A stretch of DNA of 64,000 bases from Bryum argenteum (lineage: Eukaryota; Streptophyta; Bryopsida; Bryales; Bryaceae), in assembly GCA_037043015.1 (NCBI GenBank), contig CM073327.1, forward strand, positions 7,670,727 through 7,734,726, in the 5' to 3' direction. Below, piece after piece: positions 1 to 64,000 of this stretch. Position 1 is the first letter of the stretch. Each line of letters starts with the position of its first letter. Under the pieces are notes generated by a model. It made no database searches. It had not been told where the DNA came from and was given only the letters and a program-made list of their open reading frames with translations. Made by a program: the position numbers and the translations under genes.

Positions 1-3
1 TAC

Positions 4-3000
4 CTTTCAAAATTCGTCTGACCAACTCAGCATCTCGTCGTGCAGACACACCAAAGCTTCCATCACCAACAAAATTGTCCTCCGCATCACTTCCAGGCAC
101 AGCATTCCATCTCTTGCTATTACTCACCTTGAAGGCCAATTTTTTAGGCCATGACAGTAGTTTCCCAGTACATGATGGTACAACATTTGCAACTCTCCCC
201 TTTGTCCAGCTAGACCACCTCGTGGAGCCACTCGGGGATGGAGTTGTCTTCGAATCGGACTTGGAATCATCGACGACAACATTTTCTCGGTTTTTTCGCC
301 ACCGGTTCCTATAGGCTGTCATGATAGAAGGACCTTCTTCCTCATCTACTTCTACTTCCCTTGGCTTCTTGGTTTGAGGTGCTGTTGGATTTGGTTTAAA
401 ATTTGAATATGGTGGAGATGTGTAGGGAATCTCCTTCACAAGGTCCACAGCAAAGTTCACTGAACGCTTCGGAGCTTTGGCAGATTCGCCTTTTGTGATG
501 GAAGTTTTCCCCTGCTGTAGAAACCAACTAGTCAAAATCTTGAACAATGGCAGGAAACTACTGCTTCAAAAACCACATATTCAAACTACCCATGGTGTTA
601 GTTGTATTCATATGTGAACTCTTCCCATTCAACCAAAGGAAGCACAACTCCTATCGAAACATTCTCTCTTCATGAATGCTACAAACATACTTGCACAGTC
701 AAGGCTCACCAAAAAAATCTTGATCAATGAGCAATTTAGGGGAAAATCTATCCTTCACATATTGAAGGATTCAGTTATTCATTTGCAGAATATGATTCCA
801 TTCCACTCTCTCTTACGGCATTGCTTTGACAATTATTACCATGCATGCATATTCACAACATGATGAGCATGTCAATATCGGAGAGGGTGAAGTGTATCAT
901 ACCCCGGGTGCTGCGGAATTGATTAAAATCGGGTTCTGAGGTCGTTTTATGGGGATGCGTTGAGCTCGAGGTGAACCGTCGTCGAACAGCTTGCTGGTCA
1001 CATAAGGTACCCATTTGTTATCACCTCCTATGGGTCTCCTCATACTGTCATGCTTAGTGCTGGGACCCTCATACTTTGTCTTAAGATTCTCATCTTTAGA
1101 CTTGGGACTTCCATGGCACTTGGTCTTGGGACCCGCAGGCTTGACCTTGGTATGGTCATACTTGGTCTTGAGGCTCTCATCTTTGTTCTTGGGACTCTCA
1201 TGCTTGGTGTTGGCTCTTTCATAGTTGGTCTTCAGCGAATCATCTTTGGACTTGAGACTCTCACAGTGAGTCCTGGGACTCCCTTGCTGGGTCTTGGAAC
1301 TCTCATGGTGGGTCTTGTGACTCCCATGCTGGGTCTTGGAACTCTCACTGTGGGTCTTGGGACTCTCATGGTGAGTCTTGGGACTCCCATGCTGGGTCTT
1401 GGAACTCTCACGCTGGGTCTTGGAACTCTCACTGTGGGTCTTGGGACTCTCATGGTGAGTCTTGGGACTCCCATGCTGGGTCTTGGAACTCTCACGCTGG
1501 GTCTTGGGACTCTCATGGTGGGTCTTGGGACTCGCATGGTGGGTCTTGGGACTCGCATGGTGGGTCTTGGGACTCGCATGGTGGGCCTTGGGACTCTCCT
1601 GGTGGGTCTTGGGACTCCCATGCTGGGTCTTGGAACTCTCACTGTGGGTCTTGGGACTCTCATGGTGGGTCTTGAGACTTCCATACTTAATCCTCCCATC
1701 TGCACTCTCTGGCATCTCCTGGTTTGCAAGAGTTTGGATTGAGGAAGGCAACCCATTCCTGTAAATGCGTACATATTCCATCAGTAGTTGAAAATTCTCA
1801 TTCTGGCAATGCATCGCAAACCAATTAGATTGACCTCTGCAGAAACAACCATAGAATGCAAATATGGACAAGAGAGAGGTTAATTGCCCAACAGAGAGCC
1901 AGTATACTCCACAAACAAGCAAACATGACATTGTGCAAAGTAACTACAAACGAAGGGCTTTTTCTCTTCTTCTTGTCCGAAATATCCAACACTATCATCC
2001 TTCTAGAGTAGTAAGAGCTTCAAATTCTCTCATGATGTATTCATTCAACAACCACTTGATCCTCTAGAGGTTCAAATGCAAACAAACGTACACAAGCAAG
2101 TGTAAGTGTATGGTTTGGGGCAATGGTAAGCTTGGGGTATCACTTTTTGGACACACTAATTAGGTTATTATTATTGAAAGCCTCCAAAGTTTGTCTAATT
2201 TATTCATTTTAATCAAGTAAAAAGACCCTAAAATAGAAAATAAAATATCATGCACCTCACTGAAATCAAAGTATATATGCCTATAGATTTTCTCTTAGAT
2301 TTTTTATTTTTTTTGGATCCATTCATAGATGAGGGAAAAAGTGCTGAATTTGGGGATTTGCAGGCATTATAGTGCACAATGAATTATTTTTTTTATAATT
2401 AAATAAATTATTTTGTATTCTATACAAGAAGATGTATGTCATATTCAAAAATTATATTAAAATAAAAATGGTTGATATTCCATTTGCTTGGTTCTATGGA
2501 TTTTAGGTTATTGGGACATGACTTACTTTTTCAACTAAAAAATCAAATAAAATTACTTCAAAATATTTTTTTTAATTTTTAATTTTTTTTCTTGATACAT
2601 TATAAGTATAGACAACTAAAACCACATCTAATGAAGTCTTATTGTATTACAGTTTAAAAATGGATATGTTTGACACACCAGCATAGAGTGCAATTGTTCA
2701 TGGGACAACCTTTTTGGGTACCCCAACCAGACCATCACCCTTTGTGCATTGGACTTATAAACCACCCAAGCATCAGATTGGATAAACTCGATGAAAGCTA
2801 TGGGAATGATTCTTCCTACCTGAGCGGAGAAGCATGCAAGATCGTCGGAGACAGAAGAAACTCCAGATCCTCAGAGTCGTCCAACACGCCGCAGTCATTC
2901 ACAAGCCACGGCTCTCGCTGATTAGCTTCCTGAAAAATGCCCAGTTCTTGTAACGATCCTGCAACGTTGATATCCTCCTCCTCCTCCTCCTCCTCATCTG

Positions 3001-5062
3001 AAGACTCGTCTGATGTTGTTGCGCCCATATCCATGCTCGCTTCGTATGTGAAAGCAGGAAACGGGAGCTCATACTTGAACCCCGATTGCATAGGTGAGTC
3101 CAAGTCTGAGGATTCGTCATTGTACAAGTAGTTGAACACTTGCTGTTGCTTCCGAGGATGCTTTTTTGAGGTTTCGGAGCTGTCTGATGTGCCGTGGGAG
3201 ACTTCATCCGGCTCTTGTGACAGTACTGACCTCGGTGACTTTCTAGAGCCATTCCTGACAGCTCCAAACTGAGTTTGTTAGTGAGCAAGTTGATACTTCA
3301 CTTGGTTCTATAAGAAAGAAATTTGAAGCTAAAGAAAAGTTCTGTAAGGATATGTATTAGACACGGAGAGCAATCTAACATGATGTTTTCTTAAAAGAAC
3401 ATTTAGTGAATTTCTAAGACACTTGAAGGTTTTTAAGTCTTGCTATGGAGTTTGACAGATGTGGTGATTTGGAGCTTTGTTGATGATTGAGCAATTTCAA
3501 GATCTATACTGAGTAGCTTGAAAGTAAGAAGTGTCTAGTTAAGTTGAGGCTCTTGTGTGAATCACTTGTTGGATATTGCCTAATTGAAATGAACTTTGGT
3601 GGAGGGATAGAAAGATGGATACTCACCTTTGATCTTCATGAGGCTTCACATGTTCACTGCAATATTGTTCATCGAATGTATGAAACTTGTTGATGTTGGA
3701 GACACTCAGTGAAAAAGGATCTTCATCATCTGAAAACAAAGATGTGGATGACATTCCACAAGTAAGAGAGCAAGGAGAGGGGCAATCTTGTTGTGACTCC
3801 ACTACCTCTCCTACATGGACTTCTACCACCTTTGGTGTTGAAGTTTTGGTGCCTCTTCTCCTGCTAGAATGTAAATCAAATCCCTTGAGACTCAAAAGAG
3901 CATCCACATTGGTTGGTGAATATTTGCTTGTTTTCTTCATAACTCTATCACCTCTTGGAGTTGAGCTCTCACTGTTGCAATCAATCCCATTGTAAGTAAT
4001 AAGCCAAAAATGAAATGGACACTGTGAAGATTCATGACCTTACGTACTCTTATACTCATATATGTTCTTCGAATATTTTGTTTTCAACCACTTGCAAATA
4101 AACAACATTAAAATGGTTCTCGAGCATCAGAACTGGAAGGAGCCTTGAATCACAAAAGAGCAAAGTGTATGAATCTACCTGAGGTCATTCGAGATGGTAC
4201 ACTTGCTCCAGGAGTAAGCCTCCATCTTTTCCAGTATGGGACTCGACAGCGATGGCGAAAATGCTGATGGCACCGGAATCGGTACCCCTCTCAAATCCTC
4301 CGGAGCATCGCCTTGCAGTGGTTGCTGTTGCAATGGCACCTTTGCCTTCTCGATGCTTTCCAAGTGTTGTAACAACTGTGCATACCCCTCGTCACCACTG
4401 CCAATTGGCTCAGAATCCCTTGCACTTAAAAACTCGTCCTCCGAGGAGGAAGAAGACGAAGATTCTAAGGGATGATGCTCGACTCGAATGGAAATGCCAC
4501 CGTCTGCGAACACGCTTTCGAACGTCGACGTGAAAGTCTTCCTCTTCTTCTTCCCCTGCAAATCATTCTTCGGCTTGCCAATGCAGAACGACCACCACTC
4601 TTGCGCCAATTGCCCTGAGGCCAAATCTTCCTGCAACCAGTTCACTGGCGTCTCCTCAGGCTCCGAGGGCACCCACCGCTCCGTAGGAGACCGTAGAAGC
4701 ACCGGCGACAGAGGCTCCATGTAAACATCAGCCGGCAAATCTTCTAGCGACACTCGCTTCTTCGCTTTCTTCACCGGCGAAGTAGCGCCATTGCTGCTTC
4801 TACTACTGCTGCTCTTGTTACTGTTAGATTTCTGTAACTGGCCAATAATATTGCTGTCCATCGCCGTGGTTGCAAACCATTTCTGCGACTGGCCTTGATT
4901 GCTCTCCATTGCTGCTGTGGTAGCAGTCACGCGACATATGCCATTGCTCTGTAGCTGTTTCCGAACCTCTGGTGGATGATACTTGTTCCCTAACGAAAAC
5001 TCCACAAGCTCTAAGTTTCCTGTGGGTCGAACACCAGGATTGGCAAATCCCATAAGGTACAT
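4..5062 (-). CDS. Large five-exon gene of unknown function, 3' part outside the window
   Basis: Exons read on the minus strand: 5062-4179, 3971-3627, 3254-2820, 1836-903 and 514-4. The first three introns are phase 2 and the fourth is phase 0. Every junction keeps the frame and has GT..AG ends, and the last exon stops at a donor next to the window edge. The visible part codes for about 1036 residues. The apparent stop right after residues HASPLR (near 2816) is a TAG formed by the donor GTAGGA; splicing to 1836 gives PLRGQSNWF in frame. The start at 5062 (MYLMGFANPG) follows a possible leader acceptor (TTTACAG). The protein is rich in Ser, Lys and acidic runs (Ser run near residue 205, Glu run near residue 490), with a heptad repeat in exon 4 and a basic C-terminal part. 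I recognise no domain; nuclear or scaffold roles are only guesses. A MITE lies in intron 3. Confidence 0.72.
1243..1690 (-). repeat. Coding 21-bp minisatellite (SPKTHHE heptapeptide)
   Basis: About twenty head-to-tail 21-bp units in exon 4 of the large minus-strand gene keep the reading frame. They encode variants of SPKTHHE, SSKTQHG and SPKTHSE. Units drift into a degenerate K/S-rich form towards 1030. Because the unit length is a multiple of three, copy-number changes would not break the gene. Long open frames on both other phases and on the plus strand here are side effects of the repeat. Confidence 0.9.
2118..2740. mobile_element. GGG..CCC-ended MITE, copy 1, in intron 3 of the large gene
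   Basis: This is a 623-bp AT-rich non-coding element. The left end is GGGCAATGGTAAGC and the right end, reverse complemented, is GGGTGATGGTCTGG; both continue into TTGGGGTA, giving an imperfect terminal inverted repeat of about 25 bp. It is flanked by the 4-bp direct repeat TTTG (2114-2117 and 2741-2744). A near-identical copy is at 52910-53531 and a 5'-truncated one at 34676-34981. A 4-bp duplication is uncommon: Sola, Ginger and Chapaev use that length, hAT and Mutator do not. The superfamily is not assigned. Confidence 0.85.
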
Positions 5063-6104
5063 GACTCCTGTAAATCATTCATTCCTCGCACCCCTCCTAT
5101 ACATATACTCAAACGATCGGATCTGAATGTCTCGTTCCGCCACCTCTGGATCACTACTGCTCCATTCTACAAAGTAACTCATCCCTTGCCCAATTCAACA
5201 CGTCCCGTCCACGATCGCAAGCTCCCCAAAAATCATCTGTACACTAACTAGTAACCCACAGATGCAAGCTCCCGCTTCTGAGACCACGAATGGCGCGTTC
5301 AATCGTTGACTGATCCAGTGTACTAAACTCTGTCTTGACTACGATTGTGAGAGCTAGCTAGTGGTGGTCAAAGAGTGAGGGCGAAAGAAAATTCAACGCC
5401 AATTCGCAACACGTCGCACCCAAAAACCATCGATTTGCTTTGCTAACCAGTTACTCATACAACCTCCGGTGCCAGGACTATCAATGTCGACACTGAAACT
5501 GAAGACTCCAGTTACAACCCCTTCAACCCAGAAACCATCTACTTGCTCGTAAGCCACGAACTGTCGAGCACTGATCCTGCAAACTGTGTGGAGATTGTTG
5601 CGAACCAAAAATGAGTGCGGACTGATAGGGCGCGTTGTTGGTGGTGAGAAGGACGCGGTGTCCAGAATTGTTGGTGTCACGAAGGAGAGAAAGCGCAAGG
5701 GAAGTGGAAAGGAAGGTAAGTTGCGTTGAATCAGTCGTCGTGCGCTGCGCTGCCATCGCCAGCGAAAAGGAGAAACCGAAACGTACGCTGTGGGACGGAT
5801 GGATGATATTCCATGAATCTTGTTTCGTGTTTGTTCGGTCATTTGAGCAAGTGCATTAGGTGAGGGAATGGAGGTTCTGTGACTTCCTAGAACTCCTTTA
5901 CGAGAATGAGTGATCATTTACCCCGGTAAAAGTTTGAGTTTTGACTCCAATACAAGGAAGACGAATAAATGTCTACTTTTAGGCTAGCATAAATAGAGCA
6001 TCAATTTTGGGCCCAGCTTTGTGCATCATGACATGAAGTAAGGAAGAAGTGGTGAACGATGACGTAATCTCTCATTTTTATTATGAATCCTGCTATTGTT
6101 GCCT
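5063..6104. other. Upstream region of the large gene, no confident gene
   Basis: The presumed promoter and leader of the minus-strand gene starting at 5062. Open frames at 5393-5917 and 5523-5756 (minus) have no recognisable domain. One contains two similar stretches, GFWVEGVVTG and GFWVRRVANW, that may reflect a small internal duplication. I could not decide whether this is a leader exon, a short gene or non-coding DNA. Confidence 0.4.
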
Positions 6105-6323
6105 CACTAACTAGTAGAATTTGACCCCATTTGCTACATCTTTGTTTTCATAAAAGTCACGTTTGGTGAGTATTTTAAACTACGTTCTAACATATTTTTG
6201 TTCAGATGTAGCTTTTGAAACTACGTTGTAGCATAAACATGTTGAAACGTAGTTTAAGCTCCTCCCGAAACCTGGCTATTATGAAAGCAGAATTGTAGTG
6301 AATGGGGTCAAATACTAGTAGTG
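6105..6323. mobile_element. CACTA-type foldback MITE
   Basis: A 219-bp element that is nearly one long inverted repeat. The left arm starts CACTAACTAGTAGAATTTGA and the right arm, reverse complemented, starts CACTACTAGTATTTGACC. The 3-bp direct repeat CCT flanks it at 6102-6104 and 6324-6326. CACTA ends with a 3-bp duplication are the hallmark of the EnSpm/CACTA superfamily. It has no coding capacity, so it is non-autonomous. The minus-strand open frame at 6202-6474 partly overlaps an arm and is not a gene. Confidence 0.82.
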
Positions 6324-6997
6324 CCTTGTGCAGATTCTCAAAAACTAGGCACTTACAAATTACATTGTTAGTAGTGAATAATTCCTCTTGTGTAACAACT
6401 CTTCCAACCAAATTGACATGTCTTCCAATGGCAAATTCATTTTCACTATCGGTATATAAAATGAGTGCACTCAAACTTCCCTATAGTGTAATATCTGAAA
6501 ATATATATATCACTATATTCATACATTTGACTTCTCTTGTTTGTAGTCTCGACATGCTCCTCACTTCATCATAAAACAAGTGTCTTGTCTTCATATGAAT
6601 CATGTCAGCCGACTATACTTACTTTACACACTATGTGGCACACACAAGGTTGACATATAGTGTAGATGAAAATAGTGTGGATTTTCACACATTTATTTCA
6701 TGGGTCTGATTGGTGCACATTTGCATACAGTTGTCATAAAACAGCACCCACCTTACAAATATGCTGGGAATGAATGAGATTCTTCATCATACAAATGTGT
6801 TTGTAGTCAGGGATTTTGTGGGGACTGAGGAATTTTATGCAACTTTCGGCTGTACATGTATGTACCACTTCTCCGCTTTTCTTGAATCATTTCCATTGCT
6901 CCTTGTCATAAAGGTAGAGCCCAGAATGGACGTAAATCAAAAAAATTATGAGGTTTTCATATATTCTTCTTCACACCAAATGAAGTCACATTATTAA

Positions 6998-7157
6998 GGG
7001 CCGGTTTACACCCTAAGGTGAAAAAGGCCACTAGTTGGTCAAGAATTTCATTTTTGTCCAATCGCATTCTAAGAGCCTCAATTTCAACTAACCATATTTG
7101 AGATTTTTCCTAAATTCCTTGACCGGTGGACTTCTCGACATTAGTGTAAACTAGTCC
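6998..7157. mobile_element. Harbinger-like MITE with adjacent partial duplicate
   Basis: The left end GGGCCGGTTTACAC and the right end, reverse complemented GGACTAGTTTACAC, form inverted repeats. They are flanked by TAA and TAG, a one-mismatch match to the 3-bp TAA duplication of PIF/Harbinger. The right half is repeated immediately downstream (7165-7234, period about 88 bp), truncated where a SINE-like element begins. A diverged relative lies at 49082-49226 and a larger element with similar ends at 63218-63787. Confidence 0.6.
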
Positions 7158-7238
7158 TAGAACCCCAATTTCAACTAACCATATTTGAGATTTTTCCTAA
7201 ATTCCTTGACCGGTGGACTTCTCAACATTAGTGTACTA

Positions 7239-7465
7239 ACCCCTCTCGGGGTGAACACTCCCAGTTCCTAGCTAGCCAATAGTGCATTAGAGATACCTGA
7301 CATGGTATCCCTCCAAAGGGGTTTGAGGTACCCATACAACAAGGTTCAAGAACCCCGACCATAATTGGGTGGATTATGGTGGTGAGCACCGCGCCAACAT
7401 GGGGAATAGAACCCACGTCCTCCTCATTGACAACCATGAGCCCTCACCACCAAGCCAAGGCTTTT
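7239..7465 (-). mobile_element. tRNA-derived SINE-like element
   Basis: On the minus strand there is a Pol III A box-like TGGCTTGGTGG, followed about 40 bp on by a B box-like GGTTCTATTCC. This is the spacing of a tRNA-derived SINE head, followed by an unrelated body. The far end touches a broken copy of the Harbinger-like MITE, so the SINE probably inserted into it. The 69-residue open frame over it is not a gene. A target duplication was not found. Confidence 0.5.
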
Positions 7466-8996
7466 GGTGCCTCTCGCTTCATCACATTTAATACTTTAGC
7501 AGTCGAGGAGTTTGTAGCTCTCCACCATTATGCCCATCACGAATGTTTCATTCCCCCAACATCTTAGTGAAATGAGTCATCTCAACATGATAGATATTGC
7601 ACATTTTCCCACTCCAATATTACTCTTGGAAGATTACCAATCTAAATGGTAGTGCATGCACACAACTTGTATCAAATATACAAGAATTATAATTAACACT
7701 TTCAAAGGTATGGCATCTTCAATTACGTGAATCTCAAGTAGATTTATACTTGGATTTTTTCCTATAAAAAGCTAAAAGACTTCTTCTATGAAAAGATGGG
7801 ATTTTCTTTTTTTTCTGAGAGAAAATCCAGTAATCATGTAGCAAAAGCGGTCATAACCGAATGAAACTTGAGGGCACGGTTACAGGCCCAGAAATTGAGG
7901 GTTACGTCATGAACTGTAGAATTGGATTCCTTCGGCGGTGGGATTCATTCAATACTGTAAATATACACTCTATTCACACCTGCCTCTAAATAGGTTGGAG
8001 TTTCTCTTTCTACCACTGCAAAGTCCTGCCTAGTGGGTGGGGCTATGTAAAATAAAATTGGAATTGTACAGTGGGGCCCTTGGAGATGCCAGGTCTGATT
8101 CTAGAGCTACTGTACTCTATGTAGGTCGGTCGGCAAGAATGATTCTCAGAGATTTTTGGTGTTTTCTTCATTGTTGGTCTATTGGGCTAAATTAGGTCAA
8201 CTGATAAGCTCATTTCAGCAATTGCGGAAGATTGCTCACTTCCTCATTGGATGCTTTGCTCTGACTTCACAAAAATCTGGGGGAGTTTAGTATAAATATA
8301 ACTTAAGAAAAAGTCTTTGGTTATTTCTATTTCTTTTTGGTCAAAGAGTAATTGTGTAAGGTAGAGGGCCCTATAACCGATCATTGTAAACCTAAAATTG
8401 ATTTTCATTTGCCTGTAATAAGATATAGAAATTTAAGAGATGAATGTGTGCTTCAAAGTAGAAGAATAGATGGTCAACATAAATAGAGCACCAATTACAT
8501 CATTACCAAGTAAATGTTAGTGGAAAGGTGGTTTTTGTAAAGGAGGCCCTCAGAGCATGCTCAGCCCCGCATTGTGGGCCGGAGAGTGGAGCCTTGTTTG
8601 GAGTGTGAGGAACCCCTGCCCTCACACTATGTGTGTAGCCCGTTCAAGAGGATTGAGGTTCCCTAAATTCTAGAACACCATAACTCTAAGTTATCCCGTG
8701 TTTTTCATTCACATTTTAGCATCTCCGTTAACTAATGGAAGAGTGCCACATGGCAAAGACCTCATCAGCAGAAAAAAATTGTATTATAACCGGCTTGTCA
8801 GGAAATGTGATTGGTGAGCGGCCTTTTCCTCTGTCCAGTCTCCTGGGCTGGGTGGCGTTGCGACGCCTAACTGACTAGCGCCTCCAAACTTTTCATGCAG
8901 CCGAGCAGTCCGGCCTGAAGCACAGGGTTGGCCATGCTCTCATTGAAGGAACTCCCAATCTAGGTGGGGCCAGACTCCACCAGAAGGCCACTTTTG
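7466..8996. other. Intergenic, no gene seen
   Basis: A short dispersed repeat at about 7966-8005 (minus orientation) matches sequences at 23438 and, more weakly, 27891 and 16250. Nothing else is recognisable on either strand. Confidence 0.5.
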
Positions 8997-9136
8997 ACCA
9001 AAAGGTCCTTACATATACACCATAAGTATACCCATGGAAACAATCTACACTCCAAATTGAGGTGTAAAATACCACTATAGCTATACACAACTTATGGGTA
9101 ATATACTTGTGGTGTATACAAAGACCACCTTTTCAT
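8997..9136. repeat. Imperfect inverted repeat, probable small MITE
   Basis: The left arm ACATATACACCATAAGTATA and the right arm, reverse complemented TGTATACACCACAAGTATAT, are about 65 bp apart, with AAAGGT-like sequence outside both. The shape is that of a small foldback element. Ends and target duplication are not resolved. Confidence 0.5.
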
Positions 9137-9982
9137 AAAGAACATCTCACTACCAAACCCCTCACCGATTGCCTTTTTACAATGAAAACCCCTTCTCACA
9201 ATCACCTACTCCCAAGATACTCCTTTTCATTTACAATAAAGCTCTCCATACAGATGTCCTATCTCTTATCTAAAACACAACTTTAAACCTAAAATTCCGA
9301 AAAATCACTGACAAATCCTAATATAAAGAACCAGAAGAATCCAAAGTGATAAAAAAGATTCAGACAAAGAATACACGTAAACTTCAATGAAATATCATCG
9401 AAATTAGTGATGGAATGTGGCCCCATGCCCTCAAATGTGGCCACGAAGCATAAGAAGATCCAGGCACTCATATTTATTATTTTATTTTGTTTCTAACTTT
9501 GGTTTTAAAGATTTTTGGTGCAAGTCAAATGAAATAGATATTTCTTCAATTGTTCAAGGATGGTTATTATTATTGGTTACCTTAGTAGTAGGTTTACCAT
9601 GATTTTTGTTAATTTTTTGACTTGTTCAAGGTAGCTTGTTTGGATGACTTTGACCTTGAGTCATGATCTTAATATGCAAAATAAAGAAATAGAGTTTATT
9701 TATTAAACAATAGTTAAGTGATCTAATAGTTGCATGTTTTTTACATTTTTTTGTCCATTCATATTTTTCTGTATAGAAGTATAATTTTGTGTCAAATTTT
9801 GCTCATATAAAGGAAAGAATATTCTGGCTTAGCATCATGAAGCAATACCGAAAATTTACAATGGAAAGAAAAATAATAAAGAGAATCTATATTGTGGTGG
9901 CAAATTGAACTAAACGATTACAGTTAGTGTGAATCGATGACAATAAGCCCTTGAATCTCCTTGGTGTTTCTTGGGAGCTTGA

Positions 9983-10149
9983 CCCTTAGACGCCCAAGAA
10001 TCCCGAGGAGCTTTTTTCCACATGTTGTACCTAACCTTGTAGGAGGTTGCAAGCTCATCATTGATTGGTTCATTCAAAATGCCCAAGTCCAAAAGATGTT
10101 GTGATCCAATTTTGAACTACCCGTTTCAGACCCCATGGGCTTATAAGGG
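9983..10149. mobile_element. TTAA-flanked CCCTT-ended MITE, internally deleted
   Basis: It begins CCCTTAGACGCCCAAG and ends CTTATAAGGG, flanked by TTGA (a decayed TTAA) on the left and TTAA on the right. The internal 50 bp (AACCTTGTAGGAGGTTGC onward) match the longer copies at 16307-16668 and 49361-49720, so this 167-bp copy is a shortened member of the same family. Confidence 0.7.
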
Positions 10150-12072
10150 TTAAGACCTCAAAATTCCAATTTTTTTACCTTGATGCAATCCAAGAAGTGT
10201 AAACCAATTGTTCCACTTCCCATTTTTCTGATCTTCCAACCCTAAGATCTTATACCCAAGACTATTCTTAGTTCCTATTCCAAAATTTACCCGTTGAATC
10301 CGTACCATTTGAGAGATGATAACATCCAAAGTTTATCACCGAGGTTTTTTGGGGCAATGAAAAGATCCCTTCTGGAAGCTGCCCTTGTAAACTCAACAAA
10401 TTCTACCACATACACTTTACAGTGTGAGAAGAACCTAATATAAATCTCAGACAAAAATATTACTTTCAACTCCTTCATCTAAGTTGCCCAAAATTGCAAA
10501 AAACCTATTCCAAGTTTCACGAAGAGTCAAAGAATAAACGCAAAGGCATTCACCATATTAGATATCAAGGTCCCATCTAGGGTGCAATAGAAGCATGATC
10601 ACAATGACATTATTGATGGACATAAAACATCCAACCTCAGCACATGATATTTTTACTGCAATCAAAAGTGAATACGACAGAACAGTAAAAAGGAAAGTTC
10701 TCTATCGTATTGGAGTATTTTTTTTGACATGAAATGGTCAAAAACAGTGTGCCCAACCACTTGGGAGAGTTTGATCAAACTGGACTTTGGAGTTTGGACC
10801 AGACAAAAGACCAATTGTCCTCAATTTTATTTATTGGCAAATAATAAAATCATTTCTTTGCATGTCCCGAAATAGATTGAATATCCTATCAAAAGTCCTT
10901 GCATGTTGCCTCTTTCACTCATGCCACAACAAATTCCAACTTTCACATAAAAACTCATTCCACAACAAAATGTTTCTCATTCGCATAAGAATCATTTATG
11001 ACCATAATTACTAATTAAAGTAGTAATACAACAACACCATAATGTCAAAAGAAATGATAACCCTCCACATCACCTAATACTTGCCAAATATGCACATAAG
11101 GTCTTAACCCCTAAATTTCCTTGTTGCAAAACGGTCTAAGTCACAAAATCTAACCTTCCTTTAGATTAAGCTCAAAAAGTCTCAGTGTAAGCATTGTTTA
11201 AAAGATTCAACCATAAAATCTCAGAGTTAACTTGACATTCTTCGCACATACCAAATTTGAACCGTTCATTCTTCCTCATTTGTGAGATTATAATGATCAA
11301 AGTTGGCTAAGTTTTTCTCCTGCAGGAACCTCCAAAACCTGCTTCAGTTTTTAAGGAAAGTTAGGGCGAAAGGAAAAGGTAAAGACTGTTGACAGACAAG
11401 TAAAATGGTACCCACGAGGAAAGCCTTACCAGGACTTTGTGTGCATACCAATTATCACCATTTCACAGTACAATTTGAAGCTTCGCCTAACTTCAACAAA
11501 ATGGGACCACCTTCTGATTCATGAGTGGGACACACCCTGCAAGCAATTCATGCTTCATCATGTGGCCACAAAAAGTAAACATTCTAGATAGCCATACCCC
11601 AACTAACTATAACCATTTTTAAAAACCATCATAAGACAAGAAACAGATCTTGCCTTGCCTTGGGATGATGATGATATCACTTGAGACACGTTACTTTACA
11701 AGACCAATCCACTTGACTCATTCAAATGTAACTACCACCACAATTTGATTCCTCTACAACCACATGGCACAAATCACTTCAAAACACATGACTCGATATC
11801 ATAGGGCACAACTTTTCAATCAACCATTTTCTTTCCTGAATGAAGATGAGACAACAATAGGGAATGAAGTGTTACCCGAAAACCAAAGCAATGTATTCCA
11901 GACCACAACCACTTGTTTGAATGCTGGCCACGAAGAGGATGTGTAATACACTAGATCAGAGGAATCTCTGGGTCCGAAGATTAGTATAGAAAACGTGGGA
12001 CCTTGTCAGATGCACGTGCAATTATCAACAGAAGCAGGAGGCTCGAGTTTCGATGATGTGGTGGTATTCGCA
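10150..12072. other. Intergenic, no gene seen
   Basis: AT-rich and unannotated. A lone TTAACCCCTAAATTTCC at 11104 looks like one end of a TTAA element, but I found no partner end. The short open frames lack features of real genes. Confidence 0.45.
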
Positions 12073-14123
12073 TTACACAGGAGCCTCCGGGTGGTCTTCT
12101 TGCAGAGGCATTCCCTTCTTTGGATCCAAATACTGCAATACTCTCTCCACACTCACGTATGCTCCCCACCAACCTAATCCCACGTATTTCATCCGCCTCC
12201 ACCTGAACACACATCATATCCTCTCTCCGGTTAAAATCAATGTGCGAATATTTTTAGAACTTGATTGATTTTGAGAGTTTCAATCGTAGAATCTTGTTTG
12301 AAAATGCCCAATTAGTCTACGTACGAAACTGACTATACCGATCTTGACATATAATCAGTCGAAATTTCATTTTGTAAAAACAGCATTTCTGATTTGAGTA
12401 AAAACGGCTCTTTTCGTTTTTAGGAGTTAAAAGTGAAGAATTCAATGTAATTACTGTGCGGTGGTGGATGATGATCTTACACAGAATTGTAAGGCAGGGC
12501 CATGCAGTGAAGATGAAGATGGTCGACGCTGTTGAATGGAGGTTTGTGGAAGCCGAATCTGCATAATAAGGACAAAGTCTATAAATCTAGAAAGAATACA
12601 CTGCTGAGAGGAGAAGTGTTTTCTTCCAATTGGCAACATTCTAGACTAATATGATTCGCAGTACAGCAACAAAGCGATAGAAAAGAATTATTTCACAAGG
12701 GATAAGTGTGAACCTGTAATTAGGAGCATTAGGCGCATCACGCTGCAACGTTGATCTCCCTAGCTTGAGCATATGAGAGACTGCAAATGGCAAAATCAAA
12801 TCAAAGGTAAGTGAATACTGGTGCCATTGTTTAACCCCTTGTTTCTAACAAAAACTCATATCATCAAACTAGTAGAATCTTTCACTACTTGTCAACCTAA
12901 TTTTATTCATTCTAATAGTTGTCATTGAGTCATGGTTAAGTAGGACAGTCATGGTGACAATCTTAGTCGTAGTGAAAAGACACCCTTTTTTATTAGTGCA
13001 TGATCATATACTTGGATAATGGTGTCAACATAGACATGCATGATATGGATTGAAATTAGCATCCTTGCCTCCCACTCCTAAAACATTTGAGGATGCATGA
13101 AACTGATTCAAGTGCCAATTCAGTATTTTCCATAGAAAAGGAGTTGCATTCAGTGCTGACCTAAGGCATGATCTGCTTCCCCAGGTCGAAGATCTTTGAC
13201 TGTCTTGATGTGACTACTCGGTACCACAAGGTAATGCCTGCAGGGAATTGAAATCAAACATTTCAATACAGCAACGAAATTTCTTAAAGCTGAGATTTAG
13301 ATAGAATGTAGTAGCGGATTTTCACAGGATCGGATCTTACCGATGCAGTCACGCACCTATAGGCAGACGGGTTGCGATCCGCGAACACAACTATTTGCTC
13401 ATCCTGCACTCATACCACAATGAGCTTTGTTCAAAATACAAATAGAGCACACTACAGAGATTAGAGATTCAACACAAGTTATTGACATGCTACTGTCCAC
13501 CTCAAAACCTCAGACTTTCACCAGTTCCCATCATGTAAACTGAAGGCACAATGAGCGTCGAGAGAGAATAGACAACTGCTCGTTAAGGCGATCAGAAGTT
13601 CTATTCTGAAGAGATCTGACTTTTGAATGCTCTTACAGAAAAGTGATCCTTTCGATTGCGAGTACATTGGACCTGTTGCTTCTCGATCACTGAAGGACCA
13701 AGAGTTCGATAGATCGTGAATGCAACCAAATCATGTTCGATGAGCTCGATGAGTTTTCATACGATTAAGCTACTCCAAAGAGGCGCAAATTGGCTATGAA
13801 GCGTAAACCTTAAAACCCTACATTGCTAAATTCAACCCTAATTGAGATTGGACCGAGTTCGCAATAAACTCCGACTTGTTGTCAAAATTCAACCCTAATT
13901 GAGATTGGACCGAGTTCACAATGAAATCCGACGTGTTGTCATTCAGCTGATTTTTTTTCTGAAAATTTGAAGTGATGGAAGAAGAGTTTTAAGGAGTGAG
14001 CATGCTGTAGACCTGGAACAAGATGTTGGGAGTGCGGCCTTCGGCATTTCCAGAAGCCAGAATACAAAATGGACAGTCCTTCGTCGCCTTCCCCTCGGGC
14101 CACAACCACTTCCACACCGCCAT
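12073..14123 (-). CDS. HINT4: Histidine-triad (HIT) nucleotide hydrolase, HINT3/HINT4 type
   Basis: Six exons on the minus strand: 14123-14013, 13403-13357, 13237-13161, 12780-12714, 12558-12481 and 12202-12073. They total 510 nt with all phases matching and encode 169 residues ending HPEAPV. Order of motifs: CPFC near residue 17 (zinc-binding type N-terminus of this clade), DEQIVVFADRNPSAYRHYLV, GFHKPPFNSVDHLHLHC carrying the histidine triad, then a C-terminal WRRMKYVGLG block. These match the plant HINT4/animal HINT3 pattern. Family members hydrolyse nucleotide phosphoramidates or adenylyl sulfate, usually in the cytosol or nucleus. Substrate and subcellular site here are inferred only. The start at 14123 was chosen because it sits just before the CPFC block; an in-frame ATG at 14249 would add 42 residues. 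No single exon covers the domain. Intron 1 contains a 57-bp duplication. The symbol reflects family likeness; orthology was not tested. Confidence 0.88.
13831..13941. repeat. 57-bp tandem duplication in intron 1 of the HIT gene
   Basis: Two adjacent units start TTCAACCCTAATTGAGATTG at 13831 and 13888. They differ at only a few positions, so the duplication is fairly recent. It lies inside the first intron and does not touch splice sites. Confidence 0.85.
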
Positions 14124-15510
14124 TGCTGCAATTACTCCGGAAATTTGATCCGCTCGGTGTCGCTCAGTTGATTTGATCAAGGTCCGCCATCGCCCCAAGA
14201 AGCACGGGTTTGGAGCCCCAGATGGAGCTTTCGGAGGTGGCTCTATCACCAGGGTACAGTACCTACAACCGTTTGTCTCTTGGAAAGTGTTTTTAAGAAA
14301 CTTTTCTGGGTAAGCTAGTTACTACTAGCGATTGAAAATTGGAAAACATGAGTTTTGAGGTGAGTAAGCATATGATTGTATGAACATGGTAGATTTTTAC
14401 TTAAATCCTTTGGAATAGAGGCCGCGAAGAATGTTGAAAATGTTGCAATTTACTCTTCGGGACACATGCATCCATATGTACAAGTACATCTTTTCCTCCA
14501 AAGCAATTTACCTTGGTTTCATTCTAACGATATCATCCAAGTCACAATTGTCACTTCGTTTTTCATGCAAATGAGCGGCCTATAACGACAACCACAAATC
14601 GTAATACAGCATCTCAGCAAGACTCGATCTAATCAAATCATGCTGTGAGCTTGAAGATGAATTTCACTGTGCTGCGAGCTTGAGTTATGACATGTTTTCA
14701 GAATTCTAGGTTGCGTTGTATCGACATCTAGACACAAACTTGAATTCGAGTACACGGATGTCATTGATCTGAACTTGAATGATATATACAATGATAGCGG
14801 GATTGCCTCAGAAATATCATTTGCTTGAAGAAAACACCACTGCTGCTTCCAACACCGCAGCGAGAACAAGTAGTCATCACAGGAAGGAAGCGAGATGCAG
14901 GAATCAAGCCACTTGATTCGACCTAAAGGGATGAGATTAGCCTGATTTTGTACAAGGATGACGTCAAGTAGTCCAACCTCCAATTAACCACCCTACATTC
15001 GGAGGTACAAACGAGCAGGAAAGACAGAACATAAAACTTGAAGCAACATTTGTACCGCAACAATTTAGATGGAAAGAATTATCAACACAAAACTGCAGTT
15101 CGTACGATCCATACATGGATTCCTTGCATTCCCTCATTCGTAGACTGGCTTGAGCACGAGACAAACACACCTCTCACATACTCAAATTGGCTAGAATCCA
15201 GAAAAGCATGAGTACAAAAAAGAGAAAGACTACAAAGCTGTCCAGTGATAACCCTAAGAATGACCTAAAATCAAAAACCTAATCCGTCCAGAAGTGAAGG
15301 CAACTAGTAATTCATCACATGAGTTAGCAGAATCTCAACTCAATGAGCACTCTTGCAACAGATTTGATGTAACATACGTGAATTGAATGAGGAGCAAAGT
15401 GAAACAAGAAAATCGAGTCTCTGTTGTAAGGAGAAATTCCATTTCAAATGAAGCCGTGAAACCGCAATACAATGCATCGGCCCTGCTCAAACCCTAATCA
15501 ATCTCAAACC
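14124..15510. other. HIT gene promoter and RPL27A 3' region
   Basis: Upstream DNA of the HIT gene, followed by the 3' untranslated region of RPL27A; both genes lie on the minus strand. Open frames at 14633-14983 and 14964-15170 (minus) show no recognisable domain and are left as non-coding. Confidence 0.5.
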
Positions 15511-15951
15511 CTAAGCAGTGAGAATGACCGCACCACCGGCCTCCTTGATCTTCTTCTCGGCGAGCTTGGAGAAGAACTTGGCCTTCACAACCATGGGCTG
15601 CGTCGGCAAGTCACCCTTTCCAAGAACCTTGAAGTAACCGTGCTGAGTGACGTCCAAGAGAGGAGCGCTGCTGTCTCCGTTAGCCTTCTCCTTCACGGCC
15701 TCCGGCACCAAGGACCACAGCTTGTCGATGTTGACAATAGGGCAGTGGAACTTGTTCATCGTCTTGTGGAAGTAGCGCATACCGACCTTGCCGAAGTACC
15801 CGGGATGGTACTTGTCGAACAGGATCCGGTGGTGGTGCATACCTCCGGCATTACCACGACCTCCAGGATGCTTGCGGTGCTTGCCGACACGCCCGTGCCC
15901 CGCGCTCACGTGGCCCCTTTTCTTCCTGTTCTTCTTCAGCCGGGTCGTCAT
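15511..15951 (-). CDS. RPL27A: 60S ribosomal protein L27a (uL15)
   Basis: An uninterrupted 146-residue frame starting [20 protein letters not shown] and ending GAVILTA. It has the invariant uL15 features: the basic N-terminus, the glycine/histidine-rich [18 protein letters not shown] block and the C-terminal KIKEAGGAV motif. The length equals that of plant and animal L27a. The protein is a structural component of the large cytosolic ribosomal subunit. The frame stays open 20 residues upstream to 16011, but the family starts at MTTR, so 15951 is used. The coding region has no intron, as in some Arabidopsis copies. A telo-box lies about 100 bp upstream. Confidence 0.97.
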
Positions 15952-16052
15952 GGTGCTTTCCTTTGATTTGTCTCGGAGGCTCCTCCGGGGATGCCACAGG
16001 AAAGCAGACAAAGAGAGAGAAAGTGTAGAGACTCCCTGCCTTTGTGAGCTCC

Positions 16053-16061
16053 AAACCCTAA
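16053..16061. promoter_or_regulatory. Telo-box near the RPL27A start region
   Basis: AAACCCTAA lies 102 bp upstream of the RPL27A start codon. Telo-boxes are common in promoters and leaders of plant translation-machinery genes, where they act with growth-related elements. A possible TATA motif (ATTATATAAC on the minus strand, near 16200) lies about 140 bp further upstream. Confidence 0.6.
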
Positions 16062-16306
16062 TACTTCGCCGGACGGCCTAGATCTGCTACTTCGTTATTA
16101 GCGTATCTGAGCCGTTCGTCGCCCTCGTCGCATATCTACGGCTACTGATAGAAGATCTAGTCGACCCCGGATGAATTTGCGCGGATGGAAGTTATATAAT
16201 CATTCGTCAAGTCAATGAATAAATGAAGGGGGAAAAATAAATAAATAAGGACACCAGACCTTTGTGGGGTTGGCGTGAATAAAATGCCTGTTCGACCTAC
16301 TCTTAA

Positions 16307-16668
16307 CCCTTAAACGCCCAAGCAAGCCCGAGGGGCATGATTCCAACAAAATCTTCCCTGTAGCTCTCACTGTAATCAACTTTTCACTTATATTTTGATG
16401 TCAAACTCGTCACCGTCTTATGATGCATTCAAAAAGTGAAATTTTACAATTCAAATCACAATTTGTATGTATGATTTTATGGTTTGAAAGGATTGTGGTA
16501 GGTAGGTTGGGGTTGTACATAACCTTGTAGGAGGTTGCAAGCTCATCATTGATTGGTTCATTCATGGTGCCCAAGTTCAAAAAGTGCACTATTCATGATG
16601 CCCAAGTCCAAAAGATGCTGTGATCCAATTTTGGGCTGCCCGTTTTAGACCCAATGGGCGTTCAAGGG
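16307..16668. mobile_element. TTAA-flanked CCCTT-ended MITE, full copy
   Basis: 362 bp. The left end is CCCTTAAACGCCC and the right end, reverse complemented, is CCCTTGAACGCCC. TTAA flanks it at 16303-16306 and 16669-16672. A TTAA duplication plus CCC-starting ends is the piggyBac signature (Kolobok also uses TTAA). Related copies are at 9983 and 49361. No coding capacity was seen. Its right TTAA is also the left TTAA of the next element. Confidence 0.82.
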
Positions 16669-16672
16669 TTAA

Positions 16673-17606
16673 CCCTTTCATGACCAATCAACCAAATATG
16701 GTCGCTGAAGTGTGGTTATTCCATGATTGAGTAGAATCTGTGTAGAAAGAGCAAAATGTTAGAGAACAACGTCGGAAGAGGAGTGTGTACTGGATCTACT
16801 ACACAAAACAACGATGCATTTGGACTCGTACTCCGCCTGGTAGAGGTGTTTATACATGGTGATGAGTATGCGATACGGTAGCTGGTCTAGAAAGAAGTGA
16901 GAAAAATTCAGGAAATACGGCTATCGAGGACACATGACACCAATTCTAAGGGTCCCTTGGGAACATGGCGGTACTACTCAATTGGCTCCATCAACAAAAG
17001 AAGAGTTGATTTCTTTTGGCAACCCAACACCGTCTATCAAAGCGTATACGTTTGTACAACCTGAAATCCTCCCCAAAAAGAATCAACCACATGTTGTTTG
17101 CACAGTGATTCTATGTCAAGGCTCGGCGTCTGATGAATGTGACCATGTCTGATTTTTCAATCTGACCATACTTGCTACGATATCCCATGTATTTCTCATA
17201 CGCTACCGTATATAAGGAACTGGGTTCTTAGTCTCTTTTCACAATTTAAGTTTCATAAATGCTCGAAATGCAACGCTCATGGTGTTGTTGGATAGATCTT
17301 CAAACTCTCTACAATATTGACCACATGTGTTTTCCCCAAATCTGGATATTCTGGTCTCTAATTCTAGTAAAAAGCTTCGAGGTCATGTATACGCTATGTA
17401 CTACACTTGACTCGGAACATCATAATACTCTAGTTCATACGGTAGATCTGACCCATGTGTTGGCCACTAGCATGTATATGAAGTTCACTACACATTTATA
17501 CGGTCGGATCTTAATTTTGACCCTTTAGTTGTTCGATGCATTCCAAAATACATCCAAACACCTCAAAAAAACCTCGACTTCCAAAACAGGAGTGGTCATG
17601 AAAGGG
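16673..17606. mobile_element. TTAA-flanked element with CCCTTTCATGACC ends
   Basis: 934 bp with a perfect 13-bp terminal inverted repeat (CCCTTTCATGACC..GGTCATGAAAGGG) and TTAA on both sides (16669-16672, 17607-17610). It is classed as piggyBac-like from ends and target site. The open frames inside (16934-17152, 17259-17528) are short and unrecognised, so it is probably non-autonomous. It abuts the previous element through one shared TTAA. Confidence 0.82.
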
Positions 17607-17647
17607 TTAATGATATGCCCTAAATGAAGGGAATTGTTATATGGGGA

Positions 17648-18800
17648 ACTAGTAAGGTCCCCGTAGTCCCAATGGGGAAAATCTTTACACAGTACTTTCA
17701 AAAAAGTATCCCATGTTTATCATTTCTCAAACTGTATTATTATTTTTTTAAATTTTTTCCAAAAAACATAAAAGAAGGTTGGTAAGTTCGTAGGTTGGAA
17801 GGTTTGTATGTTGGTACGTTGGTACGTTGGTGAGTAGGAAGAATCGCAGTACAATATTTTATTATATATATACTAGTAAGGTCCCCATCGTCCCGATGGA
17901 GAAGCACTTTATATGGTACTTTAAAAAAGTATCTCCTATCTATCATTTCATTTTATTTTTATATATGCTTGTGTTTTTTTTATTAAAAAAATACATAATC
18001 CAAAAAATAAATAAAAGAAGGTAGGTAGATAGGTTGGTTGGTAGGTTTGTATGTTGGTAGGTTACTACGTTGGTGGGTAGGAAGGATCGCCGAACATGGA
18101 TCTTATTCTTATACTAGTAAGGTCCTGGTCGTCTCGACGGGGTATATCTTTACATGATACTCTCAGAAAGTATTATGTCTATACCATTTTTCAAACCGTA
18201 GTATTATTTTTTTAATTTTTTTAACAAAATCCAACGTCCTCCCGACGCAGGAAAATCTTTATATGGTACTTTCAAAAAGGTATCCCCTGTCTACCACTTC
18301 TCAAACCGTATTATTAATTTTTTTAATTTTTAAAATTTAATTCTAAAAACATAAAAGTAGGTAGGTAGGGTGGTAAGTTCATAGGTTGGTAGGTTGGTAC
18401 GTTAGTGGGTAGGAAGGATCGTCGTACAATATTTTACTCCCTCCGTCCCAGTTATATTGTCCAATAGGTTCTCTCAAATCTACATTGGAAAGTAGATCTG
18501 AGAGAACCTACTGGAAAATATAAATGGGATAAAGGGAGTATTATATATATATATAGACTAGTAAGTATGATTCCCGTCGTCCCGACGGGAAAGGTCTTTA
18601 CATGGTACTTTTTAAAAAGTATCCCGTGTCTACCATTTCCTCAAACGGTTTTTTTCCTCCCATTTTCTCTCTCTTTATTCAAATTTTTTTAATACATAAA
18701 AAAAGGTAGGTAGGTTGGTAAGTTTGTAGGTTGGTAAGTTCATAGGTTGGTAGGTTGGTACATTAGTGGGTAGGAAGGATTGCCGAACAGTATTTTATGA
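17648..18800 (-). mobile_element. Tandem array of Helitron-like termini
   Basis: About five diverged units of 220-240 bp. On the minus strand each unit ends with a hairpin (CCCGTCGGGACGACGGG type), then about eight bases, then CTAG followed by T. Intact CTAG ends are at 17649, 17873, 18114 and 18558; one unit near 18232 lacks it. A GC hairpin a few bases before a CTRR end, next to T, is the Helitron 3' terminus pattern. Each unit also has an A/T tract and a GGTAGGTTGGTAGG-type minisatellite. No Rep/helicase gene is present. The Helitron call is an inference from the ends. Confidence 0.6.
18437..18538. mobile_element. Stowaway (Tc1/mariner) MITE inside the array
   Basis: A 102-bp near-perfect palindrome starting CTCCCTCCGTCCCA and ending GGGATAAAGGGAG, flanked by TA on both sides (18435-18436, 18539-18540). 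These are the classical plant Stowaway ends and target site. It interrupts the ATATTTTA..TTATATATA junction of one array unit, so it is younger than that unit. Confidence 0.92.
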
Positions 18801-19314
18801 TAGAAGTAGATATATATATATATATATACATGCATGCATGGGTAAAATATTTCGAGATACGGGAACGATCACGAAATATTTTTTAAAGGGTAAGAAAAAG
18901 TGTTGCTTCAAAATAAAAAAGAAGGAGCTTTCTATTAGATCCAACTTGTTGATATGGTATATTTACCCGTAATGGCTATTTGAGGTGTTTCTATGTTGCC
19001 ATTGGAACGTTAAGCTTCTACTTCCTACTTTTGAAGTGATAAAAGAATGATTTTCCTTCCCCATTTTGAAATATTTTGTGCTCGTTGTCCTGTGGAGGAA
19101 TATTTTACCCAAGCGAATGAAAATTCCTCATGTATAAATTATTAAGAACACCCAATTGGAGTTAAGATGAATAAAATGTCCTTCATACCTACCTTCAAAC
19201 CTCTAATGGTGTAAGGGGGGTTGGAAGCTTCCAATTTTTCCTAAAATGTGCAAGTCAATAAATGCTTTTTGAACATTTTTCATGAAATTTTGTAACCATG
19301 GGATGTTGTAGAGT

Positions 19315-19540
19315 ACTACACTAAATTTGATAATTAGTGTTAGATACACTAATTTACATGAACATGTTATAAGTTTGTACTGTTGTTCAATAATTTTACC
19401 CACTATATTGGCCAAGATGGGGGTCCTTATATAGTATCAGAATCAATGCTCTTGGTAAAATTTTTTTAAACAAAAGTAAAAACTTATAGCATTTTCAAAT
19501 CTTATAATAATCTAACACTAATTATCAAATCTAGTGTAGT
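19315..19540. mobile_element. ACTACACTA-ended MITE, copy A
   Basis: 226 bp with terminal inverted repeat ACTACACTAAATTTGATAAT and, at the other end, ACTACACTAGATTTGATAAT. It is the inverted counterpart of the element at 48722-48946. Flanking triplets (AGT, ATA) no longer match, so the target duplication has decayed or been lost. Confidence 0.8.
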
Positions 19541-20787
19541 ATAGGTAGTCGCTAAAAAACATTTGTGTTTTTCTAGCGTACATATAGGGAGAAACATGCA
19601 TTCAATGACATGTAGGCACTTCAAAAAAATCTGTTCAGTAGAATTTGAGCAAGGACAAGGACTTCATACAAAGTAAAAAGACACCTTTTTCTATGAAAGC
19701 ATTGCAAAATGAAGTTACGTACCATTCTTCTATTTATCTTAGAATGGTTCAAGGTTTACAAAATTATTTGTGAGGCTTGCAATGAGCAAAAGTATATAAA
19801 ATTCAATACTTTTGTAAATAATATAGAAAACCATATGATAATTTAAGCAATTTTAAAATTAAGAGTAGTTTGAAGAGAATCCTCATTCCACTCTTACTTT
19901 AACTTATAGTAAACTGAAGAGCAACCATCCATAAGTACCATCTCTATTTCAAGCTTTTTATTATGATGGATAGAACTACCTCTTTGGATGAATAATAAGA
20001 ATAATTTACCAAGTGAATCACCGTTGACCTTACACCCTACTTACCCTCGTAAATTATTCTTAATGATGTGAATTGAAGTTGTTGACTCATTCTATAGCTT
20101 CATTGGCTAAAGTTAGTGCTACATAGCTGCCATTGCAAAGAATCTTCTCCTATTTGTATTAGAAGGTCTTTAGGAAAATCTTTTTGAATCCAAATGAAGT
20201 TTTGTAAATTACATACAAATTATTTGGAGAGTAAAGAGTTTAAATAATTTATTTATTTTAGTTTCTAAAACTTTGTTATTTTCAATGTGACAACTGTTTA
20301 AAATTTTGCGTCAATCACAATGGTCAACTGAACGCCTAAAGGCTAAAACATACACCAATGGTACAATATAAGCTATAGTATACTTTTTACCTAGTGTACA
20401 CTTATCGATCTTGTACAATTTTTGATCATTCTACAAGCATCTTTAGAATGGGGTGGCAATATTTCTTGATGTAGTGCACAACTCTTACTATCTCCATAGG
20501 TTTCTTCTCTCATATTTCTCATTGAACTCAAATAGAGGAGTTTCTAAAGTCAAATGGATACCAACAATTTGAAAGCAACAAGGGGTTTCTATAAATTTTT
20601 GTATATACTTCTAGAAGTGATATCGACAAAGCATTGTAAGACCAACAAGACTTTAATCATACTTTCATTTACTTTTTCCTGTAAGACCAAGTAATTGTAC
20701 TATACTTAACCAAAGGCACACATAATGTTTCTAGCAATCTTGCAACTTTGAGCCTTACTGTTGACCTCTCAAAGAGCATATTTGCAT

Positions 20788-21260
20788 ACTAGTAAGGCAC
20801 CTGCCGTCCCGACATGTAAACGCCTCGTCTACAATACACATGTTCATGTATATATGCACCTTCTCCTTCCCATGTAATGTCACCTCTTCAATGAATTTTA
20901 CTTTTTCCATATAATTTTTTATTTTGGGCAAAGGATGCCCTCGTCTCCCATCCTCGTGTCTGATCCCCCTCTCTCTATCCTAGCCCCCGTCTTCGTGTCC
21001 CGTGTCTCGTCTCTCGTCCCCTTGTTCCCTTCCCTCGTTTCACATCCTCTGTTTTGCGCTTCTTGTTCTTTATTCCGTCGTTTCCAATTTCTCCATTCTC
21101 CATTCTCTCAACCCCCATGTCTCGTTCTTCCATTCTTGAACAAGGGTATATTGTTCCTTGTCCCCTCTTTTTTGTTCTTCATTTGGGCATTCTTTCTTTC
21201 CTTCATTTCTTTGTTTACTTATTTCCTTGTCCCCTCGTTGCCTTGTCATGTTAATTAATC
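20788..21260. repeat. Lone Helitron-like end plus pyrimidine-rich low-complexity DNA
   Basis: ACTAGTAAGGCACCTGCCGTC at 20789 repeats the terminal motif of the 17648-18800 array. It is followed by about 330 bp of C/T-rich sequence with degenerate TCCCCTCGTCCC-like words. The overlapping open frames are a product of that composition and are not genes. Confidence 0.45.
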
Positions 21261-24200
21261 TAATCAACTCTTAGTAACAATAAAATATCACTCAATACTC
21301 TTTAAACTCTTTAGAACTCTTTATGTTGGTTATGCATTATTGTGAGAACTATAAAAGATATCCATTATGTCATGTTTACCATCATGGTGGATCGCCACAA
21401 ACAAACATATAGACACGTTTCATTGTATTTATATAGATTTATGAAGAAATTAGTGTGAAGAATTGACTCATGTTTACAACCAAGGAAAACATTGCTACTA
21501 GTTAAATTGGTATCATTCTCAAACATGCCTTAGTGAAAGTAATAATTTGTTGAATTGCAAGTAAGGCTTTATTGAACACTAAATAACTTCATTGGATTTA
21601 AATATTGTCACCTTTAAGTTCTCTATAGTGACAAATTGATCTAATACACCATTAGCAATACAATAAAGGTTGTAAATACATTTGATTTCTATTTTGGTTT
21701 TCAAATTTAATAACATAGTATAGGATACTATTGTAGCTCCTTCTAAGTACAAGCCTATTTCAAGGAATTATTTGAATATCTCTTTTTAGTGTAAAAAGTC
21801 TTGTGGATTCTCACTCTTGAAATGTCATTTTATCAAAAAGCTTCAAATTCTAAAACAAATTGTTTCTTGACAAAATATAATTTCTTTGTAATGCTTAGTA
21901 GTAGCACCCACCAAATCAAACAATCATGAACATGTACCCATGAATTACTCTTACTATTAAATTTCCTCATTCTTCAACATTCAGTAATCTAGTCCTATAT
22001 ATACACGTGATAGAAACCTTCTATATATTGTTTCAATCAATGAGTATGACCACATCCATCTTGTTTAAAAAGCTCAAATTTCAATTTTGATGAATAAAAG
22101 GTTCCAAATGTCATATATAGTCTCTAAAGAATATTTTTTAACCCGTTAATTTTTGCATAAATTGCAACCTTATTATAAGCATCACTATGAAGAGCAAAAT
22201 ATTGATGTGGACCATAGGTGACTTGTCTAGGAGGACAAATTGTCACTTTAGCCACATCTTTAACAAAAGAGTTTTGAAGCGCAAGGGTTTGGTCCCAAGA
22301 ACACTATTATACATGAATATGAGGCCCTTTGGTGAGCATGCACTGAAATCTTATTACAGATAGGCTCAATTTCCTGGGTTGCATGGAATGGATCGTCTAC
22401 TTCTATTCAAAACACTTCTTCTTGAACCTCTAAATCAATATCATTGCTTCTTCTAAGTAAATTTGTAAACAAGCTATCCATAAACTCATCCCAAAGTTAG
22501 GGATGCTTTACATGGGGGAGTCAAGCTGTACTTGGGGCTATGGAGAGCAAAAATCCTCTCAACTTGATTGGACTTGCACTCGCCTCTGCACATATGCCAC
22601 TATAGCACGCCTCATCTCACATGGAAGTTTGAGAGTATTGGGGCGTTTGAAGTGGCACTTGTAGCACATCAAGTTCGTTCAAAGCGGAACACTTGCTTAC
22701 CATACACTTGGGATTCGGTTGCTTCCCTTACAATTCCCTCTAAATGTGCCTACGGAATTTCTATATATTGAATTTCAGAGTAACTATGGTTTCAAAAAAA
22801 ACTGGAAATTATGAAAAACAACCCGATTTTAGAGAGCAACCCAAACACACATAGAATCACATCATTTGGAGCCCTAGAAGACTTAACAAAAATAGAAACA
22901 TGGGCCTACAAGTGTAGAATCACAATTTTGTTTTTTTTTTTTTTTTTGGGAGGGGTATGGTCAAAGTATTCATGGTTCAAACAATTAGCTTGAACTCTTT
23001 ATGAAAAAACCTGTCAGTAGTTTTTGAGTAGAATTGGGATCTGAGCATTGGAGTTATGGGGATGGGCCGTATCCATCTTTGCTTGCTGGTACTTGTTTCT
23101 CAACCAAATTTGACTCACGATTGGGCTATGGCTCAATATTCTGCTCAAAAACATAAGCACACTTACAGGTGAGATTGTTACTTGATCAATAGAACTGGAA
23201 CCATATGCTAAGATTGCCCAAAATATGACTACAATTTGTTGTAGGACCTTTGGATCGGTTGAGCTTGTTTTGAGAAGCAAAAAGGAGGAGGAATTTCTAA
23301 AGAATGTATCTTATGGCAAATTATATCAAATGCAAATGATGCAATATCATTTGGAATATGTGTGCCTTTAAGACCTTGGTAAGCCAAAAGCAAAAGTAAA
23401 GAAGGGGAGTGAAGTAGAGGGGTATTAAGGTACACACGGGAAGAGAAACTCCAACCTATTAGAGGCCGGCGTGAATAGAGTGTTTGTTCGACCTATCCTT
23501 GAATGTATGCCCGGAGGTCATGACACCAATGGCGTGACTACTAACCCCTCTGGCACACATGGGTAACTTTGTGATCGTGGGTTTGGGATGAATACTTTAA
23601 GATACAATACAACGGTACTCGATGCCGTGTAAATTCTTGAAAACCGGTTGTGGTAAAGTACAACAAAGCAGAAAAATTAAGGGTATGTGACAATTTGCCT
23701 CTGTTTAATGGCCTTGCAATCTGAAACAAACGGTATTGGTCCAAAACAACTCAAAATAGTAGAGTATAGGAAGGTGTTCTTTAAGAATCCTAGGAGCTAA
23801 CCTTACAAACGTACGCTTGGATTAAAAAATTGATGTTATAAAGATCAATTACCTTTAAAAAACCATTTTAGGGCAAAGTACATGAAAAGTGAGCAAAGTG
23901 ACGTAATTAGTGCCAGGGTTTGCCTCCCTTTGGGCCCTTGCAATCTAGAAGTAACTTGTTTGATCTAAAACAAACCTCAAAAATTGATCCTAAACATGAT
24001 ATGTTAAGGCACCATAGGATTAAGGGATGTAGGTATGTTTAGCTACTTCATGCTAGACTACCTCAATACTTGGTGCAAATTGTGTTGTAAGTTTTATAAA
24101 ATAATGGAACAACAATACATTTTTTTAGCGGTCCATGAGAAAGCACAAAAATAAATAGCTATGCTTACTTCAAGCTCTTGATGTTTATGATTGTTCCTAA

Positions 24201-24550
24201 AGTGCCATAAACAGGAGTAGAAAACTATATTTAAATGCAATACACATGGGCCTTGGGATTATCACTCAAGGCCTAGGTAGAAAGACTTAATGATAAGGTA
24301 TCGATAGGATCATTAAAATTACCACCATTTGAATACAAGGGGTAGTTGGAGTATCTCTATAGATAAAAGAACACGATTTGGAATTTGCCTGTATGTTTGT
24401 CCTTGGCGATGCATGGTCATGGTCATCATCATTTGGTCATGTATAGATAAAAAAAAAAAAAAAATGGAGAATGGGGAACCATAATAGAAGAGGGGGAGCT
24501 AGGAACAATGGAACGAGGGAACGGGGGACATGCTACAAATCTCTCTTACA
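21261..24550. other. Intergenic, AT-rich, repeats only
   Basis: No gene recognised. A diverged direct repeat occurs around 23690 and 23925 (TTTGCCTC..CCTTGCAATCT). A dispersed short repeat at 23438-23530 recurs near 7966 and 27891. A T-run is at about 22930 and an A-run at 24451-24465. Confidence 0.45.
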
Positions 24551-24618
24551 ATACAGGAGGCTTTGTCTCACACGACGGTTCCACGCTGGAATTCGTCGTG
24601 GAGACTTGCCTCCTGTAT
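24551..24618. other. Long hairpin, precursor-like
   Basis: A 68-nt near-perfect inverted repeat. The outer arms ATACAGGAGGC/GCCTCCTGTAT pair exactly, then GTCTC/GAGAC and CACGACG/CGTCGTG with small bulges. An inner TTCCA/TGGAA closes over a 3-nt loop. The shape and length fit a small-RNA precursor or a tiny foldback element. No target duplication was seen and no known miRNA was recognised. Confidence 0.5.
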
Positions 24619-26258
24619 CCACACTTCCCGCTCAACCGCTCAACCAACCGCTCATGCAAGCACCGTCAAGGCTTATTTTTATAGCTTTAGGCAATCCAAG
24701 TTGAACGTGCTCAACGGCACGGGTCCCACTAGTCTTAACAACATGGAAAACTGAAAAGCTGGGAGCTTGCATATTGATTGCATATTTCATAATTTCAACA
24801 TCACCAAAAACCTCCAACTTTGTATTTTTTTTTATACCTGAGTTTCGATTTTTTACACATTTTTATAAACTTCAATTTGACCTTTTTGATGTCTGTGTCC
24901 AGAGGACACGGGTAGGGACTTCTCTTAATATTTACGGTACAAAGAAGGTGGGCAACCAACATATTGGTGGAACAAAACAAGGAACGCTCTACTTGGTCGC
25001 TCTTCAAAACATGAACACACCTTAGATTAAAATTTACATGCAAGGATTCTCAAGCCGGTCAGAGCTTGCAAACAAACCAAGAGTTTTCTACAAAGCTCTA
25101 TTTCAATTTCCTCAACATGTTTATTCCTTTTACACAAAAAAGTAACACGCAAAGACAAGCTTTTAATAAGTTAACTAGGTCAAATTACCAATGGCTAAAT
25201 AGCTAATATACATCATATTCTCAAGCACGCATGCCCTTTGAGCATGCATTATTTTTTTAAGGTTAACCCTTCAACACCCAAATGACAATTTTAGATCACT
25301 TTAAATTAAGATCAATATTGTGTACCTAAATTTAGCATATTTTAATATTTTAATCCTTATTTTGAAATTCTTTGAGACAAGGTTATATGCAATTCATATA
25401 ACTCCATATGCATCCATATTTTATTTTTTTATACGGCTTATAACACAATTAGAACAAGATTTTGTGTAAGGTAATTTCTTGGTAAGGAATGTTGACCAAT
25501 TATACTTGTGTTGTGTATTGCGATGAAATTAGGGATTGCCGTAAAATTCCTACATTCTAAAAATGTAGATAAGGGTAAAATGCATTTGACGGTCACTCAT
25601 GATTTGTTCATTCACTTTTTAATATTCTCTTCTTTATAAAGGCAACAACTACTATAGTCCTTCAAATGTTCCAAAAGAAGTAAGAAAATAACCATTTTAT
25701 TCCCCCTTATTATAAGATGCCTAATACTTGGTTTTCAATTCCAAAGTTATAAGGAAGTTGTAACTTAATGAGTTCCTTTGCCTTTTGCAAGATTCATCAA
25801 TGATTTTATAAACCTTCAATGATTGCTAGGGAAGGTTTAGCAACCACCCAAGTATTATAATATTTCACCCAAAATCAAGATATTAGCAATATTTGTGCGT
25901 GACCATATCATAACAAAGAAAATTGAAGTTCAATTAGTGAATAGCAACTTAAAATTTTGTTTTTCCAAGGAATAATTGAGAAAAAGTTTGCTTGTACTAA
26001 AAAACACTTGAGGGTGCCCCTCAAAAATCACTAGTAGTCGCACGGCTATGGTGGGCCGCCATATACGACGAGTCTCGAGCGTTACTCTCACAGGCGACCA
26101 AAGTTAGCACGTCCTTTAGCTAGTCCGTTGGAAAAGGAAAATGATGTTTGTACGACTAAATATAGCCAGTTTTGTCCCTTTAGGGTGTCCGTCGGAAATA
26201 CTCTAACATGCCACTTGTAAATGACTTTGTCAAAATTAGTTTTATTTAGTGGTAGATT

Positions 26259-26282
26259 ATATATATATATATATATATATAT
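26259..26282. repeat. (TA)n microsatellite
   Basis: A run of about 12 TA units. Similar but shorter TA runs occur in the array at 18546 and at 18812. Confidence 0.9.
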
Positions 26283-26360
26283 AAGTTTTTATCTCTATTA
26301 TGTTGCGTACCTTTTAGTTACTTTTCGGTTTACCATATATTAAAATGGAGAGTTAATTAA

Positions 26361-26896
26361 CCCCTAAGAGCCCAATCAACCATTTTATGGTCAACCATGA
26401 ATTTTGACGAGCTGTACCTGAATTATTTTTATTTATTTTTATTTTTATTTTGAAAGTGGATTTTTTTTCACATCAAAGAAGCTTGGTGAGTTGGGAACCA
26501 CATCCACCTTACAAAATCTCGTTTGGATTCTTAAATTATTCACAGTAAGCCTTAAAAACACAAACAGGGCAAGGTTTCCTTAGTGTGAGAAAACTTACTA
26601 TTTTTGGAAACTAATATGGTTCCTCATAGTTTATTTTTAGCCTCTCTACATTTTATCAATTTGTTCTGTTTTTAGCCGTTCACATCAATTTCCAGTTACT
26701 AATAATGAAACTTATATTTTATGTTGCTTTTAAAAGCTTTTGATTGATTCTAAAAATAATATCACCTATTTTAGGAAATCTAATTTCGGATTTAAACTCT
26801 TTGTACTATATTTGGAGCGTTACATTATAAGGGTTACAAAATCCATGTTTAATAACACATGTAAGTTTTTCTTTAAACCCCTCGGGCTTATAGGGG
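26361..26896. mobile_element. TTAA-flanked CCCCTA-ended element
   Basis: 536 bp. The left end is CCCCTAAGAGCCC and the right end, reverse complemented, is CCCCTATAAGCCC; TTAA is on both sides (26357-26360, 26897-26900). It belongs to the same structural class as the 16307 and 16673 elements, with a different interior. No gene inside. A solitary left-type end, TTAACCCTTCAACACCC, lies at 25263. Confidence 0.75.
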
Positions 26897-27834
26897 TTAA
26901 AGGAACCCTCTAGACTATTGCTTATTTAAACCTTATTTTAAATCAGTATATTATTTTTCATTATTATTATGAAGTATTGAGATTTTGTCTACCTTCACTT
27001 GTTGCAAGCTTCCCCGATGATTTTATAACCCTTGAATGTGTGTAAGATGAATAAATGAATATGCATAACTCTATTTTTATGACTCCATTCTAGAAGAGCT
27101 TTGTTTACATCCTGCTATGAAGTTGTAATGCTTGGTAAGTTTTAGGGTTTAGGGTTTAAGGTGATCAAAGCTAGACACAATATCATCTTTAGTTTCACAA
27201 GGCTACCTTTGGCCATCACTAAAGAATACTCGATGGGAAGGAATGAGAGCCTGAGGGGGAGCGTCACCAGAGTGTCGTCAGCAGTGACATCACAAGTATG
27301 AGGTCAAGCATGACGTCATGGTGAGGTGGGTATGAGATAATTTGGGTGGTTGGGGCAGTGCGCATGATCGGGTAGCCCCTTCCAATTGTCCTCCTGGTAA
27401 AGTAGTCGATGAACTTCGGAGAAGGCACATTTTTAAAATTCTTGAACCTATTTGACTGCCCGACGGGCAGTTCAAACAATTTCTTAGAATTTATTTGCCC
27501 CATTGTTTGGGGACCCCGGGTTCCTAAGGAACTTTAGGATTTGGTAAATGCCATCCCTACATCAATATTTGAAGGTTTTAGAAATAATAATAAAAAATAT
27601 AATCTTGAGATTCTCCTCATTGAGATGCATTTAAAAACAGTGTTTATGCCAGTTCTCATTGAGTCCAAGCTTGGCTTCAATGTAAATGCCATCCTTTCAT
27701 CATTTTATTATTTTATTATTATTATTTATTTATTTTTCCTCCATCAAGTTTATGAATAGGTGCAATAAAATTTTGAAGTTGATGTTGGGATTTTTGGGGA
27801 ACTCGGGGTCCCCCAACAAGTTTAGTTGAGCTAT

Positions 27835-27890
27835 GAAGAAGAAGAAGAAGAAGAAGAAGAAGAAGAAGAAGAAGAAGAAGAAGAAGAAGA
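27835..27890. repeat. (GAA)n microsatellite
   Basis: About 19 GAA units directly left of a dispersed repeat that starts ACACCAGACC. At 16230 the same repeat is also preceded by an A-rich stretch, which may mean the microsatellite grew from an element tail. Confidence 0.9.
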
Positions 27891-27955
27891 ACACCAGACC
27901 CCTATGGGTTGGTGTGAATATAGTGTCCGTTCGACCTACCCTTGATGATATGCCT
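27891..27955. repeat. Dispersed short repeat (GTGAATA..GTTCGACCTA)
   Basis: It shares the core GGTGTGAATATAGTG..GTTCGACCTACCCTT with 16250-16302, 23447-23500 and, reversed, 7966-8005. TGGGTTGGTGTG and GTTCGACC resemble weak Pol III A and B boxes, so a SINE head is possible but not shown. Confidence 0.45.
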
Positions 27956-27999
27956 ATCAGACATAACAAGCTAAGCTATGCTTATATTTGCTACCGGTT

Positions 28000-29418
28000 A
28001 CGAGTCAATTTTCACCTCAGGGGTGCTTGGGCGATGCCATGAGTACTTTTTAAATGTTTCTCTCGAAAATTTCAATTTTTGCAAGGATGGGATTTAGTCC
28101 AAGCTCAATAAATGCACATTAAGGATATGAAGTAATTGGTAATTCAAATATTTGTACCAATTTGAATGAGTTTTTGTCAATATTTTTTCATAAGCTAAGG
28201 CCCTCGGGCTTAGACTCAAGTTAGAAGATATAAATTTGTAAGGATAAAACCTTGTGTTTATGGAACTTTATCAATGCTAAAGGAAATGAATAATTGATAG
28301 CAAAGTTTTTTTATTTAACTTTCTCAATACTTGATTTAAATATCATATAGTTTCCTTGACCCTCAAGTTGTGAAGAAAAGTGTTGAACTAATATGGATAT
28401 TCGGATGAGAGAAATAGAAGTAAAAAAATGTCAAACATTTTTGTATGCTTTCTTTGTCCCAAAATAGATGTCTAGCTTCAATATTGTGGAAATTTTTGTG
28501 AAGTTTTATTAACAAGTATTAAAAACGATTGATCAATACTCAATCCTAACTTTGATATTCACTGAAATATCTAAAGTAGAATTTGATAGGGTTTCAAATA
28601 AATCATAATAATGATAATAAATCATAAGTAACCATTGAACCTACTCCAATCCTAACTTGTTGAAATTGTCACCTAAAGCTCAAGATGTTATTATCTTATA
28701 TTATAGGAGTCCCCAAATTTCATTAGAAACTTCAATTTGGTTGACAATTCAATCAAATGCAAGGCACTCATGGCTAGATTGTAACTTCTCCAATGTTTCA
28801 AGAAAGAGGAATTAGTAATCTCACTATAAGTGTAATAACATTTAGAGATAAACATCCAAGAATAGGGCAACAAAACACCTTTGAAACATATGCAATGTTT
28901 CCTTACACTTCTCCTCATATTATAGAGTAATCTACCACTATACCACTACAACTTAACTAATCTTATTTTACAATGAGATTGCCTCATAATAATTTGATCA
29001 AAGGCATGGTATTATACAAGGGTGATATTGTAGAGTGGTGATAATCTGGTAGAAATCAAATGTGGTATAATAAAAATCAAAGAGGTAACATTATACAGGT
29101 TGATGGATAAAAATATACACATCAAACCAATAAGATTTTAGATTAAATATGTCCAAAGAACATAGGTACATTCTAACAATTAAATTTTATGTACAATTAA
29201 TCCAAAATGATCTTAAATGGTATGGTACTTATAATGCTTTCATTACCTCAACATTGTGGTTTTGAATTATAAAAACTTCCACGACTAGATGCAAACCCAA
29301 GTTGTGAACTCTTTCACCCAAGTGCAAAAAGAAACAAAAAAAATTTGTTTACATGAGGTGAAATAGAGGCGGGTATAGGGGCCTCATCTTTTTACAAACA
29401 TCAAGGGGCCAAACAAGA
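28000..29418. other. Intergenic, no gene seen
   Basis: AT-rich; only short open frames on either strand and no recognisable domains. Confidence 0.45.
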
Positions 29419-29634
29419 GGGCAATGGTTCGTAGCAGCTACCAAGGAGGCACCCTAGAATCCGTGGGGACCTCCCAAGACCGTTTTTGATAATTTAGAAT
29501 TCAAATTTGAGGTCTGCGACCCCAAGTTACCCTTAGAAGCCTATTCCTTGGCATTTAATGTCTATACATTAAAAAATTAGGGGGCTCATTACCCCTCCTC
29601 CATCCTCCTTGGTAGCTGCTATGAACGCTTACCC
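29419..29634. mobile_element. Mutator-like MITE with 9-bp target duplication
   Basis: 216 bp. The left end is GGGCAATGGTTCGTAGCAGC and the right end, reverse complemented, is GGGTAAGCGTTCATAGCAGC. Both run on into TACCAAGGAGG, giving a 31-bp inverted repeat. The 9-bp direct repeat CAAACAAGA lies at 29410-29418 and 29635-29643 without mismatch. Nine-base duplications point to the Mutator superfamily. The intact duplication suggests recent insertion. It lies about 1.4 kb upstream of the trihelix start codon. Confidence 0.85.
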
Positions 29635-29699
29635 CAAACAAGAAAGGTATATTCAAAAGTGACCAAATCCCAAGGTCAAAGCAAAGAGTGCCAACGTGG

Positions 29700-31016
29700 C
29701 ACAAGAACAAGGGTCCCGTCCACTCCCATCGTGCCACATAGGCAAAGACAATGGTTCGCCTCTTGTAGCTCCGGACGAGGGGCCAGCCAATAGAAAAGGA
29801 ACAAAAAAAGGAAGCCCGGAAAGCCTGAAGGATGTTTCATGCACTGGCCCTCGCAGCTGCTTCCAGTCCTCCCGTCCTCGGGAAGGAACAAAAGCAGCGT
29901 TTGGGTGAGAATTCCTGTGCCTGGTTCGATCGATCCATTGCAAGAGGTGCTTTCCATGTGCAGTGCACCCCGCCCCGCCCGCCCTCTGGTTTGCCTGGTT
30001 TACGTGATCGCCATCAGACTGTGTCACCAATTCCCCACTCGCATCGGAAGTCTGAGCGATTTGGGGCGATTCGTAGGACACGAGCGACTGCAGCTGTCGT
30101 CAGGCTCACGAGAAAGGTCCTTTCTGGTGCCGGGAAATTTGACTCTGCGCGTTAGACTCCTGTGCAGGTTTGATCTTCTCTCTCGTTTTCCCTCCTGAGA
30201 GGCGAGGTAGGGTTTTGTGAAACTGGGTGCGGTTGCGAGCGGGTTAGGTGAATGTGGGAGAGCTTTCATGCTGTAAGGGTGTGTTTCTGGACACAATCGA
30301 GGTTTGTAGGATAATTTTTCTGATGCTTTTTGGACACAGCCACGCCTTGTAGGATAGTTCAGTTTTGAGCAGGATGTATGATTGTGCGACAATGGCTGAG
30401 GCTGCGATGTAGAGTATAAGGTATGTGTGTAGCTGTGTTTATGGAGATGGCTGACCTTGAGTTAGCTTGTTTGTTCAGGTCGATCTCCTTTTGAACAAGA
30501 TGGTTGCAACCATTCTGAAGGTAAACAACAGTCACTTACGTCATTTTCAGTAGATTTGGGTTCAGATTTTGCACAAGGCTTTCTAGAGTAGTGTGGTTCT
30601 CGTGCTTACCTTTCCATGTTGTCGATGTGCAGGCCTTCCCAGACTGAATAGTCTTCACGAATAGGAGGATGAGTCTTGAATAGGTTTAAGATTTAGTTGT
30701 CCTCTTTAGTAGCCCACTTATCTCAAGGTATTCAAGTATCCTACTCGCTTGTTTTTTAGACATGTTGCTATCAAGTTTTTGCATATGCCAAAGTCAGATT
30801 ACAAACTGTGTATTTGCTGTTCAACTAAGATGTAAGAGTTCTTGGGTGCAAGTTTCATAGCGTTTCTGCAGGATGCAATTTTTTCGTGAAGCACTTACCG
30901 GTGCGAGTGTTTTGTGCAGGGAAGTATAGATTGTGTAAGGAGCGTGTGACGAGCACCGAGCACGATCGTGTAAGGAGTGGGATGCTGGTGCGGGTCCTGG
31001 CCCACCCGCTATTTCC
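29700..31016 (+). promoter_or_regulatory. GC-rich promoter and leader of the trihelix gene
   Basis: A clear rise in GC over the AT-rich neighbourhood, with many overlapping short open frames on both strands, as expected for a CpG-rich leader. Possible leader splice sites include CTGTGCAG/GTTTGA near 30168 and TTGTTCAG before 30480. The true transcription start is not visible. Confidence 0.45.
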
Positions 31017-32258
31017 ATGCAGTCGAACAGTGGCGAGCATTTGGCTCTCTTTTCACCCGGAGTGCTCGACAGCAGCGGCTATGGCGCGTGGGGGAGTGGG
31101 AACTTCAGTGGCGGGACAGCGATGCCCCTAGGCAGCAACTTCCCTGATCATGTAGAAATAAAACGAGGGCCACCAAAGAGGAAAGAACATGGAGTTGCAG
31201 TCGGTTTCGACGAGAATGGCGATATGGATTTCTCACTAGACGCAGGAGGACCACTCAACTGGGCAGCAGCAGTAGACCAAGCCACCGAACTCTGGAAAGA
31301 TCACCACCACCATCCGAGCATGATCGATCACGGCAAGGGCAAGCATCATGCGCACAGGGACAAGTCCTCAAAACCTGAACGCGCCAAACAACAACACCAC
31401 GACGACGACAGTTCCGACGGGGACAGGAAAAGCGGCCGCAAGCGCAAACGGAAAGAGATCGAAACTGCAGTCCCATGGACCGAGGAGATGGTCAAGTATC
31501 TCTTCGAGACCTACGACGACGTGCACCGACGCCTCTATATCGAGAGCCGCGGCAAGGTGAAGAACCAGAAAAAATGGGACCCCATCATCAAGACCATGCA
31601 GGAGAAGTTCGGGCGGGAGTTTACCAAAAACCAGTGCGAGAGCAAGTACTGGAAAGTGCGGCGCGAGTGCACAAAATACAAACTCCGGCTAGAAAAACGA
31701 GCCCAGCACGAGAGCAGCGCGGACGCATTCTCAGGCAAAGCAGTCCGGGAGCTTCTGAAACCGAAATTCTACGACGTGTGGCTGGAAGTGGCTAGCGACA
31801 AGTCGAACCGCATGCCAGACGTCGAGCTCGCAGACTCAGGCTCCGAGGACGAAGCTGGGGACCTTCCTGCAGGAACCAAGACCCACGACGAGGAGGTGAA
31901 AGACGGCGAGGGCTCCAACCAGCAGCACCGCCACTCGTCAACCTGCGCGATCGTCCGAGAGATGCAGCAGCTGATCACGATGCGACTAGAGGCGTCGGAG
32001 AAGCGTGAGGAAGCGCTCAACATCCGTGCCGAGCTGACCATGGAGCTTCTCCGCCAGCACATGGAGCGCATGGAGCGCACGGGCTCCATGGGTGATGACG
32101 CGCGCCAGCGACAGCTCCAGATGATCGAGGGCGTGGACAACAAGCTGGACCGGCTCGTCACGGGACTCAGCACGCTCAGTAAGAACATCGGCGCCATCAT
32201 CACCAGAGTGACCACGCAGCAGCAGCAACGACCCTCGCAATTATCTTGCTCTCAATAA
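31017..32258 (+). CDS. Trihelix / Myb-SANT-like transcription factor
   Basis: A single 413-residue frame with no intron in the coding part. Residues 1-120 are Gly/Ser- and His-rich. A bipartite basic stretch (RKSGRKRKRKE) near residue 140 looks like a nuclear signal. From PWTEEMVKYLFETYDDV (about residue 150) to LKPKFYDVWLEV (about 255) lies a Myb/SANT-like fold with the W..W..W spacing of trihelix or Myb_DNA-bind_3 domains. An acidic linker follows (DSGSEDEAGD). Residues 305-400 form a long heptad-rich region (MQQLITMRLEASEKREEAL..) likely to be a coiled coil for dimerisation. The C-terminus is Gln-rich. It probably binds DNA in the nucleus; targets are unknown. A TTAA element begins 35 bp after the stop. 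Confidence 0.85.
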   Translation: MQSNSGEHLALFSPGVLDSSGYGAWGSGNFSGGTAMPLGSNFPDHVEIKRGPPKRKEHGVAVGFDENGDMDFSLDAGGPLNWAAAVDQATELWKDHHHHPSMIDHGKGKHHAHRDKSSKPERAKQQHHDDDSSDGDRKSGRKRKRKEIETAVPWTEEMVKYLFETYDDVHRRLYIESRGKVKNQKKWDPIIKTMQEKFGREFTKNQCESKYWKVRRECTKYKLRLEKRAQHESSADAFSGKAVRELLKPKFYDVWLEVASDKSNRMPDVELADSGSEDEAGDLPAGTKTHDEEVKDGEGSNQQHRHSSTCAIVREMQQLITMRLEASEKREEALNIRAELTMELLRQHMERMERTGSMGDDARQRQLQMIEGVDNKLDRLVTGLSTLSKNIGAIITRVTTQQQQRPSQLSCSQ

Positions 32259-32293
32259 ATTGGTTGACTGTAGATACTGCGGATGGGGATTAA

Positions 32294-33032
32294 CCCTAGA
32301 ACGTCGGAGCCCATAACCGTGGCCTGAACTTTGATATGCCTTACTCTGAATCCTCCATTTCGCCACTTTACCTGAAAGTAAAATATTTTATTTTATTTTT
32401 CGTAGATGTGATCACATGCTTTTCATATGCTGTAAAAATTTCAGATTTTTTTGGGAAGATTTGAAATTCAAGTGAATTTTCAAAGAAAAACCAAAAATAA
32501 TTCATATCAAATACAAATCACTTTCAAAAAATCTGAAATTTTTAGAATAAGGGGACATTGTAGTGAAGAATAGCATGGTGTAATCCTTGGTTTCGTGTCA
32601 TGCTATATTTGAAAATTGAGAAAGAGACCCTATAGGCATGTAAACTTAAGGTGTCAGTAAATCACTAGATATTAGGAATTTCTTGAAATTCTAACTTGGA
32701 GTAGAAACAAGACTTGGTAAGATTCATTTTATGAATTGAGCTTGAACTCAAAAGAGATCATTTAGTTGCCTAAATTTGAGACTTAATAAAAGTAGGAAAA
32801 AGTTGCAGAAATGCACTGTGTGGTGATTTGTTTTTAACCATTCTTTCAACTTTCATACCACATGTGATCTTAGGAAATACCTTAAATGACCTCAAATTAA
32901 TTCCATGATATGCTATTATCATTCATAAATCCAATTACAAAAATCATGAATGAAATTCATCCCGCAATAATAGGTTACAGTGAGAAATGTTCTGTTCATC
33001 GGACATAAAATGGCCGCTTCGACGTTCCAGGG
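32294..33032. mobile_element. TTAA-flanked element in the trihelix 3' region
   Basis: 739 bp. The left end is CCCTAGAACGTCGGAGC and the right end, reverse complemented, is CCCTGGAACGTCGAAGC. TTAA is on both sides (32290-32293, 33033-33036). A nested inverted repeat (GAAATTTTTA / TAAAAATTTC) lies inside. Its position suggests the gene's 3' end may lie within or be changed by the element. Confidence 0.78.
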
Positions 33033-33101
33033 TTAAGTTGGAAACGGAGAGAGTGAAGATCAATGGCGGTCCCTGTAAAATTATACTGATGGGATATATA
33101 C

Positions 33102-33122
33102 GGGGGGCGGGGGGGGGGGGGG
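33102..33122. repeat. G-run
   Basis: Six G, one C, then fourteen G on the plus strand. Such a tract could form a G-quadruplex and is a likely spot for sequencing length error. Confidence 0.9.
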
Positions 33123-34451
33123 TTCAGTTTTATATCTGGCATGTATGGAGAGAAAGGACTTGATCATGTCCTTCGATGACAATGTACTTGCTGAGATTCT
33201 TCGAATGTCTATTCATTTTGAGTTCTGCATTGTGAAGAGTCTTTGAATTTCGGATTCTGCTATGCCCCGAGGTTTCTGCTTGAACGTAACTTGCTCAATA
33301 ATTGTGCAAATTTCAATAGATTTGTATCCATGGACAAAGTAAGTTGAACACGGGCCTACTGGAATCATCATTTTTGAACCCTTTTGGAACTTGTGATGAG
33401 TTTTTGGAGTTAAACTAATAAGGTTCCTGAAATGGTGCAGTCTAAAATGTTTATTTTAATTACATCAACAAGAAGCAATTTAGTGGGCAATTTCTGATAC
33501 TCCACTAGGCTCCCGTAGTAGCAACATAGCGCCGAATTATGGAACACTTGCTGGATGGAAGAGGGGTCGTGTGCAGAAAGGTTGAAGAATATGCTATTTG
33601 TTACTTTTTTTTGGTCAAAAGTTTGTAGTGATGTTTTGGAATGTAGCAATCTGGAGCCTCTCTTTTCACTTTCTTGCATGACGTAGAAGTGTTTGGGTTC
33701 TGAAATGAACACCTGTGGAAGTTTGATTGTTAGGAAGTTGGTTTTTTTTCATGGTAGGAGTACCGCCACTTAAATGGATTTCAACACATTTCAATACTTA
33801 CTTCTAAGTGCCTATACTTTGCTTTTCTGCAAATTTGTTGCTTTGGTTGACTGTTCTGATCCTCCAATAGTGGTCGCATGTTTCAGTTTTGTCACTTGAG
33901 AGTCGTGAGCATCTATTGATAATATAATTTTTGGATATTCTTAGAGCACTTTCACTTTGTTGGGTCTAAGAGCTCTGTAGAGGGAGGGTCACAAGTCACT
34001 TATGCACTGTGATAGTTCTTTTTCACCAACAATCCTGTAACGAACATTCCCTCTTTTCATTGATTATAGATTTTTTAGGTTTCTGTGAGCAGGAGGTTTG
34101 GAGATGGTCATGTCTTGTTGTTTTTGGATGGTTTGAGATGATTATCTCTTGAGGTATTGCTGGGCGGTAGGAGCCGTGATGACGTAATAAGACTAGTGCC
34201 AAATTCTATTTTCTCATGTGCAATTATGATTTTAACCCCTAAAGCCCCCAAAACTGAAAGAACTCAAAACCACCCTCTTTCAATGCAAGATGAAAATTTT
34301 CAACTTTGACGTAATATCAAGTATATAACCGTAAGATCTGATACCTAACTTGCTCATAAATGTGTGTACCAAAACATAGTTCCAAATTCCTTACCAATTG
34401 TGAGATCGCAAAATCCAAAGTTGATAAATAAATTTTTTTTGCTTGTTGCAG
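33123..34451. other. Intergenic, no gene seen
   Basis: No coding feature recognised. TTAACCCCTAAAGCCCCC at 34232 resembles one end of a TTAA element; no partner end was found. Confidence 0.4.
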
Positions 34452-34535
34452 AATGTGGTGCGAGGACTGTCGGTGTTGGGGACCGCAATCCTGGCTGTGA
34501 GTGTGCCTGGGTTCGGGATCTTCATCTCCCTGGTG
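34452..34535 (+). pseudogene. Orphan exon resembling an amino-acid transporter (AVT-like)
   Basis: An 84-bp frame with acceptor (TTGCTTGTTGCAG) and donor (GTAAGC) encodes 28 residues, ending VPGFGIFISLV. The hydrophobic pattern with VPxFGxFxSLV recalls a late membrane segment of vacuolar amino-acid transporters of the AVT/AAAP group. I found no other exon upstream or downstream; a truncated MITE sits 140 bp further on. A captured or leftover exon is most likely, but the match rests on one short motif. Confidence 0.3.
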
Positions 34536-34675
34536 GTAAGCCGAACGCAGCGAACACCACACCACAAAGTACAAGCACAACGTCGACGACGAGCGAGAAT
34601 CTGGAGGCAGTGGCGCCACAGAGCTGCATGTGAAACTCATCGCCGGAAGCACAAAAGCCATCAAGAATTATAGTA

Positions 34676-34981
34676 GTAGGTCATATTCAAAAATTATATT
34701 AAAATAAAAATGGTTGATATTCCATTTGCTTGATTCAATGGATTTTAGATTATTGGGACATGACTTACTTTTTCAACTAAAAAATCAAATAAAATTACTT
34801 CAAAATATTTTTTTTAATTCTTAATTTTTTTCTTGATACATTATAAGTATAGACAACTAAAACCACATCTAATGAAGTCTTATTGTATTACAGTTTAAAA
34901 ATAGATATATTTGACACACCAGCATAGAGCGCAATTGTTCATGGGACAACCTTTTTGGGTACCCCAACCAGACTATCACCC
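34676..34981. mobile_element. GGG..CCC-ended MITE, copy 2, 5'-truncated
   Basis: 306 bp equal to the right half of the elements at 2118-2740 and 52910-53531, ending at the same ACTATCACCC. It is closer to the 52910 copy (shared TGATTCAATGG and TTAATTCTTAA variants). The left half is missing, with a sharp break at GTAGGTCATATTC. Confidence 0.85.
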
Positions 34982-35423
34982 AAGGATAGATTCCGATTAT
35001 GCCGATTTTCATTCTAATGGAGCTCATCATGATTTGCAGTATTAGTTCTAGTATTCTTCTTCAATCTTAGCCTGAAGAAACAAACAGGATGTGTGATATT
35101 ATAGATCAATATTTTGTACATAGAATTGAAGCTTCACAAGAGAAGCTTCTGTTTTGTATTACGACAATTTTGTATTTTCTATTTTATATGAAGGATCCTC
35201 TCTAAAGTGGGCCAACAGAAAGTGCTGCTTTTTTATATTAAAAATGAAGTTTTACGACATGGATAAGCCATTTGTAATGATGAAGATCCTTCACTTTAAA
35301 GTGGGGGTACGCAGCTGACAGGAGAAGTGCTGTTTTTTCTTGTTTTTAATTCTGTCATCAATTCCTGTTAATTGGTAATTCAAAAGCAGATGCTGCTAAC
35401 TTAGTGATAAGATGAGGCTTTAG

Positions 35424-35830
35424 CTAAGGTAGGATGACCTTAAACCGCGCAAATAAGAGATTCAGCATGGTTGTGAACCTTGTGTGCATTGTTTGTAATT
35501 TTTCTTGGATGGGAAAACATGAGGGAGAGTGAATGCAAAAATTTCAAAAATAAAATAGCAAAAATTGAATTTACTACAAATTTTTGAAGTCAAAAGTGTA
35601 TATGACCTTAAAATGATCAGTATCCTCTCCTTTTTATCCGGCAGACCAGTACTTTGTGGCGCTCACGCATGTAGCTAAAACCGTGCAAAAAGGTCCACGC
35701 CATGGGCGGCTATGTACCCTCAGATTTCACAACTGCTGTGCGTGCAATAAGGTCCATGCCATGGGCGGCTACAGGGGCGGTCTGCCCTGCACTTCTGGGG
35801 GCCGCACGATTTAAGGTCATTCTACCTTAG
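35424..35830. mobile_element. Long-TIR element, unclassified
   Basis: 407 bp bounded by CTAAGGTAGGATGACCTTAA and, reverse complemented, CTAAGGTAGAATGACCTTAA, a 27-bp inverted repeat with few mismatches. TA lies at both outer edges, but the symmetry makes a TA duplication ambiguous. Inside, a 60-70 bp stretch with GGTCCAYGCCATGGGCGGCTA is duplicated (about 35690 and 35751). Confidence 0.6.
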
Positions 35831-36415
35831 TCGTGTATTCATTTTTCAATGGTAAACCTACTATTGTCCTTTCTTTAAAAACTGAGTTCCATTCTTATGA
35901 GCACTCGTAATTGTAACTAAGCTGATCCGCCTTGGCTGAGAATGATTGCTGGCCCGAAGAAACTGAAAGTGTCATATCCCAGATTTGTACATGAAATTGA
36001 CGCAAATGGTGAGCTTAAAAGCAGATAATCTGTCATTGTTAATTCAAGAGAGATGATGCTAGGGTTCTGTGAATTTATTTGAAGTAATCGATTCTGGATC
36101 TCTTTTAAATGTCGATTGACGTTGAGTTGTCCTTTAAAGATGAGATTGTTATGTTTGATAAAAATGTGAAATTCATTTTGAACCACTCTATTGCATTCAT
36201 GTTGGGGATTCAACCCCGGAATGCTTAAACACTTTGGTTTACTTATAAAAAGATATTAACAAACCTACTTTCACAAAGTTAACTAGATTGATAAATGTAT
36301 TAAATATTTTTTGTCATTTAATTAAATACATATTATCAATATTTAATTCTTTGATATATATGTTTGATTTCATAATATTGATTTCTCTTTTAGAAAAAAA
36401 ATGATACAATTCTCA

Positions 36416-36997
36416 CTATTGATTATTAACTAGAGCTCTACATAATAGACATCTCATTGTTTTGTACATCCATTTTTGCATGCATCTAGGATGGAATTCA
36501 TGTTTACATTCTAACATCAACACGCTACCTCTTATTTCAAAATCACATAGACATATGGAACATGTTTCAATTTTGAAATCAACCCTTCTCCGTATGTATA
36601 TTGTTGGAATCTCTCGATAGAACGATGTAATAGAGATCTTTTAGACGTTCTCATATTTCTTCTTGGAAGTGATTCTTGCTCAAATAGGATTGCGCAAAGG
36701 GTGTCGACGCCTCAAATTGTTGCTTTAATTGTTGATCAACTAACGCCAAAGCATCCGTAAAATTCTCTTTGTTAAAAAAACATGGTTGGCATTTTCATCA
36801 CTATATGTGAGTAGAGGATCGATTAAAAATTTCCCCCACGGTCTCATCGTTTCCTTCAGCAAAATCACAAGCTAAATTTTCAGTGTCAATGTTAAATTGG
36901 TTGGTGTTACAAGTATCTTCGGTTCCGCTACCAGTGGATTATAGAAAACACCCACTCTAATTTTCTCAGGATGCTTTCCGAACATAGTTGGATCCAT
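36416..36997 (-). pseudogene. RING-H2 finger protein relic
   Basis: The C-terminal frame (36640-36416, minus) encodes an uninterrupted RING-H2: CSIC, then 14 residues, CKHEFHPRC, MQKW, CLLC, and a stop after ALVNNQ. This is the C-x2-C..C-x-H-x2-H-x2-C..C-x2-C zinc ligand set of E3 ubiquitin ligases. Upstream on the same strand are further protein-like stretches in other frames: MDPTMFGKHPEKIRV from an ATG at 36997, an acidic segment with EDTCNTNQF, and DALALVDQQLKQQFEAST. They are separated by stops and frame changes at about three places, and no introns explain them. I therefore read this as a decayed small RING gene. A functional short gene starting near 36640 lacks a good ATG. Confidence 0.6.
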
Positions 36998-38150
36998 TTT
37001 GCCAAATGGATTATGCCACAATGTTCAAAAATCTTTATGTTTAAAAAAGTTCCTACTTAGAAAAAGATTTACATGAAAAAAGGATGAAACATATGAACAA
37101 AGAAAGAATTATGCTCTCCATATATATATAGCTCCATTTATATAGCAAATAATCATCTTTTACATGAAAGTAAAAGAGAGCGTTTCTTTCACTTTTATAT
37201 TAAAACACAAAGCGACGACGGATTAGTAGAGCTCCAAGCTCTAATTTAGACCACTTTACTTAAAATGGTATTTAAAATGAGTGAAAAACAGTCTGTATTA
37301 TATCATTAAAGAAGACATTCTCGTATGTATTTAAAGATATCGGCGTTGTGGGGATGACGGGATAGCATGAGGTGAGCTCTCGTTGGAAGGGAATATGTTC
37401 ACAGGGTGCGGATGTTTGCACTTTGTGTTTTGTCTTCACTTTCCCTATGTAGGTGACAAACTCACCGATGACTAAAACCATGTTTGAATTGAGACTCGAT
37501 CAGGTAGTGCAGCCCCATTTGTGCTTGAAAATCCAGATTACCAGCAACATGAACTGGCTGAAACTCGCAAGCAGAATCTGGCTGTCGTTCGAAGCACCAC
37601 ATATTCTTACCTCGAATAAATCCAGATCTATATTCAGAAGGTAAACAGCCCTCCTGCTTATTTCGATTTCATTTACATTCTTATTGATGTTCTTACTGTT
37701 CTCTTCTTAAAGTGAAAGTGAGTGAGTCCATCTTGGTTTGTTTGGGCGTAGAGCCTCCTGCACTACATGCAAAACAGGACGTAAATGGAAGGGACTCTCA
37801 GTCACCCACATTTTATTTCAACATTGTCGCAATTCAGTATCCTGGATTCGATAGTTCCAGACGAAATATGAAAACTTAGAAGAAAAATCATCAGGAACCC
37901 TTGATGTACAACGGCTTGATCCCTCGAAGTCAAAATCTAACCAGATCAAACACATATTGCACATGAACGAAAACAATGACAAACTGGGCCTGTCCAAAAA
38001 ACTTTACATCCTTCCACATTACTCAATTGTGTAGTTCAAATGGTACTATGAGAAAGTTAAGTAGTCCATTCAGAGGATTTATTCAAGACAAAGTGAAACT
38101 TCAGAATGTTTCAAGTGACGGACTGTGATAATGGTGTGAGGGCTTCCAAC
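36998..38150. other. Upstream of RING relic and 3' flank of MSL relic
   Basis: No confident gene. Open frames at 37272-37481 (minus) and 37453-37644 (plus) overlap and show no domain. I looked here for the C-terminal exon of the MSL relic and did not find it. Confidence 0.4.
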
Positions 38151-39759
38151 CTGGAAATTCATGTGATGCTGCATCCACAGAGCCATCTTCATGCGGTTGC
38201 TGTCCTCAATATCCTTGCACACCAAGCGAAAAGTCGGGTACCAATATTGTTGCAAGCTCTCAATGTACTTGGTCATCTTCTCTTTCAATCTTCTCACACG
38301 GATTAGTCGAATGGATTTGAAACTCAATGGCGTCCCATTGATCAGGACTTCTATACAGATTCGACATTGGTTTTGACACCAGAACAGAGTTCGGGTAGTA
38401 CACTTTTTCATTTGAGCCACTGCATCAGATACGTATACGTCGTCAGAAGATATGAAAACGATTTGCAAAGATACATTTGATAATCGTAAACTGAAAGTCA
38501 GATGCTAAGCTTGTGTAGTACCTCAAGAAGATAGTGTGAGTATGTTCATTTTCTGCAGACAAAATACCAGTGAGTGAAGTACATGCCGATGGCTATCAAG
38601 TTGAATGAATTGAAGAAGCAGGCTGGAAGCTGTTGATTAGGTAGGAACTCGCACCTCAACAACCAAGGAGATGTTGTCTACATTAATCCGGTCACCCACA
38701 TCAAAGGGGTGCACATTAATCCGGTCACCCACATCAAAGGGGTGCATGATGAAGAGGAAGATAAGTGACTCGAACGTACTCCTTGCAGCGTTGCCAAAGA
38801 CAAACACCGAGGGAAGCAATATAGAGGAGAAGGCAACCAAAAGCTTCTGAGTGTTCACTCCCATGCATATGGTCAACAGAATGGCCAACATAAGCTGCAA
38901 CAAACCAAAGCAGGAAGTAAGTTTCCGTTGGAAAGTTCAGTGCAGGAGCCTACATTGCAAGATATGAATGCACACACTACAGTTTTAAGTGTTTGAAGTA
39001 CCAGACTTCTTAGGAAGGCGATGAATTCTCAAAAAATTGAAAATGTTGTATCAATTAGCGCACATCACACTTGATTCCCTAGTTAGTGTAGCGCCACCTT
39101 CAATGCTTCTGAGAGTACATGATAACAGGGTTAAGGAACGTACTACATCCATCACGCGATGTAGCTTAGCAACCACAGCAGTGATTTTTTTTTGGTTTTA
39201 AGCCAAACACTTATATGGCTACTTCATTGACTTTTCGATGTTCGATATGGCTATTTACATTATTATTTTTTGTTTTTTTATTTTTCTCCTTCTTTTTTTC
39301 TTGGCTTTTTTTTTGTGAACAACAATATTATTAGGAAATAAGTGGCGATACATGTTTATGTTGTCATTCAAGATCTGGCAACTAGTAAACAAAGATGTAT
39401 ACAAAATTGGCTACAAACGTCTAAACGCAAAAATTGATTTGGCATGTTGTAAATTAAATTTCTACATATCTGGCATCATACTAGCAACACTCTTTCAAGC
39501 ACTGTATGTAATATGGCACTATGTTCATGCATACAAGGAACACAACCAAAAAACTTCAACACCCCAGTGGCCTAATGCAAATGGAAGAAAAGATGGAAAA
39601 ATAAAACTTTGAAATGACAAACATGATCACCAGAAATGACTTGAATATGATTTACATGAACTGTTTTGTAAAAACTACAAGTCACTCTTCAAGGCCTAAG
39701 CAAGATTGCATCATGCGCGGCTGCAATCAAAGATTGAGATATGGAATGGCCTTACTAAA

Positions 39760-42700
39760 CTAAGCATTAGTGCCATACCGATGTGCCTCAGCCGAATGGA
39801 CCCACTGTTTGAAGCAAGCATCGTAAGGGAAATTCTCCAACGTGTATACTTGTTGGATTTTCATGCTCACTACAAGGGACAAATGGTCACCATCAAGCCT
39901 GTTTCGGACTTTATCCTTGAGAAAAGTGAGAGAAGAGAAACATCTTTCATCCTCCACTGATCCAAGGACATGAACCATTGCAAGTTGTGCTAACTTGACA
40001 TACTCATCCATGGTCTTCGACAAAACTGGATTTGCATCTAGCAACCTCCAAAGCTTGGTTAGTGGGTTTACCAACTCATGAGCTTTGCTAGTACCTGGGG
40101 TGGCTAACTCCATTGCATGATCGCAATTGTGGATCATAGCACACTTGAAAATGATCTGTTGTTCTTCCAACTTGGAGCGATCAAGGAGCGGGGAAATCAA
40201 TCTCCGATCGCCATCAACTTCCTTGCCAATCCACTTCGGCATGCAATAGAAGTCTTCTAGAATAGTCAAGTGCTTCCTGAAATGAACCTCAACGTTCTCT
40301 TGCTGCCAATATTGTGGGTACAATACTCCAAGTGCGTCCATCAAGTTGTGGGAGGGGAAGCGGGATTTGACTTCATCAAGCATCTGAGTAGCCGCTTCTG
40401 CATAACAAGGAACCTAATATTAGTGATATGAATATATAAGTATTTTAAACAATGTTAGTTTGAAACTTTTCAAAGCCTCATAGATGTATCACCTATAAGG
40501 CATAAGCATTGTAAATGATCACATCTAAGTTTTTAAGTGATCACCTCTAACTCTCTGAGGGCGCTTCATATCCTCAAACCTAAGATTTTAAGTAATCGCA
40601 TTTAAACTATGAAGGGTGCTTCACACTATGGCCAAAGGTTTTATGGAATTCCATTAATCACATTACAAACCAACTACTTTCTTGCAATCTTTATTAGAAT
40701 GTGATTGATGGAATTTTGCATACTCTTGACTTTTGACAATAGTATGGAGAGGCTTAAAGGTCCTTAATTGTTATGTTAGTCTCAAATTCAATTCAAGTGA
40801 AAGCATTTTTTCAACAAATATGAAGTTCCTATTTCCTAGCCCAAAACTATATATGCGATGTAAATAAACAAAATAAAAAACATCAAGTATGGAGAAAGAC
40901 GCACCAAAACTATACATGTGATAAGAATAAACAAAATCAAAAACATCAAGTATGAAGGGAGAAAGACGCACCAAAACTATATTTGTGATGTAAATAATCA
41001 AAATCAAAAACATAAGTATGAAGGAAGAAAGACGCACCAAAACTATACATGTGATGTAAATAATCAAAATCAAAAACATCAAGTATGGAGGAAGAAAGAC
41101 GCACCAAAACTATACATGTGATGTAAATAATCAAAATCAAAAACATCAAGTAAGAAGGAAGAAAGACGCACCGCTCACATCAAGTTTAATGCGCTCTAGT
41201 AATGCTGTGAAATCTGGCCGTGTAAGTTTTTCATCCTCATGACGAGCAGGCAAGCTCTTATCGCCCACTAGGAATACCAGAGTTGGTGCAAGCTCATTCA
41301 TATCAATTTCAAAATTCATCTTGATACTCTCGTGGTTAAACAATCGAAGTTGATTGAACACAAGGAAAGATGGTCCAAAGAATGATGTATCGGGATTCAC
41401 AAACAACTTGTACAACTTCACCTGGCACTCCATCACAGCTGCCGTGAAGTCTTGGATAAAAATATCTCGTTTTTGAGCTGCGTTTACCAAGACATTCATA
41501 GTCTCCAAGAGTGGTAGCAAGGCAGCCATACCAATAAGTAGGTAAGGGTCCAGCAACTGGACTAGCAAAGCCTACACCAATATACAACAAAACGAAAGCA
41601 TATCAATAATGAAAGAAAAAAATTAGATAAAAAATGAAACAATATAAACATGAAAGGCATACCAATCAAATGTAAAAAGAAAAATAAATAAACATAAATT
41701 TAGAACTTACTCTTGCTCGAGGACCCCATTTCTTGCAATGTTTGTCTGCATCCATCTTTGCTATTAAGCTTTTATACTCTGCTATCACACGGTGAAGGGG
41801 AGCAATCATGCTGCACCATCGCGTCTTCACATTCTTGAGCAACTTCAAGCCCTTTGTGTCCATTGAAATGGCAAGAGCATGAAATTCAGCAAACTTCTTT
41901 GGACTTTGGGCAAAATAGTTGTGACAATTCCTGAGTAACTCCTCAATCAAGTGTATGATCATGAGCTCACTCAATGTTTGGATAGCCAGATTGAGTTTAT
42001 GCCCATAGCAATGCACTCCGATCATAAATGGCGCCCAAGAGTCGACCAGTTTTGTTGTTACTCCGTTCTTGCGTCCATGGAATGCGCTGACGCCATCGGC
42101 CCCAAAACATACAAGCTTTGATGCAATTGCATTAGCATCTAAGCCCATTTTGTTCTGCAAAGCTATCAAAATCACTCCTAGAAGCGCTTCAGCTGTAGCT
42201 CCACTTGTGTCAAGTTTCTGTAAATGCACAAGCAGGGGAACTCTAGCCCAATTCTGCATGACGTACATGTGAATGGCCATCCACGATGTGTTATCTACGG
42301 CTGAAGTCTCATCACATGTTAGAGCCACAAAACTTGCAGCACCTATGATTTCCCTCATTCTAGTTTTCACAAAGTCATACATATGACTGGCCATCAACCA
42401 GCCGGATCCATCGCTCCAATGCATTGTAGGCAAGGTAGGAACTTCTAAAAGCTTGTATAAGGCAAATCTCGGCTCAAATTCAACCATAGGACGTCCATGA
42501 CACAACAACTGAAACAAAGTTGCAAGTTGTACACGCTTCCTCTTACTCTCAACAGTAGTGATATTGTTGAGCTGTTGGAGAATGGTAGTAGGGCGTTTGG
42601 CTGCGAATAGAAGCATGTTCTTCTTGTGTTTATCAGACATATCATGTTTCTTCAAGCCATGCCACTTTGGCTTTAGAAGACAATCTTTACCTCCGGTTTA

Positions 42701-43521
42701 CGCAAGGAATGCACTTTACTTGGTGCATGATCCCATCATCAGCCACCTTGCCCATTGCCCATGGCAACTTAGCTGACCATTCAGTTTGAAACTTCCTAGT
42801 TGCCTCGTAGCTTCTCTTGAAAGACCAAGGCTTCTTTCCGGCTTGTTTATCTATCCTTTCTTGAGAGCCCAACACTGGTTCAAGTTCCTCTATATCATCA
42901 TCGCTCAGACTACCATACTCAAAATCATCCCACGGTCCTTCGTTTGAAAACTCCACAAAGTTTGGATCATCCTCACTGTATACATAGCGGGAAGAATCGC
43001 TAGATACATTCACAACTCTGGGAGTCGACAACACAACAAAAGTATCACTTCCTTCAAATATCGAATGAGCTATTTCCTTGATTGGAAGTACTTGATGGAA
43101 AAGTCACAACCCCGGGTGTTGAAGCCAAAACTTCCACGGTATTACTCTCTATCCCTCCAAATCTCACCTCAGGCAAAGGTGTATCTATAGATACAGTGCT
43201 GCTGAGGTTTATTGCATCCAAGGTAGCCAACTCCTCAGCTGCAACAGCGTCAACAATGGCTCTATTGGCACCCTCCCGAAGAGGCGTTGTGTTTGCTTGA
43301 TTTCTAGGTGTTTTGTAGAAGGATCGAATGTCATTCTTCTCTCTAGCCCGTTTCTTCCCATGTTGCTCGCCTACACGTGCATCTTGGAGGACTTTTCTTG
43401 CTGCCGCTACAGCCATCACCTCCAACCTTGCCTTCTTCTTGCGTGCTCTTTCTTTCTTTGTAATCGCCTCACTGGCTGCTCGTTCTTCCTTTTCTAAGCG
43501 CGCAGGATCATTCTCCTCCAT
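39760..43521 (-). CDS. hAT transposase, spliced, with two frame changes
   Basis: Minus-strand pieces: 43521-about 43060, about 43060-42690, about 42685-41711, then exons 41561-41172 and 40397-39760. Splice junctions at 41711/41561 (RAR|VQLLDPYLL) and 41172/40397 (DVSG|EAATQML) keep the frame; near 43060 and 42690 the frame shifts without introns. Order: basic N-terminus, acidic segment, CxxC..H..H zinc finger (KCIPC..KPKWHGLKKHDMSDKH), DDE region with LTCDETSAVDNTSWMAIHMY and VCFGADGVSAFHG, helical insertion domain, and the C-terminal dimerisation block with VEDERCFSSLTFLKDKVRN. It is related to the ZNF862/DUF4371-type hAT proteins. It catalyses cut-and-paste transposition in the nucleus. Full length would be near 850 residues. 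Confidence 0.85.
40843..41172. repeat. 66-bp minisatellite in the transposase intron
   Basis: Five units of about 66 bp (ACCAAAACTATACATGTGAT..GAAGAAAGACGC) fill the 5' part of the last transposase intron. The first copy runs into the donor itself, so every unit carries a copy of the 5' splice site word (GTGCGTC on the minus strand). Overlapping short open frames are side effects. Confidence 0.88.
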
Positions 43522-44749
43522 TGCACCCTGAACACCATATTTGTGAAGTTGTCAACCTCTGCTTGAGACTTCTAAAACAATTAAGGACTTGTAGGGGCCA
43601 CATGCGCCATCAGACTGTTCATGTCACAAGGTATTGCAAAATGAATGCAATTGAGTTTTGAGCACTACGAGCCATTGTCGCTTCAATATCAAAATGGCAA
43701 TAGAAGCAACAAATACATAAATTTTTTGGAAGAAGATTAGACATTCTCTCTGTTCCACTGGTGTACACCATTGAAGCAAGGCTTACACAAAAGCAAGTGA
43801 TTGAGAATAAACTAAAGCACATTGTGCAAATAATCACTCTAAGCAAATTAAGAAAAGATGTGAGCAAGCAGTAGGCCAAAAGCAATACGAACCTTGACTC
43901 CTTGAGCGTGAACAAGCTGGAAGACCAAGAGTAAACCAGAAATGAATCTTGTGTAGACGATGGTGATCACTTTGCCACTTTGCCTCCCATTCCACTTGGT
44001 GTCTTAGTTGCAATGTTACATTGAAAAATTGAAGGATAGCTTCTAGCCCTCAACCAAAGCCATAATTGTGGCGATAACGGGAGTACAAGAGAAAGTAAAT
44101 TGGCTTCAATGCAATGGAATGAGGAGTCCATCTGGCTATGAAGCATTAAAGTCATAATCAAATTCGGCGACATGGCCGTAAAGGAGGCATGCAATTTGGC
44201 TACTCTTAAATGTAAACACCTTGAGTATGTTATGATTAGGCGATCTCAACAATATCAAAGGCATCAAAGTTCAAAATGGGTTTGGCGATGTCAAAGATCA
44301 CGTTCTCTTTACTTGGAGCCCACTTGGCATACTGACCTTGGACTTAGTTTCTTTTTGGCATTTTCGATTAAAAAAGCACTGATTTTTTTCAAAGGACAAT
44401 CGCCAGACATTTTTTTTTGTAGCAATCTGGCTATTAATCGCCAAAAAAAAAAACACTGAACCACAGTGCGGTTGTCACTGAGGTCAAGGACAAGGCCTTC
44501 CGTTCCTTGTAGACACTGACCACCCATTGCATGAGGGCTTTTTTGGAGATATGACCTTGATCAGACACTTCAAACAAGCCATATGCCTTCGCGGCCTTGT
44601 CTTCAGGCAGAAACTCAGTGAAGTTCTCTAGAGTCAAGTACTTTGCGCCTGGAGGAGCCATATTGTGAAAAATCGATTCGAAGTTTTTGTGAGCGCCGAA
44701 GACCAATTTCAAGAGTAGTTTTGAACTGCGGCTCTTCACATTCTTGTTC

Positions 44750-47700
44750 CTAAGTGAGTAAAGAACACCCCTATGGGCAGTTTTGGGTAGTTTTGGGCAG
44801 ATTTCAAATAGTGTTTTCTAACTTTGACTGAAAATACCTCCTAAAGTATGAGGAATTTTGAAGTATGAAATGACTTTTCGGAAAAGTATGAAAAAACTCT
44901 TCAACCTGCAAAAGGTTTCAATTCCATAGGAGCTAAACATAGTAAATAAGGGGCTCACCCGCTCCCTTAGCTAGTGAGGGCCTTCTTATACAAAGAATGA
45001 CAATCTTAGTATTGGTGTAATCTTGTGCCTTTTTTCCAAGTATGGATACAACTTAGATGAAATACAAAAGAGAGGAGCGACATGAAAGAATCTTAGGGAC
45101 ATATTTTTTGATTTTTTTTTTACTAAGATAAAATGCCATATAGTTACTTAAGGTCCATTTGAAGCTTTTCTATGAAGATTTCTTCTTTGAAGTAGCAACA
45201 CCAATATGTATTGGTCTCTAAGATCCACAATTATATGTTACTATCCATGTGAAGATAAAGAGAGGGAGGGAGAGGGAGAGACACTTAGTCAAATGCTTTG
45301 ATAATGGAGAAATTACACCCTTGTGTTTGGTATCTTATGACAAATAGCTTCCTTTTCATTGTAAAAAGTTCAATTTAGAAGGACAGAAAGAGTGAAGATA
45401 TAATGTAGAGCTCTAAGGATTCTGAAATATTCGACAATGCAAATACATGTATACCATTTGGTCATTGTCTCTTAGTAAGTAGTGTTCCACTTTATATGAA
45501 ATTTATATGACAAATGTGCTCTCATACTTGCATAAATATCACCCATTTACTCTTAGTGTCATGGATATTAATAAAATTGAGTAGTGTAGTTGCCTCTCCC
45601 CCCTTGTAAAGAGGTCCTAATCTAACTATGAACCCTATTTATTACAAAGTAAATAAAACCTATAGAAATTGTGGTAGCATTCACTTAATTTTTTTTACAA
45701 AGAACTAAATTTGAGCAAGTACTACAACTTTGTACAATGTAACATACACAACTTTTTTTGAAAAAACGTTTCATTTAGCGTAAGGGAACTTGCTAAAGGG
45801 CTGACTAAATGAAGCTAGGGAGGAGGGGCTGCTAGATATAACACCATCTAACACTTGTTTTAATTCAAACCCTTTCCCAACGAAGTGGCAAAATGACCTT
45901 ATAATATTTTATCCTCTAGCACGTCATTACACAAATTAAAAAGTTCTTAGAAGTCCAAAAGCCCAAGAAGTTTTGAGGTCTTCCAATAGGCGCCATGAAA
46001 TTTTCCAAATTAACTTGAAGTAAACGATGCATTTCAATGGGTGTTGGACGGGTAGCCATGTAGCGGGCCGCTACCTCTTGTCGGTCTCGACCGTTTGTTT
46101 GGTGGATTGCAAAAGGTGGTAGGTTGTATAGTCAATTTCTTAGAAAAGAAACTGATATTTTCTTGTCTCTTTAGCTATCTGTCGTGAATGCCCTTACATA
46201 CCATCCCTTCAAACCTTAGAGCTATTGAAGGTTTGTGGACTTATTGGAAAACCTTGTAATAAGCAAGGTAATCAAAAATTTGTAACTCCCTCATAAATTC
46301 TAAAAATAAAATAAGGTAGTGAGGACCTCGAGAAGAAGGTGGATGAAGTAGTCAATTCCTTTACTTCTCTTAGGATGTTCGTATGATAAGGGTTGTCAAA
46401 TTTATGAAAATGAGAATATTTGAAAGTAAATGAGGAAATCATCCGTGAACCTTGAACCAATTCTATCTCTACGAAAAGTTTAGAAAGTGGGACTTTTGAG
46501 TTGATATCCATTTCATGACAATGTACAAATGTGATTAGATCATGCCTTCTTGTTTCTCTCCTAGATCTAAAATTAGGTCACTTTATAATTCATGGTGATT
46601 TTGGGAGCCATAATTACTTAGAAATTCAATATCTTGAGATTTGTTGGCCTTATTTGCGGTCCGATTGTTGCCTACACCTTTACAAAATAACCTCCTTCCA
46701 ACGACACCTCATGCGCCAATCCGAATGGCGTTCTCTGAGATCACAATGTCACAAACTCACAAAATATACTATCTCCGATATATAATAGACTATGCGGTCA
46801 TTTGCATATTTTACCGCATACACCTTGCATTATAAGGAGCACCCAATAAAAATTTTAGGCAAAAATATTACTTCTAATCTTTTCATTAAGACAATCCAAA
46901 TAAAAAGTAAATTTTGCATAAAAAGAAGCTTTAGGGGTTGAAAGAGTTATGAAGCTTTGAAAATTAGCTAATCCCTAACTTCTTGAAAGCCAAAATGAAG
47001 GGGACAAATGTTTTAACCTAAAATTTATTCTAGATGTTCTTTATACTTTAAGGTGAGTGAGAATTTGCAAAGTCAAATTCCATATTGGCCCCTAAACGTC
47101 CTTGCGGTCATTTGATACATTTTGGATGAACCGATGAAGGGCAGAAACTTTGTAAAGCCATAACTTCTTCATTTAAGGTTAGTTTTTGACAGAATCACTT
47201 GGGTTGGGTACCAAATTAAATTCATTTTGTGTTGTAGAGATTTTAGATCCATAAGATAATTATGATTAAAGGCATGCATTTTCAGTGACAACAACCTTTG
47301 GTTTTGAGACTTCAAACATTGGCCATAGTTTACCATTGCAAACCGATTATGAGAAATCAAAAATAGTTTCTCATGTTTTTTTTTTTGTACATAGATATGA
47401 TCTTAAGATGAATTTTAAAAAATTTTTAGTCGGATTTTTTTTTTATCCAGATAAGTTTAGTATTGGTTTTGCCATGATGTTTTTACAACGAAAAAGTGAA
47501 AAAATGAATGAAGTTTGGAGAGCAATATCTCCTTTAGCTATTGTGAGATTTCAACATTATTTTTTGGGATGGATTCCAATTAGAGTCTAGTTTTAGTAAA
47601 AGAAATTATGACTTGATTGGAATTGTTTTGAGAATAAGGCGTAGGTTTCAGTCCAAAAGGTATAGTTTTGGACTACTTTTCCTTCGTAATATTTTATCAG

Positions 47701-48721
47701 TTCTCTCCATTGCAATGCTACTATAGGAGCCAATAAATTGTTTTGATGAATAATTGTGGTACAAGTGTGTTATTTAGATGAGAACTAACAACTTTCCAGT
47801 TGCTGATTGCAATTTGTCTGTTGATAGAATTTCCACTCTTAAGTGAAAATGATGAAATTTCACGATTTGTTTCTAGTACCAGTACTGTTATGATTTCCCA
47901 ATCTATGAGGTTCATGACTTAAAATTCGATCTAGATGATCTACAAAGCCTACCAAGAGTTTGTACGGTTGAGATCTGAATAAGTTACCTTCATTTCATCA
48001 ATGACACTTTTTTTTTTTTTTTAATGTGTTTTTTGGCTAGAAATAGGCAAGGATGTGTAGGGATTAAGAAATTTTTAATGCCCTAATAACGCAGCAAAAA
48101 AAGAAATGTTTAAAGTTTTTACAAGAGCAAGCTACAAAATAACTATCTGCACTAGGATGTAGTTAATAATACGAACTGGCACGAACTGGCCCCATGGCCG
48201 TGTTTTTCCTTTTACAAATCAGCCCCAAGCGCTTTACACATGGTGGAATTGGCCCCCACTATATTAATTCTTTAATGTGTTCTCCAAGTGATCCATGGAG
48301 CCAATTGGACTCAAAATATGAGCGAAATGGCTTGGAGACTTGTTGGCCTTGACTCCCCATAAAAAGCGTCCCTAAGTGTACCTAACACAAATCTACCTAC
48401 TTAGTGTGGTGATTGAAGTCAAACCGTGTTGCAAAAGATGTGATTTACCATATACAATGAGAAACTGTACATAATAAACGTGTACTAAACGATGCTTCCG
48501 ATATTGTTATAATAGATAAAATCACAAAATAAAATCACGACGCTGCCATAAATGGTATCCTAATAATTGTAAATTGTTTTTTGTTGACTTCCCATGTAAA
48601 ATTGTTGGTGCAGAAATAGAGAGTCTCAAGTGGATTGAGGCAAAGGTGGGTATCCTTAATTTAGATATATGGTGGTGCACTATTTGCAGACACTCCAAAA
48701 GTTCCAGCCAGACACCATTCC
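44750..48721. other. Gene-poor AT-rich stretch
   Basis: No gene recognised. The missing N-terminal MSL exons were looked for here and not found. A 101-residue plus-strand frame (47285-47590) has no domain. T-runs lie at 47380 and 48008. Confidence 0.45.
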
Positions 48722-48946
48722 ACTACACTAAATTTGATAATTAGTGTTAGATTATTATAAGATTTGAAAATGCTATAAATTTTTACTTTTGTTTTAAAAA
48801 AATTACCAAGAGCATTGATTCTGATACTATATAAGGACCCCCATCTTGGCCAATATAGTGGGTAAAATTATTGAACAACAGTAAAAACTTATAACATATT
48901 TATGTAAATTAGTGTATCTAACACTAATTATCAAATTTAGTGTAGT
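48722..48946. mobile_element. ACTACACTA-ended MITE, copy B
   Basis: 225 bp. Both ends begin ACTACACTAAATTTGATAAT and the 3-bp direct repeat TCC flanks it (48719-48721, 48947-48949). It is the inverted counterpart of 19315-19540. CACTA next to the ends and a 3-bp duplication favour the EnSpm/CACTA class, although two or three extra bases precede CACTA. Confidence 0.85.
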
Positions 48947-49081
48947 TCCAGTTTCGACGCGGTGACCAGTTGACACGTATTCTCCCTCTATAATATCACT
49001 TGAAGCACCTATCCAAAAACATGTGAATTTGGGCCCTCAAATTCCAGACTTCAATGTTTTTCACGTACACTCCGTCACCAA

Positions 49082-49226
49082 GGATTTGTTTACACTATGG
49101 TGGAGAAGGCTATTGATGGGTGGAGAATTTCACCATCATATTTCAAAAGTCTCATTTCTAACCAATCACATTTGAGATATCTACTTCACGACCAATGAAC
49201 TTCTTCAGTGTAATGTAAACTAGCTC
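49082..49226. mobile_element. Harbinger-like MITE, diverged copy
   Basis: It has GTTTACACTATGGTGGAGAA on the left and, reverse complemented, CTAGTTTACATTACACTGAA on the right. The interior (AGAATTTCA, CATTTGAGATAT) aligns with the element at 6998-7157. Flanking triplets differ. Confidence 0.55.
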
Positions 49227-49360
49227 TTATACATATGTGGTCTGAGTAGAGGGAATGAGTAGACCCAAAGTGGCACAAGGAACCCATCGTGTCAACTTCC
49301 ATTGCATAAGCACTAAAACCACCAGAAAGTAAAAAAGGACACAATCCTTGAATCATCTAA

Positions 49361-49720
49361 CCCTTAAAGACGCATGTCAGCCCCTCGGGCTATTTTTCAA
49401 GAGAATCTTTCCTGTAGCTCTTTTGATTCTCATTTTTTCACTTGTTTTTTTATATCATTCTAGTCACCTTTTTGTGATGCATCTACAAAGTGAAATCCTA
49501 CAATTCAAATCACAATTTGTATGAGTGATTTGTGCTTTGAAAGGATTGTGGTAGGTAGGTTGGGATTGCACAAAACCTTGTAGGAGGTTGCAAACTCATC
49601 ATTGATTGGTTCATTCACGCTGCCCAAGTTCAGAAAGTGCACTATTCATGTTGCCCAGGTCCAAAAATGCTGAGATCCAATTTCGGGCTGCCCATTGAGG
49701 AGTGGAAGGACCTTTAAGGG
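49361..49720. mobile_element. TTAA-flanked CCCTT-ended MITE, second full copy
   Basis: 360 bp. It starts CCCTTAAAGACGC and ends CCTTTAAGGG, with CTAA (decayed) on the left and TTAA on the right (49721-49724). It aligns over its length with 16307-16668, including AACCTTGTAGGAGGTTGCAA. Confidence 0.8.
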
Positions 49721-49922
49721 TTAAACACTATATTTTTACATACTCTGCTTCTAAACACATGTTTCTGGCCAGTGGGCAAGTGTGGCACTCTATTTTAGAG
49801 GATCAACATGGTACCTGTCAGATCTTCTTTTTACTTGCACCGAAGCTGTGACATTACAGAAGTCGGGCGCCTCTCGGAGCATCATGCAATGCCTCTGCTG
49901 CCGACTAAGCCATTGCATCGTA

Positions 49923-50270
49923 GTTTCTTCGGCAACAGACAAGCCGGCTTATGTCTGCACAGACTCGTACTGACCTCTCACTCATACATTTCAATAGAAC
50001 GAGTCTCCGTAGCCTGCAAGTCTCTCTCTCTCGCTCGCTTTTGTTGCAGCTCCAGTTGACTGCAAAAATCACATGCTAGTTTCAATTTTCAAGACTAGAG
50101 TACTTTCTTCGGCAGCAAACAAGCCGACTGATATTGTCTGCATGGACTCGTCCTGACCTAGCTCCTCTCAACGACTTCACACTAACATCACAATAGATAG
50201 AGCTTCCGTGGTCTGCAATTTCTCTCTCTGTCTCTTTCGCAATCTGAGACTGCAACAATCACATTCTAGG
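49923..50270. repeat. ~181-bp tandem duplication upstream of the C2 gene
   Basis: Two diverged units begin TTTCTTCGGCAACAGACAAG (49923) and TTTCTTCGGCAGCAAACAAG (50104). Each contains a CT-rich tract (TCTCTCTCTC) and CACATKCTAG. They lie 120-470 bp before the start codon, so they may double promoter or leader elements. Confidence 0.7.
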
Positions 50271-50393
50271 TAGCAGTAAACCCTCTTTCCGAGACATCGA
50301 TCATCTCTGAACCGAAAGAGGATTAGTTACATTGGCGAGATCAGGACAGTTGCTTTTTCGTTGTCGGTAGACGTCTTCTAGTGGACCTTATCG

Positions 50394-53300
50394 ATGGCGA
50401 AGCATCTTCAGGTGACGCTCTTGAGAGCCACGGGAGTCAATGCCACCACTTATCGGAGTAAGGGACAAACCATTCGATTCGATTCTTCTCTGACTTCTGT
50501 TTACTAGGAAATGAAAGACGTGTTCGTACTTTGTAGGTGCGTGTTTATATTGAAGCTTTGCTTTTGGTTGTACGCAGAATCTCGAACAATGGTACATGCA
50601 ACAGCCTCATTCAAGAATGCAGTCCACACAACTTCGACTGTAGAAGGTACGTCACTTCTTCATCAAATCCAAAAGACGTACATAATTTGTATCAGTCACC
50701 ATTAATTGTTGTCCATAACAATTACGGGTCGCTCCATTTGCCATTCGATGGTGAATTTGGTGCATGAAACGAATGTTGGAACATAAAGTATGTAACTTCT
50801 GATTGACACCCATTGCTCAAATTGCTTTCTGTATTGATGTTGACTATTCCATTGCTAAACAACTCAATATCGTGTGAAGTGATATTGGTTTTGCTTTTCT
50901 ATGCCACATTTCAATCTGATCACTCCCAATCTGCACTACTTTTCTACACTCCTACCTTAACCTAATTTCTATTCAAGAATTCACCATCTTTCTTATATGT
51001 CAACTCAAACTAACAAGGCTGAGGTGAGTGTCGAATGTTCTTTAAATCTTGGAGTAAACATTGTACACAAGGTTAAAATCTGATATGATGGTTGGATTTG
51101 CAGACATGGGGACGGAACCTGAATTTCACGACGACGGGTCGAATGTGTTTCATTTTGAATACGAGAAAGACGATGAATTCGTCACTTTCGAGTTGTTCAA
51201 CCGAAATAACGATTCCATAGGGAAATCAAAGTAAGATCCGAACCTATTGAGGAATTCACTCGATCAGTCATGCAATTGTTCAGCTTGTATCAATGAACTA
51301 ATCTTTGTTTGAAATCCACTCTTGACAGGCTTACTTTCGTCGACCTAGAAATGCTGGAACCAGGAGGAGCTCCACAAGAGAAGACCTTGAAAGTGATGAT
51401 ATCCAGAGAGAGGGAGTTCGGAGAGTTAGTCTTGAGTGCTCAACTCCACCGTCACCAGGTGAATTAAATTCACTTTTTCACACTAATTGCTGAATTAGGT
51501 TGAATCTTGAATGTTCAATATGATTGTTGACAAGTTATAAGAAACAAATCTAGTGCTAAGTGATGCCACCAAGATTAACTTTAATTTCCTGCATTTTGTT
51601 CCGATGTAATAAATCTGAAGTTTTTGGAGAATCTCATATCCATATTTGGCAAACATGGGACAGGTTATGGGAGAGAAAGGGAACTTGAATGTGGAGCTTG
51701 TGGGAGGATCCTCCAACAAACTCACCTCCATATTCACATGTAAGTCACTTCCTGACATTTTGATTTTTCAAATTTAACCCTTTTTCGCTGGGCCTCTTAC
51801 AATGCCTAGGAATGTTCAATGCGGAATGTTCATGCATTGGACATTTGTACATCGTATCAGGGATTTAATGATTTGTGTTTGTATTTGAAATCTACAGCTA
51901 AGATGAAATTTAAATATGTCATTTTTAAATGCAGCAAAGACAACTGCAATGATGGCGAAGCTCACATACAGGCACACCTCACTAAGAAGTGGACTCCGAA
52001 CAGGTGAGTTTTGACAAGTTCCAATGTAATTCGTGAGTAGTTTACCATAGTCATTCTAACATTCTAACTATGTGTTTTACTATACAATCATACTTCAAAC
52101 TTTCTATTGATATCTTGATATGTGTTAGGTACGGGAAACACGTTCAAATGGTATACCGACAACAAGTTCTCATTCTTGATCAACAACGACATCCAACCAG
52201 ATGATGTGCTTGAAGTGGTGGTTTACAACGGAGACAGGGTTGGAGATTGCAAGTAAGACCGTCTCCTTAACTGCAATGAACTGCAATGATCCAAAGCAAG
52301 TCTAAACTACTCACAGATTACATTGGAACTCATCTAAACAAGAGAATTGCAGGAAATGTAACAATACAGTACATGCACATTCCAATTTAATGAATATGAT
52401 GTTGATACAGTTCAAGCTCTGAAGAATCTCAAAAAGTTCAAATTGTGTTTTCAGGATATATATGAAGACGATGCTGGTCAATCCAGGGACTGAGCACAAA
52501 CGTAAAGGCCAAGAACTGCTGAAAAGTACCAAAAAAGTTGGCACAATCGATATAAACACCACTTTTATCCTACCTGTAAGTTCTCCATCAATCTTCGTAT
52601 CCCTGGAAATATCACCGCGACACTCTCTAGTATCATGAATGTTTCAAATAGTTAAACAATTCAACCCTTCACCCCGCAGAGAAGGACGGCCCTGAGAAAT
52701 GTTTAGTCGTTGGATTCTTGAAAAAGTACACTGAAAATGAAAGACGTTGGCATTCTCTTACAGATTAAAGTACCAAGAGAGAAGCCTCGACCGAGAACCC
52801 CGAGCCCTCCGAGACACGAACCAGAGGTTTGTCATTCACTTTTTAGTGAGGGAGTGACTTTCGTACTCTTTTCCTGTAGTAATCAATGAAGATGTGTATA
52901 AGACTTACAGGGCAATGGTAAGCTTGGGGTATCACTTTTTGGACACACTAATTAGGTTATTTTTATTGAAAGCCTCCAAAGTTTGTCTAATTTAGTCATT
53001 TTAATCAAGTAAAAAGACCCTAAAATAGAAAATAAAATATCATGCACCTCACTGAAATCAAAGTATATATGCCTATAGATTTTCTTTTAGATTTTTTATT
53101 TTTTTTGGATCCATTCATAGATGAGGGAAAAAGTGCTGAATTTGGGGATTTGCAGGCATTATAGTGCACAATGAATTAATTTTTTTATTATTAAATAAAT
53201 TATTTTGTATTCTATACAAGAAGATGTAGGTCATATTCAAAAATTATATTAAAATAAAAATGGTTGATATTCCATTTGCTTGATTCAATGGATTTTAGAT

Positions 53301-53867
53301 TATTGGGACATGACTTACTTTTTCAACTAAAAAATCAAATAAAATTACTTCAAAATATTTTTTTTAATTCTTAATTTTTTTCTTGATACATTATAAGTAT
53401 AGACAACTAAAACCACATCTAATGAAGTCTTATTGTATTACAGTTTAAAAATAGATATATTTGACACACCAGCATAGAGCGCAATTGTTCATGGGACAAC
53501 CTTTTTGGGTACCCCAACCAGACTATCACCCTACAGTCAAGTGGTGATTCTTGTTCTGCAGGAGCCTCGAAGATACTCGTGCCCTCCGACGCGATTCGGA
53601 TATTATCCCCCGCCGCACGATCAGATACCACGGGCCGACCATTTGAACGTGTCACAAGTTAACATTCCATATCCTCCGCCGCAGCAGGTCTTCCCTTATA
53701 GTTTTCACCCTGCACCGCCTGCTAATGAGTATGCACCAACGGCACCACCCGCGGATCTCGCGCAACACCACCAGCCAGAGGCCCACGGCGCTCCCCCTCC
53801 TAGCAAACACCGGCCGCAGGCTTACGTTCCTGAGGTCCAAGGCTACAAGCGAAGCTTCCACTTCTAA
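50394..53867 (+). CDS. Protein with two C2-like regions and a Pro-rich tail
   Basis: Ten exons with consistent phases: 50394-50457, 50578-50646, 51104-51230, 51329-51458, 51664-51739, 51935-52003, 52129-52252, 52455-52575, 52764-52826 and 53562-53867. They total 1149 nt, 382 residues. Residues 3-130 (LQVTLLRATGVNATTYRKSR.. EYEKDDEFVTFELFNRNNDSIGKSKLTFVDL) follow the C2 beta-sandwich pattern of plant SRC2/BAP-type proteins. Residues about 140-290 (GNLNVELVGG.. DDVLEVVVYNGDRVGDCKIYM) look like a second C2. The tail is rich in Pro, Tyr and His (YYPPPHDQIP..) and ends KRSFHF. The acidic loop ligands expected of calcium-binding C2 domains are not obvious, so protein or lipid binding without calcium is possible. 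A full MITE copy lies in the last intron, 30 bp before the acceptor. Confidence 0.85.
52910..53531. mobile_element. GGG..CCC-ended MITE, copy 3, in the last intron of the C2 gene
   Basis: 622 bp with ends GGGCAATGGTAAGC and, reverse complemented, GGGTGATAGTCTGG. The 4-bp direct repeat TACA lies at 52906-52909 and 53532-53535. It is nearly identical to 2118-2740 throughout. Its right end is only 30 bp from the acceptor of the last exon, so it supplies much of that intron and perhaps the branch-point area. Confidence 0.88.
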
Positions 53868-54600
53868 GCCCACAGTCGAGGACAATCCAAAATGTCCTCT
53901 TGGATGTCCCCTTTTTCTACCATTTTTTCTCATTCACGAAGAACGTGAGTGACAGGAGTCCCTGCCAAGGCGTGAGTGATATCGAACTCTCGATCGTAAG
54001 ATAGCTTCTATTGAAAAGTGTGAACGTCCATTTCATGACTGAAAGCAGTTGAAAGGGTAACAGTAATTCTTAGAACTGTCATAGGATGTGAAATTGTTGG
54101 GGGCTGGAGCTCCATATCATTGTAACACTATCAAGTGTTTGATGTACAGTAGTTGGCGGAACAGTCTCATCACCTTCCTGTCGGTGAGATAGGTTAGTGC
54201 TTGAGGATTTGTACAGTCAACATCTTTTTCGGGATTATTCGGTGGTCTCAGAAGATTTGGATGCATTGAATGCCTCGTAGTGATGTGATCAATATGAGAA
54301 TTGTTCAGTGTCTCAACTTCGCACTTGTGTAGCTGGTTGACTTTCTACCGATTCCCATTCGGCTATATAATTCCAGTATGGTGTCAGGCTTTGGAATTAG
54401 AGTATTGCTCAGGAGTTCTACTTGATGGCATGCATCGTTTGAGATTTACGAAGCTACTTTCACTTCTTTATTGTCGTGAAAATATCAACATTGCTGTTCA
54501 AATGATGAATCCATGCTCATTATTTACTCAGACCACTGCAGATCAAAATTTCTGTATTCACAAATCAGGTACAATTTCGTGATCACTAGCTAGCTAAAGC

Positions 54601-55816
54601 CTACCAAAAAAGAACAACACCTGCAACGACCAAGCCAGTAAACACGATCTCCTTCCTAAACCGGCATGCGACTTCTGCTTCGTCGTCTTCAGAATCAGGC
54701 GATGGAGCTGGAGTGAGGGTCCACCCTGGAGTAGGAGGAGGCTGCAAAGTCGAAGTCGCCGGAGGCGCCGGTGTCAAAACCGGCGGAGGAGGAGGAGGAG
54801 GAGGAGGAGGGGGTGGAGACAGCCTTTGAGGAGGAGGAGGAGGAGGGGGAGTCTCAGGCGCTGCAGGCGACTCATAGGTCTGAGGAGGAGAATTTGGTGT
54901 TGAAGGTGGTGGTGAAACTGGAGGTGAAGGTGGAGGGGGCGAAGTGAGAGGAGGTTTCGGAGGAGCTGGTGGAGGTGGTGGAGGGGGCGGCGAAGAAGTT
55001 GGTTTCAGAGGTGGAGGTGGAGAATGTGGTGGTGGTGGTGGAGGGTGATTGACCGGCGGTGCCACTGGTGGTGGTGGTGGAGATGGTGGCGATGTTGTTG
55101 TTGTTATCGATCCTTTCACCACGAGTTTCAGAAGCATGCCTCCTCCCTCGCAGTGGCCTGCGTATCCGCAAATGAAGTAGTAGTTGCCGGGCTTCTCCAG
55201 TGTGATGAGGTCGTTGCCCGACTGGAATTGCATGATCGGGTTCCTGGCGTTGCAGACTGCGTAGTCGTTCGAACTCACTTGTTGCACATTGTGCTCACTC
55301 GGATCATACCTAAAACCTGCCCCCATCACACTTGACACTCAGAAATCACCCATTCCTGCCTCCTACAAATTTCCCTTAGGTCTATCTCAGAAGTTGCTTG
55401 TACAGTTCGTATCAAATTCTTGCCTCGAACATTCATTTGATGATCTTTCTCATTCCTTTTTCAATTTGGGTAGGGCAAAATCACTTGGAAAATTATGTAG
55501 ACTTTCGGAAACTCTGAGTACAACTTCTGCATGTCGTAAGTTGCTGCAATGGCTGCTTTCGCCTTAACATATATAAACGGACCTTACCTTGCACAACCTA
55601 AAACCAGTGAAGAGGATGAAACTTACTGAGTCTGTCGCCAAGCTTGAAGGTGTTTTCAGAAGCCCAGTCGGAGTAATAGGTAGCCGTGGGCGCGAAATCC
55701 CATCCTGCAGGCCCTCCGACTTTATACGTCGTCACTGCCATCGCCACTTGCACTGTACCACTGAACATCGCGGCTTGCAATAAAATCAGAGCGTTCAGCA
55801 TGATGGTGAGCGCCAT
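54601..55816 (-). CDS. Uclacyanin-like phytocyanin with Pro-rich tail
   Basis: Two exons, 55816-55627 and 55316-54601, joined in phase 1 (GDRL|SFRYDP), giving 301 residues. A signal peptide (ALTIMLNALILLQAAMFSG..) is followed by the cupredoxin domain: TYKVGGPAGWDFAP, FRYDPSEHNVQQV (His ligand), C in AVCNA, and FICGYAGHCEGGGM with Cys, His and the axial Met ligands. The Met makes it uclacyanin/plastocyanin-like rather than stellacyanin-like. Residues 135-265 are Pro/Ser/Thr-rich (SPPPPP runs), typical of arabinogalactan or extensin glycosylation. A short hydrophobic C-terminus (VFTGLVVAGVVLFW) suggests a GPI signal or membrane anchor. It is expected at the plasma membrane or cell wall, in electron transfer or copper handling. 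It is a paralogue of 61170-62283. Confidence 0.93.
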
Positions 55817-55831
55817 CTTTACGGTCCTCTT

Positions 55832-56172
55832 GCAACCACACTCAGCCTCATGATCGTAGCTGCATTCTCAACTCTCACAAATTCAAAACTGGTAACTGCA
55901 ATTCTGCCCTCATTCTAAAACCAACTGACAGCTGAGAACTCGTTTCTACAGAAACTTTGCAAATCGTAAAGCTGAAAATTATATTGCAGCATCGTATCTT
56001 ACATTCCATTGAAGTTTGCAACCACACTCAATCTGATGGTCGTTAGCTGCATTTTGACTCGAAAATGGTAACTGACAATTTTAAGTCACCCTAACATTCT
56101 GCTCGTGATATAACTGATCTCTACTGAAATAGTGTAGCTGAAAATTATGTTGCAGGCCTATCTTATGTGCCA
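55832..56172. repeat. Tandem duplication upstream of phytocyanin 1
   Basis: Two diverged units begin GCAACCACACTCA at 55832 and 56017. Each ends AGCTGAAAATTATRTTGCAG.. and a TCTTAYRTKCCAT word (to 56009 and 56172). The promoter of this gene is therefore doubled over about 170 bp. Confidence 0.7.
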
Positions 56173-56677
56173 TAGAAAGATAAACAAATTTTGCTTGGCC
56201 AAAATGTAAATCTGACAGTAAGTGCTTGTAAACTCCCTGAAGCTCAGAGCCATTGTCTTGTGCTCAAATTTCAAAATACAGATTTTCCTCAATCAGAACT
56301 AATATCCAATTGATGGGTGTTCTTGGTATGCAAGAGGAGCCTGTACCTCAAACTGAAGCGGAACCACGACACGTCCATTGATGTTGCTCTGCCAAGAAGC
56401 TCATGGATAACACATGCTCGAACACTTGCTTCTGACTATTCCGAGCTCGACACTGCAGCCTCAACGATCTTCATTGCATGGTCGATAGGTAATTTCATAC
56501 GCAGTTTCTTTAGTTCGAGAGTTTGCAGTCAGCCTTCTTATCGCATGCCTCCATTCTTTTCACAACATCATCAATCCATGATTGTGCCAAACTACGAGGA
56601 ATGAGAAAAAGGTCGAGGGAAGGAAGGGAAGCATCGGTTTGGTGAGCGGTGGTGATGGACGGGTGAGATTGAGATTA

Positions 56678-56908
56678 CACTAATAATCAAATTAGTGTTG
56701 CCTCACTATATGATTAGGGTTTGTAGTAACTTTTTACTCTTGATGATTTTTTTTTATTAAGACCACAACAACACCTATTACTTATATGTGGGCATCCATA
56801 TAAGCATAGCTGGTAAATAATTCTATAAAGACAAAGTAAAAATATATCATTTATAATTCATTGGTTAATTAGTGCGCTTAACACTATATTTCATCAATAG
56901 AGTAGTGA
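56678..56908. mobile_element. Degenerate CACTA-type MITE
   Basis: It starts CACTAATAATCAAATTAGTG and ends GAGTAGTG, with sub-terminal TTAGTGTT and CACTA words spaced as in 19315-19540 and 48722-48946. The arms are diverged and no target duplication remains, so it is an older relative. Confidence 0.45.
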
Positions 56909-57204
56909 GTGTTACTGTCACTAACCTAGACTGTATGATGAGCTATCCCGTATCCTTTCCACGTTGTCTTCATTAAAGTGAGGGTGATGCAAATGAGAGT
57001 GCCAACACTGTAATGTATTGAATTTCATTTAATTGTTTTGAATATCTTATTAATAGATTTCATTCACAAAACATAGTTCCACATAATTGAATTGATGGAT
57101 GTATTGTTGCACACTTTTGTTGCTCTAATCATAAGATTTTTTATGTCGGATAATTAAATTTGTATTGCTGAATTTACAACGGTGAGAATACATATCACTA
57201 GTTG

Positions 57205-57459
57205 AAAATGGCTAAAAAGTGACGTTTGTAGTGCCTTGTCCCTAGTGTTACAAGAGTGCTTTTTAAGATGGTGCTTTCAACAACATCATAATAATTTGTT
57301 ATATTTGTCACTTTTCCTTAAATTTTTGTTGATCTAGTAGGAAATAATATAGCTTATTACGATGATAAAAATCTAAATAATATAATAAAGCACAACTAAG
57401 CAGGCTCTCTTCTTTCACGAGGGACAAGTCATTATGGACGTCACTTATTGTGCAAATTT
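57205..57459. mobile_element. Long-TIR MITE next to the copia fossil (older copy)
   Basis: 255 bp. The ends AAAATGGCTAAAAAGTGACG and, reverse complemented, AAATTTGCACAATAAGTGAC extend into a 50-60 bp inverted repeat containing CTTGTCCCT. It is homologous to 58629-58897. No target duplication is left. Confidence 0.65.
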
Positions 57460-59690
57460 CTAAGATTGTATTTTACCTTGTTAACTATATCAAATGTATG
57501 ATATTCTTCAACTTCGAGGCACAAAATAAGTAACTTGAGTAACCACACCACTTTTTCACTTGCCTTCATCAAGGTCCAAATGATCAGCATCCGAATATGT
57601 TGAAATGTCATTCCGTAGTTGTGATGGGCGACTTTATTGAAACCCAAAGCCCACAAGACTATGAAGAGCCATTACAGACTTGCAATGAATGTGGCAAAAG
57701 TTAGAGGGAAACTAAGTAACTCTCGAATTCTTCAAGAAGTAAATCTTGACGAGTACGAATTTCCAAGTATAAATGGCAACCTAACATGTCTTCACAATGG
57801 AATAGCGGTTTCTTAAATCTCATGGGAATGAAGAAGGGTAAAACAAGCATCATTAAGGTTAGTTCAAATTTGAACCGATTGCGTTAAATGCGAAGGCCAA
57901 TATAGACATCAATAAGCTAAGCAATCCGTGATTTCAAAGTGCTACTTTAAATAAGCAATTCGCTCATTAAGTTCATAAGGTGCAAATAGCCAGTCCATCA
58001 TCGACATAAATTGTACTGATGATCCTTGGATAAGTAGATGAAGCATAAACACGAGGATCCTCAAGGGTGAGAAGAAGATCAAATTAACGCATGAACTTGT
58101 CAAATTTTGTGTTCCAAGCTAAAGACGCTTGCTTCAATCCATATAAGCTTTTCTTCAACCAACAGACTTAATTTCTTAGAAATTCATATCCGAGAACTTG
58201 TGTCATAAAGATTTCTTCTACAAGATCCTTGTGAAGAAATGCGGTCTTGATGTTAGATTGTATCATTTCATAATCTTTAGCTGCAGTAATCCCTAGTATG
58301 GTGCTCTACTCTCAGCCTTTGCGATATGTGCAAATGTCTCTTCAATTTTGGGATCCATTAGTTATGAAAATCCACAAGCCACGAGGCAAGCTTTGGACGT
58401 GAAAAATACTCTCAAAAGTGCTAAGATGTAAAACAGATGATATTGCTTCGTGAAATTTCTCATACAGTGTGCTACTTCGAATGGTTCAAGAAACTTCACA
58501 GTTGAACATTTAAACACTTCACAGTAGTGGCCATAGCATTGGCTTAAAATTATCAATCCAAATCTCTTGAATGAAGCTTGCATGTACACCTTCTACTATG
58601 GTTCGGTTATCTTGGTTAGCACTAAAAGAAAATTGCACAGAAGATGACGTCCATAGTTACTTGTCTCTAATGACGCAAGAGAGCCTATTTAATTGTGCTT
58701 TAAAAACACTAATCATTATATTTGTCACTTCTCTTTAAATTTTTGGTTGTCATAAGCTATACTATAGCCTACTAGATTAGCAATCTTTAAGAAACACATA
58801 TAACAATATATTTTGATGTTGTTAGAAACACAATCTAAATAGGCACTCTTTTGTTACTAGAGATGAGTCATTATGAACATCACTTTTTTGCCATTTTCTA
58901 AAAGCACGGTAGCAACAAAGTTTTGTTCAAGGGTGTAAGGCACGGTGAGATCATTCCTTATACCATGTTGCTCATTAATTGACAAAAGGATTTGTTCTTA
59001 TATTTAGTATTGTTATCCCTCCAAAACTTATTTATTATTTTAGCAAACTCATCATGGTGAAGAAGTTAGTACAGCTTCTTAAAATAATCAAGCATTTTGC
59101 TCTTTTGTCTCATAAGAAAAACAACCGGTAGTGGCTCTTATCATCCCTGAAATAATAAACAACTTGTGCCCTCCATATGAAGTCTGTTACTTCAAGTGAA
59201 CAAGAGACATCTGTGTCAAAGCATGTGCCATGATAATGGGCTCTTCGCAACTCTTGATTGAAGTCCATGTTTTTAAAAAACAAAACTTGGTTTTACTTAC
59301 CATAGGTACAACCTTTGCAAACAGGTAATGTGGATTCTTTTTCGCAAAAGGATCCACCCCAAGACACAATTGTTACAAGCCATATACTTTACCATAGTAA
59401 AGCTAGCATAATATAAGCGTTTAGGCCATTGTCTCAAATCCCGAGTTGCATAAGTGGGTTTGACAAGAGGATTAGAAGGATACGTAAAGACTAGATTATT
59501 TGACGGAATAATGCAGAACAATATATAACACAAAAAATTATACAACGAAGTCTCTTGTCTTGCGCCAAGGATTTTGGTTCATCACGGGTAACAATGAAAC
59601 CAAAACTTGACGAATCAAAAATCTTCCGCCGAGTGCTCAATTGATGATAACGAGAAGTGCAATGAGTGGAGAAATTGCTCAAGCATCAAC
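57460..59690 (-). mobile_element. Ty1/copia LTR-retrotransposon fossil
   Basis: Minus-strand remains of a copia pol region. Integrase-like sequence lies to the right (about 58880-59150) and reverse transcriptase-like sequence to the left (about 57960-58300), where words like SLYGLKQAS and YVDDGLAIC survive; possible gag/protease remnants extend to about 59690. The element is broken at many places (more than ten). No LTRs or target duplication could be seen, so limits are approximate and it appears old. A MITE has inserted into it at 58629. Confidence 0.65.
58629..58897. mobile_element. Long-TIR MITE inserted in the copia fossil (younger copy)
   Basis: 269 bp. It starts AAAATTGCACAGAAGATGAC and ends, reverse complemented, AAAATGGCAAAAAAGTGATG, with a 60-bp inverted repeat. 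It is flanked by the 7-bp direct repeat CTAAAAG (58622-58628, 58898-58904). A 7-8 bp duplication would suit hAT-like or related elements; the class is not settled. Confidence 0.72.
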
Positions 59691-60048
59691 ACACATCCTT
59701 CTCACCAAGTGTTGTATAATTAAATTTTAAATAAGGAGTTGTTCACATTGTGACACTTGCCTCTTGGCATTAAGAGTTTATTTGGTTTTTTAAAGTGTGA
59801 ATAATGAGCATAGAAGTAGAATGAGTAGAATAATGTTGTAATGTGGTGATCAAAAGACTTCATAGATGATCAAAGGCCCAGTACAATGCTGTATTTGAAC
59901 TTGTTTCAAACCAATGTGGAACAAAGTAAAAGTGCCTACCAAACCTTCTATGAAAAACTTCAAATAGTAAGATAGTGAACATATGTGCCCACTCAATAAA
60001 TGACATCTCCATAAGCGATGATCAAAAATTCATACACAACCTCCTCAA

Positions 60049-60796
60049 ATGAAAAACAACGAACTAGAAGACTTAGATGAGTCATTCTTCAACAACAAAC
60101 CTTCCATAATTCACTGGCAGTGTACACAGAAGCCACCTTCCAGTACTGGGGCGTGGAAGCCGCAACCGCCAGTCAGTCCACAGAAGGTGGTTGAGATTGC
60201 GCCGGATACTTCCTTAACTTACTACTCATCTAAACCAGATAAAGAGCTCCAACCTTTGAGCAGGTCCCACAATGGGGCTCTAGTAATCTTCTCTCACAAT
60301 TTCATAATAGCTTCTCATGCGGCAATAGTAATCTTCGCTCACAATTGCATGATAGTTTCGCGTGTGCACAGTAATACCACATACTCACTGCAAACATTAT
60401 AACCTTCTCATTTCTATGCACCGTTTTAGAAACATCTATGTTTCAATTTCAAAAATTCAGGAGTCATTGTAAAAATATCTGATTCGATTTGCTCTATCTT
60501 TCTGCTGATTTTCCCATGCATAATACTTGATTGCACTAGGAACATTCCCTGTCGGTTTCCTGTTGCTTGAGCCATTATTGGACACCTTACTCTACTGCAT
60601 CATTGCCAAACTACGTTTAGTCAATTTCAGCAGGTACTGTACCAATGTCAGTGACAGACATGGTCATCTGAAAATGGTGACGCTCGACATTCAAATCTCA
60701 ATCACAGCGAAGCCAACTCAAGCTATCAGGCCGACTTCTCGGGCTCCGAATCGAGTTTATTTCGTAGACTTTCGTTCTCACCAGCAACAGTACTGA
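60049..60796 (+). other. Possible gene fragment
   Basis: Two plus-strand frames (60049-60402 and 60527-60796) have protein-like composition. They include an acceptor-like TTTCAGCAG before YCTNVSDRHGH and a C-terminal stretch LDIQISITAKPTQAIRPTSR. This faintly recalls the GTIDINTTFILPIKVPREKP part of the C2 gene about 8 kb to the left. It could be a decayed paralogue piece. I would not call it a gene. Confidence 0.2.
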
Positions 60797-60886
60797 AGAG
60801 ACAAGGACCCGTCTGTCCGTTGCCAGAATACTTTTATACCAGGGACATGACGTGACAGATCCATGAAAGGGACAAAGACAGAAGTT

Positions 60887-61080
60887 TACTAATAGCGTAA
60901 ATTAGGATACAGACACAAAACCACTCGTGAGAAATGTGACATGACGATTCCGTAGACAGAATGAAAGAGGTGATGGCAGAATTTTCTAATAGCAACAACA
61001 GCTGTTCCGATTGAATGGAACACAAAAAAAATGATAGTAGTGTATATTAGATTACCTATACAAAACCACTCGTGAGAAAT
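60887..61080. repeat. Diverged duplication downstream of phytocyanin 2
   Basis: The word CAAAACCACTCGTGAGAAAT occurs twice (about 60917 and 61061), each preceded by a similar ATTAGRWTAC segment, with a period near 144 bp. It lies in the 3' flank of the minus-strand gene. Confidence 0.6.
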
Positions 61081-61169
61081 TATTGGTGTCGAGAAACTCC
61101 AAAGAATGTCAGGTTCCGGTGGCCCTCTATTGTCAGGCCGGCTGGCTAGCTACGAAAGAGTCTCTCGCT

Positions 61170-62283
61170 CTAAATCAGCAATGCGAGAGCAGCAACGAAA
61201 GCGGCTCCCACAAGCGCCAAAGAAGCTTGCAGAGAGTGGGCAGATGAGGGTGGAGGAGCCGTGGGCGGGGCCGACCCTACTGCGGGAGGAGTAGTGGCGC
61301 CAGAAGGACCAGGGACAGGGGCACCGGCAGGGACAGGAGTTGGTGCCATCTCAGGCCCGGCTGGAGTGGGTTCCTCCACCACTGGTGCAGGTCCAGGCAC
61401 TGGCGCTGGTCTGACGGGGGCAGGCGCGGGTGCTCTGACGGGAGGGGTGGCAGCAACTGGAGGTGGGGTCGCGACCGGGGGAGTGGCCGGAGGAGTGGCA
61501 GGAGGCGGGGTTGCAACTGCGGGAGGAGTAGCAGGAGGCGGGGTCGCGACTGGGGGAGGAGTGGCAGGTGGGGGTGTCGCGACGGGAGGAATTGCGGGTG
61601 GAGGAGTCGCGACGGGAGGGGGGGTCGCGACGGGAGGGGGAGTCGCCACAGGAGGAGTTGCGACGGGGGGAGTAGCAGCGGCGCCAGCCACGGTGACCTT
61701 CAACTTCATGCCCATGTCGCAGTGCTGAATAAATGAGCAGAGGAAGTAGTAATCTCCGGGTGTTGGCAGATTAATGGTATCCTTTCCAGACATGTACTTC
61801 TTTCCAGAGCTCCTCAAGCAACCGTTATATTCCGCTGCGGATACGACTTGAACGTCGTGTGCACCAGCCATGTACTCGAACACTGCATCGAGTAATATCC
61901 CATCAGTAAAGAACGAATCTGCTACACTACTAAACAGATACAGTGCAAAACTGAATTTCAACCATCGAGAGACATCTTCATCTGTCTTGATTGATAATGT
62001 GGGACTGCGTATTTGAAAAGTATATAGGAAAGTGCAGTCCATAGGAAAGTTTTAGCCATAGAAAAGTAATCGAAAGTGTGGGACACTCACCCAAGTTGTC
62101 CCCGGGAGCGAGTGTCTGCGCTGCGGACCACGTCTCGTAGTAAGTCACATCAGTTCCAGGAGGGTAGTCCCACTTCTGCGAATCGCCGCCAACGACGACA
62201 TCCTTCGCTGCAACTGCTTGTAAAACAGCGAACACGGCTACCACAAGGAGGATAGCCTTAGCATTGCCTCTTCCCTGCGCCAT
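61170..62283 (-). CDS. Uclacyanin-like phytocyanin with (ATPP-V)n tail
   Basis: Two exons, 62283-62091 and 61882-61170, joined in phase 1 (GDNLG|..VFEY), giving 301 residues. The signal peptide is ILLVVAVFAVLQAVAA. The cupredoxin domain is KDVVVGGDSQKWDYPPG, FEYMAGAHDVQVV (His), C in NGCLRS, and FLCSFIQHCDMGM with Cys, His and axial Met ligands. The tail is built from TPPVATPP-type repeats, a good substrate for prolyl hydroxylation and arabinogalactan attachment. A hydrophobic C-terminus (SLALVGAAFVAALALLI) after small residues suggests a GPI anchor. The intron position equals that of 54601-55816, so the two are paralogues by duplication. A leader intron precedes the start codon. Confidence 0.94.
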
Positions 62284-62950
62284 CTCGGTTCGGTACAAAT
62301 TCAACCTGCAAAACACGTCGAAAACAATCAATGGAACAATCTCATAAACCTCGGGACAATCCCCTCCGCATTGTCGAAAACCACAATCGTCCTACTTCTA
62401 CATGAATAGAACCAAAACTACCCATGTCACATGCTTCTAACGTAAATAACTATATCTCACCGGCACTAACAACACCAACAACCCCGATCAGACCATCCTC
62501 AGAATCTCCAAAGAGAACGAAGCCCTCAATCTAGAACCCCACAGGTCAATCGACCAACACCGTAACGGCACACGATAGTCTAGGAAACAGAGGAACGATA
62601 TCAAAACCGATAGCTGACCTTCAGATACCTATCTACTATCACCGACCTGAAACCCCTCGCAATAATGAAAGCAACCTAGGACAGATACGATACTAGCAGC
62701 ACAGGTCAAATGCGATGCTAGCAATAACAGGTGATTGAGGTCTCACCTCCGCAGAGGTGAAGAAGCAATGCGGTTCGCGCTCCCAGGAGCTTGTATTGAT
62801 CGATCGCCTGTTTCCAGCTCCTTTGAGGCGGTGTACGATCGAGGTGGTGAGCTTGGTTCAAGTTGCAAGTAGCAAAGTAGCGCTGCTGCTAGTGCTACTG
62901 ATGAGGGGGAGAAAGAGCGGTGGTGGGGTTTTAGAGAAGAGCGTGAAAGC
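62284..62950 (-). promoter_or_regulatory. Leader with 5'UTR intron of phytocyanin 2
   Basis: Upstream of the start codon the minus strand shows a good acceptor (TTTTGCAG) at 62306 and a good donor (GCGGAG/GTGAGA) at 62746, enclosing a 441-bp leader intron. The GC-rich leader exon lies right of 62747, where a 129-residue frame without features overlaps it. Leader introns often raise expression in plants. Confidence 0.5.
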
Positions 62951-63217
62951 AGGCGCAGTGGCCGGATAGGGCGGGCTGCCGGTTTCCTGGCTGTGACCGT
63001 GGGCCTTCGCTGACTGCTAGGATGGATGGAGCCGTAGCTTGTTGCAGCTTGCGGCCAGGCTGGTGCCCTGCTTAGGTATGGAGCGCACGCGAACTTTACC
63101 GCGTTTCCCACCGGCTTCCTTTTCCCCTTCACTACGCCAGGGCAGTTGATTTACCGGCCCATCCCCCGGTATTTCTGATGACAGTGAAAGTACCGTTTGA
63201 CTGGCTATCCAGACTAA

Positions 63218-63787
63218 GGCCCAGTTTATACTTGGGGCCCGATTGAGGGCCGGCCCAAACTCTCCAATTTTCAACCAATAGGATTGCTCGATTCTCTCAA
63301 ATCGGGCCCAAGGGTTTTATACTAGGGCCGGTCCCAAGCATGAACATATCCTACATGGCAGCTTATGTGGCAATAATTTGGCGCCAAATCTTTGGGCCTA
63401 TGTGGTGTAATCGGGACAAGGTTTTCCTTGACCCGAAGATGAAACTTGGGCCCGAATGTCCACCTCCGTTGGATTCTTTCAATCCCCACCGTCCATCAAA
63501 AGGACAAAGAATCGCAATTAACGAACTCGGAGATCGCAGAATCCGAACTGGAGAGAAGCATGCAAGCAGGGTCCGAAGAATGTGGCGGCTGCAGTTGGTG
63601 GCGAGATTGTCGACCCCAATCCATGTCCCGGCGGATCCCACCGTTCTCTCACTCACCCATCCAGCCAACCATAAGGAGTTTACATGCCCCTGGGCTGGAT
63701 CCCGAAGGTCAGGCCCGATTGGAGGCTGAAAGGTCCCCAAATCAGGACCGCCTTCGGGCCGGCCCCTGTTCGTGTATAAACTCGCCC
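63218..63787. mobile_element. PIF/Harbinger-like non-autonomous element
   Basis: 570 bp. The left end is GGCCCAGTTTATAC and the right end, reverse complemented, is GGGCGAGTTTATAC. TAA is on both sides (63215-63217, 63788-63790). A 3-bp TAA/TTA duplication with GGG/GGC ends is the Harbinger signature. The interior is GC-richer, with several GGGCCCR and GGCCGG words. Overlapping open frames (63340-63790) have no transposase motif. Confidence 0.78.
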
Positions 63788-64000
63788 TAACTATGCAATT
63801 TAGTGCTATCTACACTCTTCTCTTTTCAACTTAGTAGCCAGACTACCGTTCAAATCCATAATTTTCGCTTCCAAGTGTACATGTCTCTGTTGTGGATAAA
63901 TCGTAGAGATCTAGGTAAAACTCAGTTCAGTTCCAGACATGGATATTTCACCACCATTGTTTTCTGAGAACATATGCAACTTTGTACAACGATATCAATA

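Follow-up and report, generated by a model that had tools for sequence, protein, structure and literature searches.

The window analysed here is a stretch of 64,000 nucleotides of the moss Bryum argenteum. On the whole, the locus of interest is a nested structure: a dispersed repeat is split by a segment that carries the 3' part of an MSL10-like channel gene, and exon 9 of this gene fragment is split in turn by a hAT-type element. The main features, in window coordinates, are as follows.

34241..34463, + strand: left half of the receiving dispersed repeat
34437..44674, - strand: duplicated segment with MSL exons 9-13 in part, intergenic DNA and the end of a convergent transporter-like gene; it matches C7:16.38 Mb with gaps, and its exact ends are blurred by short homology
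44663..44959, + strand: right half of the same repeat copy
44459..44673, - strand: 5' part of MSL exon 9, before the insertion, with the duplication included
39144..39178, - strand: MSL exon 9, 3' part, past the insertion
39179..44458, - strand (that of the transposase gene): hAT-type element of 5,280 bp, delimited by its ends, the five-copy alignment and the empty site
39171..39178, no strand: target site duplication AACCACAG, left copy
44459..44466, no strand: target site duplication AACCACAG, right copy
39179..39193, + strand: left terminal inverted repeat, 14/15 paired with the right one
44444..44458, - strand: right terminal inverted repeat

The element starts with CAGTGATTTTTTTTT and ends with the reverse complement of CAGTGTTTTTTTTTT, giving the termini CAGTG and CACTG. 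Within the 64 kb, 512 CAGTG...CACTG pairs are spaced by 200-20,000 bp, and an identical outer 8-mer is found in the hAT pair only. With 0.011 such matches expected from base composition, a chance origin of the duplication is rejected. With both copies of the 8-mer and the two ends located, the original prediction of a hAT-type insertion in an MSL exon, perfect in its 8-bp duplication and exact to the base, is confirmed. The genome holds five full-length copies of the element including that of the window, 0.8-1.7% apart and star-like in their relations. All five have CAGTG...CACTG ends and perfect 8-bp duplications, as in the hAT superfamily, and an empty site is also found. The duplications are all different, and so are the flanks, which rejects an artefact of collapsed repeats. 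Together with the empty site, this shows that the element is a low-copy, cut-and-paste insertion. Substitutions private to the window copy number 20 in 5,173 gap-free columns, namely 0.0039 (95% 0.0024-0.0060).

The coding parts of the element, according to our own model, and a minisatellite are listed below.

41666..43521, - strand: transposase exon 1 in three broken frames (43054-43521, 42687-43034 and 41666-42655), with a zinc-finger-like part and the D..E core
41146..41568, - strand: transposase exon 2, an open frame with approximate ends
39760..40383, - strand: last transposase exon, with the hAT-type C-terminal motif ...GSVEDERCFSSLTFLKDKVRNRL
40841..41172, no strand: minisatellite of five units of 63-67 bp, lying between exon frames 2 and 3 and presumably in an intron

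Exon 1 of the window copy carries a private +1 shift near 43059 and a private -2 shift near 42703, and one sister copy (C3b) misses one 67-bp unit of the minisatellite. Searched directly, the five transposase pieces match no Pfam family at E up to 5, the sole NCBIfam hit is at chance level (E 0.077) and the best PDB match has E 1.1. Relatives of the transposase are numerous in this genome. Two of them (L042 and L055) likewise match no Pfam family. A third, L054, has no match in PDB but reaches 22.3 bits with PF05699 (cut-off 21.4) and also passes zf-C17orf113; DUF4371 stays under its cut-off (28.3 vs 32.1). The transposase core of sister copy C4 matches L054 at E 5e-14, and the C-terminus of the window transposase matches the PF05699 stretch of L054 at E 4e-4. 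These matches, all through the single intermediate L054, point to a hAT-type transposase core with the C-terminal dimerisation region. A single-sequence structure prediction for one window frame has a mean pLDDT of 33.8, too low to judge an RNase H-like fold.

The site before insertion is preserved in the same genome. An MSL10-like gene lies on the same contig, 8.7 Mb from the window copy (C7:16.38 Mb vs C7:7.71 Mb), and is apparently intact, its splice model having 13 exons, GT-AG introns and an open frame of 1,023 aa. It aligns to MSL10 at E 9e-119 over MSL10 residues 339-503 and 643-1013, and passes PF00924 with 40 bits (cut-off 20.2). Its exon 9 has one AACCACAG in an open frame. The single 8-mer copy, with footprint absent, rejects excision as the source of the empty site, and the insertion in the window is thus shown directly. 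The search for an empty site suggested with the original prediction therefore succeeds with a paralogue. Joined across the element, the window copy reads GTG-GTT-GCT-AAG-CTA-CAT (VVAKLH) in the frame of the intact gene, and the flanking pieces adjoin each other within a single MSL exon, both as foreseen.

The traces of the gene in the window carry the following lesions.

44483/44484, - strand: 1-bp deletion in a C run of exon 9, relative to the intact gene
38655..38894, - strand: MSL exon 10, lacking 9 bp at 38864/38865 and with 33 bp duplicated in tandem (38680-38712 and 38713-38745)
38522..38552, - strand: MSL exon 11, lacking 1 bp (38537/38538)
38151..38419, - strand: MSL exon 12, lacking 8 bp (38288/38289)
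37752..37757, - strand: remnant of MSL exon 13, the remainder lost in a 231-bp deletion

The window pieces match MSL10 and Flycatcher1 in PDB; PF00924 gives 18.4 bits, below the cut-off. Their MSL identity is indicated by the collinear match to plant MSL proteins and by the MscS beta domain, which passes in the source gene. Near-identical MSL exon 9 is found at only two places in the genome, and a six-frame PF00924 scan finds two other places, neither being the window locus or the paralogue. The host reach of the original prediction, 44459-44749, stands as MSL up to 44674; the last 75 bases (44675-44749) belong to a high-copy repeat, as does all of 44666-44759. The single-base shifts claimed outside the element do exist: the frames of exon 9 on either side of the insertion agree only beyond the 1-bp deletion at about 44483/44484, 15-17 bases outside the right duplication. 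Such one-base shifts could be assembly errors. A complete reading frame is absent from the window copy, with exons 1-8 missing, three frame-breaking indels in exons and exon 13 lost; introns 9-12 still have GT/AG ends. The 5' truncation of this copy was not seen in the original prediction.

The flanks of the segment show how it may have arrived. It splits one repeat copy: five of the six repeat loci compared match both sides, and the sixth (L006) matches the right side only. Short homologies occur at both joints and a target duplication is not clear, the joints having been read by eye. With the donor intact elsewhere, we therefore have a foreign segment at one point of an unrelated sequence, the arrangement expected of break repair, and the segment looks like a patch from the repair of a double-strand break. 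A Pack-type capture, with the flanking repeat as the ends of a transposon that carried the MSL piece, could be considered as one repeat flanks the segment left and right and is a frequent one (465 first-look candidates, of which 40 were scored). However, the two halves run the same way and, put together, make up one copy instead of inverted ends, no clear target duplication accompanies them, and the letters shared at each joint, by eye, are explained by the paralogue too. From the arrangement of the halves we set this capture aside as improbable. A processed retrocopy of MSL, which only the dispersed position would suggest, is refuted by the kept introns 9-12 with their GT/AG ends, and the end of the neighbouring gene is included as well; we give it practically no credence.

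A genome DNA search with upstream DNA plus exons 1-8 of the paralogue (L009:600-4601) gives 26 matches. Besides the gene itself there are 25, with no more than 153 query bases covered at 69-84%. At the sensitivity of this search, which skips very common words, a second copy of exons 1-8 is not found, and the fragment was thus most likely dead on arrival. The opposite order would have the hAT element kill a working second MSL gene, which lost its 5' half and other exons later. This is very unlikely in our judgement. The kept GT/AG ends of introns 9-12 agree with it, and the conservation of exons relative to introns (below) suggests some past constraint on the copy. Against it, both segment ends adjoin halves of one repeat copy, so that the segment seems to have been already cut at exon 9 when it arrived, the second copy of exons 1-8 is missing, and the element branch is only 0.13-0.36 of the host branch, by the clock used.

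The host copy and the paralogue differ at 82 of 2,201 sites in exons, introns and the near downstream block, which means 0.0186 per lineage (95% 0.015-0.023). Introns with near-downstream DNA differ by 4.9%. Exons differ at 11 of 755 sites (1.5%) against 41 of 838 (4.9%) in introns (Fisher P 1e-4), and introns 10 and 11 differ as little as the exons (3/198). The rates are uneven: distant intergenic DNA, in three blocks not counted in the 82/2,201, differs by 10.6-12.0%; all blocks together give 202/3,320. On synonymous codons alone (4 changes), the clock gives an insertion age of about 0.36 relative to that of the fragment, with a wide error. The insertion dates from roughly the final eighth to third of the time that the fragment has existed. 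The contrast between exons and introns exceeds what is expected for a fragment dead from birth, and counts against our best explanation. It may come from a functional sister source now lost, from lower mutation in exons, or from partial conversion. The first of these, a segment taken from another gene copy, once functional, instead of the extant gene at 16.38 Mb, is compatible with the rest of our explanation and deserves some weight, although we think it rather unlikely. It would account for the divergence of 4.9% in introns vs 1.5% in exons, and residue 730 is Y in both the window copy and MSL10 while H in the extant gene. However, no such copy is found in the assembly, the likewise small number of synonymous changes fits rate variation just as well, and the low introns 10 and 11 can be explained by conversion too.

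Overall, we consider the following history highly probable, in which a segment copied into a repeat was dead on arrival and decayed before a late hAT insertion, the element not being the gene's killer. A stretch of some 6 kb, comprising the 3' part of the MSL10-like gene plus the end of the convergent neighbouring gene, would have been copied from C7:16.38 Mb to C7:7.71 Mb, where one copy of a dispersed repeat received it, most likely through patching during double-strand break repair. As the joint and the missing exons suggest, the promoter and exons 1-8 would have been left behind. The copy would then have decayed through small indels and substitutions. Much later, the low-copy hAT inserted in exon 9 by cut-and-paste and duplicated 8 bp, an event shown by the empty site and by the different duplications of the five copies. 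The frameshifts private to the window transposase likely arose after that. The order of gene death and insertion, which the original prediction held to be readable, can indeed be given, the best inference being death first, for a 5'-truncated fragment that has probably never functioned as a gene here. This order would hold for the fragment as a whole, not lesion by lesion.

A single assembly holds the donor gene, the empty site and the insertions of the four sister copies, so that no outside data are needed to tell in which order duplication, decay and insertion took place. The case also shows that a transposon within an exon need not be the cause of the gene's death. Literature searches on hAT or MSL pseudogenes in mosses give nothing on the present case among the matches listed. 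More broadly, the hAT lineage of this genome might be large, missed by the protein-family libraries tried, recently active as full-length elements and often landing in or beside genes, while break repair moves long gene fragments; we hold this wider picture to be doubtful. No record of such a pair of gene-disrupting processes in bryophytes is found in the literature searched. A 2018 survey detected no hAT in Physcomitrella (PMC6027215); together with the transposase having no Pfam model, the case may widen the knowledge of DNA transposons in non-flowering plants.

Compared with known systems, the hAT insertion is ordinary in kind. In PMC3942097 (Ac, Buster and Tip groups), hAT elements have an 8-bp target duplication, short inverted repeats starting with CAGTG, and a transposase encoded in several exons, in which DE, D and HC..H residues are conserved and a C-terminal ER.FS...K.K.R..L motif occurs, all common to the window element; at 5.3 kb it is somewhat longer than the 2.5-5 kb stated there. 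The table in PMC4423477 has short hAT terminal repeats starting with CA, as does CAGTG here. The window transposase, having no direct Pfam match, is tied to hAT through L054 with its C17orf113-type zinc finger. As for the host, the source gene aligns to MSL10 of Arabidopsis, known with Flycatcher1 from structures (PDB 8tdj, 7n5d), while the window copy, from exon 9 to the start of exon 13, cannot encode a channel. In the patching of double-strand breaks by gene fragments (Wicker et al. 2010 as cited in PMC3445842; fillers in PMC4423477), intron-bearing genic DNA appears at a new place with the donor unchanged and short homology at the joints, the same as here. The window segment of about 6 kb with two gene ends is far longer than the excision fillers of 1-123 bp in PMC4423477, and lies in a non-flowering plant.

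The boundaries of the hAT insertion and of the duplicated DNA around it in the window are the following.

34241-34463, left half of a dispersed repeat
44674 down to 34437, segment homologous, with gaps, to a locus at C7:16.38 Mb
39171-39178, one copy of AACCACAG, the 8-bp target site duplication
39179-44458, hAT element of 5,280 bp with termini CAGTG/CACTG
44459-44466, the other copy of AACCACAG
44663-44959, right half of the same dispersed repeat

The original prediction, which named the AACCACAG pair and the CAGTG ends, is borne out exactly. In all, the window holds 512 suitably spaced CAGTG...CACTG pairs, and only one, 39179-44458, has identical outer 8-mers, the chance expectation being 0.011.

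We searched an assembly of 258.8 Mb in 25 contigs, in which the window lies at C7:7670727-7734726. Besides the window itself, the right MSL flank is matched near-identically at a single place, C7:16380601-16380809 (98%), where the counterpart of 44674-44459 continues directly into that of 39178 and below. The empty site that had been anticipated is thus present in this paralogue, with a single AACCACAG (CTGTGGTT on the other strand) and no footprint. A sequence-based model with GT-AG introns gives the locus 13 predicted exons and an open frame of 1,023 aa; a 12-exon model breaks the frame, which one extra exon mends. The predicted protein matches Arabidopsis MSL10 (E 9e-119) and Flycatcher1 (E 1e-110) and passes the PF00924 threshold. 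When the genome was scanned in six frames with PF00924, two other places were listed, neither of them the window copy or the 16.38-Mb gene. Exon 9 as a protein query recovered both MSL loci and two weaker places, one on C5 (53%) and one on C3 (58% over 31 residues). Downstream of the intact gene (7398-8429 of its fetched locus, L009), a stretch without match in the window segment contains open frames, by eye presumably of a mariner/Tc1-type transposase.

The duplicated segment also includes the end of a convergent gene, which, from its translation read by eye, resembles an amino-acid transporter gene; about 120 bp of this gene end (34545-34664) are inverted relative to the donor. Within the segment, the 306 bp at 34676-34981 recur without a difference at 53226-53531 and with 97% identity at 2434-2740, and this repeat is recently spread. 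The MSL homology ends at 44674, one base beyond exon 9, and no second copy of the gene's upstream DNA (L009:600-4601) was found among 26 genome matches, of which one is the gene itself and the other 25 cover at most 153 query bases each at 69-84%. Both repeat halves are matched in five of six fetched repeat loci, the sixth (L006) having the right half only. Judged by eye, the repeat is interrupted within the same few bases at either joint, and the letters common to joint and donor are about 13, imperfect, on the left and AAAAT on the right. Such joints and shared letters are the expected remains of a putative double-strand break that would have been patched with copied DNA, a mechanism described in PMC3445842 and PMC4423477.

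The host copy consists of exon 9, split by the element, exons 10 to 12 and a six-base remnant of exon 13, the rest of which is missing through a 231-bp deletion; introns 9-12 are kept with their GT/AG ends. Thirteen indels set the copy apart from the intact gene, eight intronic and five exonic (-1, -9, +33, -1, -8), three of the latter breaking the frame. At the host copy changes E872K, A896V, I900M, T921N and P941Q the intact gene agrees with MSL10 in all five, and at residue 730 the host copy has the Y of MSL10 where the intact gene differs with H. The introns differ from the intact gene by 4.9% and the exons by 1.5% (P 1e-4), a larger contrast than would be expected of a fragment dead from birth. 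This contrast is patchy: introns 9 (20/249) and 12 (18/390) supply it, while introns 10 (2/102) and 11 (1/96) are as low as exons 9 (3/242), 10 (1/207), 11 (1/31) and 12 (6/269). The source may therefore have been a functional sister of the MSL gene, since lost; exons may mutate less than introns; or a middle stretch may have undergone conversion. Divergence reaches 10.6-12.0% in three far intergenic blocks and is 5% in a 100-bp block at the far end.

Halving the differences between host copy and intact gene gives a per-lineage divergence of 0.0186 for the exon-intron-near downstream stretch as a whole (82/2,201), 0.0245 for introns and near downstream (71/1,446), and 0.030 with the four far blocks included (202/3,320). 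From four synonymous codons the per-lineage value is about 0.011. The private branch of the window element is 0.0039 (20/5,173), which dates the insertion roughly to the final 13-36% of the time that the fragment has existed. Transitions make up 18 of these 20 private changes, as would be consistent with methylation of the DNA and a faster clock. Most likely, then, the MSL copy was dead before the hAT arrived, and we consider it highly probable that the segment was copied in, decayed and later received the element, which was not the gene's killer.

Genome searches with three parts of the element yielded five full-length copies, the window copy on C7 and those named C4, C3b, C10 and C3a, each with a perfect and different 8-bp duplication. 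They differ pairwise by 0.8-1.7% substitutions, and 125 of the 142 variable gap-free columns of their alignment are private to single copies (window 20, C4 16, C3b 16, C10 28, C3a 45), so that their relationship is close to a star. The transposase of the window copy carries two frameshifts of its own, +1 near 43059 and -2 near 42703. Five transposase pieces from three copies gave no Pfam match with E up to 5. Of three scanned relatives only one, L054, has Pfam matches, passing the hAT dimerisation model and a C17orf113-type zinc finger, and the two closer ones passed no model; L054 matches the core of copy C4 at E 5e-14 and the window transposase C-terminus at E 4e-4. A genome search with 311 aa of the transposase (L037:2701-3633) matched 130 places, a figure that counts the five copies as well as several pieces of a single locus; the others are mostly at 24-66% identity, several with long open frames. 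With the element removed, open frames across the site reach 247 aa in C3a, including a Phi_1 (phosphate-induced protein) stretch, 283 aa in C10, whose first 260 aa gave no match, 104 in C4 and 63 in C3b. A bias of the insertions towards genes is possible, with a sample of only five copies. C3a, in the stretch C3:5962500-5976800, is itself interrupted by a nested insert of 7,302 bp, which is flanked by the 8-bp repeat CAAGAATG, has G-rich inverted ends and encodes a 1,502-aa open frame.

Elsewhere, positions 1044-1684 of the window form a diverged tandem array with self-match offsets in multiples of about 21 bp. PF00148-family open frames of what we presume to be chlB and chlN size lie on the small contigs C12 and C14, and the plant is therefore probably not a flowering one. 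There are two frames of chlN size, of which that on C14 is open and that on C12 has three stops. Of four rpoA-type matches the best is on C3, a contig of chromosome size, and C12 and C14 have none; rpoA off the small contigs and on a chromosome-size one is the moss pattern, and a moss is the likely source.

Among the papers listed by our literature searches, none deals with this element or its insertion, and in Physcomitrella no hAT was found according to PMC6027215. The window case is a textbook insertion, ordinary in kind and with unusually complete internal evidence, and its modest interest is owed to its setting.
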